DNA of 64,000 bases from Tetraselmis striata (taxonomy: Eukaryota > Chlorophyta > Chlorodendrophyceae > Chlorodendrales > Chlorodendraceae): NCBI GenBank assembly GCA_006384855.1, contig VCJN01002954.1, positions 1 to 64,000 on the forward strand. The letters run 5' to 3'. Below the pieces are notes generated by a model. The model saw only the letters and a list, made by a program, of their open reading frames with translations, was not told the DNA's origin and did no database searches. A program made the position numbers and the translations under genes. Of the stretch, positions 1 through 64,000 are shown one piece after another (positions within the stretch are counted from its first letter, which is position 1; each line of letters opens with the position of its first letter).

Positions 1-1654
1 CCTCGTCCTCCGTCATTGGCTTGGACGGCGCCGCTAGAGGCTGCCCCCGCCCAGGGAGCATTCGCGGTCAGAGCACCCCCCCCCTCCCCTGGGCCCACCC
101 ACACCCGCTTCTCACGCCAAGCCTGGGCGGGGCGGGCGCGACTTCCCACCTGCGACGGCTTCTTCCTCATCGTCGTCAGCTTGGGCCCGCCGTCCTCCGG
201 CGTCGAGTTTAGGAACGGCTCCAGCTTCTCGAGTAGCCTGCGTCACGCTGGGCGTCAGCGGCTCCAGGCGATGGTCCAAAGGCTGATCCCAGGCAGACGA
301 TGGGATCGTGGAAGATTGAGCCGGGGGGGGGGGGGGGGGGGGGGGTGGAGGCCCGGGGGCTCACTGCTCGGGGCTGAGGTATCCGTGCCATTGCGCGAGG
401 CAGGCGCCGGTGATGGGGTCCACGACCATGATCGCGGGGAACTGCACAAGCTTGTAGAAGCCGCAGATCTTCTGGCCTGCCTCCGAGATGTCATACGTCT
501 GCGGGGGCGGCCCACAACCCGTGGCTCAGGCGGCCGGCCTCTGGCGCGAGAGGGGGAGGGCGGCGCGGCTGTCCCGCGCAACTGGCAATCCATCGCACCG
601 CTGCCCGGCACGGACTATCATGGCACCGCAGACTTGTGCGTCCAGCCACCGTTGGGCACGGCTCGACACACCACCTCGGGACATAATGCGCTGTCGATGG
701 CGACTAATCAGTCTATTAGGGTGCAGGTGCGGCAATTAGAATAGAAATTGACAAGAAAAGAAACAGAAAGTGTCTTGCTGATTTGGCTTTTCTTGGGAGA
801 AAACTGACACGCACATTGTAGTCGCATTGCGGATCGATGTCGGAAAGCACTGAGGACATTGTGTGATTGTGTATCGCCCATTTCATTCAGGAAGCTTTAC
901 GTACATTGATTTGCTTTAAAGTGACAGCAATACAGGAATGTGGACTGATGCACGACAATGAGGTTACGTTGACGATTACTTCATACGCGTTATTTAATAG
1001 GCGAAAAATGAGCGTACATATCGTCCTGGCAGTAGTACGAGAACTCGAGCATTAAGGAATAATGCAACTCCCATGATGGCCCCGCCAGTAATAACAAAGG
1101 AATACGCACCAGGTGATAGAAGAACACTATGGGAATAAAACGCTCCAGGGGTGGCAAAACGCGGCCAGGCACCGCCGTTTGAAATTTCTGCCACCTGCAC
1201 GCTAGGAATAACAACAACACTGCGAACAAGAACCCGCCCTGCCCGCCGAGGTCGCCAACTGCGGGCGTAACTACAACGGAACTTCACCGAATGCTGACAC
1301 AATTTCAACATAGGGTTCACGCGAGCCCAATTTGGGGCTCATGCATGGTACGGGTTCGCATGCGCGAGTCGGCGCCCGTGGTCAGCGTGGCGCGCTGCCT
1401 GCACTCCACGCCTTCCACCATGTGAACTCATTCCGCCCTGTCTGCCGGTTTCAAAACAACCGTGTGCGTGGGGAAGGGGGGGGCGGGGGGGGGGGGGGCG
1501 GGGGCGCACCTGCCAAAACATGAAGAACGTTTTGAGCATGGTCTGCACCGCGTCGTTTGCCCAGGTGTCGCGGTTGAGCTGGTGGGAGGCAAACTCCTCG
1601 TTGGACTGCGGGCGGCAACGTGCGAATGGGACCGGGGGGGGAGGGGGAATGAGG

Positions 1655-1686
<32 letters not shown>

Positions 1687-3144
1687 CTCTGATTCCGGTT
1701 CGCAGGTGCAGGTGGAGGGGCAAGCGGGCAAAGGTGGGGGTGTCAAGGCGCCCACCTGGATGTTAGCCAGCAGCCACTTATTGCTCTCCGCCGCATCGTG
1801 CTTGGCGCTCTCCCAGTTGCCATGGTACATCAGCTCCTTGGGCGCCTTGAACAGGTCCGCGAGGCCCTGGTGGACGCGCGACAAGTGGCATGATGTCAGC
1901 CCCCTTCCCCCCCCCCCCTGGCACCTGTGGCAGCCTGCCCCCTGCAGCTGGGCCCGCAGCGCTGCCCCGCACCTGCTGGGCAATGGACATCTCGGGCGCC
2001 TCCTCCGTGCTGCGCCGTCCACCGCAGCGAGTACCAGGGTGGCGCAGGGTCATTAGGAGCATCAGACACCGCGCCGCTGGAAGCCGGGGGGTCGTGGCCA
2101 GGTCGCGGCTGGAGGAGGGCTCAAGGGAAGGAGGGCTGGAAGGGGATTTGGAGGGGGGGGGGGGGGGGGGGGGGAGTCGGTGGCGCGTACCTGAAGTCGC
2201 GGAAGGCGTCCATTGCATGTGGTGGTGGCTCCTGTAGACTGGCTTGCCTGGAGAAGGGTGGAAAGGGGGGGGGGGGGGGGGGGGGGGGTGGGGCACGTTC
2301 TCATCAGCGCCACCCTCACGAGCCCACCCCAGCTACGCCCCCCCCCCCCCCCCCCCTTTACCGCGATGTCCCTTCTTGGCTCGCCCTGCCTTGTGCCCCG
2401 CTGAGTAGCAGCCCACGCCATCGACCCACCTGTGCATGGCCCTCAGGTGGCCCTCATCATATAGACGCTCCGTGCGCACCGCGTCCGCCATCCTGACCTC
2501 GTCCGCCGCGCTGTCAGGCACCAGATGAGGGCGGCGATCAGCGAGAGGTGGCGGGGGATGCTAGTGCAGGGAGCATGGAGCGGTGGGTGCGAAGGACAAG
2601 AGGGAGCAGAACGGGTGGAAAGAGGGGGGGAGGCGGGGCAAAACCCGGGCGCGGCGTAGCTCTCCTCCTGCAGTCGGCGCGCCACGTCCTCGTCAGTCTC
2701 CATGGGAGCGCTGCCGTCGCCGTTGCCTGCGCCCGCACCCGCGCCCGCGGCGGCCGCAGCACCAGTTGGGCCGGCGGTGAAGAAGAGGTTCACAGCCGAC
2801 TCCAGGTTGTAGTCTGCTGCCTATGGGTGAAAAGGAGGGAGCATGTGTCAGAATAGCTCCCACCCACCCTTCAGTGGAACCTGCTCCTACCCAGTCCATG
2901 CACGTGGTGGCTACCTTGAGATGGCAAAGACTCTCCTTGGGGAAGGATCAGCCGCGAAAGGGGAAGTAAAGCGTGCGCAGGCAGGCACAGGCAGCGAGGA
3001 GGGATGCGGGGTGGGGAGAGGCTGCGGGGGGGGGGGGGGGGGGGGGTGGGGGGGACTCGCCTCCAGCATGTTCATTGCCACGTCCGCCTCCGTGCTGGTA
3101 ATGGCCATGAACTGCGCCAGCGCCTCTGCGCGCTCGTCGTCCAT
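1..3144 (-). CDS. UBXN7: UBA-UAS-UBX protein, UBXN7 type (5' part; gene runs off the left edge)
   Basis: Family role: a p97/Cdc48 cofactor that links ubiquitylated substrates and cullin ligases to the segregase. ATG is at 3144. Exons (minus): 3144-3061, 2820-2645, 2510 to about 2417, 2231-2191, 2009-1973, 1866-1756, 1605-1510, 498-365, 237-150 and 40 to beyond base 1. Exons 1-2 give a UBA-like domain (ALAQFMAITSTEADVAMNML, then AADYNLESAVNLFF). Next come DEDVARRLQEE and a DEVR-like linker. The thioredoxin-like UAS domain follows (LADLFKAPKELMYHG, NKWLLANIQ, LNRDTWANDAV, CGFYKLVQFPAIMVVDPITG). The C-terminal UBX domain must lie outside the window. Intron 1 uses a GC donor (GAG|GCGAGT). The donor of exon 3 is ambiguous (2426 or 2417). 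The intron from 1509 to 499 is unusually complex, with an AT-richer 770-1330 core. The order UBA, UAS and the linker motif make another UBX family unlikely. Confidence 0.92.
323..345 (+). repeat. Homopolymer G tract (23 nt) in a UBXN7 intron
   Basis: This is an uninterrupted G run on the plus strand, so C on the sense strand of the minus-strand gene. Similar tracts occur in other UBXN7 introns: G at 1656-1686 and around 2153-2174, 2268-2289 and 3028-3047, and C around 2338-2357. They explain the Gly- or Pro-rich reading frames here, which are not genes. Confidence 0.95.
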
Positions 3145-3199
3145 TGCGGCGGTCTAGGGCGCCTCGTCCAGGCCTGCACGCGCCGGAGACGCGGGAAGA

Positions 3200-3409
3200 A
3201 TGAGGGTGAGGTTCAAGAGGGGAAAACTCTGCTTATGGGGGGGTGGGGAGGGGGGGGAGCGGGAGGAGTATGGGCTGATAAGCCAGTTGCTTCCTGAGGA
3301 AATGCGCGCCCTCGCCGATTTAGCCGCGCGCCGCCCATACTTCGAGCGCCGGCTAAGCGAACTTAGCGTCGAGGTCAAACGAATCACAAGTTTGGCTACA
3401 CAGGAATGA
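3200..3409 (+). other. Orphan reading frame of possible coding character between two divergent genes
   Basis: A frame ending with TGA at 3407-3409 encodes a hydrophilic helix-like stretch (EEMRALADLAARRPYFERR, then LSELSVEVKRITSLATQE). An internal ATG lies near 3301. It sits about 60 bp upstream of the UBXN7 start, on the opposite strand. The amino-acid pattern is less repetitive than the junk frames around it, but no family is recognised. No clear 5' exon or splice acceptor ties it to a larger gene. It could be a small gene, a decayed gene fragment, or chance. Confidence 0.25.
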
Positions 3410-3907
3410 GTCGGATGAGGGTAATGCTGGCGGCTGTTGGCTTCCACGGGAACAGTCCCCGGGGACTGCTGCTGACTCCCTGTTGCTGACTGACTCGAGC
3501 GGGCCAACGGCGTGTGCAGGGCCGAGGGCCGAGCCCCGGGGGAGGGCGGGGCTGGGGGCGCACCACCGGGCGAGCCACCAGGTCGTGAGAGTACAGAGTA
3601 TTTACGGGGCTTGTCGTTGGCAAGATGGTGGGAGTTCTTTGGCAGTGGCGCTTGTATCGTGGGCGGTCGTCAGCTTCCCTTCCAGCGGCTCCCCCGACAA
3701 CCTCGAGTAGTGGCTGACTTATTTAAACCAGTCAGTGCTGACCAACCAGCCAGCCCAGGCGCTACGTTACTGGCGCGGCAGGTGCCGCTGTGCTGCCAAT
3801 ATATGGCGGCGATACACACAGCGACTCCACAGGTTTAGTTTAGGGTTTTCTGACATGCTGTGCCAATATGCTGGTACCCTGTACCCTGTATATCATTTCG
3901 CCGAGTG

Positions 3908-4015
3908 CTGGATTTCCTTCTGGATTTCTGTATGGATTTCTTGAATGTACCTGGATTTTCTTCTGGATTTCTGTGTGGATTTCGTGAAATTTGCAGCTAG
4001 CACATGTAATAATAT
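3908..4015 (+). repeat. Dispersed repeat, GGATTTC-rich family, copy 1
   Basis: The segment repeats GGATTTCCTTCTGGATTTCTG-like words and ends near AGCACATGTAATA. A second copy lies inverted at about 35319-35377 and a third in direct orientation at about 53453-53525. About 100 bp downstream (4093-4136) is a further shared word, GTGCATATTCTGGACGCTAT. A related word recurs inverted near 53555-53590 and direct near 59668-59692. No coding potential is seen. It looks like a short non-autonomous mobile element or its remnants. Confidence 0.7.
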
Positions 4016-4436
4016 ACCTGTAGCTGTAGCTATACGTACTTGTACCCGTATGCTCGGCGGGCGCCGGGCGCCCGCCGGGCGGTGCTTCACCTTCCTCCCC
4101 AGTACTTTACGTGCATATTCTGGACGCTATCCCTGCGCAGTAGCCAACCCATTTCGGCGGTGCGGGCCATGCGCTCGGTTTGCGCTGTGCGCGCGTTGAA
4201 CTCACAGCGGCGGCAGATCTGCATGATGCGCGGGAGTTGCGAGGCGCGGAGCGCGGGCAGCGCTGGAATTCGTGCCTCGAGTCCATTCCAATCTGCGGGC
4301 GGCAATGCCATGAGAGCATTTGGAGAAAAGGGCATCGTTGCGCGTGCGTGTGTGCCACACCGTTCTGCACCTCTGCCTGACCCGCCGCGTCTCATCAGCA
4401 ACGACGCAGCAGCCGCCAGAGTGACGCGCCGTTACG

Positions 4437-7400
4437 ATGACTGACGCGAAGTATTTCACCACCACCAAAAAGGGTACTCCCCGCCCCGCCCCCCCCCCCC
4501 CCCCCCCCCCCCCCCCGCCCGCCGCGCCACTTCCTCCTTTCCCTGATACGCCCGCACAGGGGACAGCTACAAGGTCGTGTCCCACATCTGGCATGGTTGC
4601 GACCCCCCAGCAATCGCGGGCAGGGGTGCGATCGTCGGGGTCGCCGCGGGTATTGCACTGGTGGGCAGTGGGGCAAGATCTGCCTCCTGCCGCGGTCTAC
4701 CTGCGCTGGCTAGCAGCCAGGAGAGAGGGGGGTGGGGTTCACGAGCTCGGGCGCGCAGGCAGCCGCCAACTACCACGGCCCAGCCCTGGAGGGGCTGGCG
4801 CACAGGCAGCGCAGAGATGGGATGGGAACCTGCACCTGCAGGAGCTGGCTGCGGTGTTGGCCTCACGTTGACCCTCCCCTTCCCCCCACCCCCTCTCCTC
4901 AGGTGAGATCCATGAGCTCAAGGAGGAGCTCCGGAATGTGGACAAGGCGAAGAAGAAGGACGCGGTGAAGAAGGTGATCGCGTTCATGACGGTGGGCAAG
5001 GACGTGAGCATGCTGTTCCCGGACCTGGTGAACTGCATGCAGACGGAGGACCTGGAGCTCAAGAAGCTGGTGTACCTGTACCTCATCAACTACGCCAAGT
5101 CGCAGCCTGACCTCTGCATTCTCGCCGTCAACACCTTTGTCAAGGTTGCTCCCCCCCCTCCAGACTCTCCAAGCCCAGCTGGGCAGTCGGCAAAGGTGCT
5201 AAGCCACTTGTTGCCAGGGAGAGCACTCATCCCCCTCCCCCCCCCCCCCCCCCCCCCCGCTCCCTTTCGGGACCCCCGTGCTCCTTCCCTGCCGGCAGGA
5301 TTCGCAAGACCCCAACCCGCTCATCCGCTCCCTCGCCGTCCGCACCATGGGCTGCATCCGCGTGGACAAGATCACGGAGTACCTGTGCGACCCCCTGCAG
5401 CGCTGCCTCAAGGTGGGCGCCGCCCGGAAGTGTGGTGGAACCCTGCGATCAACCCCCTCCCCCCCCCCCTTTGGTTCCCCCGCTTGGTTCTGCCGTCTCC
5501 CACGACACCCACACACGCACCCAGAGCAACGCATGCAGTCTCAGGACAAAAGCACCCGAGAAAGAAAACATCCGCTGTGGACACCATCAATGTAGTGTAC
5601 TGTTACCCTGAATTTCACGGTAATATTCATATATAGTTTCATATTTGATTTGCAACATATTTGATTGCTTTTGATGAAGTGTGGACATGGATCACGCATG
5701 AGAAATTCTTGTCCCCCTTGTGAAAATGGGATGCTCAAATGCACTAGTTCCAAAATAATACCGAGTTCATTGCTTGTCGGTCTGGGCATCGTCATCCAAG
5801 CAGTGCACATTTGACGGTGCGGGTCTCAGCTTCTTACCGCGAGGGCCGCCCCGCCTGGTGCGCCGCCGCCCACAGGACGACGACCCCTACGTGCGCAAGA
5901 CAGCGGCCGTGTGCGTCGCCAAGCTGCACGACATCAACGCGGAGATGGTGGAGGACCGCGGCTTCCTGGACGCGCTGCAGGTTGCCCCCCCTTGGCCTTG
6001 CCATGCAGATGTGGGTGGGGGCGGGGGCGGCGCCGATGGTGAGGCTCTCGGACTCAGCAGGGCGGGGCCGCGCTGGCCGGGTGTGCGCCCGCAGGAGATG
6101 CTGTCGGACAGCAACCCGATGGTGGTGGCCAACGCGGTGGCGGCGCTGGCGGAGATCCAGGAGGCGAGCGGGCGGGACGTGTTCAAGGTGACTTCCAGCT
6201 CGCTGATGAAGCTGCTGGCCGCGCTGAACGAGTGCACCGAGTGGGGCCAGGTCTTCATCCTCGACTCGCTCGTCAACTACACGGTGCGCCCCCCTTCCCC
6301 GTTCCCCGGGGCCATGTATCTCCATAGCTCCCACGGCGCTGTGTCAGTTTTCAGTGAAACTTGGGGGAATCTCACTAACTTCAACGGAGGCCTGTGGTGA
6401 CATCATCACAGCAGCAGCTCTCGTCCTTTCTTTGGGGTGTGTGGGGGGGGGGGGGGGGGGGGGGGTACTTTAGGGCATGTTCCCCGTAAACCTAGGCAGA
6501 TCCTAGGCAGAGTCGTGCCATGTATCTCCATAGCTCCCACGGCGCTGTGTCAGTTTTCAGTGAAACTTGGGGGAATCTCACTAACTTCAACGGAGGCCTG
6601 CGGTGACATCATCACAGCAGCAGCTCTCGTCCTGTCTTTGGGGGGTGTGTGTGTGTGGGGGGGGGGGGGGGGGGTACTTTAGGGCATGTTCCCCGTAAAC
6701 CTAGGCACATCCTAGGCAGAGTTGTGCCATGTATCTCCATAGATCCCACGGCGCTGTGTCAGTTTTCAGTGAAACTTTGGGGAATCTCACTAACTTCAAC
6801 GGAGGCCTGCGGTGACATCATCACAGAAGCAGCTCTCGTCCTGTCTTTGGGGGGTGTGTGTGTGTGTGGGGGGGGGGGGGGGGTACTTTAGGGCATGTTC
6901 CCCGTAAACCTAGGCAGATCCTAGGCAGAGTTGTGCCATGTATCTCCATAGATCCCACGGCGCTGTGTCAGTTTTCAGTGAAACTTGGGGGAATCTCACT
7001 AACTTCAACGGAGGCCTGCGGTGACATCATCACAGCAGCAGCTCTCGTCCTTTCTTTGGGGTGTGTGTGTGTGTGTGTGGGGGGGGGGGGGTACTTTAGG
7101 GCATGTTCCCCGTAAACCTAGGCAGATCCTAGGCAGAGTTGTGCCATGTATCTCCATAGATCCCACGGCGCTGTGTCAGTTTTCAGTGAAACTTGGGGGA
7201 ATCTCACTAACTTCAACGGAGGCCTGTGGTGACATCATCACAGAAGCAGCTCTCGTCCTTTCTTTGGGGTGTGTGTGTGTGGGGGGGGGGGGGGGGGGGG
7301 TACTTTAGGGCATGCCCCGTAAACCTAGGCAGATCCTAGGCAGACTCACGCAAACAGACACGTGGGGTTCTTCCCCCTCCTGCGTATTCCCCAGCTCCGC

Positions 7401-10400
7401 TCGGCAGCTGGGTTGTGAGAGCGGATGGTCGGGCATGGCGCCGGTTGTAGAATTTCTAGGGTTTAATCCTGTGACCTAAGTAACCTCAGGAATTACCTGC
7501 CTGCTTCACGGCGCACACCCCCTAAAACACCTGCAGTATCGCAAAACAGACCTCGCCGTCCATGAATCGCAGTTCTCAACCCTAGATGTCCCATGTGCGT
7601 GCGGGGTTTAAACCCTAATGAAGCCTGCTAGCCCCGTAACAGCTGCCCAGCCTGGTACCTATTGTACTTGTACTTGTACCTATTGTACTTGTACTTGTAC
7701 TTTGGGCTGCCCGCCTCAGAGGCCCCCACTCAGCTGCCTGGCCCCCCGCGGGTACGCAGGCGCGCGACTCGAGGGACGCGGAGAGCATCGTGGAGCGCGT
7801 CACCCCGCGGCTGCAGCACGCCAACTGCGCGGTCGTGCTGTCCGCGGTGAAGGTCATCATGAAGCAGATGGAGGTGCGCCGCCAGTGGCTGCGGCCATGC
7901 CCGGGGGCAGGGGATGGCTTGGATGGCTGGGGCCCACAACGGTCCCGGCGGGGCAATACGAACCCCGCCCGGTACCAGTAAGAGCCGCCCGCCCTGCGCG
8001 CCAGTGGTTAACATGTCGGCGGGAGCATGGCGGAACCATGGCGGATGTTCTCATGGGCTGCGGATGTTATCGGGGCCACGTAAGCACCGCAAGCTTAGCG
8101 GAGGTCAGCTCAGTCTGACAGTTACCATGTAGTACGAGTACGTGGATGCTGTGGGGCCGGGGCTTCCATGAGTATCGATGCGATACCTCGCGAGCGTCGT
8201 GCTTTTGGGGTCGACGTTTGCCTTGGTTGCTGCCTTTAGGACGCCGCTCGAGGATCGCGCCAAATTCGCCGTCGAAGCGAACCGCAGCCCGCCACACGCA
8301 GATGTTCTGGCCAGGGCTCAATGCCGACAATCATGCTTAGTCCTGTAACTTGACTCGACTCCCCGTCAGTTTACCACCGAAAGGCGCTTTGGCATCCCAC
8401 GTAGGTCTGAAGAGGGACTCCGCGGCTGTTGCCTTGCTAGGCAGGATTTGATTTATACCGGCGTGGTTGGGTTAACTTAAGCCAGCTGCAAATGGAGTCG
8501 CACACAATCCTGGTCCTGGCAGCCGGAGGCTGGTGGCTGAGGCTGAACCCCCCCCCCCCCCCCCCCCTGCCCGGTTACCTTTATCCCCTCTGCCTGCGCC
8601 TACACAGCTCATTCAGAACCAGGAGACCATCAAGATGCTGCAGAAGAAGATGGCGCCGCCGCTGGTGACGCTGCTGAGCGCAGAGCCGGAGATCCAGTAC
8701 GTGGCGCTGCGGAACATCAACCTGATCGTGCAGCGCCGCAAGGAGGTGACACCACGCCTGGCCTCCCTCCCCCCCCCCCCCCCCACCCACCCCCTCCTCC
8801 GTCTGTTCACCCACCACATGCTCACAGCCCCCCCCCCCCCCCCCCCCCAACCCCAAAGATCCTTGCCCATGAAGTCAAGGTGTTCTTCTGCAAGTACAAC
8901 GACCCCGTGTACGTCAAGCTGGAGAAGCTGGAGATCATGATCAAGCTGGCCAACGAGCGCAACATCGACCAGGTCCTGCTCGAGTTTAAGGAGTACGCCA
9001 CCGAGGTGGACGTGGACTTCGTGCGCAAGGTGCGGCCAGCCGTCTGCCCACGGACAGCGGACGGCGCTGCGCACCCCGCGCAAGGCGCCACCATGCCCCC
9101 CGCTGACTGACGCGCTGATTGTGTGCGCAGGCGGTTCGCGCCATCGGGCGCTGCGCTGTGTCCCTGGAGCGCGCCGCGCAGCGCTGCATCAATGTCCTGC
9201 TGGAGCTGATCCAAACCAAGGTCAACTACGTCGTCCAGGAGGCCATCATCGTGATCAAGGTGCCGCACAGCCCCCAGCCCCCTCACATTCTGCCGGCCAG
9301 CGCCCTGCCCCCACCAGCAAGCTGAGCCCGCTTTCTGCCCCCCCCCCCCCCCCCCCTCTCCCCCTCCCCCCTTTCCTTCTCCTCCCTCCTCCTTGCGCCC
9401 ACTCTGCAGGACATCTTCCGCAGGTACCCCAACCAATACGAGTCGATCATCGGCACACTGTGCGAGAACCTGGACACCCTGGATGAGCCCGAAGCCAAGG
9501 CATCCATGATCTGGATCATCGGCGAGTACGCGGAGCGCATCGACAATGCAGATGAGCTGCTCGAGACCTTCCTCGAGACGTTCCCCGGTGAGCGGGCCAG
9601 GGCGTGTGCTCGCCGGCGCAGGCTGCGCCCTTTGAGACCCACGGCGGCCCCTGATTTCCGCGCTCCTGACACCTTGGCTTGCTGCGGGCAGAGGAGGTCA
9701 GCAGCGTGCAGCTGCAGCTGCTCACAGCCACGGTGAAGCTGTTCCTGAAGAAGCCCACGGAGGGGCCGCAGCAGATGATCCAGCTGGTGCTCAGCAACGC
9801 CACGCAGGAGACCGACAACCCGGACCTGCGGGACCGCGCCTACATCTACTGGCGCCTGCTGTCCACAGACCCGGAGGTACGCCCCCCCCCCCCCCCCCCC
9901 CCCTTCTCCCACTGGGCTCCAGCCCTGCAATGCAGAGCATGTGGCAGCATGTGCAAGCGCTGGGATTAATGTGCCATTTTGGCTGTGACAGGCCGCGAAG
10001 CAGGTGGTCCTTGCGGACAAGCCGGTCATCAACGACGACACGAACAACTTGGATCCCGCTCTCCTCAAGGTAGAGACCCCGTCCCCTCCCCCCTTTAGCT
10101 GCCCGTGCCTGCCTCCCCCTGCCGGCGCTGACGATCGTCGCTCTCTGGATGCGCAGGAGTTGCTCGAGAACATCGGCACGCTGGCCTCGGTGTACCACAA
10201 GCCCCCGGATAGCTTTGTCTCCCGCGCTCGGCTGGCGGTCACCAAGGGCGACGACCTGGAGACTCACCGCTTCGACGACTCGGAGGATGGGATCGGTGCG
10301 CCGCCCGTCCGCTGTCAGCCCGCGCCTGCTGTCAACCCTGCACGCAGCGCCCTGACCGCTCCGGTTTCCAACCGCTAATGTTGAGCCTTGCCATTCCTGC

Positions 10401-11617
10401 GGTGCAGGCCGCGCCCGCGACGTCAGCAACGGCTCCGCCACCCAAGGGGGCGCGGGCCCCAACTTCGACGACATCCTCGGGGACCTGGGTGGCTCCTCCG
10501 CACCCGCGCCCGCCGCTGCTCCAGCCCCCGCCCCGGCAGGCAACGACCTGCTGGGCGACCTGCTGGACCTGGACACCCCCGCGCCCGCCGCCCCGGGGCC
10601 AGTCCCGATCGCGCCCATGCCCGCGGGTGGCGACATGCTGGGGCTGGACGACATGTTCGGGGCGCCGGCCCCCGCAGCAGCGCCCGCCCCGGCTGCCCCG
10701 AGCCTGCCGGAGGTGCTGGACACCGCGCGCGGCAAGGGGCTGCGGATCTGCGCGCGCATCGTCCGCGCCGGAGGCGCCCCCACGTACAAGCTCCAGTTCC
10801 ACAACTCCTCCGCGGGGCCCGTCAGCGGCATGATGATCCAGTTCAACAAGAACAGCTTTGGCCTGGTGCCAGCAGCGCAGAACATCGCGGTAACCCCCCC
10901 CCCCCCCCCCCCCCTCCATTGTGATGGATTACCTGCCACGCTGCTGTCAGGCCTTGGCCACTTCTGACGCTCGCTGCTGTCTTTGCCCGCCACCAGGTGG
11001 GGCCCATCACGCCAGGCGCTACCGTATCCGTGGACCACCCTCTGGCCCTCAGCGCCGCGCAGGCGGCGCCCGGGCCGGCAAAGCCCCTGCTCCAGGTCGC
11101 CATCAAGACCACCGAGCTGGGCGTGCTGTACCTGAACGACAACGTGTCCCTCGAGCCCTTCCTGGAGGAGCGCTGCGGAGTGGACAGCCAGCTCTTCATC
11201 GGCATGTGGCGCAGCTTGCCGGAACCCAACGAGTCGTCGAGCCAGCTGCAGGTGCGTGTGCCCGGCCGCCTTCCAGGCGCTGCGACCCGGGACTTGTTTG
11301 CCATCCCCGACACTGGACATCACCGGCCGACACAGTGGCGCTCGCCTCACCTATTGGGTCCTATGCAGGTCACCATCTCCAACGCGGAGGCTGCCGCTGA
11401 GGTGCTGAAGGCGAAGAACCTCTTCTTGATGGCGCACCGCCAGGTGCCCGGCACGGGGCAGGACGCCATGTACCTGGCGGGGCATGCCATGGGCGCGCAG
11501 GTGCTGGTGGAGCTCAAGTTTGTGACCGGCAGCCCGGGGGTGCAGTGCTCGTGCAAGTGCGAAAAGGCCGACCTGCCGCCGCTCGTGTTTCCTCTCATCC
11601 AGGCGGCGCTGCAGTGA
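4437..11617 (+). CDS. AP-1/AP-2 complex subunit beta (beta-adaptin)
   Basis: Large subunit of a heterotetrameric clathrin adaptor at the trans-Golgi/endosome or plasma membrane. ATG at 4437 begins [13 protein letters not shown], split by intron 1 exactly before the conserved GEI. Exons: 4437-4473, 4903-5144, 5299-5412, 5876-5980, 6095-6283, 7760-7873, 8608-8745, 8859-9029, 9131-9259, 9410-9587, 9692-9876, 9992-10069, 10157-10295, 10408-10889, 10997-11251, 11369-11617. Together they encode 934 aa, normal for the family. Residues 1 to about 605 are the HEAT-like trunk ([67 protein letters not shown]). An Ala/Pro-rich hinge follows with a clathrin-box-like LLDLD, then a complete ear ending [12 protein letters not shown]. 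The sequence resembles plant beta-adaptins, which serve both AP-1 and AP-2, so the complex cannot be assigned. Introns are long and carry C or G tracts. A TGTAA signal follows the stop by about 100 nt. Confidence 0.97.
6311..7345 (+). repeat. Tandem array of a 208-bp unit (5 copies plus a partial) inside an AP-beta intron
   Basis: The word GCCATGTATCTCCATAG recurs at 6311, 6517, 6725, 6935 and 7143, giving periods of 206, 208, 210 and 208 bp. Each unit ends in a GT-rich stretch running into 12-25 G residues, then TACTTTAGGGCATG. Each also contains the short direct repeat CCTAGGCAGATCCTAGGCAGA. Copies differ mainly in the length of the GT/G stretch, and a truncated sixth unit ends near 7345. 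The array lies wholly within the intron between exons 6095-6283 and 7760-7873. Open frames inside it are repeats, not protein. Confidence 0.97.
7659..7702 (+). repeat. Short minisatellite of TTGTAC words
   Basis: The run TATTGTACTTGTACTTGTAC is repeated twice, just upstream of the 7760 acceptor in the same AP-beta intron. Confidence 0.9.
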
Positions 11618-11718
11618 GGCTCCGTCGCAGGTGTGTGGGAGCAAGGGAAGGCGCTTTCGGCAGCAGGCGGGGGGGCGGGGCGATGGCTCCTGATCGATAG
11701 ACCACAATGCTCTCATTC

Positions 11719-11723
11719 TGTAA
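11719..11723 (+). terminator. TGTAA polyadenylation signal for AP-beta
   Basis: TGTAA lies about 100 nt after the AP-beta stop codon. TGTAA is the usual chlorophyte poly(A) signal; its use here is inferred from position. Confidence 0.6.
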
Positions 11724-12222
11724 GTACGTGAGGTTGCAATACATGCCGGCCGGATGCATGCATGCCCGTCACACGCATTCGGGATCACAGTCCCATATGC
11801 ATGGAGCAGCATCCACCCCACCACTTGGGGAAACAGAAGCACGTCACATTGTATAGCCAGCGGTGGAAACTACGACTCTGAAACCGCCGGCGGATAAATC
11901 GGGAATATGTCGTCCTTAGTGATAATGGTAGTCTCAACTTCTTCGAGGCCCAGCAAGGTTTTTCTTGTTGCCAGTCCTGTCCCGGAGGCAAAAAAAAACT
12001 TCGAGGCCGAGTGGTGCACCACCGCCATTCAAATACGGTGTCCCAGACCGAGGTACTATCTGCAACAAATACAGTCTGTACAGTCCTGCACCGTCAGCGA
12101 TGAGCACCACGGAGTACTGTTGGTGGCGTGCTGTCGCTGGTACCAGTAGCGAGGAATTATTCAATATTCACAAAGGGGTTGCTAGCAGTATGCACTGATG
12201 GCAGGGTTGGTTACATATCACT

Positions 12223-12354
12223 ACGGGCAAGAGTCGGATGAAGGCAAAGTACTACGCGGGTGACAGGGGGCGCGGGGACATATGCACTGATCATACTCGC
12301 ACTGGTACCGGTACGACAATCTGTAGCCCGAAGTTTCATCCGACTCTTTCCCGT
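12223..12354. mobile_element. MITE-like element with 20-bp terminal inverted repeats
   Basis: ACGGGCAAGAGTCGGATGAA at 12223-12242 is matched, inverted, by TTCATCCGACTCTTTCCCGT at 12335-12354, with a single mismatch. The 132-bp interval has no coding potential. No clear target-site duplication is visible. It is a candidate miniature transposon or a stable hairpin. Confidence 0.5.
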
Positions 12355-13120
12355 TAAACCAATCACGGCATGCCCCCTCTCAGAAGCAGGAAGGACGAGT
12401 ATGATTTAGCGATGATGTCTTATCGCTAGATGGTCAGGCCAGGGTAGGGGCAAGAGGACAGGCCAGGGCGGCGGAAGAGCGAAATGGCGAAAAAAAATAA
12501 AAAGATATGTGTCTCCACCGGCCGGGCCGACTGTGAACTCCTTCCGGAGGATCGTCCGCAATCCCGTACGACCGACGCACAGCTGTGAGTGAGGCTACTC
12601 TGTTTCCAATCTCGCCCGGTTTCCCACAGTTTAACGGACCATCCGCGCCACTCTTCCGAGTGACACGGAGACCGACTGCGGCCTTCGCGGGACGGCCGAT
12701 CATGTTGCCCCGACAGGCACAGCAGCTTGGCGGCGATCCACACATCGAACCCCCGGACTTCCGTGACAGTTGGACGTGACGCCAACCGGATGAGGAAGAT
12801 TTGTGTGCGTGGAGAATATATACTGAACTTTTGGACAACACAAAACACTTGCGGTTGTTCTATCGTGCGGATACCGTGAGCTAGAAATGAACGAATTTTG
12901 CTTATGCTGGCACCATATGGCCCTTACCTCCCGTAGATCTCCAGAGTTCCAGTCTGGCTCGTATTCGCTGCTCGTTTTATTTTAGTTCGTGCTTGTTGGG
13001 CGGGTTATTTGCATCCTACAGCCCGTGCGGTACCTGTGTAACTGTGTTACAGTAATATACTACAGGTCGCCACTTCTACAGTCTACCTGTACAGGTATGG
13101 ACTACGTAGTTTAACTTACA

Positions 13121-13430
13121 TTTCAAAGTTGAGTCTGGTTTTGCCAAAAAGGTCGCGCAGGCTGTTTTACACCGTCAAGAGCCGAAATTGGCAGGATGGT
13201 TTAGCGAAAGCGTGGAGGGAAAACGGAGTCAGGGGGGGCGCTGCGTGGAACGCAGCGAAAACTGGAAGATGGCAGGCTCAGCTGTTCTGGCTGCTTTTAT
13301 GTCTACTCGTGCTGCACCCAACAAGGGCGCAACAACAGTTACTAGTTCCCGTACCACTGAGCAGCACTTGTAGCTAAAAAGCGGTTAGGTCAAGGATGGA
13401 ACCCCCATAAACTAGTTTAGATCATGAGCT
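13121..13430 (+). repeat. Dispersed non-coding repeat (family D), copy 1
   Basis: The copy starts GAGTCTGGTTTTGCCAAAAA and continues through GGCTGTTTTACACCGTC, CTGGAAGATGGCAG and, near the end, CCCATAAACTAGTTTAGATCAT. The same series of words, in the same order, recurs at 50571-50944, partly at 50945-51050, and at 53005-53240. Divergence is substantial, so the family is old. Confidence 0.7.
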
Positions 13431-14242
13431 AGCAGCAGAGGGCGATATCGGAAGAGGTCTGTACTACGTAGTTGCTACGACTGCTCATCGTCGCCGGCCC
13501 GGGCCAGCAGCGCACGTGTGCCAGTCCTGTCCCGGGGGCGGGAAAAACAAAGCAGCGCACGCTTGCATAGTCGCTATATACTGAAATAGCTCGCTGCCTC
13601 AGCAGTCCTCACTCCTCAGTACCTGTAGCGACCCACGCGGTATCTTATGTTACCAGGAGACGCGATATAATTCTATGGGTCGCGTCCTCAGCGTATGAGG
13701 GACTAGCGACCAGTCGCTATATATCTGATGAATGTGGAGACGCGCGTCGGCTGCTCATCTGCGCGCTCCAACTAATCCTTACTTTGTCGCTCGCCCTCAT
13801 GCCATAGCGACTTTATTGTGACGGTCGGCGGGTACGGGTACTGGCACGGGTAGCGAATTTTTCAAACAGCAGGCACAAACCATCCTGTTGTCTACTCGCA
13901 CCAGCAGTTGCCAGTGCCCTCCACACGGCGAGAGCAACCACTCGTCTGCCCGCAAAACTAACCAGCCCCACTGCGCCTGCAATCCCTTGTTAATAAGCTG
14001 CGAGTGCCGGAAGCGTAATCAAAGTTGGTCGCCCTTGACACCGCCGGCGACTCGGAGAAGGTGCGCGCCGCGCCTTCGCGCCCGCAGATATCGACCGACC
14101 GCTGCGCGCTGACCAGCCGCGCGAGGGGGGGGGGGGGGGGGGGGGGGGGGGGTTTCCTCCATCTAATGAGAAGTTTCGCCCCGCACCACCCGGCCATCGG
14201 CGTCAGGCCGCCACTTCGGCAGCGCGGGAGCGGATCGCCAGG

Positions 14243-14289
14243 ATGGACGTCGCGTCGATGCAGAGGGCGAACGAGACTCTGGACAGTGC

Positions 14290-14320
<31 letters not shown>

Positions 14321-14928
14321 CGCCTTCGCCCTCCCTCCTCTGCGCCAAACTAGTATGGGTCGTACTCGGACCGGCCCAGGAAGGGGCAACCGCAGGGAGG
14401 TTGAGACCCAGGTAGGTGCAGGCCGGGGAGGGGAACCAATAGTGCATGCGTCAGCTGGTCGGCTTCCACAGTGCTAACCCCCCCCCCCCCCTCCCCCTTC
14501 GCGCTTTGGCCTGATGCTACCCTGCCCGCCGCCCCCCAGTCGCCTACGAGATTTCCAAGATCCTAGACACCGGACTGGACAGGTGTGTGCAGTCCTTCCT
14601 ATTCGTGCGCGAGCCCCCGGCGGCTCCCCTCCTTGTCCAGTCCTGGGGTGGGCGCTTCACCCCCCCCCCCCCCCCCCATCTCCGCCGCAGGGAGACGCTA
14701 TCGATCCTCATTGGGCTGCTGGAGAACGGCGTGAACCCCGAGGTGCGCGCGCATCTTTGACAGCGGCGCGGCAGCAGCGGCTTGTAAGCATAGGAGGGGG
14801 GGGGGGGGGGGGGCTTGACAATCCGGTGTGGGGCGGCGCAGGCGCTGGCTGCCGTGGTGAAGGAGCTCCGCCGCGAGGCATCGGCTCTGCGTGCCGCGGA
14901 GCAGGCGTCCGCTGCCGGGCAGCAGTAG
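14243..14928 (+). CDS. MZT1: MOZART1 / GIP1, mitotic-spindle organizing protein 1
   Basis: A small gamma-tubulin ring complex subunit that binds GCP proteins and recruits or activates the complex at microtubule-organising sites. Exons: 14243-14285, 14540-14582, 14691-14742, 14842-14928, encoding 74 aa, which is the family's usual size. All splice phases agree: LD|IAYEISKILDTGLDR|ETLSILIGLLENGVNPE|ALAAVVKELRREASALR. The block from ISKILDTGLDR to VVKELRREA is the MOZART1 signature and is near-identical to plant GIP1 as remembered. The ATG at 14243 gives a short N-terminus (MDVASMQRANETLD). C tracts fill introns 1 and 2 and a G tract fills intron 3. Only 78 bp separate the stop from the NELF-B ATG, and no TGTAA is seen between them. 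Confidence 0.95.
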
Positions 14929-15006
14929 GCCTCCCCCGAAGGCAGCGGCGGCGCGTGTGCTAGGGCGGCGAATCGCGGTAGCGGCAGTAGAGGCGGCGGG
15001 AAGGGG

Positions 15007-18000
15007 ATGGACCCCGAGGCCGGCGGGTATGCGGAGGCGGCCGCTGCGGAGGGCGGCGAGCCCGAAGCGGGGCTGGGCCTGCTGGTGGGCGCGCCGGGGC
15101 AGGAGTTTGTGGCGTCCATGCTGAGCACCAAGGACCCGCAGTCCGCCATCACCGAAGTGCAGGTAGCATCCCAGCGCACCGGTTGGTTGTCGCCCTGTTC
15201 GTTTCCCCAGAGAGTGTACAACGGAGGGGGGGGGGGGGGGGGGGGGGCGGGGGATAGAGTTGAGGTAGAGGGAACGGCACCGGGCTGATTCCTCCAAGTG
15301 CATGAGGTCGCTCTCCGGCATCCGTGTACCACCACACTGGCGATACCAATAGAGCCCTCCGAAACACATGACTTTATACCTATACGCATATACACTTGTA
15401 TACATACCTCCATCTTCTTTCTTACAGACCGTTATGTGCGCCCTCATTTGTCATGACGCCGCCACCGACCTGCCGCACGCCATCCCCGGGCCGCAGAAAC
15501 GTGCGTCGCTGCCCGAGCGCTGCAAGCCGCTGCTGCAGCTGCTGGACCAGCTGGGCGCGGCGCGGCTGGAGAGCCACCAGTACATCCTGCACCAGGCGCG
15601 CAAGATCCTGCTCAGCCGCATCGGCAGCCTCCCCGCCGACAAGCTCAGCCAGCTGCTGGAGGTCGCCACCCTACCCCCCCCCCCCACCCCTCGCTTCCGC
15701 CCTCGCTGGCACGAGTGTCCCCAGAGGCTGCCGCCAGCACGCTGACCTGCCGCGTGGGGTCTTCGGCACCGCCACAGAGCAGCTTCGCCTTCATCGGCAT
15801 CCCGGAGCTGCGCGTCATCCCGCTCACCGTTCTCAGCCGCCTCAAGCCGGTGCCTACCACCTTCCTGAAGCAGCTCGCGCAGGACCCGGAGCTCTTCGCG
15901 GAGCTGCCCAGCGCGGTGCAGCGGCAGGTGTGGGAGCTGGACAAGAACCTGCTGCAGCTGCACGCGCTGCCCAAGGTCTCGGAGTTCCTGCAGGTGCGGC
16001 GCCGCCGGCAGCCGGACCCCCTATCTCCGCCCGCCTGACTACACGCCCAGCCGCTCGTGTGCCTGGTGACATCTGTCCATCTGGACTACATGAAGGGGAA
16101 GCTGCTGCGGTGCACATGCAGGGCGGCTGCCCCCCTGGACCCCCTTTTCCCCCACCTTCTGATCGGCTGCTGCCCTGGCCGCAGGAGGCGCCCAGTGTGA
16201 TGCGCGCGTACGACATGGCGGAGTGCCTGACGGTGCACCACCAGCGCAAGCGGACGCGCGCCGGCGGCGCGGCGGCCCCCAGCGCGGACGACCACGAGCT
16301 GGCCTTCCCGCCGCGCAGCAAGTTGCGGCGCAGCAGCGGCGCGCTGCAGGTGCTCGTCACGATGGTGGGCGAGAGCCGGCAGGTGTACAAAGGCATCATG
16401 CAGCTCTGCCTCGCCAAGTTCCGCGACTCGGAGGCCTCCAACATCAGCATGCAGGTACCTCACACGGACCTGCTCTCCCGGGCGGCGTTTTGATGGAGTT
16501 TGCCGCTTTTCGACTGGCCCCCGCTTCACATGGAGCATTGGTCTTCTGTCACCCCCCCCTACCACCCCCCACTCCCCACAGGAGGCGGCGCTGTGCACGC
16601 TGCGCTCGCAGCTGCTGATGGCGCTGCACGACAGCGGCGCCGTGGAGCTGTGCCGCGGCGAGCCCTGCCACAAGCTGGCCTGGACGCTGGACGCCTGCCT
16701 GCGGTGCGCTGCCACCCCCCCCCCCCCCCCCCCCCCACCACACACACACACACTTTCCCCATCTCGGTGTATCTCCGAGGTATGCGGAGCCAAGCAGCGC
16801 TGTCGTTTGGGGCCGTGCCGCTGCCGCTGGCATGCGTTTTACTCTCTCTGCTGATGTGACCCATTGCATCATGCAGACAGGCATGTGATGTGCCTTGTTT
16901 AATTTGGCGATACTGTGGGGGGGGGGGGGGGGGGGGGGGGGATAGGGTCAGGGTCAGGGGGGTAAGGTAAGGCACTCCGGCAGCTTGTGACCTTTCTGAC
17001 GTTTTGAAGAGGGGCCGGTTGCTGCAGGCGCCTGAATTGGCATCGCTGCACACCTCATGCCAGCGCTCGGTGCCCGCCCGCCCGCCTAGCGCCCTGTGAC
17101 CCAGTGAGACCCCCCTCCCCCTTCCCCACCCACCCACCCACCCACGCAGGGACCACCTGTTGGACGAGCGCCGCCTGAAGGAGCTGACCACCTTCTTCCA
17201 GCTCTATGACAACCACAGCGGCAAGGGCGGTGCGCCCCGCTCTTCCTTCCTCTGCCCGCCTCCGCCCCCTCTGCCCCTCCCGGAGGCGGCCGTCGGCAAC
17301 CCGCCAGCGGTGCAGTGATACGTGCGCCCGTCTGCACCCATCGTGTGGCCGCACAGACAAGCGGAAGAGGGAGAGTGGTGGCCGCCTCGGTGACGGCGGC
17401 GACGCGGAGAGCGCCGGCGGTGTCTTGCACAGCAGCGAGGAGCCCGGGAGGCTGCTGGCCGAGGCCGGCATGGTCCTGCGCGACCCCTCCACGCTGCACC
17501 TCCTCCTCACCGCCGCGCTCTGGCAGGTGCGGCAGCAGCGCCCCGCTCACCAGCGACCACCGCCTCGGGGGTGCGCCGCCTGCTGAGGTCCCCAACCCGC
17601 CGCCCGTGCAGCTGGAGCACTGCGTCGCCGCATTCAAGCTGCCCTCGAGCAACAAGGTGCCGCCTGCCTCCCCCCCCCCCCCCCGCCTTCTTTGCCACTG
17701 GGGGGATTGTATGTTTGTACTCTGTGGACGTGTGTAGAGATGTACACCTAACGCAATAAGCAGCAGCAGCAGATCGCCACGCGCAACTCGTTGGCGACGG
17801 CCGTTAAGGCTTGCCACTCTATCTAAAACGCCTGCCTGCCCCCCCTCTTCCCCGCCGAGGGGGCATCGTACATTTGTAACTTTGTGGACATGTGTAGGAT
17901 TATGCACCTAAAGCAAGCAGCAGCAGCAGCAGATTGCTGCCGCCGCTCAGCTACTCGTTGGCGACGGCCGCTATGGACTGCCACTGTATCTAAAATAGCC

Positions 18001-18194
18001 ACTACCGGCACCTACTTCTACTGGCGGCTCGGCGCTACTTTCAGCATCGCCGATGCTTAAAAGAGCAGTTGACTAAGCAGCTCGCCTCGGCGCAAATTTA
18101 CCTATTTTCGACTTTCACCCGGCATATTACTGCCACTGGTCGCCTGGCACACACTCAGTTGTACACGGTGGCGCGGAGATTCGGAGGAGAGGGG

Positions 18195-18234
<40 letters not shown>

Positions 18235-21122
18235 CTGACTGACTTGCTTGCATGCGAGTGAGCGCAATTGTGGCCCGGCGGCTGTCTCGCGGCGCAGGAA
18301 CTCCTCTTCCTGACGCGCCTCGTTCAGCTGGCGCTGTCCGCGCGACCGCAGCTGCGCGAGAAGCGCTACAGCTTCCCGGAGCCCTCCAGCCTGCTCGTAC
18401 GCACCTTCTACCCGATCCTCTGCGAGATCATCGCCGACGCCAAGATCGCGAAGCTGCAGAAGGTCGGGAGCCCCCCCCCCCCCCCCCCCCCCCCCCCCTC
18501 TTATTTACGACTTCTGTTGGGCGCTGTCGCAACTCGACAGTGCGTGTGAATTCAGCATCTTCTATTCTTTCACTGTTGTTAGTACCTGCCGTTGTATTCC
18601 GACACCGCGCTGACACGGAATGCGGCTCGCGCAGACAAGCCAGCGCGAGGTGCCCCCCAACCCTGTGCACGAGGAGCTGGTGGACATAGTGAAAAACGAC
18701 GAAGTCGCACGGAGCATCGCCATGGTGAGCCCACGGCCGCGCGCGGTCCCACCCTCGGCTGGGCCGACTAACCACTATTTGCCTGCTTCGACCGCGGGTA
18801 ACCGGGTGTGAACCCCCAACGACCGCGGCGTCTCGCCGCGCGTGGTTGTAGCATGCCTGTCGGCTATGCCGATGACTTGTCAGCTGACCGGTTTGCTTTG
18901 CCGGGTGCCCCCCCCTGGCCTTTGCCAGGTGTACACGCTGGACTGCCTGACAACCGGCGACCTGCGCACGGCGAGCATCTTCCTTGCCAGCCTGTCGGCT
19001 GCGCTGGCCGACATTTCGCACAAGGTGCGCCACCCCCCTATCGCCCAGCAGCGATGGCGGCACGCGGCGAGCTTCAGACCCACTGCAGCTCAATCGTCTC
19101 GGTTCGCTGCGGCCGGGATCCGCCCCGAGCTGATCGTCCGCGTAAGCGTCTGATCGATATGTCGGCGTGATGACCCCTCAGGCGCACTCGGAGTGGAGCG
19201 CCTTCGCGTTCAGCCTCTGCCGCCTGCTGCAGCGGATGTTTGAGGAGGGGAAGGCGCCGGCCAAGGGGCGACTGTGGGCCCTCGCCTTTGACGGCGTGCT
19301 CCAGCGGCTGGTCGACACCGACCACCAGGCAAGAACCCCCCCCCCCCCCTAAATATGTTTATATGTTACATATTTATTGTAGATGTGTTGTTATTTACAA
19401 CAACTAAATATATTCTATGTTGTATAATTGTAATTTATGTTACATATTTATTTCTTTAGGCTATATTAACTTTTTGTTTGTGATTCTAATCGCCGCTGCC
19501 CCGCCCCCGCCTGCAGGTGCACAAGCAGGTGCTGTCGCTGCTGCTGGCGGCCGCGCCTGACATGGCTCAAGAGTCTCTGGTGAACAGCGTCAAGCGCGCC
19601 GCCAAGGAGACGCGCCGCAACCGCCGCCGGTGAGGCGCCGCCCACCGCCCCAAACCCCTCTGCGCACCAGCTGAGTGCCCGCAGCTTGCAGGCCGTGACG
19701 GGGCCGTGCGCTGGCAGCATTATTGAGACAGCTGTGGATGCGGTGCAGGTGGAAGAAAGCGCGGGGGCGGGCGGAGGAGGGCGGCGATGCGGGGGCCAGC
19801 GCCGTGGCGCCTGCCGGCCTGGAGGAGTCCTACCTAAAAACGTACACCACCCTGGCCGGCATGTTTGAGGTGCGTCGCTTCCTCCAACCGCACCGCTTCC
19901 TGAGCAGTGAGCACCCCCTCCCTGTGGAGCATGACCCCCTCCGGCACTTACAACAGTGTTTGTATATGCACGTACAGGTAGATGCCATGACGGGTCACAT
20001 TCTGTGTGTTTTGATTTGTTTGTGAATGTGTGTATTCGCATCTCAGGTCTCATTCATCTCACCCCTTTACACATAGATGTCATAGTCACAGCTCAAGCTT
20101 TGTGTGTTTGGATTTGTTTGTGGATGTGTGTATTCGCATCTTACGTCTCATTCATCTCACCCCTTTACACGTAGATGCCATGACGGGTTTAACTCTGTAT
20201 GTTTTGGATTTGTTTGTGGACGTGTGTATTGTTGTCTTATGTCTCATTCATCTCACCCCTTTACACGTACATGCCATAATCATAGCTCAAGCTTTGTGTG
20301 TTTGGATTTGTTTGTGGATGTGTGTATTCGCTTCTGAGGTCTCATTCATCTCACCCCTTTACACGTAGATGCCATAGTCATAGCTCAAGCTCTGTGTGTT
20401 TTGATTTGTTTGTGGACGTGTGTATTCGCTTCTGAGGTCTCATTCGTCTCACCCCTTTACACGTAGATGCCATGACGGGGTTAACTCTGTGTGTTTTGGA
20501 TTTGTTTGTGGATGTGTGTATTGTTGTCTTATGTCTCATTCATCTCACCCCTTCACACGTATATGCCATGACGGGTCACATTCTGTGTGTTTTGATTTGT
20601 TTGTGGACGTGTGTATTCGCATCGTAGGTCTCATTCATCTCACCCCTTTACACGTAGATGCCATAATCATAGCTCAAGCTTTGTGTGTTTGGATTTGTTT
20701 GTGGATGTGTGTATTCGCATCTTACGTCTCATTCATCTCACCCCTTTACACGTAGATGCCATGACGGGTTTAACTCTGTATGTTTTGGATTTGTTTGGGG
20801 ATGTGTGTATTCGCATCTTACGTCTCATTCATCTCACCCCTTCACACGTAGATGCCATAATCATAGCTCGGGCTCTGTGTGTTTTGGATTTGTTTGTGGA
20901 TGTTTGTATCATTGTCTTATGTCCCATTCATCTCACCCCTTAGAGTTTACACGTAGATGCCAAAATGATATCTCAAACTGTGTGTTTTTGGATTTGTTTG
21001 TGGATGTGTGTATTCGCATCTTACGTCTCATTCATCCGCCTCGCCCCTTCCTGCCTGTCGCACAGGGGCGGCTGACGGAGGAAAACTGCCCCGAGCTCTT
21101 TGCCCTCATCAAGCCCACTTGA
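15007..21122 (+). CDS. NELFB: Negative elongation factor subunit B (NELF-B / COBRA1)
   Basis: In animals NELF-B is a core subunit of NELF, which with DSIF holds RNA polymerase II in promoter-proximal pause. Exons: 15007-15162, 15428-15661, 15778-15993, 16185-16454, 16582-16703, 17150-17229, 17357-17526, 17612-17656, 18298-18462, 18635-18724, 18929-19024, 19182-19328, 19517-19629, 19749-19869, 21066-21122. They encode 693 aa (human about 580-630). Family landmarks, in order: LESHQYILHQARKILLSRI; LKPVPTTFLKQLAQDPELF with VQRQVWELDKNLL; RAYDMAECL and VYKGIMQLCLAKFRDSE; LCTLRSQLLMALHD with CRGEPCHKLAWTLDACLR; MVLRDPSTLHLLLTAALWQ; TLDCLTTGDLRTASIFLAS. The last matches the human segment on the NELF-B C-terminal HEAT-like fold. 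Intron 12 has a GC donor (CAG|GCAAGA). Two TGTAA signals lie about 190-200 nt downstream. NELF is widely described as missing from land plants. Confidence 0.92.
17684..18000 (+). repeat. Two-copy tandem duplication (about 160 bp each) in a NELF-B intron
   Basis: Two diverged units, about 17684-17836 and 17846-18000, share the order GGGGG.AT.GTA, CTTTGTGGACATGTGTAG, CACCTAA, a CAG run, CTCGTTGGCGACGGCCG and CTATCTAAAA. They lie in the intron between exons 17612-17656 and 18298-18462. Confidence 0.8.
18196..18234 (+). repeat. Longest homopolymer in the window: 39 consecutive G
   Basis: An unbroken G run on the sense strand of NELF-B, about 60 nt upstream of the exon 9 acceptor. A C run of about 27 follows in the next intron (from about 18471). 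Tract length in the true genome may differ, since runs this long are difficult to sequence. Confidence 0.95.
19355..19480 (+). other. AT-rich block inside a NELF-B intron
   Basis: A strongly AT-rich island in otherwise GC-rich sequence. It contains the direct repeat TATGTTACATATTTATT twice (near 19360 and 19434). The second copy is followed by TTTCTTTAG, which could serve as a cryptic acceptor. No coding potential. Confidence 0.7.
19975..21050 (+). repeat. Tandem array of an approximately 97-bp unit (about 11 copies) in the last NELF-B intron
   Basis: The word CTCATTCATCTCACCCCTT recurs with spacings of 95-99 bp from 20061 to 20935, with a degenerate last copy at about 21035. Each unit reads GATGCCAT..., TTTGTGTGTTTGGATTTGTTTGTGG, ATGTGTGTATTCGCATC, then the shared word and ACACGTA. 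Two variants alternate: A contains CATGACGGGT and B contains CATAATCATAGCTCAAGC. Their order is A B A B B A A B A B and a divergent last unit. The array fills most of the intron 19870-21065 and its last copy merges into the real acceptor. Because periods are not multiples of three, the long frames here are not genes. Confidence 0.95.
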
Positions 21123-21310
21123 GCTCTGCCACGCTGGCAGGGACCCGCCGCCTGGGCCACTCAGTGGGGTCTGAAGCCGCGAAAGGGTCAGCGCTACGAA
21201 ACTGTGGAGCGGCGCCCACGGTCTGTAGTATTGTCTGTCCGAGGCTGCGCATTGGTGGCGGGCAGACCCGCTCGCTGACTCGCGGGGTCTGCCCCTGGCG
21301 GCAGTTGTCA

Positions 21311-21325
21311 TGTAAAGACGTGTAA
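21311..21325 (+). terminator. Two TGTAA polyadenylation signals for NELF-B
   Basis: TGTAA occurs at 21311-21315 and again at 21321-21325, about 190-200 nt after the NELF-B stop. Use as a poly(A) signal is inferred from the chlorophyte consensus. Confidence 0.6.
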
Positions 21326-23631
21326 TGACCCCGGGTGGTGGTGCGACATGCGATGAGGCAACACCCATACGGGTATCTATACGATGTTTTAGGTGACAGG
21401 GGCGATAACGGCACGCCTTCCTCGTAGATGGTAGAGGCCTGGTCTTCCGGGGACTACATGCTACACGCTTTTAGTAGACCCTCTGCGGGTTCATCGCAGT
21501 TTCATTTACGATGTGGCACGCACATGCTGCCATCATTTGGACCCCGTGTCATTAGCACCCGCACAAGCCATGCCCGTTTCCAATCCTCGTTACGCGGCGA
21601 CGTTCCCGTGATCGCACGATACGAGTAGTCCCTCGAATTGGAATTCGGAATCGATGTAGCACAACGTGCTGACTTGCTGCTTTGCAATGCCCGGGCTGAT
21701 ATGCTCACGTGCTCCGGGGGACCGCCATTGGCTTCAGTTATTGACGACTTCCGCTGCCTGCCGGTCGTTGTCTCTTGGATTATAGGCATACAACTCGGAA
21801 TTATTCCTTGGATGACATGGCATTTCGACAATTACGATGTTGGCGTATTTTCACTGGGTGTACGTAAACGCAATGTTTATCTCAACCGCCCCCTTGCAGC
21901 CGCCACGGTTAATAATAGTATCGTCGATGGTTGGCCGTCAAAGGGCTGCATGCTACGGGCCACGGCCGACCCTTTGCGGTTTCATGCAGCCGGGCCGTAA
22001 GACAGCTGGCCTGTGTAGTTGAGAGACCGGCAGGACTGAAGTTGTAAGACCGGTCGATGATGGCGGGTAGTTGCCAGCCGATGCCCGAACAATTGCGGTG
22101 TTTATCTCTGCCCTTGCGCGATCGGTGCTGCGGCGTGGGGCAATAAAGTTGCTGCCCTCGCCAGCCAGACGACATCCATGCGCAGTAGTAGTTGGGATGG
22201 CGGTTGTCTCGAATGCTGCGCTGCTGGCCATCACTACATCCGGCCGCCAGCAGCGGCCGCCATTCAGTGGGACGATGTCAATGCTCATTTATCGAGTAGC
22301 TGCTGCCAACGCGCACTGGGAGAGTCAGCAGCAAAGCAAGCAGACGCAGCAAATTGCCACTGGTGTCTTCCGCAGTTCAGCATTTTTCATACATGCATGG
22401 CCACACCATTATGAGCCGATCCTCCAGTGCTGCAAAATGTGAATGATTACAGCCGAACTGCCTAGAGGCCGCTAAATCATATTCCCCTTCGCCGCTTTCT
22501 ATTTGTTGGCAGTAGGTCGCTAGCTTGGACGTGATGGTGTGATTAGAGTTTTGGTTGTGACAGCGCAGGACTTGGCGCACGCGCTTGTGCCACTCTGCTG
22601 CTTGAGCTGGAAGCTGCGGGAGGCCCTGCCTCATTGCGCCATTGGCGGCCCCACACGCGCTTCATGCTCAACACGCTGCCACGGGCATGTAGTTCTGGGC
22701 TCAGTTTACTGGAGATTTATCGAGCGCTCCGAAACCATATGGTCGCTGCCAACCAGAAAACCAGCGGCCGCCGCCCGCATCTCGCCCGCGACGCCACCAC
22801 CAAGCAGCTCCAGCAGCACCGCCCAGCGACCCACAAACATGCGGCTCGTTCGTGAGGCGATGAGCGTATCAGGTTTAATAATAATGTTCATTATGCAAGG
22901 AGGCTACCCGGGAAATAACACTAGCGCACGCACGTGGCGCCGCTGAACCACCCCTTCCTACGCTGATATATCGACGTACCCCACTGTGGGTTGCCCGCCA
23001 TACCCGTCGCCATCAAGTACTGGAGCCGCCGTTCGACGCCCGGGGTCACACTGCCGCGCTACTTTTCGAGTGTGCGCGTTCTGGTTCCGTCTCTGCACAC
23101 TGCGCCCGGCCCGAAGCATCATATGAGCAGGTGTTGGTCGGGCGTCAAGGAACCACACGACCACCTTGCGTTGATCTTCCGGGAGGGGTAGCTTATGCAC
23201 ATATGATTGTGTATTTATATTATACATGTTACTGGATGTCATATTCATGGTTTCATATCATTATTATACATATCACTGGTTCCTTAATAATATGTACCCA
23301 TATATATCATGTGAACCAATATAGATCATACAATATGATACATCCATATCAATCATATCTGCAAGTTGCTGGAGAGGAGCCGGGTCTACTTGCAGTAGTT
23401 ATGTTGCACCCGTAGTAGTTTCCCCTTGAACTATGCCAGTGATAACTACCGAGGTAAACCACCAGCTGGGCCAGCACGAGCTAGATACTTGCTAGAATAC
23501 GACCTAGATACTCTGCCTATTGCACGGGAGGGGGGTTCGGCCCAGATCCGATGTGTCGTTTGTCGAGGTAGGAAGACACCGTGCCCGTGGATCCGGCAGG
23601 GGCAACGGCGAGCACGAAACCACGCCAACGA
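21326..23631. other. Intergenic interval between NELF-B and the GH47 gene
   Basis: About 2.3 kb between two convergent genes. I find no splice-consistent coding sequence and no tandem repeat. The sequence is of mixed composition with fewer homopolymers than the introns. An AT-rich patch lies at about 23190-23350 (two related TATACAT...TCACTGG words). The tail contains the GH47 3' untranslated region. Confidence 0.6.
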
Positions 23632-23636
23632 TTACA
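23632..23636 (-). terminator. TGTAA polyadenylation signal for the GH47 mannosidase (minus strand)
   Basis: TTACA on the plus strand, so TGTAA on the minus strand, about 69 nt downstream of the GH47 stop at 23705. Confidence 0.55.
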
Positions 23637-23704
23637 GTCGCCCGGAGGCCATTAATAAAGCAAGAGATCGCCACTGCTGCGGGAACACCCAAAGACGGAG
23701 GTGG

Positions 23705-26700
23705 TCAGGCGTTGTGCGGCAGGCTCTGGTGGTGGTCCTCCTTCCAATGCCGCTCCTCCTCGTCTTCATAGAAGTCGTACTCGTCGTGATATCCGTAGGC
23801 TTCGTCGTCGCGGGAGCGCTCCTCCCCCTGCGCCTCAGGCTGCTCCTCCTCATACAGCTCCGCGTCATACTCCTCCAGCGCGAGCCAGCGCCCCAGCATA
23901 TCGAGTACCTGCTGCGCCGGGGCACTGCGCTCGACGGCGGCCGCCGCGCCGTCCTCCTCGTGGCCGCCATCGGCCGCCACTGGAGCGACGGCGCTGGGGG
24001 CGTGGGCGCGCGGAGGCTGCCACACTGCAGCCTGCTGCCCGCGGTTGCGTAGGGCGGCCAGAGCGCGGCCCACCACGCCTCCAGCCTTCTGCGACGAACG
24101 CCGCGCCTCGGCCGGCACCGCCTCGGCGTTGTCGAGTGATGGCCAGCGGATGGGCAGCGGGTGAGCCTCCGTGTTCATCACGAAAGTGTCGAGCGGCAGC
24201 AGGTCTCGCTCCTCGAAGATGAGGTACAGGTACTTGAGCGTCTCCGCCAGCCAGAAGCTCTCCATCTTGTCGCGCTTCTTGGGCGGCACCTGCAGCACGC
24301 TGTCCAGCGAGGCGTAGCCGCCGCTCCGCACGCGGGTGTGCTTCTCAAAGGCGCGGAAGATGAGCCACGCCCACTCCCGGTACACAGGGTCGCGCGTCAC
24401 TTGCCACATCACCCACAGGCTCTCCACCGTCTCGGGGCGTAGCAGGTTGTGCGAATCCTGCTGGTATATCTGAAAAAAAAGGAAAGTCGACGAAGGGGAG
24501 GAGGGGAGCGGCGGGTGGTCGGAGGTCAGGGTCCAAATACCGCACAGGGGAGTTACAGAGCGGGCGCACGCGGTGATATGTCGAATTGTCGAGTTGTCTG
24601 GGAGGGGCCAAGTGGTCGCACGGACCTCGAAGTGGCCGCGGCCGACGTCGTGCTTGTGCTGCTTGGGGTAGTCGCCGTCATGCTTGGAAAAGTGTACGAT
24701 CTCGGGCGCCAGCCCCACGGGCGTCTCGCGGTACGTCTCGTAGCACGTCAGCATGAGCTGCTGAGCGAGCTCGATGTCGCTGATGGGGCTCTTGGCGGTG
24801 GAGGTGTCTACGCCCTGCGTACCCCACCCCACCCGCACCAGTTAGCCTTGCCGAGCGACACTGGAAACACACAATGCCGCAACTGGCGACAGGCCTACGT
24901 CTCGACTGAAACTGATCCGACTTGTCGAGACTTGCCGGACTGAGGCACCAGCTAGCTCTCGAGACGGTTTCCGGGTCGGGTTCAGGCGGAGTCGACTCGA
25001 AGTGCTTGTTATCCGACTCGACGAAACTCGGAGTTTGGGTCGACTCCGGGCCGAGTCGAGCCGTCACAAGCAGAAGGGGCCATCGGAAGCTAACTCCGAG
25101 ACAAAGTGGCGGGAGCGGAGGTGGGGTATGGGCAGCTCACATGGTAGTGGCCCAGCGCGAGCAGGCCGGGCAGGAAGCACACTAGGTGGTCCATTTTGGG
25201 CTGCTTCTGCGCGCTGGAGCCGGAACCCTTGAGCTCCGCGACGTAGGTGAGGCCGCCCACGCCGGCAGTGGTGTCGATCAGCCGCTCGCGCACGCCGCGC
25301 ATGGCCTCCTTGTACATGCGCAGGCAGCGCTCGTCGCGCCGGCCGCTGATGACCCAGCACTTGAGGAGGTACTCGTAGAACGAGTCGCCGCGCGCGCCGA
25401 GCGTGAACACGTTGCCGCGAAACTTGCCGGTGTTGGGGTTGATCATGATGGGGCACAGCCCCTGCAGCCGGCCCGAGGCCTGGTCCACGATATCCATCAC
25501 GCCCGAAGCAGCGGCCTCGTAGCTGGGCGAGCCAGTGAGGCGGCTGAGGTAGCTGAACTCAAGGTACAGCGTGGTGACCTCGCTGGTGGAGCTGTCAGGG
25601 CCCCACTTGGGGCTCGACGCCGTGCCTGCTCCCAGGTTTACGTCGGAAAAGGGCACGCCGCTCTTGGTGCGGAACGCAGGCATCAGCCGCTCGCCCAGCT
25701 CCTCTGCCTTTGCCAGCATCGTGGCGTCGCCGTCCGTGAGGTTGTACGCCGAGAGCAGGCCGCCCAGGATGCGGATTGTTGTCTCGAATAGGTTGACGTT
25801 CTTGGGGCGATCCAGTCTGGACATACAGTCCAGGTGGGGGGGGGGGGGGGGGGGGCTGTGAGGTGAAAAGAAACATGGGGATGATACCCTCGGGAGGGGG
25901 GGGGTGTGAGCGTCGTGGCGCACCTCATCGAGTTGGACACCCACTGCGCCGCCTCGTCGTACTCTTTCTTCAGTCCCATCAGCAGGAGCGTGTCCAGCGA
26001 GTCCACGAGCGTCAGGCCCAGGTCGAACCACGAACCGCTGGTGCGCGACATCGGGTGCAGTTCGTCTTCCCCCCAGGCAGCCTCCTTGTAGCCCTGCGAT
26101 ATTCAAGTAGGGGGGAATGGGACGGGGGCGCGGGCGCGGGGATTCGGTCGACGGCCTACGGAGGAAGGAAACGCGGCCTCCGAGTACAGATCAGGAGCGA
26201 TATATTTGCATACGACGTCGCGGAGCCAAAGTTATCGCCAAGGGGTTGGGTCGCTCATTATCTACCAACCCAGCGACTATGGCATGTCGGATTCGTATCG
26301 GGTAGGAGAAACTGTGTTGTCCCAGATGACGACCCTCTCGCGACTCGGAGAATCCGAGAATCTTTCATTTCCAGACCGACAAGATATATTTATGATTTGT
26401 TATTCGTTGGTTGTGACAAGAGAAGCAATCGATAAAGGGGGGGGGGGGGGGGGGGGGGGGGGGGGTCGGGTCTCGGGGGAGGCACCTTCCAGGCCCATTT
26501 GGCAGCCTCTTTTACTGCGTTCGCACGGGCGACGCTGTCCGTCATACACGCCAGCGTCTTGTCACCGCTGCGACCGCACGCGTCCGCGCCCTCGCATATC
26601 TGGCACGATCGGCAGCGCACGCTGTCGTCCTCCGAGGTGCTGCTTGCGGCCTGCTGCGCGACGATGGGGCCCGCGCCCATGCGCCTGCCCGGCAGCCACA

Positions 26701-27248
26701 CCAGCCGGGCTCAGCACACGCTCGCAGGATTTAGCGTGCGCCACCCTGCTCCGACAAGGTCAATAAACCCTAACCCTAAGCCCCTATCCGAAAGGTTAGT
26801 CGTCAATACTGCGTAATTCTCGCCACCGAAAGTGGAAGATAGCAGACGGAGCAAACAAATGCCCAGTCACTGCACAAGGAAGGGCGAGGAAACTCATCGA
26901 GTGTACCCGCAAAATGGCGACTGCGGGTGGTGTCGGAGGGTGGGGTTCCCCGCACCTTGACTCCCTCTTTCTGAGGCCCGAGGTGGCCCAAGCGCCGCCA
27001 TCACCCGCCCGCTGAATCTGCTGCTCCACCGTGCCGCCCTCGTCGGCGCCCGCCTCCCCCTCCTCGACCCCACCCTCCTCGCCTCCATCACCGAGTTCCC
27101 CTCCTGCAGCATCCGCTAGCGTGTCAATCGCTTACCAGCCCCTCTCCCGCCAGGCGCCAGCTGCTGCCCCCCCCCCCCCCCCCGGCCCTTCAAGGGGCTC
27201 CACAAATTTGCGGCAACGACGAGCTGCTAGCGAGGGGATGACGACCGC

Positions 27249-27290
<42 letters not shown>

Positions 27291-27493
27291 CAGAGGAGGG
27301 GCGCAGCGGGGGTCGGTATGCACAGGGAGCATCTCCGCATCCAGTTGGGAGGGTAGTCGCAATCGCACCAGACACGCCATGAATATATCAAACTGGGCTC
27401 CAGCTTCACCCCCAATCTGGCGAAGTAATGCCGCTCAGCCACCTTTTGTTCTATGTGCGCCTTCCACGGCTGCCTACAAGTGATAAGATGTAC

Positions 27494-27557
<64 letters not shown>

Positions 27558-27590
27558 GTATATATGTGTATTTACACACATATACATATA

Positions 27591-27651
<61 letters not shown>

Positions 27652-30600
27652 ACACACAGACACACACACACACACGCCGCAGTTTGCGCGCCGCCGCACC
27701 TGCGTCCGCCGCGTCCGCGCCCCGCTCATCGCCGGCAGCGTCGCCATCCAGGGGATCCCCCTCACCCCCCTCGGCCCCCTCCTGCACCAGCAACCCACAA
27801 GCAGTCCGAACCGCAGCCAGTCAGGATCCCGGATGCACCCCTCGCCCCACATCCTCTCCCCGCCGCCCACACCCGGGACGGCCCTGCTCGCACGCTGGCA
27901 CTACCTGCTGCGCAGCGTCCTCGACCGCGCCCCCCTCCTCCGGCTCTTGCTCTTCGTGCTGCTCGCCATCGTCCATATCCGCCTCTCCCACAACCGCTGC
28001 GCCCTCCTCCTCCTCCTCCTCCTCCTCCTCCTCCTCCTCCTCCTCCCCCTCGTGCCTCCCCTTGTGCTTACCCTTCTCGGCCTTCAACGCAGCTACGTCG
28101 ATGCCAGCTTTTGCCAGCACCTCATCCGCCATCGCCAGCACCTCATCCGCAGCCCCTGCGCCGTCTCCCACAGCCGCCTGGCCGTCCTGCGCCACAACAG
28201 CCACCAAAGCGTGGATCTCAGCACCGTGGATCCGGCAGCGCCTGCTGGGCAAGCTGGCTGGCCACACCTGCTCACTGGCAACTGGCAGTGATGATCATGA
28301 CAATGCGAGGCAAATCACCTCCTCCGCCTCCTCAGCGGTCAGCGGCTCCTCCTCCTCTTCAAGCTCCTCCTCCTCCTCCTCCCCCTCCTCCGCTTTCTCC
28401 ACAACATCGCCCTCCACAGCCGTCAGCGGCTCCTCCTCCCCCTCCTCTGCCTCCTCCTTCTCGCCCCCCTTCGACTTGTCACCGGCTTCCACAGCCGTCA
28501 GCGGCTCCTCCTCCTCGTCCTCAACCTCCCCCTCCTCTGCCTCCTTCTTCACGTTTCTCTTCGACTCGTCATCGCCCTCCACAGCTGTCAGTGGATCCTC
28601 TTCCTCCTCCTCCTCCTCATGCAGCCGGCCGCCTTCATCGTCGCCGCCCACCGCGCCCTGCGCACCGCCCGTAGCATCGGCCGCCTCCTCGCTCGGACGC
28701 CGCAGGTCCTCGGCACCGCCGCCATCCTCCGGCGCAGCGTTGGGCGCGCTCACTGGCCGCCCCGCCAGCAGGTCGCCGTACCTCGCCTGCTCGGATGAGT
28801 ACTGCTCGCTGAGCTTCTCCAGCCATGCCTGCGCAGAGCACCACAGCAACATCAGCAGCTGCCAGGCCCGAAGATGCCCGGCGGGCAATCGCGGCCAGCT
28901 GATCATCTACCGAACAAACAGAAACGGTCTGCGGATAAGCAACGTTTTTGACACCCCCTCATGCGCGCGCGCTGAATATTTCGACGCGAAGGTGCATCAC
29001 AAACCATCATTTTTGGGCCCCGCGGACTGTATTTAATTTTACGTATGCACTGTATGAATGTGAACATGGGAGGATGTCCCGCCTTCGCGGGTATCACAAG
29101 GATTGCTGCGATGCGCGGACGTGATTGAGATGGGGCGACGTCAACTGGAACGAGTGCGGAATCTGATGGGGAGGAGTGGGGAGCGAGGAGAGGGGTGGGG
29201 GGCTCTCGCACCCTCTTCTTCATAATGCTTGTTTGGATCTCGTCCTTCTCCTTCAGCGCTTCGTTTGACTGCGAAAGATCCCAGGTCACGGCGCCTCCTG
29301 TCAGTAATGCCATCATCCCCCACCGCTGCCGCATTCCCTACACCATCCCTCCACCCTCCCCTCCCTCCATTCCCCCTCCTGGCACTCACCTCCTTGCGAA
29401 GCTGCTCCTGCTTGTGCTCCTCCTTGGCAGCCCTCCGGTGCGCCTCTGAAATCTGGGCGTCCCACGCCGCCACAGCCCCCTACGTGGGCCGGGCCAGGCA
29501 GCCACCTCAGCGCCCGCCACGCTTGTGCCGTCAGCACGTAAATGGGCCAACACACTGCACCACATCAATCACTGATGGGGCAGGCAGGGGCCGGGGCTGA
29601 GGGATTGGTGGGAAAACAGAGGGGCACTGCTGCAGCAGGCAGACCCCAGGGTGGAGCCAGCTTTGAGACAGACGACAGGGTGGATGCTGCGGGGGGGTGC
29701 GTGCGGGCACCTGGTAAGACGCGGAGCGCGCTGGGTCAAACACCTTGTGAGTGGCTTTCGCCATGCGCTCCTCCTTTTTCTGCAGCACGCGCAACAGGGA
29801 GGAGGAGGCAATCCCTCAGCTCAGCAGGCTGGCAGGGGCGCAAAAGTGGCCAGCGCTGCCGGCTCAACGGGTCTATCTGGCGCATGCTGAGCATGGCGAG
29901 GTTCGGGCAGGCGGGGGGGCGGTGGGAGGCGCAGTGCCAGGAAACGCGGTCACCTGCGTCGCCGCCAGGCTGCGCTTGGACTCCGTCACCAGCTTCGCCT
30001 CCTCCCGGCGTGCCGACTCCGCGGCCGCTTGTGCCTGGTGCGCGCCAGTCTGTTGGGGGGTGGGGGGGAGGGGGGCAAGGGGGGCACAATCGCACTCGTA
30101 GCACCCCAGCTCGCCATCCTCGCCGGCACAGCGCATGCTGCGACCATCGCAGAGGCTGGATGCAGTGCCGCAAGTAACAGAGGGGGGAGGGGGGGGGATA
30201 TCGCTGGGGTGTCGAGGTCATTGCAGCGAAGGTGCTACTGTAGCGAGCCCGCACATTGCAGTCACCCCGCATGGACACCCGCCACCGCTGCCAAACGACT
30301 TTGCCAGCCTCATGCCCCCCTCCCTCCCCCCCAACCCCCCTCGTCCCTACCCTTCTTCCCTAGGGTGTTGCCTGGGCGCACCCGCGCATGTGTGATCGCT
30401 GCCTTGGCTTTACTCATGCGTTCTTTCAACTTGATGATGTCCTTCTTCGCGATCGCAATGGTGCTCTGGATGAGGGATTGGCACCAAGGGGGGAGGGAGG
30501 GTGTTGAGGCGGAGGAGGGCGTAGAGGAAGGTCATGGCCTGCTTGTTGGGCTGGTGGCAGGATGCAGCGTCTCGGGAAGAAGTAGGGGGCATGGGTGGCA

Positions 30601-32023
30601 CATGGGTGGGCGCGATGGAGGCTGCTCACCTGCAGCTCCGCCTCTCGCTGTTGCCAGCGGGTAGTGGCCTCCTGCGTGTTGAGAGGGGGAGCGGCGTCAC
30701 GCTTCAGTCGCATGATGAGAATCATATCGCAACCGATGAGCCCCCCCCCCCCCTCTCCGTCCCTCCGCCTCAGTCCCCATCCCATCGAGGCTCCTTTGCT
30801 TCCATTCCGGTACCGTCTCAAGCTCCTCCCGGCCAGCAGCACTCACCGCGAGGATGTCCTGCTGACTCACGCGGCTAAAAAGGTGACCTGTCGGGCCGCT
30901 CGAGTGCACCCTAGAGAATCGCGGGTGGCAGGTGCGGCAGTGGTGGCTCCGTTAGGAACACGCAGCAGCAGCCACTGGTGCGGGAAAATAATGCGTGGAG
31001 TGGGGCATGTGGGAGGGGGGCGCACTTGACAGTAACCATCACCAGCAGGCTCACGCACAGCCCAGCCAACAGCAGGCATCCAACCAGCAGTAGCCGCCTG
31101 CACACGCCACAGGCCGCGTTCTAGCTAAGAAGCCTAGCCTGCGAGGTGGCTGTCTGGTCGGCTACTGAACGCTGGGGTGGCGTGAGGCGGGGTCCTACGC
31201 CGGGGGTGTCCGTGGCACTGGGCAGGCCGCGTACCAGTTTTTGCTGGCCCACAGTCTGAGGCGGATCATCTGGCGCCGGGTCTTGCCCTGCGCACGCCGA
31301 GTGGGCGAAGCGTGGCGGCCATCAGCGCTTACCGGCGACCGGCAGGCAGGCACCAACTGCTTGCGGGGAAGGGCAGTGCTGCACCCCACAGCCCAGCTCA
31401 GATGGCTGCGCAGCAGCAGGAGCCACGTGGCCCGCCAGCCAACACCACCGAACGAGCTTCGACCACGCCACCCCCCGCTACCGCAAGATCAGGGCCACTC
31501 CATGGAGTATCGTATGTCCCTCCACGATGTGCTGGCGGGGCGCCATGAGGCTATTCCTGCTCCACAGGGGGCAGGAGGTGCGGGGGCTGGCCGGGGCGCC
31601 GCCCGGTCCGCGCACCTGGCCCTTCTCGTCCTTGCTGTAACCCTTCGGAGAGCCCAGCCCATCCTCATAGTCCCCCTGCTCCACCGAAAGCTTCCAGCGC
31701 GCGGAGCCGGAGCCGCCTGCTGTGCGTCGGGGCCGCGCAGCGTAGAGGGAGATTCGCGTCAGATCGCTCGACCCGTTCACTACCACCCGGCCGAGAGCGC
31801 AAGCGGCACCGTGGGCGGGCGGAGCCTGCCCATTCGTACCGGTGGCGGCTATGCCGCGATTATACATCCCTTCCGGTTCTGACGACCCGCTTATCGCCAC
31901 TCGCCGGCGACGAAGGTGCGACCCGCCGTCCGCCGTCGGCAGCGCCTGGCCGCCGTGCTGCTCCCCGACGCCGTCGCCGCTGCTTGCTGCGCCGGCTGCT
32001 GGCGGAGTGTCGGCACTGTTCAT
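23705..32023 (-). CDS. GH47 alpha-1,2-mannosidase (ER type) with a giant coiled-coil/acidic lumenal stem
   Basis: Predicted to trim alpha-1,2-mannose from N-glycans in the ER/Golgi lumen (class I, Ca2+-dependent, inverting). ATG at 32023; 19 phase-consistent exons: 32023-31616, 31287-31235, 31097-31026, 30910-30847, 30671-30630, 30465-30382, 30049-29954, 29779-29711, 29479-29390, 29268-29212, 28828-28319, 28267-27905, 27781-27700, 27103-26956, 26684-26486, 26093-25924, 25816-25141, 24814-24626, 24469-23705. They encode 1378 aa, about twice the family norm. Layout: cytosolic residues 1-153; a single membrane anchor (about 154-177, RLLLVGCLLLAGLCVSLLVM); short charged helices (about 180-345); an acidic stem (346-515) with four PLTAVE/PLTAEE repeats; a second Glu-run segment (516-636); GH47 from about 765 to 1232; an acidic tail. 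Catalytic and Ca2+ signatures are intact: SEVTTLYLEF, KMDHLVCFLPG, LRPETVESLW, NTEAHPLPI. LFETTIRILGGLLSAY favours the ER-mannosidase subgroup. Confidence 0.94.
26437..26465 (+). repeat. Homopolymer G tract (29 nt) in a GH47 intron
   Basis: Uninterrupted G on the plus strand, so C on the sense strand, shortly downstream of the exon 26684-26486 donor. Confidence 0.95.
27251..27676 (+). repeat. Cluster of dinucleotide microsatellites in a GH47 intron
   Basis: Within the intron between exons 27781-27700 and 27103-26956 lie, in order: (GA)n at about 27251-27289, (TC)n at about 27495-27514, (AT)n at about 27515-27545, TATG repeats to about 27562, and (CA)n with two interruptions at about 27598-27676. 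Frames through these (Thr-His, Val-Cys, Ser-Leu or Tyr-Ile repeats) are not proteins. Confidence 0.95.
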
Positions 32024-33313
32024 GCGGTCATCTTTGACCCGCGGCGGGACGCCAGGCGGCGTTCTACACTCGGTGATACACGGTGCGCAACTGCGTGTGT
32101 GTGTAGTTCGTCGCTGTCACTCGGCAAATTCGGCGCACCCAGCGCGGGGTATTAGGTCACCGCGATGGACGGTTGGACCCATCACGGTATGGGACGAGCA
32201 GCAGCGCCGGAGCGCCCTGCCCCCCTTGCCTGCGAAGCTGCTGCTGGCAGCGGTAGTTGACGCCGTGACGCGGCTCATTCATCCGCGCGAGTGCGCCAAT
32301 AAACGGCCAAGTAACGGTCGATGTGAGCAGGATATGGTCGCTGCTACAGGTAAGGATTAATGTCATCGAGGGCGCGGGCCACAACTATAAAATTTAGAGA
32401 TAAATATATATACATGGACAATGTATTTTATATATCCATATATAAAGTCGCCCTTTGCAGCTAGCTCATGTCACTGTGCATATACATGGAGCAATTGAAT
32501 CTCTGTGTGTAGTATGTATGTACATAGAAGTATTTCTAGATATATCTACATGTATATATGTAGATATCTCTAATTATGTATATATGCTGGTTACACCATC
32601 GATCCGTATCCTGGTCGCGATGTTATCGTTAGATAGTCAGTACACTCGCCGATGATTAGCGCGAAGTCCGTATTAATAAGGATTAATAGTCGCTACATTA
32701 TTAGATAAATGTATATGAATCACTTCTGCCATGAAGCGAATTTCATCAATTATGACGAGATTAAATCGGCATTTTCTACTACGGAACTTGGCGATAATCG
32801 CTCCTGCCCCACGCATATATCGCGAGAGGTTTATCATCGATAATGTAGCGGGGCTGTCCTAACCACCTACAGCCCGATGTAAGGTTCCCCTCTCTATACA
32901 CCTCAAGCGGGGTTATGTAATAAGGGGTTATCACTTGCTCGAATGCATAGGGCGCTTGTCAGTTGGATTCAACTGCACAGTTCATTTAATGAGTTGGCGC
33001 ATTATGGGCATGGAATCCACGCAATCTTTGTGTCTTCATTCAGTGTCGCTGCTGTGTGTTCAAACTCAACAAGGCCCTTGCAACCATAACGCGTAAGGCC
33101 GCCATGGGAGGACAGGATGGATTATGGAAGCATGCTCTGCATACCACTGGGTCAATACATATGCATGCGATGGGAATTACAAGAATATCCTCTGTGCTAG
33201 CATCAAAACCCGTCCAGAAGTATCCTTCCGTCGAGATCATTCAACTGTAGATGCCAATGCATTTCTGATACCCGGTTGTTCTGTCGCCTAGGAATGGAGC
33301 GGGTCGACATGAG
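32024..33313. other. Intergenic interval, largely AT-rich
   Basis: This separates the GH47 start from the 3' end of the next minus-strand gene. From about 32380 to 32830 the base composition changes sharply to AT-rich with TATATA and TAGATAT words. No gene, RNA gene or clear repeat is recognised. The first 200-300 bp beyond 32023 should hold the GH47 promoter. Confidence 0.55.
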
Positions 33314-33318
33314 TTACA
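33314..33318 (-). terminator. TGTAA polyadenylation signal for the unrecognised gene at 33.3-34.6 kb
   Basis: TTACA on the plus strand lies only 10 nt beyond the stop codon at 33328. This close spacing is unusual, so another signal may be used. Confidence 0.35.
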
Positions 33319-33327
33319 GAGCGCACA

Positions 33328-34573
33328 TCAGGGAGCCCCCGCAGCGCCATTGAGCGTGCTGGCAATGTCCTGGATGCTTGGCTCACGGGAAGTCTCCAAC
33401 AGCAGGCTGCCGCTCGAGTCCAGCAGGCGCCAAGGGCCGGGCCACTTGCGCCACAGTGTGCCATCTACCCCAGCAGCGGAGCGGACCGCGCGCAAGCAGT
33501 AAACCTTGTCCCAGCTCCCCTCCTCGCTGCTCAGCAGCACCCGAGCCTCCCGTCGCAGCGACACCTCCCAGGGCTGCCCCACTGCACCGCCGCCCTCAGT
33601 CCAGAATGCGTTCACCACCACCATCAGATGGTCTGGCTCCAGTACACTCGAGCCATAGTCTCCTTGGCAGAGCGCCATCAGTGCACGTGCAGTGGCATCA
33701 GCCACATGGGTGACTACCGTCATGCGTTCGCAGCGCCACACTCCAACACCGTCACTGGGCTCCTCAAGCACCCCGAGAAATTCGGGGTCGTACCTTGAGC
33801 GCCGAGCATAACATGGGAAAGGGTGGTGAAGTCAGCCACTGTCCCTGTGGAGTTGACAGTGGGTAATGGCCTCAGAGAAAGCGGAGAGGGGCAAAAGGGG
33901 GCGCACCCGTCCAGCATCTCCTCCACGTATGCACGTGTGACTCGAAACCTCTGCTGCATTCCGCCAGACCAGTCTGCAGCCTGCCCCCACAGCCCCAGGA
34001 AGAGCACCTCGTCGGTGTCGACATCGGCAGGCGGAAGAGGCAGCTCCACACGCACACGCAATCGGGCAGCCAATCCCGCGGTCTTGTCGGAACTGCGCAC
34101 AAGCTAACAGCTGTTAATTTCTCCTGTATGCTGCCCCATCAGAGTGTACGGAAGGATCCTAGCCACGGGTAACTTAACCCGGTGTCACGAGGTCATCCTT
34201 CCTTCCACTTCGAATGCACAAAATGCTGTACAGAGCAAGCATTATCCAACCCCCATCTCGCCAGATCTATGTCATGCTTAACAAGGCTGCGATATGATAG
34301 CCTGGAGTATGTCATGGCAGCGGGGCTCGCCTTTGGTTCTCCGCCGCTGTAGCAGCTTCCTCCCTGAGCGCACGCAATACGGAGCGCGCCTCTGCGGCGG
34401 CTGCAGTGCACGACTGCGGCGGGGAACCAGCCCGTACCTCCCCAGATTTGCTGCTGCACCGCACTGATACGCTCCTGGAGGCCCTGAAGAATGGCGTTCT
34501 GCTGCCAGAGCTGCGCAGCGCGCCTAATGCTTGGACGCCGCGGGGCTGAACGCGGCGCAGCTAGAGTTAACAA
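33328..34573 (-). CDS. Unrecognised protein, at least two certain exons; 5' end unresolved
   Basis: Two exons join cleanly in phase: 34092-33907 and 33793-33328 (stop TGA/TAG side at 33328). They give about 216 aa containing RVRVELPLPPADVDTDEVLF, MQQRFRVTRAYVEEMLDG|Y, DPEFLGVLEEPSDGVGVW, ERMTVVTHVADATARALMAL, WEVSLRREARVLL and a C-terminus IASTLNGAAGAP. The pattern of mixed beta-strand and helix, with normal codon use and few homopolymers, is that of a real gene. Upstream, 34573 to about 34435 encodes a helical stretch (AQLWQQNAILQGLQERI, SAVQQQIW) that probably belongs to it. However, its donor phase does not fit the next exon directly, so an intermediate exon or another donor is needed. No ATG is assigned. 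I do not recognise the family and assign no function. Confidence 0.5.
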
Positions 34574-35462
34574 GGTTGGGCCAGGGACCGAGGGTCAGGA
34601 AGCAGTCGGCGAGCGCGAGGCGTAGTTGCAGCGTAGGTGGCAGGGACAGACGGCGCAGCTGGTATGTCACGCTTGGCTTCAATAAAAGGGTCCTCTGCCA
34701 TTATACTCGCAGCGATACCAGCATGATAGAATAAAATGTAGACGGCATAGTGACATCCAGCTCAAAGCATGGGGGGAACTGCCCGTGAGTGCCGAATTAT
34801 GTTACGAGGCTTCCGCACCAGCATAGCTTCCAGCGTGCCAGGAACAGCTCGGGGTGTATGGCCGATACGTCCCTTCAGTCCTCTCGGGTAGAACGCGCCC
34901 CTTCCGGTGGTGCTGGGCGGCTCGCCCGGGATAGCGCCGCAGGGACTCGGAGCAACAGCAAAGGATTATCGCCCCCCCCCCCCCCCCCCCCCCCTCTCGT
35001 CGCGCGTTTAGCAGCGAGATCAATCGCGTCAGCAGCGGGCAGGGAAGACGCCTTGCGCCACCAGGATAGGACTATAACAATCATGTCAGCGCATACCTGC
35101 AGTGCGGGACAGCGCCATCGTCTATCAGCTTGTCGAGCGACCAACGATGCGCGTGATGCCGAGTGCTGCTGGGCGGCGGTACATGTACGCCTATGTTACT
35201 GGTCTTTTTTGTAATTCACACCATTACGCCTCGTTCGCGACGATGCGGTTCGCTTCTTAGAGGGGCTGGGCAACACTCAAATGATTACATGTGCTTACAT
35301 GTGCTTACATGTGCTGCAAAATTCAAGAAATCCATGCAGAAATCCAGAAGAAAATCCAGCTACGGGCCACAAGAGGCGGGAACCGCCATGACAGCCATCG
35401 ATCAGGCATCGCCACCAGCCAGCCGCCGCTCCACGCAGTAGGGACGCTCTCCCCAACACACA
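34574..35462. other. Intergenic stretch with one C tract and a dispersed repeat copy
   Basis: No convincing gene. A C run lies at about 34974-34994. An inverted copy of the GGATTTC-rich dispersed repeat (AAATTCAAGAAATCC...GAAAATCCAGC) lies at about 35319-35377, just before the 223-bp tandem array. Confidence 0.55.
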
Positions 35463-36498
35463 ATCCCGGGCCACTCCAATAGCGGCACTAGGCCGAATGT
35501 GATGTGAAGGCGCCGACAGGAAAGGGGCTTCGAAGTAGAGGTCTCGCAGCAAGGAGCGGAAGTGGGGGGCTCCAACCCAGAACGGGGCGCCACGGGCGTG
35601 CAACAGACCCATCGCCAAATCCGCCGCCAGCTCGGTCGCGTCCCCTTCCGCCGAACGTAGAACGCCTTCCACAGCACAACATCCCGGGCCACTCCAATAG
35701 CGGCACTAGGCCGAATGTGATGTGGAGGCGCCAACAAAACAGGAAGGGAGAGAGTGCTCAACGAGTAGGGAATGGAGAGCCGACCGGGCCAGCAACGACG
35801 TAAGACGCCGGTGTCCAGCGCACGATGTTCCGCCCAGCGCCAGATCCGCCGCCATCTCGGCCGCGTCCCCTTCCGCCGAACGTAGAGCTCCCTTCCATCA
35901 CAACATCCCGGGCCACTCCAATAGCGGCACTAGGCCGATTGTGATGTGGAGGCGCCGACAGGACAGGAAGGGGGAGGGTGCTCAAAGAACAGCGAACGGG
36001 GACTCGACCGGAGCAGCAACGACGTAAGACGCCAGTGTCCAGCGCACGTTGTTCCGCCCAGCGCCAGATCCGCCGCCAGCTCGGCCGCGTCCCCTTCCGC
36101 CGAACGTAGAGCTCCCTTCCCAGCACAACATCCCGGGCCACTCCAATAGCGGCACTAGGCCGAATGTGATGTGGAGGCGCCAACAAAACAGGAAGGGAGA
36201 GAGTGCTCAAAGAACAGCGAACGGGGACTTGACCGGAGCAGCAACGACGTAAGACGCCGGTGTCCAGCGCGCGTTGTTCCGCCCAGCGCCAGATCCGCCG
36301 CCAGCTCGGCCGCGTCCCCTTCCGCCGAACCTAGAGCTCCCTTCCCATCACAACATCCCGGGCCACTCCAATAGCGGCACTAGGCCGAAAGTGATGTGGA
36401 GGCGCCGACAGGACAGGAAGGGAGAGAGTGCTCAAAGAACAGCGAACGGGGATTTGACCGGAGCAGCAACGACGTAAGACGCCGGTGTCCAGCTCACA
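35463..36498 (+). repeat. Tandem array of a 223-bp unit (about 4.6 copies)
   Basis: ATCCCGGGCCACTCCAATAG recurs at 35463, 35681, 35904, 36130 and 36354 (periods 218, 223, 226, 224). Units also share GGCACTAGGCCGA, GATGTGGAGGCGCC, GACGTAAGACGCC and TTCCGCCGAACGTAGA. The first copy is the most diverged. The array ends about 200 bp before the left end of the mobile island. Parallel open frames on both strands follow from the repetition and show no protein character. Confidence 0.95.
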
Positions 36499-36695
36499 CT
36501 GCTCCTCCGCGGCAGTGGCAGCACGGGCGGGGCCAAGGCTACCAAGGCGCCACCCGTGCACGATCCCCGCCCCCATCCCCAGCCGGGGATGGAGGCGGAG
36601 GAAGGGCCCGCGATTCCGAGGCCCGAGGACGGTTGTCGGGCCCGCCCTGGCGGTGGGTGGGTGGGTTATACACTCAAATCCTACATACCTACAAG

Positions 36696-36856
36696 GTGAG
36701 TCTGTGAGTCTGTCTGCCGCCGATTTTCGGAATGGTTTCGCATATATTATTATATATATGGACAATTTATCTGTTATAGATTCCGTGATAATTCCGCCCA
36801 AGCCAAAATAACCGTCGCGCTTACGACATGCTGACTACGACCGGTACGGGTTTCGG
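36696..36856 (+). repeat. Left terminal inverted repeat, outer half
   Basis: Matches, inverted, the outermost part of 49455-49638, including TTTCGCATATATTATTATAT and CCAAAATAACCG...CGCGCTTAC. It ends in the 11-bp word ACGGGTTTCGG, where the LINE was inserted. Confidence 0.88.
36846..36856 (+). repeat. Target-site duplication of the LINE, 5' copy
   Basis: ACGGGTTTCGG, identical to 41269-41279. Confidence 0.85.
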
Positions 36857-36932
36857 ACTACGACCGCATTACCGAGTTTTCCCGCCTGCCCTGGTATAAC
36901 ATAACCGTAGCTCCGGTAGGGGTGGCCCCGAT

Positions 36933-37367
36933 ATGGGCAACCGCGTGCGACCGGGTGCAGCCGTCATAGTGACGGGGGTTCGCCCTTGGACGGTTGGGCA
37001 CCTGGCCCGGGCGCGGGGGCGTCGTCCCGCCATGCGTCGTGTGTGTTGTTGGGGGGACCCGTCGCCACTACCTGCCTTTTGGAGCCGCGTCGATCGGGCG
37101 TTTAATGGCCGGCCCTCGGCCATTCCGAATATCGATCGTGTGTTGCAGCGGGATGGGCTAGTGCGCTTTGATGTGTATTACACCGAAGGCAGGGTGCGCA
37201 TGTCGCGAGCGTTTACAACGTTTTGTAGGCCGGTGGGGGTGGTACTTGCGGGAACACCGCTCGTACTGGGATCGCCACGCCGCCCGCCCTCCCCCTCCTC
37301 CCCACCCGCCCGCCTTGCCCTTTCCCTTCCCTCCTATGCCCGCCCACATGTGCGTTGCGACGCTTGA
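36933..37367 (+). pseudogene. Possible LINE ORF1 or upstream part of the single LINE frame
   Basis: ATG at 36933 opens a 144-aa basic frame (MGNRVRPGAAVIVTGVRPW ... FWSRVDRAFNGRPSAIPNI) that ends at 37367 and overlaps the start of the endonuclease frame. It includes a CCW segment but no recognisable zinc-knuckle series. It may be a true ORF1 or the N-terminus of one polyprotein shifted by a frameshift in the Pro-rich stretch near 37270-37330. Confidence 0.4.
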
Positions 37368-40300
37368 CGTGAATGGGTTGTCTTCTAAGGTAGAGGATGG
37401 CGCGCTGCTGATCGAGCGATCTGTAGATGTTCTGCTCGTTCAGGATACCACGGTTAGGGCGACCGATATGCGAGTGCGTTTCAATGGGTACTCTGACTAC
37501 TCTTCGTTCGGTGACTGCGTTGCATCGGAACGTGGGTGTTGTGTGTTAGTCCGGTCGCCGTACCGAGCGCGGGCAGGCGGCGCGCCCCACGGATGTTGGA
37601 CATGTGTCCGGGTGGGGGGAGGTTGCAGTGACTCCGCGGCCACTATAGTTATATCGGCTTATCTGCCCACCGGCTCACAGGGGGAACCGTATCGGGACCG
37701 CATGCGCAAAGAGTTGGCGCGGTTTCGTACGAGGTATCCGAGGGATATGATCGTGGTGGTGGTGGGGGGGGGGGGGGGGGGGGTTGGAACATGGATGAAA
37801 AGGAGTTGACGGCTCTACTCATGCGTTGGCGGCGCGGTGCCTTCCCGGCGGTAAGCCCATGTGGCCGCGGGATGCATCGGCGCGCGAACGCGGTACTTGT
37901 CGGAGGGGCAGCTGCCGCGTTTTCGACCACTTCATCGCATGGCCTCCCGTTACAGGCCATCCCCGCCCCCTCTCGCCCTCGGCATGGGTGGACTACTCTT
38001 GGGACACCTCCGATCACTTCCGTGTCCTGTCTTCTTTCCCTGTGGGCGGCATCCGTGAGGACACCGCCTGTCCACCTCCCCTGCATGAACGCTTGTCTGC
38101 AAGGTCCATTCCCAAACCGGCCACGGTGACTCTTCCTCTGAATGGCCGAAGCCGTTCCACGATTTTGTCACCGCTAATCCGTTCGCGGTGCTCACCCCTC
38201 TAGATGACCCACGTGTAGACGGCGGGCCCTCGGGAGGGGGCGGGGGATCCCTAGAAACCGGCGCCGACCACTTTATCCATGCAATATGGTCGGCGGCGCG
38301 TGGGGTAGGGGCCGTTACCAAGCCCAGGCGTCGTGGCCTAGGGCCGCCGCTGCAACGGTCTATCCTAGGTGCGATCAATCGTCGGTGCATGGCTTTTATG
38401 GCGTGCCGGGGGACTAGGGGCCGTCGGGATCCCGCTCCAGCGTCGGCCCATATTAATATGTTGCCTCACGGCATAGGGTCCGGACACTAGTACGTTATAA
38501 CCGCCGCCGCCAGAGGGAGCGAGCCGTGCAAAAAGCGGTTCAGGATTTTAAGAAGGGTGGTGGGAGACGGGGGTTCTGGAAGTGGGCGCGCTCTCTCCGT
38601 AAGGGGCAGGGTTCATTCGAGGGCGCGAACGACCAGCCAGGACGCGATCCGGTATCGGGGGTACTTCATACCGAGCCGGGCGAAATCAATGCGTGCTAGG
38701 CGCGGCACTATCGGGAGCTGCTGCGTGACCCCCACCCCCTAGCTCAACGGGTTGCGATATACCGTGCGGCGTACATCGGTACATCGCCACCCAGCCATTG
38801 CCCCCGCACTAAACATGATTAATGGGCATATAACATGGGAGGAACTAGTCAAGGCTCTTAGGCGTTTAAAAAATACTAACGCCCAGGGGCAGGATGGGAT
38901 TACCGCGGAGGGTATAAAATTGGCGATATATGCCCCAAATAGCCATTTTGGCAAGGCATTGCTGGCCTTACTTAACGGGATATGGACTAGGAACTATATC
39001 CCCCAGCAATGGCGTAGGTCGGGCAGCATAGTATCGGTGCCCAAAAAGGCGACTCAACCGTTCTGGACAATTATAGGGGTAGATATTTCGATTATGGGTG
39101 CCGCTATGAAACTCCTTATGACCGTCATTACCCGACGCTTGCAAGCAAGGTGTCTGCCAAGCTAAAGGGATAATCCGCCGTTGGCAAGCGGGTTTTATGC
39201 GGAATGAGGAGGGCCCCATGCAAGTCGCCAGCTTGTTCGATATGATCGCGGCTCGTCGCCAAGCGGCAGGTCTACCCACGTACGCGGGTTTTGTATTGAC
39301 TTTAGGAAGGCATATGACACCGTAGCTCATGAGTTTTTGTTCCTAAAACTACAAGCCGTAGGAGTAACGGGTCATATGCTTACCTTCAATAAAATTTTAT
39401 ACATGGATAGTATGGTATCGGTCAAGATAGGGGTGACCCCGGGAACACTATCAAACCCCATACCCATAGAGTGTGGCCTCCGATAGGGATGCCCCGCTTC
39501 CCCCATCCTATTTAACATATTTATTAACGATATATTCGATGGGGTAGAACATCTAGGGTGTGATGTACCATGGTGCACCGACACATTAGCGGCAAGGCAA
39601 CCACAAAGGGTGCCATGTCAGTTATACGCATACGACGCATGATGTTGGTATCACATGCTCGTTCGATAACCTGCATGCCATGTTTGCCAACTTCTCGCAA
39701 TGGGCGGAGGACCGTTTTATGGGGTTTGGGGTGCTTAAGTGTGGGGTGATGGCATTATGCCGATATTCCGACGAGACCGCGTTACGCAAACAAGCTGCCC
39801 AATGGTAGCATGGGGGGGGACGGGTACCGGTAGTAAATGAATATAGGTATTTGGGTACGGTCTTTAAGTCGAATTTAGGTATGCAACACATAGTAGACGA
39901 CCGGGTAAGGACGGGTGTACGCGCCATTGAGGCGCTCGATTCGGTATCAGTCGGTGGACGGGACATAATTCCTATTAATGTGCGTGTGTCTGTCTTTATA
40001 AAACCTGTGTACTGCCGGTTTCAACTTACGGGTGTCAAGTATGGGGCATGGATAGAACTAGCGGCGCAAATGAATTACCAACCGTACTCAATCAGTGCTT
40101 GCGGTGCCTCATTGGGGTGGGTAAAAACTCCCCGGGGGTGGCCACTACACCGATGATGCGGGAATTTTGATGCGGGATATTGCGCCCATAGAGGCTACGG
40201 CCGCTGCGGCACGTGCTCGGGCGTTCCTTAAAGCATCCAACTTGAATACATGTATAACCCATTTAGTAGATCAGCAAAGTCAGGCGCGCCCTACCACGTG

Positions 40301-41072
40301 GACGTCGGGGACTGTGCGGCGGTTAGATCGACTAGCAAGGGCGAACGTAGGGCTAGGTGAGGGGGCGCACCTTCCACTTGAGTGGAGGTCACTAGCCGCG
40401 CGCGATACCGCTAAACTAGTAAAGGCATCAGAGTGGGCGCGTTACGAATCGTTGGCATCGTTAACACGCACTAAAACCTGGGGTATATATTTCTCTGCGT
40501 CTTATGCGTCAAACCCGTTGCCACAGTACGGTGTGGGTGTCCACGCGGGGGTTGTGGCCGGGCTGCACATTATGATACAATTACGCACCCGAGTATTTCC
40601 CACTGCCCGCCGATTCGCCTGGATTCATGCCATTCCTGAGCGGTTCCTTGAACACTGCCCTGCATGTGGCGGAGGTGAATCTGAGACTATCGAACATATG
40701 TTGGTAGAGTGCCCGCGGTGGGGGTATCACCGTCATAATTTTGGGTTGTTAGTTCTGGAGTTCAAGGATTTTATTAGTAGTCAGGTTATTGCGTCAACAC
40801 ATGAGGACTTAACTGCCTTTATTTGGGGCGGGGTCCTCCCTCCCTTCACGGCTCCCTGGATTTTTTCTGGGAATGGGGATTCTTTACAGCTATGGTGTCG
40901 GGCCCTCCCTCACATTGCCTTCTTTGTTGCACATGTATCGCACTCCCAAAATGCTTTATTTGCTCCGCGAGTTGGGGCTTGCCCAACTCGCATTACTCGG
41001 ACGCCCAAACGGGTAGGGCGGACCTTTCGTGGTCAGTGCCGGGTATTTTCATGGCAGTGTTTTAGACTGTGA
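37338..41072 (+). pseudogene. LINE endonuclease / reverse transcriptase, broken
   Basis: Endonuclease (about 37346-38060): CVATLDVNGLSSKVEDG and VDVLLVQDT fit the EEP N-terminal motifs. The expected GGDWN-type motif is interrupted by a G run at about 37765-37783, after which the frame shifts to WNMDEKELTALLMRW. DYSWDTSDHFRVL fits the SDH motif. Reverse transcriptase (about 38820-39660): ALRRLKNTNAQGQDGITAEG, then PQQWRRSGSIVSVPKK, then DFRKAYDTVAHEF in another frame, then GCPASPILFNIFINDIFD following an in-frame stop. The YADD box is degenerate (LYAYDA then stop). The C-terminus, 40167-41072, holds a finger (CPACGGGESETIEHMLVEC, C-x2-C-x8-H-x4-C). At least four frame breaks make it non-functional. 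Confidence 0.88.
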
Positions 41073-41268
41073 TCCAACAGTGTTGAAAAATCCGCCACTG
41101 GCCTTCAATTAGTCTTGCAAAATGCTTTGGCAACTTGCTTGATGACTATAACATTGCGTCGCCTACCCAGGGCTTTCCGTACCTAGATTGCTGCCTAAAC
41201 GGCGGTCGTAGAGACGCTGCTAGGGTTTCACTGCCAGTCTAGTGATCTAGTCCCGGGGGCGAAAAAAA

Positions 41269-41279
41269 ACGGGTTTCGG
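41269..41279 (+). repeat. Target-site duplication of the LINE, 3' copy
   Basis: ACGGGTTTCGG directly follows the LINE A run and duplicates 36846-36856. Confidence 0.85.
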
Positions 41280-41466
41280 CCGCCTGGCCGACGCCGGTCG
41301 GGCCGATCGTCACCGTTCGTCAGGTCTACGGGGCGGGCATGGCGCGAAGCGCCTAGCCCGCAGCGTGGACGACCGGTCCTTGACACCCGACGCCGTCGTT
41401 CGTCCGTCGCCGGACGCCGGACGACCGTCGCCCGTCCGTCGACGGACGCCGGGCCCCGGGTCGGCA
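41280..41466 (+). repeat. Left terminal inverted repeat, inner half
   Basis: Continues the left inverted repeat after the LINE. It is rich in CGTCCGTCG/CGACGGACG words and pairs, inverted, with about 49272-49455. Confidence 0.85.
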
Positions 41467-42076
41467 AGTCGGACACTGTGAGATTCAGATGTGACGTAAA
41501 TGTGCCCTACTGGTGACGAACGACGACATACGGGGACGATACGGGACGGACGAGGGACGTGGATTTCATACCCAGTAGCGACGACTATCGCGCGCGACCT
41601 GTAAAGTACTATATGAATTTCTCGTTTCCATAATTTCATCAAATTGATATGCGCACGCGGGCTCGCATGTCGCCCGCCGACGCGGAGCACCCGGGCTAAG
41701 TACATGCGGATGTACGCACTCATTGCACATCGCCGCACATCGCTGACCGCACATCGCTGACCGCTGACCCCGCGGTGTGCGGCGATGTGCGGCACGACGG
41801 GCGGAGGTGTGGGCGGATGTAGGTGGTACGGTAGGTGGTAGGCGGTAGGTGGTGTTCGTAGGTGCGCGTTTTAATGCAGCCGCCCTAACTGCTGATGATT
41901 GTGTAACGCCCCAGCACGCGCATGAAGTACGGGGTCGCCTCACGGTCACCGCCGCTCACCGCTGAATCAAGCGCGGACAGCCGCGCACTCGCATCTGTGT
42001 TGCCTGCCGGTGGTGGGTTACATCCACCCCAACTCTCACCCCCCCCCCCCCCCGCCCCCCGCGCGCGGCAGCAGGC

Positions 42077-43863
42077 ATGCCGGCAAAGGGATGGATAGCG
42101 AGTGTGTCGAAGGATGGCGTGTACTCATTCAAGCACTGCCGGGGCAACGTGACGGGCACATGTGATAAGATGGCGCGAGAGCGGCACTTCCTAAAATTCC
42201 CGAACTGTAGCCACTCGTTGAAGCGTGCGGCTAAGTTGCGCCGCAAGGCCGCCTTATCACAAGCAGCAGCAGCAGGGGCGGCAGCAGCAGCAGCAACAAC
42301 AACAGGGGCGGCAGCAGGAGTAGCTGCAGCCGTCGGAAACGGCCCGCCGGCGCCGGTCTCGGACGACGGCGGCTCGAAGGTGGACGATGTGATGGGCGTG
42401 GGGGAGGACCCCGTTGGCGAAGACGGTATGGACATCGACGCGCCTGCGTGGCCGCCGGCGGGCGTGGAACCCGCGATGAGGGCGTGATATGGAAAGGCGA
42501 TCCCGGCGACTTCTACATGAAGGTCATCGCCAAGGAGTATGGCACTACGGCGTGATAACCGGCGTCGTTACCGAGTGGGTGTTGGAGGACTACGGCGGGG
42601 CGACCCAGTGGCGCGCTGTTTTCGAGGACGGGGACATTGTGGGCCTTCTGCGTTCAGAGGTGAGTGGGCCCGGCCTGTGTGCTGGTGGCACCACTCAACT
42701 GCGGTTGTATGGAATCACACGCACCCGCCCGGTCGGCGTGGCAGGTTGTGGAGGCTATGGCGGCTGCCCAGGAGCACCCCCCTGTGGATGCGGACGGGGA
42801 GGCTCGCTTGGTAACCGTCCATGAAGGTGATGACTTGTCCAGTGAATCACGCACCTTGCCCGGCGTGCGTTCAACACAACCCGGCTGGCGGAGGCCAAGC
42901 AGAACACTGGCTGCCATGGCGTGTGCCATGTGCATGTGGTCCTGGGCTACGTCAGCATGGTCAAACTCTTCCCCCTCGCGCCGTTCCACCTGTTTTTTTT
43001 TGGCTTGGGAAGGGACTTCTGGAGGAAATTTGTCACCGTGCAGGGCCACGTTGGATTCCGAGCTATGAAGCAGGAAGACCGGCGCCAGGCTTTAGTCCCG
43101 ATACCCAGCAACTTTGAACGCGGGTTGCGCCCTTCGTTTGCAGTGTCCAAGAATCGAAAGGTAACCCCCCCCCCCCCCCCCCAGGGGTGGGCGTGGGCGT
43201 GGGCGTGACGGCATTCCCCTCCATGATTGCAGGGTCAGGCAAGGTGACGGTGCAGTCCGGCTGGGTCATGGAGGACTGCTTGCACCACATGGAAACGTTT
43301 TCCATTCTTAACGCCGGTCCGCTGCTCGAGGAGGCCCGGGTGAAGGCGATCATGACCGAGAAGGAGCTTCGCGTCCCTTGGCGGTGCTTGGGCACATGTA
43401 CAAGCGCATGCAAGGAGCTGCGTGGTTCGTCACGCGGTGGGGGTTGCAGAATGTGGTGACGGAGGAGGACGGCCCCGAGCGCAAGGCGCAGGTGGACGCG
43501 CTACCTAGGGAGGGGAGGACTCGATACCCAGCGCGGCGCCAAGGCGCGGCGGCCGGGGCAGCGCGGCGCCAAGGCGCGGCGGCCGGGGCAGCGCGGCGCC
43601 AAGGCGCGGCGGCCGGGGCAGCGCGGCGCCAAGACAGCGCATACAGCGGAATCGGCGGAGAGGGATGCATTACAAGCTGTGGACGGCAGCCGCTGAAAAC
43701 TATGCGGTCATGCCGCAACAACCCCACCACTGGCTTCTGGATACCTCTGATCTGGCTGGCGGCGGCGGGCTGCGGGATGCAGGGCCGCATGACTGAGGTG
43801 GCGGTGCTGGTGAGCCCGGAGAGTCTGCATGCGGCGGAGGCGGCGCAGCCGCATAGGCACTAG
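42077..43863 (+). pseudogene. Transposase-like gene of the TIR element, probably decayed
   Basis: Several conserved-looking blocks lie on one strand. An ATG at 42077 opens a frame with a Cys/His cluster (KHCRGNVTGTCDKMARERHF, PNCSH) and poly-Ala. About 42480-42660 encodes, after a one-base frame break, a Tudor/chromo-like segment (HYGVITGVVTEWVLEDY, WRAVFEDGDIVGLLRSEV) ending at a plausible donor. About 42700-43158 encodes GCHGVCHVHVVLGYVSMVKL, FPLAPFHLFFFGLGRDFW and PSNFERGLRPSFAVSKNRK before a C-tract intron. About 43235-43440 encodes KVTVQSGWVMEDCLHHMETF and HMYKRMQGAAWFVTRWG. The GxHG...MH/FH...GL..DFW order recalls the large cut-and-paste transposases related to EnSpm/CACTA-type Tnp2 proteins. 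I cannot place catalytic acidic residues, so the assignment is tentative. Confidence 0.45.
43531..43633 (+). repeat. 30-bp tandem repeat (3.4 copies) in the transposase-like region
   Basis: Units at 43531-43560, 43561-43590 and 43591-43620 are identical and a partial unit follows. The period is divisible by three; in the open frame it reads RRQGAAAGAA repeats. Confidence 0.95.
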
Positions 43864-44570
43864 ACAATGCTCTGAAGCGAGCCCCAATTGTCTGCCCAGC
43901 GCCTGCCCCAATGTAACGCACCAGCTTGGCAGCAATTGGCAGCTCTTTTGCCCCCCCTCCACCCCACAGACACACTACCAATACCAGTTTCTCATCCCGG
44001 CGGGCAGTTGATGCGTATACCCAGGCTTGTGCGTACGCGGTGCGGGGGGGGGGGGGGGGGGGGGGATCACTATAGCTAAGCTAGTGATGTGAGATATGAG
44101 TGCAGCAACAGATATTGTGCAAGATATAATACGATGGCATGCAAGCGGGTCCCCGCTCTTCCACAATCATTGGCCATGCTCCCTCTTGCCCCGCCCCCGG
44201 TGCCCTTTAGCTGCTCTCAGCATCCCGAGTGGGATGGGCGGGGCAGCGGTTGCTACCGAGTGAGGCGTAGCATCGTTTGCAGTAGCAACGCAACCTTTCC
44301 GGTGTGACGCCGCCTGGATGTAACCCAGCAGTACGCGCAAAGTGCAAGTGCAAGCTGCTGATGGCGGGGATCCCGCGCGGGGGGGGGGGGGGGGGGCTGT
44401 GGGATAGGCGGGGCAGCGGTTGCTACCGAGTGAGGCGTAGCATCGTTTGCAGTAGCAACGCCGCCTTTCCGGTTGCATAGTGTGACACCGCTTGGATGCA
44501 ACCCAGCAGTACGCGCAAAGTGCAAGTGTTACACGTCCGTGTGCCCCACCCAATGACATTGCGCCCGACC

Positions 44571-44858
44571 TCACTGACGGCATGTCTCGCTCTCCTTCAG
44601 CTCCTGGGCCGTCCGCCGCCTCACCCTGCGCACCCTACCAGCCGCGCGTGCCTTCTCGGAAGCCTCACACACGGCGGCGCGAGTCGCGTCGTGAAACGCG
44701 TCCCTGACATGGCGGAACTCCGCCCTCACCGTGGCCGTGGTCGGGCAGGGGACTGCCCGCTGATGGGTCGCCATGCATGGGTACTTGGGGCCGCACAAAG
44801 CCGGGGTGCCGTCGCAGCAACACTCCCAGTCCGTCCGTTGGCCGCAGTCCACGCACAT
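44571..44858 (-). CDS. Cys-rich, zinc-finger-like reading frame in the TIR element
   Basis: The minus-strand frame holds MCVDCGQRTDWECCCDGTP, ALCGPKYPCMATHQRAVPC and then a basic helix-like tail (VRAEFRHVRDAFHDATRAAV ... KARAAGRVRRVRRRTAQELK). The spacing of Cys pairs with a following His is that of a small zinc-binding module. Similar C-terminal Cys-rich modules occur on several eukaryotic transposases (for example the piggyBac type), so this may be the end of a second transposase or an accessory protein. No upstream exon is securely joined, and a Gly/Pro-rich overlapping frame covers the opposite strand. Confidence 0.35.
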   Translation of the reverse strand: MCVDCGQRTDWECCCDGTPALCGPKYPCMATHQRAVPCPTTATVRAEFRHVRDAFHDATRAAVCEASEKARAAGRVRRVRRRTAQELKESETCRQ

Positions 44859-46538
44859 GATAGTGCATGTGGCCGCCTCCCGCCACTGCTCGTAGTGCTC
44901 CGGTCAACATGGCGACGAGCAAGTCGGCATGTCCCGCAGGTGGCTGCGGGGCGGGTGGCGCGAGCGCAGCCTCGCTCGCCTCAACAACCCCCATAGCCCG
45001 ATCAGTCGCCTCGACCACGGCCTCCTCCGCCTCCTGACGCGGCGCACCAGGCGCATCATCGTCGCCTGGCAGGGCGTCCCCCCCCGCAACGGCGCCGTCG
45101 GCGGTGGCCGACGCCGTCGTGGCGGGGTGTTGTGAGGAGGTGGCCCTAGACATAGGTGGGGCCGGCACCGCCATGTGTTGCTCCACATGCGGTGCGGTTC
45201 CTGACGCGACAGCTCCGTCGCACCAGTACCGGCGCCGGCACCCCACGCCTGCTAAGCTTACCACCAACCGGCATGTTTCCTTTTGGAGGCGGTTCATCCG
45301 CGTCGGAGGTGAGCGGCGGTGCCTGTGTGGGTGTCGATACTGCCCGGCCATTAGGGCTATCGCCGCATGCCGCTCCGCCGACCCACGCCGCGGCGTGTGC
45401 TGCGCCCCGCATAGTCGCCTCGAATATATTATACATGACACGGGGACGGGTGGGGGGGGGGGGGTGGGGGGGGGGGGGGGGATTCGTGCGTTTCGTATGT
45501 CGGCGGAACGGCGTGCGAAGCTGCGGCTGGCGAAGGTGGTGGAAGTAAGCGTGGCGGCGTCGGCGGCGTATTACCGTGCGTGCATGCGTGCGCAACCCCG
45601 CGGCAGCAAGCCCCGGACTCGGCGTGTGCCGGCGGCAGAGCTGCGAAGCCATGGACACGGTACGGGATGCCAAGTCTGGCTAAGCAACTGCCGAGGCTGG
45701 CGGCTTAACCCCCATGTCCGGCGGTTGAGGGACGGAAAGTGCGTAGAAGTTGATCGGCAAAGCGGGCATATAAGCATGGCTGTGCTAGGTTCCTATTAAG
45801 TAATGGCGGTTTGTGCTAAGTAATTCGTAGGGGTGGACCATGCAGCGCAGGTAGGGGGCGGTATAAATGAGGCCGGGCACATATACTGCTCCACGAAACG
45901 ACACTGTGGCACGTGTAGTTGAATCAAGACGAGGAGGCGCGAATGAACTGCTCCGAAACCACGCGATGTGCCCGGTGGCCTCCATATCAAGCACGTCCAC
46001 CGATGCAAGTAATAAGGACAGGACCCCCCCGCCCCGCCCACCCCCCCCCCCCCCCCACCACCCGCCAAAGTGGAGGAAGTGTAGGAGTACAACCGGAGCA
46101 TGACGTGATCCATTGTCGCTTATTTACAAGCACGGGCGGTGCTGCTAGACCCGATCGTCTACGGCCGATATACTATTCACACTATATTAACATCGGTGCA
46201 CACCGCCGCACACCGCCGCACACCGCCGCACAACGCTGCGCGCGCACATTCGTCGCGCACATATACGCGCGCCCTACCGCACATATTATCCCGGATTCAC
46301 TCGGTGAAACCGCGTATTCATTACGCCGTGCTACTTCAACAATAAACATTGCGAAATTACACCGACACAATGCCGCACCGACTAGCTCTTGACAATACGT
46401 GCATGTAAATAGTGGTGGCGCGCTGCTCCTCGCCTCCGATGTGTCGTTGACTGCTGCGGAAGGCGGTCGTCGACTGGGTATTAGTTTCTCCACCTCGGCC
46501 GCCCCCCCCCCCCCCCCCCCCCCCTTCACCGCTCACAG

Positions 46539-47088
46539 CGCCATGGCAGACCTCGCCCCCCGGGCAAAAGTGGGCGGCGAGCCTTGTTGTCTCGCGTGTC
46601 CGCGCCGCCGGCATCGAGGAGGACGAGAAAGACATGAGGAAACGCGTGACAAGGTGGGCGCGCAACAAAACACTCCACCCTCCACATTAGCACGCACCCA
46701 CTCGTGGCTAACTTGTGCCGCGCGCAGGTTCGTCCGGGAGCGCCGTAAGGCCCACCTCAACGCCAAGGCTTCCACAGTGCCAGCGGCGCAACTCGTGGTG
46801 GCCGAGGAGGCCGCATCCTCAGCCGCTTAAAGGCGAAACGATTGTGGCTTGTTGTGGGCGTCTGGGCACAGGGGGCGTCCCGACGCCAAGGTAAGGAAGC
46901 TCATGGCGGCGTCGTCGACGGCACAGCCTCCCGGGGGGGTAAAGACACTGACGGATGACAAGAAGCGGAAGAGGCCAGTGAAGAAGCGCCGAGGTAAGAA
47001 ACTGACGGTCGCGGAGTCGGAGGCGGAGGCAGCGAGATCGTCGAAGCGGAGGGTCCCCCGGGCACGCAAGAACAAGAACAAGCAGTAG
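46539..47088 (+). CDS. Basic, Lys/Arg-rich cargo reading frames of the TIR element
   Basis: A frame around 46600-46830 reads AAGIEEDEKDMRKRVTR and, across a plausible intron (46653-46728; AAG|GTGGGC ... CGCAG|GTTC), FVRERRKAHLNAKA, ending at a TAA near 46830. A second frame from ATG 46903 to 47088 encodes a 61-aa basic protein (KTLTDDKKRKRPVKKRRGKK, RVPRARKNKNKQ) with nuclear-localisation-like clusters. The two may be parts of one gene. They are DNA-binding-like in composition, but no family is recognised. Confidence 0.35.
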
Positions 47089-47871
47089 CCCCCGCCCCCT
47101 TACCCCCCTCCCCTCACTCCCCCGGCGGGAGCGGCGGGCGGCGGGGGGGGGGGGACCACGCCCGCCCGCCTCCCCCTCCCCCCCCCCCCCCCCCCCCCGC
47201 CCCCCGCCACATGCCCCGACGGCAGCTGTCGCGAATATTGTAATTCAAACATTCTTCGGCAAACCGCTGCCTGCCCCCGCCCTCCCCCTCGCGAATATTT
47301 ATGTAACGTGAGCACTCTTTGGCAAAACATGGCAGCCAAACCGCCCATCTGATGACCTTTGATCGGACGGCTGGCAGGCCCGTTCAGCAGTACTAGCTAT
47401 AATGTACACAAAATTCCCCAGTGTTACCAAATACGTACGGCTGCGATTTGCGCTCCCATGTACTAATAGTCGTAGTTATCCACAGGACGACTCGTCATCG
47501 CGCCCGGGTTCGTACTAGATACCCGGTACCGGCTTAATAAATATATCGCGTACTACCCGGTACTACACGGACAACCTTGTACCTTATACGTCAGTGCCAT
47601 GTAACACTTCACCGGGCTAGTACGACTACCAGAATGATGACAAAAAGGATTTATCGCCCGCCGGCAATAACGCCGGATGTACTCGCACGTAACTGGATGG
47701 ACGTGCCGCCACCAGCAGCAGCCTTCACGGATAAATAATAGTCGCTAGTAGTAGTGCTTCGTCACCCGTATGTCACATCTGAATTTCACAATGTAGGGGG
47801 CTGGTGCATATCGCTCGGGCTGTCAGTGCGCATCCGAAGAACTGTTTGGACATTGTTGGAGGCAGCACGCC

Positions 47872-48967
47872 CTAGTATGGAGTGGGGGGCGGGTTCTCGC
47901 ATTCTTCACTGTATTCGACAGTGACTTGGATCACCACTCGGCCATGCGTCCTGTCGCCGAGCGGCAGAGTCAGTACGGCGTCGCGGCACACAGCATCATG
48001 TAGTAGGCGCGCCGCTTCGGGATCAAGGACTTCGAGTCTCACCGAGTCGGCCGAGCGGCGGGCCTTCCACACCTCGCGGACCTCCAGGAGGGCCAATAGG
48101 GTGCGGGTCCGGGGGGGGGGGGGGGCGGGGGGGGGCAGATAACGGCGTTGTCTGCATTTGGGTCGGCCGCGTACTCGGCCCAAGCCCGCACGCCGGCCCG
48201 TGAGAGGGAGTGTGTTGGCGTTGCTACCGGTTGGTTTACCGCCGCTTCGCCCGGTTGGGGGTGGTCGTACGCCGGGAGGAGGCCCTCCGCTAGGTGCTGC
48301 CACTTGTCGGCCTCAGTATGGCCCCGGAACGAGGGGGAGCGGAGCCACACCTACTATATCGGTCGCTTGATGTCGTCGAGGTTCGCTCGGCGCTCCGAGC
48401 AAGCGGGTGGAGCAGCGACGGCCCTGTCGATCGAGGGTCGTTGTGCCCTCTCCACTCCATTGGGTATGCACAACGCTAGCGGCGGTTTCCCGGCGGGCCA
48501 GTCGCATGCTGACGGACCCAGCGGTAGCGGGGAGCCCGGTGCCACTCGATCCGGCTGGGTCAACGGCGGCGGGTTTGGCGGGGGGCGGCGAGTCACCACC
48601 CGGACGTCTGCTGGCAGGACTCCGATTTTGGGGCTGAGGGTGCGGATTAGGTTCGCCATGTGCGGCCGCGCGACTTTTCATCCGCCATCGCTTGATGTTG
48701 GGCCACTAGGACGCCGAGCAGTGGGGCCACGTGGGCGGCATCATCCGTGCCAGCGGGGAGACCGGTTAGGAGTAGGTGGGATGGGCGCTGCAGTAGTACG
48801 CGTATGTGGCGCCGGGTAGCCGGTGGGAGTTGGGTGCATGCGAATTGTTTTGCAGTTATTGCGACCGTGCGGATCGCGGGATGTTGTGCTCTGCCGCCCC
48901 GCAACGCGGCAAGAAAAGTGCTGGCCCCGCCGGCGTCATGTTGCCCCTCATGTTTGTCGGTGTCCAT
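47872..48967 (-). CDS. Cargo reading frames at the right end of the TIR element, function unknown
   Basis: From ATG at 48967 the minus strand encodes about 106 aa (MDTDKHEGQHDAGGASTFL, VRTVAITAKQFACTQLPPATRR-like, HIRVLLQRPSHLLLTGLPAG). Overlapping and following frames give ANLIRTLSPKIGVLPADV, DKWQHLAEGLLPAYDHP and LALLEVREVWKARRSADSV, ending at 47872 with RVVIQVTVEYSEECENP. The pieces look coding and could be exons of one gene broken by a poly-G intron near 48110-48136, but I could not join them securely. No family is recognised. Confidence 0.3.
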
Positions 48968-49271
48968 GGTGGCTGTAGTGGTGTCTTCCTGGAGGGCATG
49001 TTCTTCACGCCGCTATGGGCGCAGGCCGGCAGTTGGCATGTTGGTGGGTCGTCCGGTCGTGGGATGGTCCACCGTTTCGCAGGAGGATCACCCAGTAGGC
49101 GCGCCGGCTCGCCCGGAGTTAGTACATACGCATTACCATGCCCAGTGTTAAGGCATGCTAGAAAGTGAGAAGTTGGATGCATGTATTTGAAAAACAAGTA
49201 AACCCGTTGCGGGAGTGTGGAATCCAGAGAGCCGCAAGGATCAATCGTAGTAGTTGCTACATTGTACAGCT

Positions 49272-49638
49272 CCGCGTCCGCCGCCCCGCCGACCCCGGGC
49301 CCGGCGTCCGTTGACGGATGGGCGACGATCGTCCGGCGTCCAACGACGGACGAACGACGGCGTCCGGCGTCCGGGTCATGTCCACGCGATGGTCTCGGCG
49401 CTTCGCGCCATGCCCGCCCCGTAGACCTGACCAAAGGCGACTACGACCAGCCCGACCGGCGGCGGCCGGGCGGCCGGTACCCGTACCGGTACATGTAGCT
49501 CGTCAGCAGGTAAGCGCGCCGGCTATTTTGGCATGCGCGGAATTACGACGGAATCTATAACGGATACATTTTCGATCTATATAATAATATATGCGAAACC
49601 GTTCCGAAAGTCGGCGACAAACTCACAGACAGACTCAC
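49272..49638 (-). repeat. Right terminal inverted repeat of the large DNA element
   Basis: This is the intact partner of the split left inverted repeat. The outer part pairs with 36696-36856 and the inner part with 41280-41466, with no LINE at the corresponding position. Confidence 0.88.
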
Positions 49639-49659
49639 ATCGTAATTACAGTTACATTA

Positions 49660-50530
49660 CCCCTATAGTGAACACCCCTACAATGAATACACCCCTATAA
49701 TGAGGGGGGGGGGGGGACGGATTCCTTAACACCGTAGTAGGCCCCTGCTTCCTACCTATATAATGAATATACCCCTTAAATAAATATACCCCTATGATGA
49801 GAGGGGGGGGGGGGGGGGGGGGCACGGGGGCGCCTAATCCTACCGGTAAAATGAACGCTGTACTATAAAGTATTGTATAGCATTCCGCAGCGCGATGCGC
49901 GCATCGCGGCGGCGGCGGCGGCTTCCATTTCCTCATAGGTGCAGCCGTGGCCGCCCCTGCAGCAATATATCCCATGCTGACACCACTGGCCGCCGCTGTG
50001 CAACGCTCGGCCCGCGCCTCCACGCTGACACGGCGGCGCAAAAACAGTGATCCTATGGGGAGCTTTGCAAGCGTGTAGGTGTGCCTCTATGGCTGAGCAA
50101 ATGTGGCAAGTGCGAACAACGACCTTGTGACTAGGGCCGGGTATGGCAGTGCATTTAACGGTCTTGCTGTGGAAGATAGCTTGCGCAATGCTTTGCAGCG
50201 CATGATCTACACTATGCCTATGCCTATGGTATGCGAATATGACTCGCCAATCTTCTGTTCATGCCTTTTATATGCCTGCCCAAGGCCCGGTTTAAACCGA
50301 TAACAACCCAAGGCCTCCCTCTGAGGGCGGTACCTCTTGAATTGTAACCATAATCATTGTGTGTGTCGCACCATTGGAAGCTCATCTTGGTTGTGGACTG
50401 TGGACATCACCCCTATTATGATAGGACTATCGGGATGCCATAATGAATACCCCTAGAATAATAAATGATCCTACCCCTAGCTATCATGAACGGGGTGGAG
50501 GGGGGGGGGGGGGGGGGGCAATATTCATTA
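49660..50530. repeat. AT-rich region with CCCCTATAATGAATA words and G tracts
   Basis: Words like CCCCTATAATGAATA recur near 49665, 49690, 49760, 49790, 50410 and 50445, each group followed by a G run (49703-49715, 49803-49822, about 50500-50518). ATATTCATTAGAGGGATAAT at about 50520 is an inverted version. A CGG-repeat stretch lies at 49906-49920. No genes are seen. Confidence 0.65.
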
Positions 50531-50570
50531 GAGGGATAATGTCACTGTAATATGGTCGTATGATACAGGA

Positions 50571-51050
50571 TTTCAACATGCAACCGAGTCTGATTTTGCC
50601 AAAAAAGGTGCGGAGACTGTTTTACACGGAAAAGGATAAAATGGGCGTTGGGAAGGTTCAGCGAAAGGGGGGGGGGGGGTGTCGGAGGAGGCGCCCGCAA
50701 GGTGGAGGCGGAAAACGGGAGGGCGCTGCCAAAGGCAGCGAGCTGGAAGATGGCAGACGAGCTGCTGGTGGCTGACCTAAGTAGCTCCACGGCCGGGAGC
50801 ACAAGGCTCGCGGGCGATGGGCGGGGCAGCCCGTACTGAAACCCGGTGGTACCGGTTACTTAGGAGGTTGAAACGACTAACAAACCGTACGGATCGCACT
50901 AGGACAGTCAAATTGTTAGAAAACCCCATAAACACGTTTAGATCATTCCAACATGCAATCGAGTCTGGTTTTGCCATTTTACACGCGGTTCGTTTTCGAT
51001 TGCGAGCGTGGGCAGTCGGCAGGCGTGCCGACCAAACGAATGCGGAAGAT
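50571..51050 (+). repeat. Dispersed non-coding repeat (family D), copy 2 and start of copy 3 in tandem
   Basis: Copy 2 runs from 50571 to about 50944. Immediately after its terminal words (ACCCCATAAACACGTTTAGATCATT) the starting words (CAACATGCAATCGAGTCTGGTTTTGCC) recur at 50945, giving a unit of about 374 bp. The remainder of copy 3 decays within about 100 bp. Confidence 0.8.
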
Positions 51051-51299
51051 GTCCTGAGTTGTAGAAGGGGTCTCGGACGGACGGGAGATGTTGACGGCGC
51101 GAAGGCCGGCGCCACATAGGCCGTACGTGTTGCGGAATTAAGGTGCCGTCTCCCAACGGCGTGGCGGCGGCATGCGGCACGAGCCGGAATCGCAGACCCG
51201 TAAAAGCGGCCAAGTTGGCAACGAGTGCCCAGCAGGGCAGCGGTACACGCACCCGTAGAACGAGTGTAGTTGTGGGCGCGGGCGCGCGAGCGCTCCGCA

Positions 51300-52650
51300 T
51301 ACAGAAAGGTGAAGTACCGGTACGATGTACGCGACGCGATGGTAACTCACACTTGTACGGCTCTTAGGTGCCGTGCCGGGGTCGGTTGTCGACGGCGTCG
51401 CAGAAGACCCACCGACTCGGTAAGTTGTCGCCGCGGGTCTTACTTCGCGGAATGCGGTGAGGCGGCCGCCGCTGCTGCACCAGCGACGGCTGCCGACCAC
51501 CTCACACGTCGCCGGCATATTTTGACGCCACGAAATGCACAAGTCGCGTTGGGTGGCGGAGCTGTCCCTCGGCGGGCAGCTCGTGTTGTCACACAAATGA
51601 GATGTCGTGACGTTGGAGCGGGTTGGCCGGCGTAGAGGCCCTTGTGCTGGCATACGCCGGCCCGTAACGATGCCAATGATGTCGGGGCGAGGGTGACGAC
51701 GAGGCAGCCGCCGCTGCTGCACCGGCGACGGGCGCCGAGGTTCCAAACCCGGAGTCGAACATATGGGTAGTTACGAACACCACGAGACGTCGTCAAGCAC
51801 GCCATGTGGTCGAGCTGCCCCCCGGCGGGCAGGTGCAAGTTGCCGTGGTCCTTGTGACGACGACGTTGCAGTAGGATGCGTCCGAGACGCGCCGGGGCGA
51901 GCCGCGCAAACGCCTCCCACTACGACCGCAGCAAACATTGTTGCAATACGATTAGGGCGAGGGCAACGAGCTCTCTCAAAACACCGGCGCATGAGCGGCG
52001 CCACCCCCCATACCGGACTAATTACGCGAGTAGTTACGGAAAACCACAGCGTGTAACGAGGGCACGCGGGCAGGGTTGAAGTGCCTTGCGGGACAGCAAG
52101 TGGCCGCCCCGACGACACAGACATCCTCCTCCATCCGCGCCGATTTTGTTGCGGTAGGCGTAGTTGTCGTCGTTGACAACCGTGGCCAGCAGCAGCGGCC
52201 ATGATGCCGAGCGAGCGCGTCCACCTTACTTAACCTCAAGAGTTGACGACTACGTACTGCGAGAGGGTGCTCCTGTAGAAAGTGCTACAACGCGATTATA
52301 TGGCGATGGCAACGAGTTCTTTCAAAACATCGGCGCATGAGCGGCGCCACCCCCATAATACCGGTGTAGTTACGCGATAGTTACGCGAGTAGTTACGGAA
52401 AACCACAGCGTAAAACGACCGTGGATCGATGCCACGGCGCTCTGTTGCGAGGACACGCGGGCCGGGTTGAAGTGTCTTGTGGGACGACAAGTGGCCGCCC
52501 CGACGACACTGACGCCCTCCTCCGTCCGCGCCGATTCTGTTGCGGTAGGCGTAGTTGTCGTTGACAACCGTGACGAGCAACGGTCATGGTGCCGAGCGCG
52601 TCCACCAACCTAATAACCTCAAGAGTTGACTATTGCGAGAGGCTTCTCCA
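51300..52650 (+). repeat. Degenerate tandem repeats (units of about 350 bp)
   Basis: GGCAACGAGCTCTCTCAAAA...CGGCGCATGAGCGGCGCCACCCCC at about 51960 recurs at about 52307. TAGTTACGGAAAACCACAGCG at about 52030 recurs at about 52390 and is followed in both copies by GGGTTGAAGTG.CTTG.GGGAC, GTGGCCGCCCCGACGACAC and GCGTAGTTGTCG...TTGACAACCGTG. Weaker copies of GCGGCCGCCGCTGCTGCACC are at about 51460 and 51703. The region looks like old satellite-type DNA. Confidence 0.8.
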
Positions 52651-53004
52651 CTGCGGGAGCCCCGGAGGCATGTACTGCGACCATGTGAGGTATTGAGGTT
52701 ACCCCCCCCCCCCCCCCCCCCCCCGCCTCCCCACCAACGGGGACCCCCTAGCTCCAATTCCTTGCAGTGCGCATCGCTACCCGAGAACGTCCCGACTGCC
52801 ACCAGTCGGGACGTTCAAGCCAAGCAAAAACGAAAACGACTTCGGGCGCAAGAGTAGCTAGTGAAAACCACACTACCGAGGGGGTGTTTGTCGCTGCCTG
52901 ATAATGTAACGCATGTATGTGCGCGGCACGACGACTCAATACCGGGTGGATGAACCTCGGTGCGGACTTGTTTAGCATATGTGACCCTCGCGCGCACAAG
53001 TACG

Positions 53005-53240
53005 CGAAGCCGCTGCCGAAGGGAGCGAGCGAGCTGGAGATTGCAGATGAGCTGTTGGTGGCTGGCCTAAGTAGCTCCCCGGCCGGGAGCGTAGGGCTCG
53101 CGGGCGATGGGCCAGCCCGTACTTAAACACCATGGTACCGGTTAACCGGTTGAAACCACTGACAGACCGTTCGGGTCGTTCTAGGACACTTAAATTCTTT
53201 CGAAACCCCATAATCCTTAAACACGTTTAGATCATTACTG
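53005..53240 (+). repeat. Dispersed non-coding repeat (family D), copy 4
   Basis: Shares GAGCTGGAGATTGCAGATGAG, CCTAAGTAGCTCC.CGGCCGGGAGC, GGCTCGCGGGCGATGGG, TACCGGTTAACCGGTTGAAA and ACACGTTTAGATCATT with copy 2 in the same order. Confidence 0.8.
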
Positions 53241-53452
53241 TGTATTCGGAATGATGACTGCAACGTAAGGATTACTAAATCCTTAATGAGTCCCAAGCAG
53301 CATGCCATAAATAATGTAAGACCCGCCGCGCGCGCTTCGATGAATTAAATATGCGGAGAATTAAATATTAAATACTGCCTGGAGCGGCGGCTGGATGGTG
53401 GCGATGCCTGGTCGGAGGCTACCATGGCGGTTCCTGCCTCTGTTGGCTCGTA

Positions 53453-53600
53453 GCTGGATTTCCTTCTGGATTTCCTTCTGGATTTCTGTGTGGATTTCTT
53501 GAATGTTGCGTCTAGCTCATGTAATCACCCACGAATTAAATATACAGGCCAGGATCGATAGCGTCTGGAGAATGCACAGAAAGTACTGGGGAGGGAAAAA
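53453..53600 (+). repeat. Dispersed repeat, GGATTTC-rich family, copy 3
   Basis: GCTGGATTTCCTTCTGGATT and TGTGTGGATTTCTTGAATGTTG match 3908-4015. The following CGATAGCGTCTGGAGAATGCAC...AGTACTGGGGAGG is the inverted version of the word at 4093-4136. Confidence 0.7.
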
Positions 53601-54097
53601 GCCTACATTTAAGCAGAACTCACTCGCTTCGATGACGATGACGCGCCGATCAGCAGACGCTAAGGTGTCAGATTCTGTATCTCCATACCTGTGCTGCATG
53701 CAGGGTCGGGTCATTCATTCTGAGTAGCGCGCACCAGGCAGACCCAGTCAGGAGATGGCAGCGCGCGCCGCGCTCGGCTGCTGCTGTGTTTGCGCTGGCG
53801 GCGCGTGTTGATGCGGCTCACGGTTTTCGGGGCGTTGATGTTGGCGTACGGTAATGCATACCCGTCATCATCCTTAGGAGCACAGTCCAGCAGCCGCAGC
53901 TGCAGCCATATCCTCGCCCGTTCCCTCAAAAGGGTAGGCCGGTAGTGTTACCTCTCGCGTCAAGTCGTGGTTTACTTCGCCACCACTGGCTCCCGGCGCC
54001 TGTCCGCGCTCGGGCTCCGCCACCGCGCCGGTATTTTGCGCCTGTTTGGAGAAGCTGGCCGTGCGCAGGTGGCTCCGCGTGCCACCGCGCCGCAAAC

Positions 54098-56555
54098 ATG
54101 AGCATGTCCAACGCGTTCGCGCTCCTGGACGATGAGAATGAGGATCCCCAGGCCATGGCCACGCGCGCCACTGCTGCCAAGCAGCAGGCTGATGCCGCCG
54201 CCAAGAGCGCTGGTGCGCTGCCCACCCCAGCCGTTGCGTCTTTCCGCCGCCACCCGCTCCGGCAGCACCGCCATCACTCCGCGAAATCTACGCGGATAGA
54301 TATGGAATTCGTATCCCAACGCTACACCCCCCGCTACAGCAGCGTGACCGTACCCCACCGCCCCGTGATCACCCACGCCGGGGACTCAGCCACAGCCGCA
54401 CCATACTGCAGGGTTGAGGCCGTCGTTATGCCGTTATCACAGCCTGGACAGTGCATTGTTGCTCCGGTAGCTACCAGCGCGCACGCTGGTATCCTTGGCC
54501 GGGCTGCAACCTGTACTGTCCTTGCTGGCGGCCCGGCACCGGCGGCGCCGCCGGCAACAGCTAAAATTAGTCGTTACATCTGCGCATGTAACACAGCGTT
54601 CATTCGTTATGTCATCTCCCGCTATCCGTGTTTATCGAAATATCAAGGCTTGGTTCACCGGCGCCAGTATCGGAACCTTCACGCCGTCCTGCTTCAGCCC
54701 TTCGCATAACACCGCGGCGCCCGTTCCCTACCACCTTGGCCGTCCCAGCCTGGAGACCACCGGCGATCCTGCGCGTCTGGGCTCCGGCTGGCTGGTGCCT
54801 AGGGTGACCGGCACCGGTCCGGGCAAGAATGTGCGTTTTGCCTGTCAAACATATATGCATCACGACCAGCGACTCCCCCCCCCCCCCCCCCCCCTTCCGC
54901 CTCCGCCAAAACGATTCGCCGATCCCGAGGCCCCGGAGAGAGCAGATAATTCCCCCCCGGTCCTGACTTGTTGGCTACGGTCGTCGACGTCTTGTGGCTG
55001 AGCCGAGGGATTTCCCTCTTCGGCTATGTATTATTTGCTTCCCACTCGGGATTCTCCGGACAACACGACTCCGCCTGCGGTGGCCTACAGTGCTGACAGC
55101 CGTGCTACGTTGTACTGCCCGTAGCTGCCAAGTCTGCCGCCGCTCCCGCGGCACGGCCCCAGTCTGCCCGCCCCGGCCGCGGCAATGACGCCAGCCGTGG
55201 AGGCCGCGGCGGCCGCGGAGGCCGCGGAGGCAGCAACTTCATGGACCGTCGCCAGCAGTCGGGCGGCGAGGAGGTGAGCGCCGACTTCGGCGACCGCGAG
55301 CGTGGAGGTGAGCGCGGCCGCGGCCGTGGCCGTGGCCGTGGCCGCGGCCGCGATGGCGAGCGCCGCCCCTACAACCGCGACGGTGAGGAGGGCCGCCGCC
55401 CCCGCCGTGACTACGAGCGTCACAGCGGCACCGGCCGTGGGTAAGCCCCTCGTCCCCTCTTCCTGCCGTGGCTGCTCTCTAGTCTGCTTTCACAGCTGCT
55501 AGCCGCGGGGCTGGTAGCCCTCACCTGTACATCTAGGCAGACGCTGGGATGATTGCCAGGGCTGCTTTCAGGAGTGGCGTCGCACGGGGTCGTAACCGGC
55601 TGTGTGTAATGCCTGTGAACCCAGAACTGAGGTCAGCAAGGGCGGCGCCGGCAAGGGCAACTGGGGATCGGATGCTGATGTTGTCAACCACCCCGAGTAG
55701 GTGGCCCCGCTTCTGCTGGGCGTGTACACCCGTGCCGGGAGGTTGTGACGACGCTTAGATAGGCGGATGGGATGGCTGTTGAGCTCGGCCAATATCTCAC
55801 TCGCTGGCGCTGGCGTCTGGCCTTCGCAGGGATGCCAAGGTTGAGCCTGACGCCGAGCCCATCAAGGAGGGCGCCGAGGGTGAGGGCGCTGAGGCCGAGC
55901 CCGCTGAGCCCGAGGTCAAGGAGCTCTCCCTCGCGGAGTATGAGGCCCAGCTGCTGGAGAAGAAGAAGGCCCTCGGCCTGGTTGGCGACGGCAAGTCCGA
56001 GAGTACCGTGGACATGGCCCAGTTCAAGGGCATGAAGGCAGCTTCCAACAAGAAGACCATGGAGGAGGACATGTCAGGCCTTGAGCTGTCCGACGCGAAG
56101 AAGAAGGAGAAGGCTGCCAAGGCCGAGAAGGCCAGGAAGGAGAAGCTCACCCTCGAGGCCGGCTTCCGCGTGGCCGATGAGCAGCCTCGCTACGGTGAGT
56201 TGAATATAATGGTCGACCCTTATGAAGAGAGGGGGAAGGGGTTGACATGTTATGTTTCGGGTATTGACTTATGTTGATGGATCATGCCTTTGAAGCCTAT
56301 GGGCTCCCCACTGGCAAGGGGTGTGTCATTGACACTGGCTATGCTTCGGCTGTCTCAACTGAATATCGGACTGACTTCGTTGTTCCTGGTCCTACAGAGC
56401 GCGAGGACCGTGGCGCTGGCCGCAACGGACGTGGCCGCGGCCGCGGCCGCGGTGGTGACCGCCCGGCTGGTGACCGCCCAGCTGGTGGCCGCGGCGGCCG
56501 CACCGGCCCCGCCCCCAACGTCATGGACGAGTCTGCCTTCCCGACCCTGGGCTAG
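54098..56555 (+). CDS. Stm1/SERBP1/HABP4-type RNA- and ribosome-binding protein (plant RGGA-like)
   Basis: Family role: binds mRNA and inactive 80S ribosomes through extended basic and RGG segments. Exons: 54098-54212, 55125-55440, 55625-55696, 55830-56194, 56398-56555, all in phase, encoding 341 aa. The N-terminus MSMSNAFALLDDENEDPQAM is the Stm1-type start. Exon 2 holds the first RGG block (SRGGRGGRGGRGGSNFMDRR, then RGRGRGRGRGRDGERRPYNR and a DYERHSGTGRG motif). Exon 3 holds KGGAGKGNWGSDADVVNHPE. Exon 4 holds the HABP4/PAI-RBP1 core (LSLAEYEAQLLEKKKALGLV). Exon 5 holds a second RGRGRGRGG block and the terminal ESAFPTLG. The 912-nt first intron contains a C tract. A TGTAA signal lies about 256 nt after the stop, in the gap shared with the convergent gene. 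Confidence 0.92.
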
Positions 56556-56746
56556 ATCAGCCCCCCGCGCGGCTCTGGGCACAGCGGGGCACGGAGTGGC
56601 CTGCTACCTCTAGCGGCGGCGCACTCACCAGCAGCGGCGGCGGTAGCATGGGCTGCGCGCTTGCTCTGGTTTTTTTTACGTACGTAGAGAAGTTGTTCCG
56701 AGCTTCACTTAGGGCAGTGTGATAATGTGCTGGCTATGTTTTCCTC

Positions 56747-56751
56747 TTACA
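56747..56751 (-). terminator. TGTAA polyadenylation signal for the DUF6817-like gene (minus strand)
   Basis: TTACA on the plus strand, about 96 nt downstream of the stop at 56847. Confidence 0.5.
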
Positions 56752-56811
56752 GCAGGGGATCCCGCTGGGGCCCAACCGCTCCCTGGCCCCTCCTTCGGTG
56801 ACTTAGGACAA

Positions 56812-56816
56812 TGTAA
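56812..56816 (+). terminator. TGTAA polyadenylation signal for the Stm1/SERBP1-like gene
   Basis: TGTAA about 256 nt after the stop at 56555. It lies beyond the opposing gene's own signal (56747-56751), so the two transcripts may overlap at their 3' ends. Confidence 0.5.
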
Positions 56817-56846
56817 TGGTACACACCGTCTAGCAACACACACCTC

Positions 56847-58990
56847 TCACGGCATGCTCCGCGAGGTGCTCAGGTCTCGGAAGCGCTGCGAGGGATGCAC
56901 CGCACCCAGGCTCTCCAGCCCCCCGTGCGAGTCAGGCCACTCCTGCCGGCATGCCTGAAAGTACATGCAGCGGCTCCATGCCACCCACGCCTGGAAGGGC
57001 ATGCGGTTGTCCCACCTGCAGCCCGCAGTGCCATTCATCAGCTTTGGCAACATGTCTAACAGCGAAATGCCCACATCTCAAAGGAAATCATCCCGATGGA
57101 CTTCAGGAATGTACTTCATATACTTTGTACACAGGAGAGCTGTAGTCGAGACTCGGAGATGTGCTACGTCAACCTCTGCACATTTTCCGTCGTTGTATGG
57201 TGGGAAATCTCTGTTCCTGCCACAACCCAACAGTCACCTTGCGCCCTCTTGGAAGATTCAGGGGGGGGGGGGGGGGGGGGGGGGGTGCTCTCACATGGTG
57301 CCCCATTGGAAGAATATCTTCAGAGCACGGGCGGCGGCCTCAGCGGCAGCTGCCCAATCGCCCTCCTGCAGGTGGATCTGCGCCATCAGCGAGTGCGGCT
57401 CCGCAATGTCCGGATTCAGGGCTACAGCGCGAGACAGTAGCGAGAGCCACTCCTCGCGTGCTGCCTCCTCTGTCACGACAGACCAGTAGGCATCGCGCGC
57501 CTCGCGTTCGTCGTCGGGCTGCAGGATGCGGGTGCAGTTGGAGAACACTGGCGGCACGACCTCGAGCTCCCCGTAGCGCGCAGCCACGTAGGCCATCTTC
57601 GAGACTTTGCTCATCCTCAGTGTGGGCTTGTATATGCCTAGGGAGGGAGGGAAGAAAATATAAAGAAAAAGGGGGGGGGGGGGGGGGGGGGGGGGGTGAG
57701 CCTGCAGAATGTGAGTGTTGCTGAATATATGGATGTGCTCGGCCGCATGGGCACATTGGCAGGTAGGTCCACAAAGGGGAGGGTGCAGCTATTCACCGGG
57801 CCACAGCGCCTTGACGCGCCCCTCCTCCAGTTCACTCTGCCACCCGAAGGACTGGTCTTGGTAGTCCGCCACCGTTTCGAGCAGAAAGGCCCCGATCTCG
57901 GCGGCGCTGCAGTGCACCGGTTCACCGGTGCGGATGTGCTTGAAGGTCAGCCCGTCCGGCGGGAGGCTCATCTCTTGCACCGCGTGTGTGTCCATGCGCT
58001 GCCGGTCAATCACGCAAAACTTGTACACCTGCACGGACCCATGCACACTGTGTCAGTGCAGCCTCCCCGCATTTATCCATCATCTCGACACGTGAATTTT
58101 CGTTGTGAGCAAGTGCATAAAAAGGCCTTGGCCTAGGCGGTAAAGCCAGTGCAACTAGCAAAACAGTAACTATAGTAATATTGCATGCCTGATATGGGGC
58201 AATCGCATCAGGTCCCGTGTCCGAAAAGAAGAGTGGCAGTGCTTTCCGTTTCAGTGAAGAAAAGGGGAGAATGGACGTCGGAGGGTGGGTGGGGGGGGGG
58301 GGGGGGGGGGCACCAAGTTTTCGGCCTCTGGTCCGATCATGTCTGCAACCTTCTGCCGGTCATGATCCGGGTTGAACAGGTTCATGCTCACGAAAGAGTT
58401 GCTGTACGCGCTGTGGAACAGGCCTGCGAGTGGGAGAGGCATATGTCATGACACGTGGCGGCGGTCGTGGCTAGCGGTGGCCGAGGTCTGCCTTGCGGTT
58501 GTGTGGTGGGCTCCGGGGACAGGCACAACGTCGACCGTCATGCTGCGGGTGGCGGATATGGCGCGTGCACGCACCCAGCCGGCACAGCGGGCGCGGCAGC
58601 CCCCACACACACATGACGTGCCACACGTCATGCAGGTGGTCGTAGAAGGAGCCGTGCTTGTGCCAAATTTCAGTAGCTGCGCTGGCGCGCAGGATGTCGA
58701 GAAACCCCGGGGCATCGGGGTCCAGTTGCGAGGGAGCCTGCAGCAGGCACGTAAAATGCCGTCATGTGCTGCCCGCGTTAGTAGGCGTTCCTAGCCTCGC
58801 ATATGACAAGACGCAGCACTCCTCGCTATGGCACTCCCCGTTCACATGCGCAGCCAGCACCTTTGGGCGACCTATGGCCCCGACAGGTGAGGATTACGCG
58901 AGCCCACCGAACGTGCGGGTTTCGTGCCTGGTGAATGATAGCCGATACTTCGGGCGGTAAAGGGAAGTGATCGGCCTCCGCCTCGGCCAT
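56847..58990 (-). CDS. DUF6817-like (HD-type) protein with C-terminal TPR-like helices
   Basis: Exons (minus): 58990-58898 (or 58913), 58737-58575, 58423-58314, 58028-57797, 57637-57295, 57015-56847. All are phase-consistent, giving about 369 aa. ATG at 58990 starts MAEAEADHFPLPPEVSAIIH. Residues about 35-150 resemble DUF6817: PGFLDILRASAATEIWHKHG, FYDHLHDVWHVM, GLFHSAYSNSFVSMNLFNPD and YKFCVIDRQRMD. The H..GSFYDHL and FHSAY histidines recall a metal-binding HD-like fold. From about residue 230 a helical tail (REEWLSLLSRAVALNPDIAE, HSLMAQIHLQEGDWAAAAEA) has TPR character and ends WDNRMPFQAWVAWSRCMYFQ. The enzymatic role is unknown. The gene converges on the Stm1/SERBP1-like gene with about 290 bp between stops. 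The exact end of exon 1 is uncertain. Confidence 0.75.
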
Positions 58991-60097
58991 CGCGGGCGTC
59001 GCGGCGCTCGGGCGATTGGGTTGGCTCTGCCCCCACAAGCGTCGGGGGCTTGGAGAAAGCGTGTGAGGGGGTTCCGGCAGATGTTGGCACGATCGAATGC
59101 GGGGGTTAGCAGTCTGAGAGGGTTTCCTGGCCGCGCCAACGACGGGTGGTGCCCGTCGCGCGGTTGCTACTGGGTTGGCGCAGCACAGAGGTCGCATTCC
59201 TCAAACTGGTCGGAAACGGTCGGATCGCCTCCGGAGTTGAGTTGGAAGGTGAGGCTAGCCGCCAAGAGCTGGACTGCCGGATAAACGTGGGGGGCTACAG
59301 GGGGATAGCAAGCGGCAGTGACGCGGCGAGCAGGGTAGGACGGTAGGTCTAGGTCCAGGGCTAAATTGTCGTTGCCCGTTTGTGCCCGCGTCGTGATTTC
59401 TGGTCGGGCGCGGTCGTGGTCGCGGAGGGCGACGACGATGGGGGCCGGGCCATTACGGGGTCAGTCCGTATTGAGTCCGCCACTCTGCCCGAATTGAACC
59501 GTTTTCACACTACGATGAGAACTGTTCGTTATTCACAACTCCCGGCAGCTCCGGGCCCAAATCACGCCCATATGCGCCTTTTAATCTTTGGTATTTTTAA
59601 AATGTTTTAACTGAGCCCAGGACGAAGTGATGGGACAAAATGACAACCGGCGCGCGAACTAGATGATACGTGCATTCTCTGGACGCTCTCCCTGTAACCA
59701 AAAAGTTAACTATACGATACGCAAGGCCCGAAATTAAACAAGGCGCCGCACATCACATCAATAAGAAAACGTTAAGTTCGCCCGGGGCGGTCATCGGCAG
59801 AAGCCGCCCAAGCATTTGACCTCGTGCCCTCTGCCTTCGCCCGACTCTACAGCGTGTAACCAAACCCCTCGCTTGACCTCTTGCGCCAACTGCGCCAACT
59901 GAGCGACGGAACCATCCAGCAGTCGCAGTCCGTCGTCAGACCCAGCTGGACACAGCTGTCTAGCCTCATCCTTCGGACTCACAGCAACAGCGAGTACCTT
60001 GGCTTTCCCGATCAGCAACAGCTTGTACCCACACGCAGGAGCTGGTGGCTCTCGCCGGGCCAGGTGATCCTGCACTGCGGGCCAGAGGCCGAGCACG
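58991..60097. other. Intergenic interval between divergent genes
   Basis: This region of about 1.1 kb lies upstream of both the DUF6817-like gene and the phosphatase gene and should hold both promoters. No TATA-like element stands out. A dispersed-repeat word (GTGCATTCTCTGGACGCTCT) lies at about 59671-59692 and an AT-rich patch at about 59570-59790. No coding sequence is seen. Confidence 0.5.
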
Positions 60098-63018
60098 ATG
60101 CCGCTGGAGGTGAGCGCGGTGGCTGCGGCGGAGGTCTTCCGCCTGTACAGCTGCTGCCAAGGCGACCCGCACACCTACGTGCTGGACCTCCGCCCGCAGA
60201 AGGAGTTCAAGAAGTCGCACCTGATGCTGGCCTACAGCATCCGTCTCACCGCGGACGAGAAGGCGCTGCTGGTGAGCGTCGGCCCGCGCCCAGTGACGAC
60301 CTGCGCACCCCGTTTTCCCCACTGACGACGTGGACGACCGGCGATGGCGGTCCGCTTGCGCCCACACAGCGCACTCACCCCACCCCAAACCCTCACAGGA
60401 CTACTCCAAGAACCAGTACGCCTTGAAGTGGAGTCCCGGCTGCTGGTGCGCGTCCCAGCGCACTAACACCCCCCCCCCCCCCCCCTTCCCGGCCTCTCTC
60501 CTCGCCCTCCGCCATCAAGTCACCTCCACCACTAACGTCACAGCCTTCTACGGGGGGGCGAGGAGGCGGCCGGCATCGTAGCCAGCAACACCTGCAAGGC
60601 ATGCGGCAGACGCGGCAGACAAAGCCACTTGCAGCTGTCCATCCATGCGGCAGGCGCGCGTGGCGAGGTGGTCCAGGGTGTGACGATGGGGAGGGGGTGG
60701 AAGGCGCCGCAGGGGGGCATAGGGCCGGGTCCAGGTTTGCTGAGAGGGAGCAGGTCCGGGGGGGGGGGGGGGGGGGGCATATGTGCTCACATGCCCTGGC
60801 ACGGCGGCGCGTGCAGGTACGGGAAGCACATCTTTGTGTACGGCGAGGCGGGCCTGAAGAAGGACCACCCGGTGCTGGAGTTTCTGCGGAGGGACGGCAA
60901 GGCGGCGCGTGTGACGTATTTCAAGGATGGGTGAGCCGCCAGGCTGGGACTAGGGGCGCTGGGAGTGGGGAGGGGGGGGGGGGGGGGGGGGGGGGGTATA
61001 GTCATGCTGATGCCTCCTCTTTCCGCCCTGCTCAGGATGGATGCCATCGCAGAGGAGTACCCCTTCCTGGTGACAGCCTCCATCAAAGCCAATGTCACCA
61101 GGAGGCCGTACCCCAGCGAGATCGTGCCGGGCCTGCTGTACCTCGGCGACTGGGACCACGCGGCCGACGCGCAGCAGCTGGAGCAGCTCAACATCCGCGG
61201 CATCCTGACCATCCACAACCACCCGGACAACCTGCGCCCTGGCCCGCGCATCAAGCACCTCAAGGCAACCCCCCTCCCCCCCCTTTCGTGCCCACCCGTA
61301 ACCACGCTTTGGGCTTGCTATACGCATGTCATGCACCAAAGAAAGAATGACTGCCGCACATATCTGGAAGCCCAACAGAGCACACCACATTTATGGCACG
61401 GACCCCCCGACTCTGTAGTGGCGCAAAACAGTGAATTCGTTTGCGACCCGGGGACCCAAGCAAATGTTACTCTTTATTGCGAACCTCCTCATGACGCTCT
61501 GACCGGTACAAGATCTAGGGATGGAAGGCGCCATCATACGCATGTATGCATGCGCGTGAGTGTGTGCCGGCATGGGCGGGTTTTAGGGTGGGGGGTGGGG
61601 GAGAATGGGGGGCGCTGGGGCGGGAGTGTGACGGCGGCTGTCGGCTGCAGATCGAGGCGCCGGATGTGGAGAGCCACGACATCTCGCAGCACTTTGTGCG
61701 GAGCTTTGACTTCATCGAGGAGGCGCGGGCGCGGAAGAGCGCGGTGCTGGTGCACTGCGGGGCAGGCGTGAGGTGGACGCCCCCCCCCCTCCCCCCCCTT
61801 CGCCCCCCGCCACGCTCCCGTGGGGTCCACTTATCCTCACATGGCGTGGTCCACTGTCAAGCAAAGGAGTGACCCCCCCCCCCCCAAACTGCCCCCCTTG
61901 CAGCCGCTCCGCCACCCTGTGCGCGGCGTACTTGATGCGCAAGCGGCTGTGGACGTGCCACCAGGCGATGACGCACGTGGTGGAGTGCCGCAGCATCGCA
62001 GACCCCAACGAGGGCTTTGTCGGCTGCCTGCACGCGCTGGGGACCGCGCTGGGCGTCAGCGCCGGCGGCCCGGCCGCCAAGGCGGGCGCCGCGGAGGCGA
62101 TGGTGGGCGAGAAGGTGGTGGTGCGCGAGGTGGGTGACGGCGGCAAGAAGGACCGGCGGCGGGAGGAGCCTCGCCACGGCCGGCACGACCGCGACCGGGA
62201 GCGCGACCGCGGGCGGGACGGCCGGCGGGAGGAGCGCAAACGGGGCCGCAGCCGGAGCCGGAGCCCCGAGCGCGGCGCGCCAGAGTGTGCGGGCGCAGGG
62301 GAGGCGTTCCTGGTGCTGGAGGTGGTGAAGGACGGCAAGGTGGTCTCCAAGCTGGAGATACCAGAGCTCAAGCCCAACCAGCGGTGCGCCGCGGCTGCGC
62401 CCCTCACCCTCCCCCCCCCCCTCCCCCCCCTCGCTCAAGTGCACGGCCGTCCGTTGAAAAGGCGGCCACCGGCGCCAATGCGCCCGCAAGAGCCCGTGTT
62501 ATGAGGCAGAGAGTGGGGTTGCATGCCGGCGATGGGTGCCGCCGCGGTGATGAGAGCACCACCTGAGCCAATAAGGACATGCCTTACCTGCCAGCGGTCA
62601 GTTGCAGGCGGTAACTATATCGGAACTAGAGCGAATGTACCTACAGGCCCGATGTGACCCCAACCTAATTCTCACTTATATCACGGGTTCTCACATGCGC
62701 GTCGGCACCTACCTACGAATGTGCGCAGTTGTTCCGCTATGGTTTCTGTCTCCACACATAACCTCTGAGAGGTTCGGCGCGGTCTCCTTTGCGGCGGTGT
62801 CATTGCTGCGTCGGAATTGTCTCGGACATATGCAGGCTGGATTCTCATCACCCTGGGCGGCACCCTGACACCGGCGCATCTCCTCCCCCGCTACCGCTGT
62901 CCCTGCCCCGTCCAGCCCCCCTCGAGGCATGACGCACATGCATGCGCTGCCTCCCCAGGTGCATCTTCGGCCGCGCGCCCACCTGCGACGTCGTCCTGGA
63001 GCACCTCTCCGTCTCAAG

Positions 63019-63049
<31 letters not shown>

Positions 63050-63547
63050 ACCCTTCCCTTAGCCCCTGCAGCACAAGACCCCCTCCCCCCCCCCCCCCCA
63101 CCCACCCATCCCACCCACCGCGCGCGTCAGGCAGTCCGCTCACACTCGGCGCGCTCAACCACCCCCCCCCTCCTTCCCCCTTCAGGCAGCACGCGCAGCT
63201 GTCGCGCGACGACGCCGGCGGCCTCTCCCTTATGGACCTCGGCACCTCGCACGGCACCAACCTGAACGACGTCTGGCTGCGCCCCAACGCCGCCAAGCAG
63301 CTGTCCGCCGGCGCCGTCATCCGCTTTGGCGCCAGCACGCGCTCCTACCGGGTGTGCCCCCCCCCCCCCCCCCCCCCCCCCCTCCCCTTCTCCCCCCCGC
63401 CCCCCGAAGAGTGCACAGCCCCACAGGCAATTGATCCCGACACACTGACGCTGAGGCTGAGCCCCCCCCCCCCCCCCGCCCCTCGTCGCTCCCCTTTCTC
63501 CCTTTCCCAAAAAGGTCGCCTCCATCAGCGGCAGCGCCAAACGCTAG
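60098..63547 (+). CDS. Rhodanese + dual-specificity phosphatase + RS-like linker + FHA fusion protein
   Basis: ATG at 60098. Exons: 60098-60271, 60399-60445, 60817-60930, 61036-61264, 61651-61772, 61904-62383, 62959-63018, 63186-63351, 63515-63547, encoding 474 aa, all in phase. Residues 1 to about 125: rhodanese-like (YVLDLRPQKEFKKSHL, HIFVYGEAGLKKDHPVLEFL, AIAEEYPFL). The active-site loop position lacks a clear Cys, as in MAP-kinase-phosphatase CH2 domains. Residues about 130-260: DSP domain (YPSEIVPGLLYLGDWDHA, candidate acid in EAPDVESHDISQHF, intact loop HCGAGVSRSAT). Residues about 285-330: Arg/Asp/Glu- and RS-rich linker ending RGRSRSRSPERG. Residues about 345-474: FHA (RCIFGRAPTCDVVLEHLSVS, RQHAQL, LGTSHGTNLNDVWL). 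The rhodanese-DSP order matches STYXL1/MKP proteins, but here the catalytic Cys is present. Intron 4 uses a GC donor (AAG|GCAACC). The FHA suggests phospho-Thr targeting and the RS linker a nuclear site; both are inference. Confidence 0.93.
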
Positions 63548-64000
63548 CGCTCATGTCGCCCACCATGCGCTCCAGAGTATATACCTTGTGGGAGGTCGGG
63601 GGCGAGGTGCGGAGCAGCAGGTGGGGGTGGCACGCTGGGGGCGACGTTGCATCCGTTCCTTGGACGGCGAAGGACGCCCCCTTGGCTGGCGGTGCAAAGA
63701 CTCAGGCTACAGGGCATGTGTCACGTAGCACACACGTAGTAGGGGCCGGTCACCAGATACGCTCAGCATCGTCGGGGCGGTGGCGGTGTCGTGCACTGTC
63801 GTGCTGTCGTGCTGTCGTGCCGCATTGGTCAGCGCGCAGCCAGCGCCCCGTGCTGCAAGTGGGGCCTGGTCGGGGCCTCGCCGCGCTGCGCCCCTCGCCG
63901 GCATTGGTGAATCGGACGTGCTGGGCCGGCCGTTGCGGGGAGGCGGTGCGTTGTATGCGTCCAGGTCGCGGGCTGGCTGCTGACACGTCTGGTGCGTCCA
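63548..64000. other. Right-edge sequence without recognised features
   Basis: GC-rich sequence after the phosphatase stop. A short CGTGCTGTCGTGCTGTCGTG repeat lies at about 63792-63822. No TGTAA and no splice-consistent exon are seen, so the phosphatase poly(A) site is not located. Confidence 0.5.

Follow-up and report, generated by a model that had tools for sequence, protein, structure and literature searches.

A rhodanese-like domain followed by a dual-specificity phosphatase (DSP) domain is the module order of DUSP6 and other MAP-kinase phosphatases (MKPs), and also of the animal protein STYXL1 (MK-STYX). In DUSP6, which has no FHA domain, the rhodanese domain carries an Arg cluster, RRLQKGNLPVR, the kinase-binding motif, and the stretch between the two domains is long. 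The interdomain stretch of STYXL1 is short, the chain ends after the DSP, and the catalytic motif reads FS instead of HC (PMC8907265, and likewise in the chains compared here). The sequence of STYXL1 reportedly changes rapidly from one species to another (PMC8907265), and the rhodanese-like domain of the mouse protein has been described as its protein-binding part, binding CCT subunits (PMC10761714). Mammalian STYXL1 has additionally been placed in the radial spoke RS3 of the axoneme (PMC11779644).

FHA domains are found together with phosphatases in other described systems. KAPP is a PP2C-type phosphatase bearing an FHA that serves as its kinase-binding part; in phosphatases of this class the catalytic domain is of the PPM type instead of a Cys-based DSP, and they are not known to have a rhodanese domain. 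Kanadaptin (SLC4A1AP) also has an FHA but is not known to have a phosphatase domain. One oomycete PPM likewise combines an FHA with a phosphatase (PMC10925823). NIPP1 (PPP1R8) borrows its phosphatase, PP1; through its FHA, NIPP1 recruits phosphoproteins that the bound PP1 then dephosphorylates, and SAP155 and CDC5L, two splicing factors, are among them (PMC5645368).

The locus compared here with these systems belongs to the green alga Tetraselmis striata and lies on contig C2384, which is 360 kb long, within its initial 64 kb; this whole stretch of 64,000 nucleotides is referred to below as the window.

Gene model and domain content

The predicted gene occupies positions 60098-63547 on the + strand, where nine exons were joined into a spliced model encoding 474 aa. 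It agrees with the original prediction in coordinates, chain of exons and motifs:

60098..60271, + strand, exon 1: start codon and N-terminal part of the rhodanese-like domain (VLDLRPQKEF...SH)
60399..60445, + strand, exon 2: rhodanese-like domain; GT-AG borders, frame kept
60817..60930, + strand, exon 3: rhodanese-like domain, including the Cys-free loop VYGEAGLKK
61036..61264, + strand, exon 4: end of the rhodanese-like domain, short linker, start of the DSP (RPYPSEIVPGLLYLG)
61265..61650, + strand, intron 4: GC-AG borders
61651..61772, + strand, exon 5: DSP with the general acid D193 and HCGAGV
61904..62383, + strand, exon 6: C-terminal half of the DSP (SRSAT...), spacer, Arg-rich/RS linker, first FHA strands (FLVLEVVKDGK...)
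62959..63018, + strand, exon 7: FHA core (CIFGRAPTCDVVLEHLSVSR)
63186..63351, + strand, exon 8: FHA (QHAQL...SHGTNLN...FGASTRSY)
63515..63547, + strand, exon 9: last 10 residues and the stop codon TAG

The start codon in exon 1 is the first in-frame ATG downstream of an in-frame stop. Seven of the eight introns have GT-AG borders and one (intron 4) has GC-AG borders; across the exon junction at intron 4 the alignment to DUSP22 is gapless, and the HCGAGVSRSAT motif is read across intron 5. A TGTAA motif, a sequence used as a poly(A) signal in green algae, lies 3' of exon 9 at contig position 64027. Several introns of the gene contain long C or G runs.

Nine Pfam families were listed for the 474-aa protein. 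Besides Rhodanese, DSPc and FHA, four more overlapping families exceeded their cut-offs, namely Yop-YscD_cpl over the FHA, scoring below FHA, and PTP-SAK, Tc-R-P and Y_phosphatase over the DSP, scoring below DSPc. The NCBIfam search of the same protein returned four matches, each far under its cut-off.

As far as DNA can show, the fusion of the DSP to the FHA is real and not a chimera of the gene model. Exon 6 (480 bases) alone holds, in one frame, everything from the C-terminal half of the DSP (SRSATLCAAYLM...) through the spacer and Arg-rich linker to the opening strands of the FHA (FLVLEVVKDGKVVSKLEI), and the matches of the FHA to kanadaptin and NIPP1 begin in this exon and continue through exons 7 and 8. 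Codon-position GC had its minimum at position 2 and reached 0.88-0.97 at position 3 in all nine stretches tested, the linker and FHA exons 7 and 8 among them. The linker itself gave values of 0.88/0.64/0.94, which is the coding pattern, and its third-position GC of 46/49 was reached by 97 of 20000 shuffles. Intron phases and codon-position GC run on across the DSP, linker and FHA exons. The original placement of an FHA downstream of rhodanese and DSP domains in one gene is borne out by exon 6. A refuting outcome named at that time was that the FHA exons belong to another gene, in which case the fusion would stem from faulty exon joining or assembly; introns 6 and 7 do fall within the FHA, but because exon 6 spans DSP to FHA, the matches start there and the coding GC continues, we regard such an artefact as extremely improbable.

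Rhodanese-like and phosphatase domains

The order of domains that had been likened to MKPs and STYXL1 was recovered by Pfam, with Rhodanese at residues 25-118 (27.8 bits, cut-off 22.2, E 3.5e-6) and DSPc at residues 146-272 (94.8 bits, cut-off 33.5, E 4.7e-27). The HC-X5-R motif of the DSP is intact, with H223, C224, R230 and S231 kept, and D193, the general acid, aligns with an Asp of DUSP22. Based on the DSPc score, the HC-X5-R-S/T motif and the general acid Asp, the protein is predicted to be a dual-specificity phosphatase; a rhodanese-like domain ahead of a DSP with an intact motif, as seen here, is also what is expected of an MKP. The catalytic site thus stands as originally read (HCGAGVSRSAT, with C224, R230 and D193 kept), and so does the contrast with STYXL1, in which the catalytic Cys is lost and FS replaces the H223/C224 pair of the algal protein.

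The rhodanese-like domain is not a catalytic rhodanese. Its loop, VYGEAGLKK, has no Cys, and the Cys residues within residues 1-134 occur only at 19, 20 and 73. The basic pairs of the same region are only KK at 38, KK at 88 and RR at 98, and the SHLMLAYSIRL strand is not directly followed by an Arg cluster (KIM) such as the RRLQKGNLPVR found at this place in DUSP6. Searched alone against the PDB, the rhodanese part had no significant match (best E 0.18; DUSP10 at 1.4), and its hhalign comparison with STYXL1 was weak (probability 4%).

In a phmmer search of the PDB with the N-terminal 284 aa, DUSP22 was the best match (79.5 bits), and the first STYXL1 chain appeared at row 43 among the best 60 of 83 matches (50.3 bits); the DSP also scored well with DUSP5, DUSP4, DUSP10 and DUSP6. 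BLASTP gave 88.2 bits over the DSP for DUSP6 (54/147 aligned positions identical) and 63.5 bits over both domains for STYXL1 (66/265 identical), and hhalign against two STYXL1 chains aligned only residues 106-273 (probability 97.8%). The alignment with STYXL1 therefore extends over the rhodanese part in BLASTP, but not in phmmer or hhalign. Overall, ordinary DUSPs give the DSP better scores than STYXL1 does; the STYXL1 score may be lowered because that protein diverges fast between species (PMC8907265).

The algal protein shares with STYXL1 the module order, the short interdomain stretch and a 'PYPxEIxPGxxYLG' sequence that is longer by one residue ahead of the YLG strand than its counterpart in DUSP22 and DUSP6 (PGLLYLG/PGRIYLG, shared with STYXL1). 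The short stretch, the extra residue and the lack of a DUSP6-like Arg cluster speak for STYXL1 over the MKPs. We infer from few sequences that this extra residue may be a STYXL1 trait. Kinship with STYXL1 is plausible rather than proven, and it does not rest on the rhodanese half. Since the catalytic site differs (HC intact, not FS), the protein is not filed as STYXL1 but at most as an active relative; additionally, an FHA follows at the point after the DSP where STYXL1 ends.

FHA domain and Arg-rich linker

Pfam placed an FHA at residues 391-457 (59.3 bits, cut-off 20.7, E 5.1e-16). The landmarks of FHA domains are GR, SxxH and GTxxN, and R394, S408, H411 and SHGTNLN are kept here. Many FHAs have an Asn at the position corresponding to H431, at which the algal domain has His, as in NIPP1 and kanadaptin. 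Among 19 PDB matches of the FHA, kanadaptin was the best (5.5e-16; 45/110 aligned positions identical), alongside NIPP1 (7.2e-15; 41/112 aligned positions identical). The curated score and landmarks argue for an FHA domain, with phosphothreonine binding predicted, and these likenesses point to the NIPP1/kanadaptin type.

The linker, at about 62137-62284, comprises 44 aa with 18 R, 3 K, 11 D/E and 5 RS/SR dipeptides, giving a net charge of about +10. It had been called RS-rich in the original prediction; the Arg-richness and a short RS tail were found, with RS in only part of the linker (5 RS/SR dipeptides in 44 aa), which is mixed-charge more than RS. Proteins with Arg-rich mixed-charge domains are reported to gather in nuclear speckles or, if these domains are blocky or more basic, in the nucleolus (PMC9324279), and by analogy the linker may help direct the protein to a nuclear body. 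The shortness of the RS part and the net charge of about +10, which the same paper associates more with the nucleolus (PMC9324279), count against the reading preferred below.

Proposed function

Overall, we lean, somewhat beyond even confidence, towards a phosphatase targeted by its FHA, in which an FHA of the NIPP1/kanadaptin type sits in cis with a rhodanese-DSP unit of STYXL1-like layout that has kept its catalytic residues. The FHA would dock on a phosphothreonine of the substrate or of a partner of the substrate, the 44-aa Arg-rich linker would let the DSP reach nearby phospho-residues, and the DSP would remove these by the Cys/Arg/Asp mechanism, while the rhodanese domain, which lacks a catalytic Cys, would act as a protein-binding module. 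One chain would thereby combine the targeting and the catalysis that are divided between two proteins in NIPP1:PP1. The expression, activity, phosphothreonine binding, localisation and targets of the algal protein are here predicted from its sequence. Against the preferred reading, both DUSP22 (79.5 bits) and DUSP6 (88.2 bits) scored above STYXL1 (50.3 bits in phmmer, 63.5 bits in BLASTP).

The algal protein is not filed as NIPP1, although its way of working may be similar. It has a DSP on the same chain instead of a borrowed PP1, and the pattern [RK]x?[VI]not-P[FW], which describes the PP1-docking RVxF motif, had no match in it; FHA-directed dephosphorylation is nevertheless the working mode proposed for both. 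The nuclear or splicing targets suggested by the original prediction gain support by analogy only, in that kanadaptin and NIPP1 are the nearest solved relatives of the FHA, and NIPP1 recruits SAP155 and CDC5L (PMC5645368). In a fuller version of this idea, put forward tentatively and with some doubt, a Cys-based DSP would carry on one chain, in the manner of NIPP1:PP1, both its own phosphothreonine reader and an Arg-rich linker that targets nuclear bodies, and its substrates in the alga would be primed splicing or transcription factors.

The original comparison with STYXL1 stands for the shared features, but it left out the axonemal place of the mammalian protein in RS3 (PMC11779644). Because of that place, and because the genome has one match to CFAP91, the RS3 base protein (62.6 bits, suggesting that the alga makes cilia), a ciliary role has to be considered: the protein might be an active algal counterpart of STYXL1 in the axoneme, in RS3 or its assembly, with the FHA anchoring it to a phosphorylated axonemal partner. 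The module order and short interdomain stretch common to STYXL1 would fit such a role, whereas Chlamydomonas is described as having only a shorter form of RS3 (PMC12423330) and no STYXL1 orthologue was identified in Tetrahymena (PMC12399478). The Arg-rich/RS linker, an FHA nearest to kanadaptin and NIPP1, and the unproven orthology to STYXL1 also argue against it, and we consider the axonemal role unlikely. An MKP-like enzyme, whose rhodanese domain docks MAPKs and whose FHA provides a second handle, would agree with the rhodanese-DSP order and with the good DSP scores for DUSP5, DUSP4, DUSP10 and DUSP6. The rhodanese-like part, however, lacks an Arg cluster where DUSP6 has RRLQKGNLPVR, and the short interdomain stretch is unlike that of DUSP6; an MKP-like role thus appears quite improbable. 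A protein that is in practice mainly a scaffold or pseudo-enzyme, with an intact motif and low activity, is suggested by the rhodanese loop without Cys and by the possible kinship with STYXL1, a pseudophosphatase (PMC10761714), but with H223, C224, R230, S231 and D193 all present there is little to recommend it.

If the fusion is active, it would be a case in which evolution has coupled a Cys-based phosphatase straight to a reader of phosphothreonine, and the protein would offer a simple natural test of FHA-directed dephosphorylation, which is otherwise studied in the two-protein NIPP1:PP1 system. If the kinship with STYXL1 is true as well, the protein would represent a catalytically intact relative of an axonemal pseudophosphatase and would bear on the role of STYXL1's ancestor.

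Copies in the genome and apparent novelty of the architecture

The genome searched comprises 224 Mb in 2903 contigs, and all match counts are lower bounds. The whole-genome protein search gave at least 12 matches. Eight of those listed lie on C2384 and are the gene itself, covering 8 of its 9 exons; the remaining four (C1380, C2683, C2669 and C2477) are distant matches to the DSP part, within residues 145-308 at 30-38% identity. At least 19 matches were found for the FHA and at least 26 for DSPc, with C2384 the only contig common to both among the matches listed. The rhodanese search gave at least 11 matches, none on C2384 among those listed; working on single exons, it overlooked the gene's own split domain, so such searches can miss genes. 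The rhodanese-DSP-FHA architecture was thus found once in the genome, with no second copy among the matches listed. Other FHA-bearing genes of this genome include L032, L035 and L036, of which L035 is kanadaptin-like and L036 NIPP1-like by resemblance.

Loci related to the spliced protein were searched for in prokaryotic and viral contigs, a scope that says little about eukaryotes, and 24 and 4 pattern matches, respectively, were obtained, with none confirmed in either group. The architecture was not found in the literature searched on the architecture itself or on STYXL1 kinship, which is not proof of absence; no rhodanese-DSP-FHA protein was noted in PMC10925823, PMC2175518, PMC8907265 and PMC10761714. 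In the TriTryp phosphatome, SMAD/FHA is among the domains dropped as poor matches. Judged from the literature and from the prokaryotic and viral contigs, rhodanese, DSP and FHA look like known domains put together in a new way.

Other features of the window and assembly

A beta-adaptin-like gene lies at 4872-11614 (+ strand), with Adaptin_N at 4872-5633 and the B2-adaptin appendage at 10925-11614; between these two matches is a tandem array at 6311-7344 (209-bp unit, 5 copies, 96% matches). A signal recognition particle RNA was located at 12501-12790 (- strand; best Rfam model Metazoa_SRP, 80.5 bits), and a glycosyl hydrolase family 47 match at 23708-24841 (- strand; 201 bits). Two further tandem arrays were noted, one at 20001-21036 (98-bp unit, about 10.6 copies) in the lowest-GC stretch of the window (0.493), and one at 35608-36497 (225-bp unit, 4 copies) overlapped by long open frames of the - strand. 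Elsewhere in the assembly, one strong rbcL match (C1177) is green-type, in keeping with a green alga unless that contig is foreign, its best PDB fit being Rubisco 1gk8 (1044 bits), the Chlamydomonas enzyme, against about 585-588 bits for red-type chains such as 1bwv and 4f0h.
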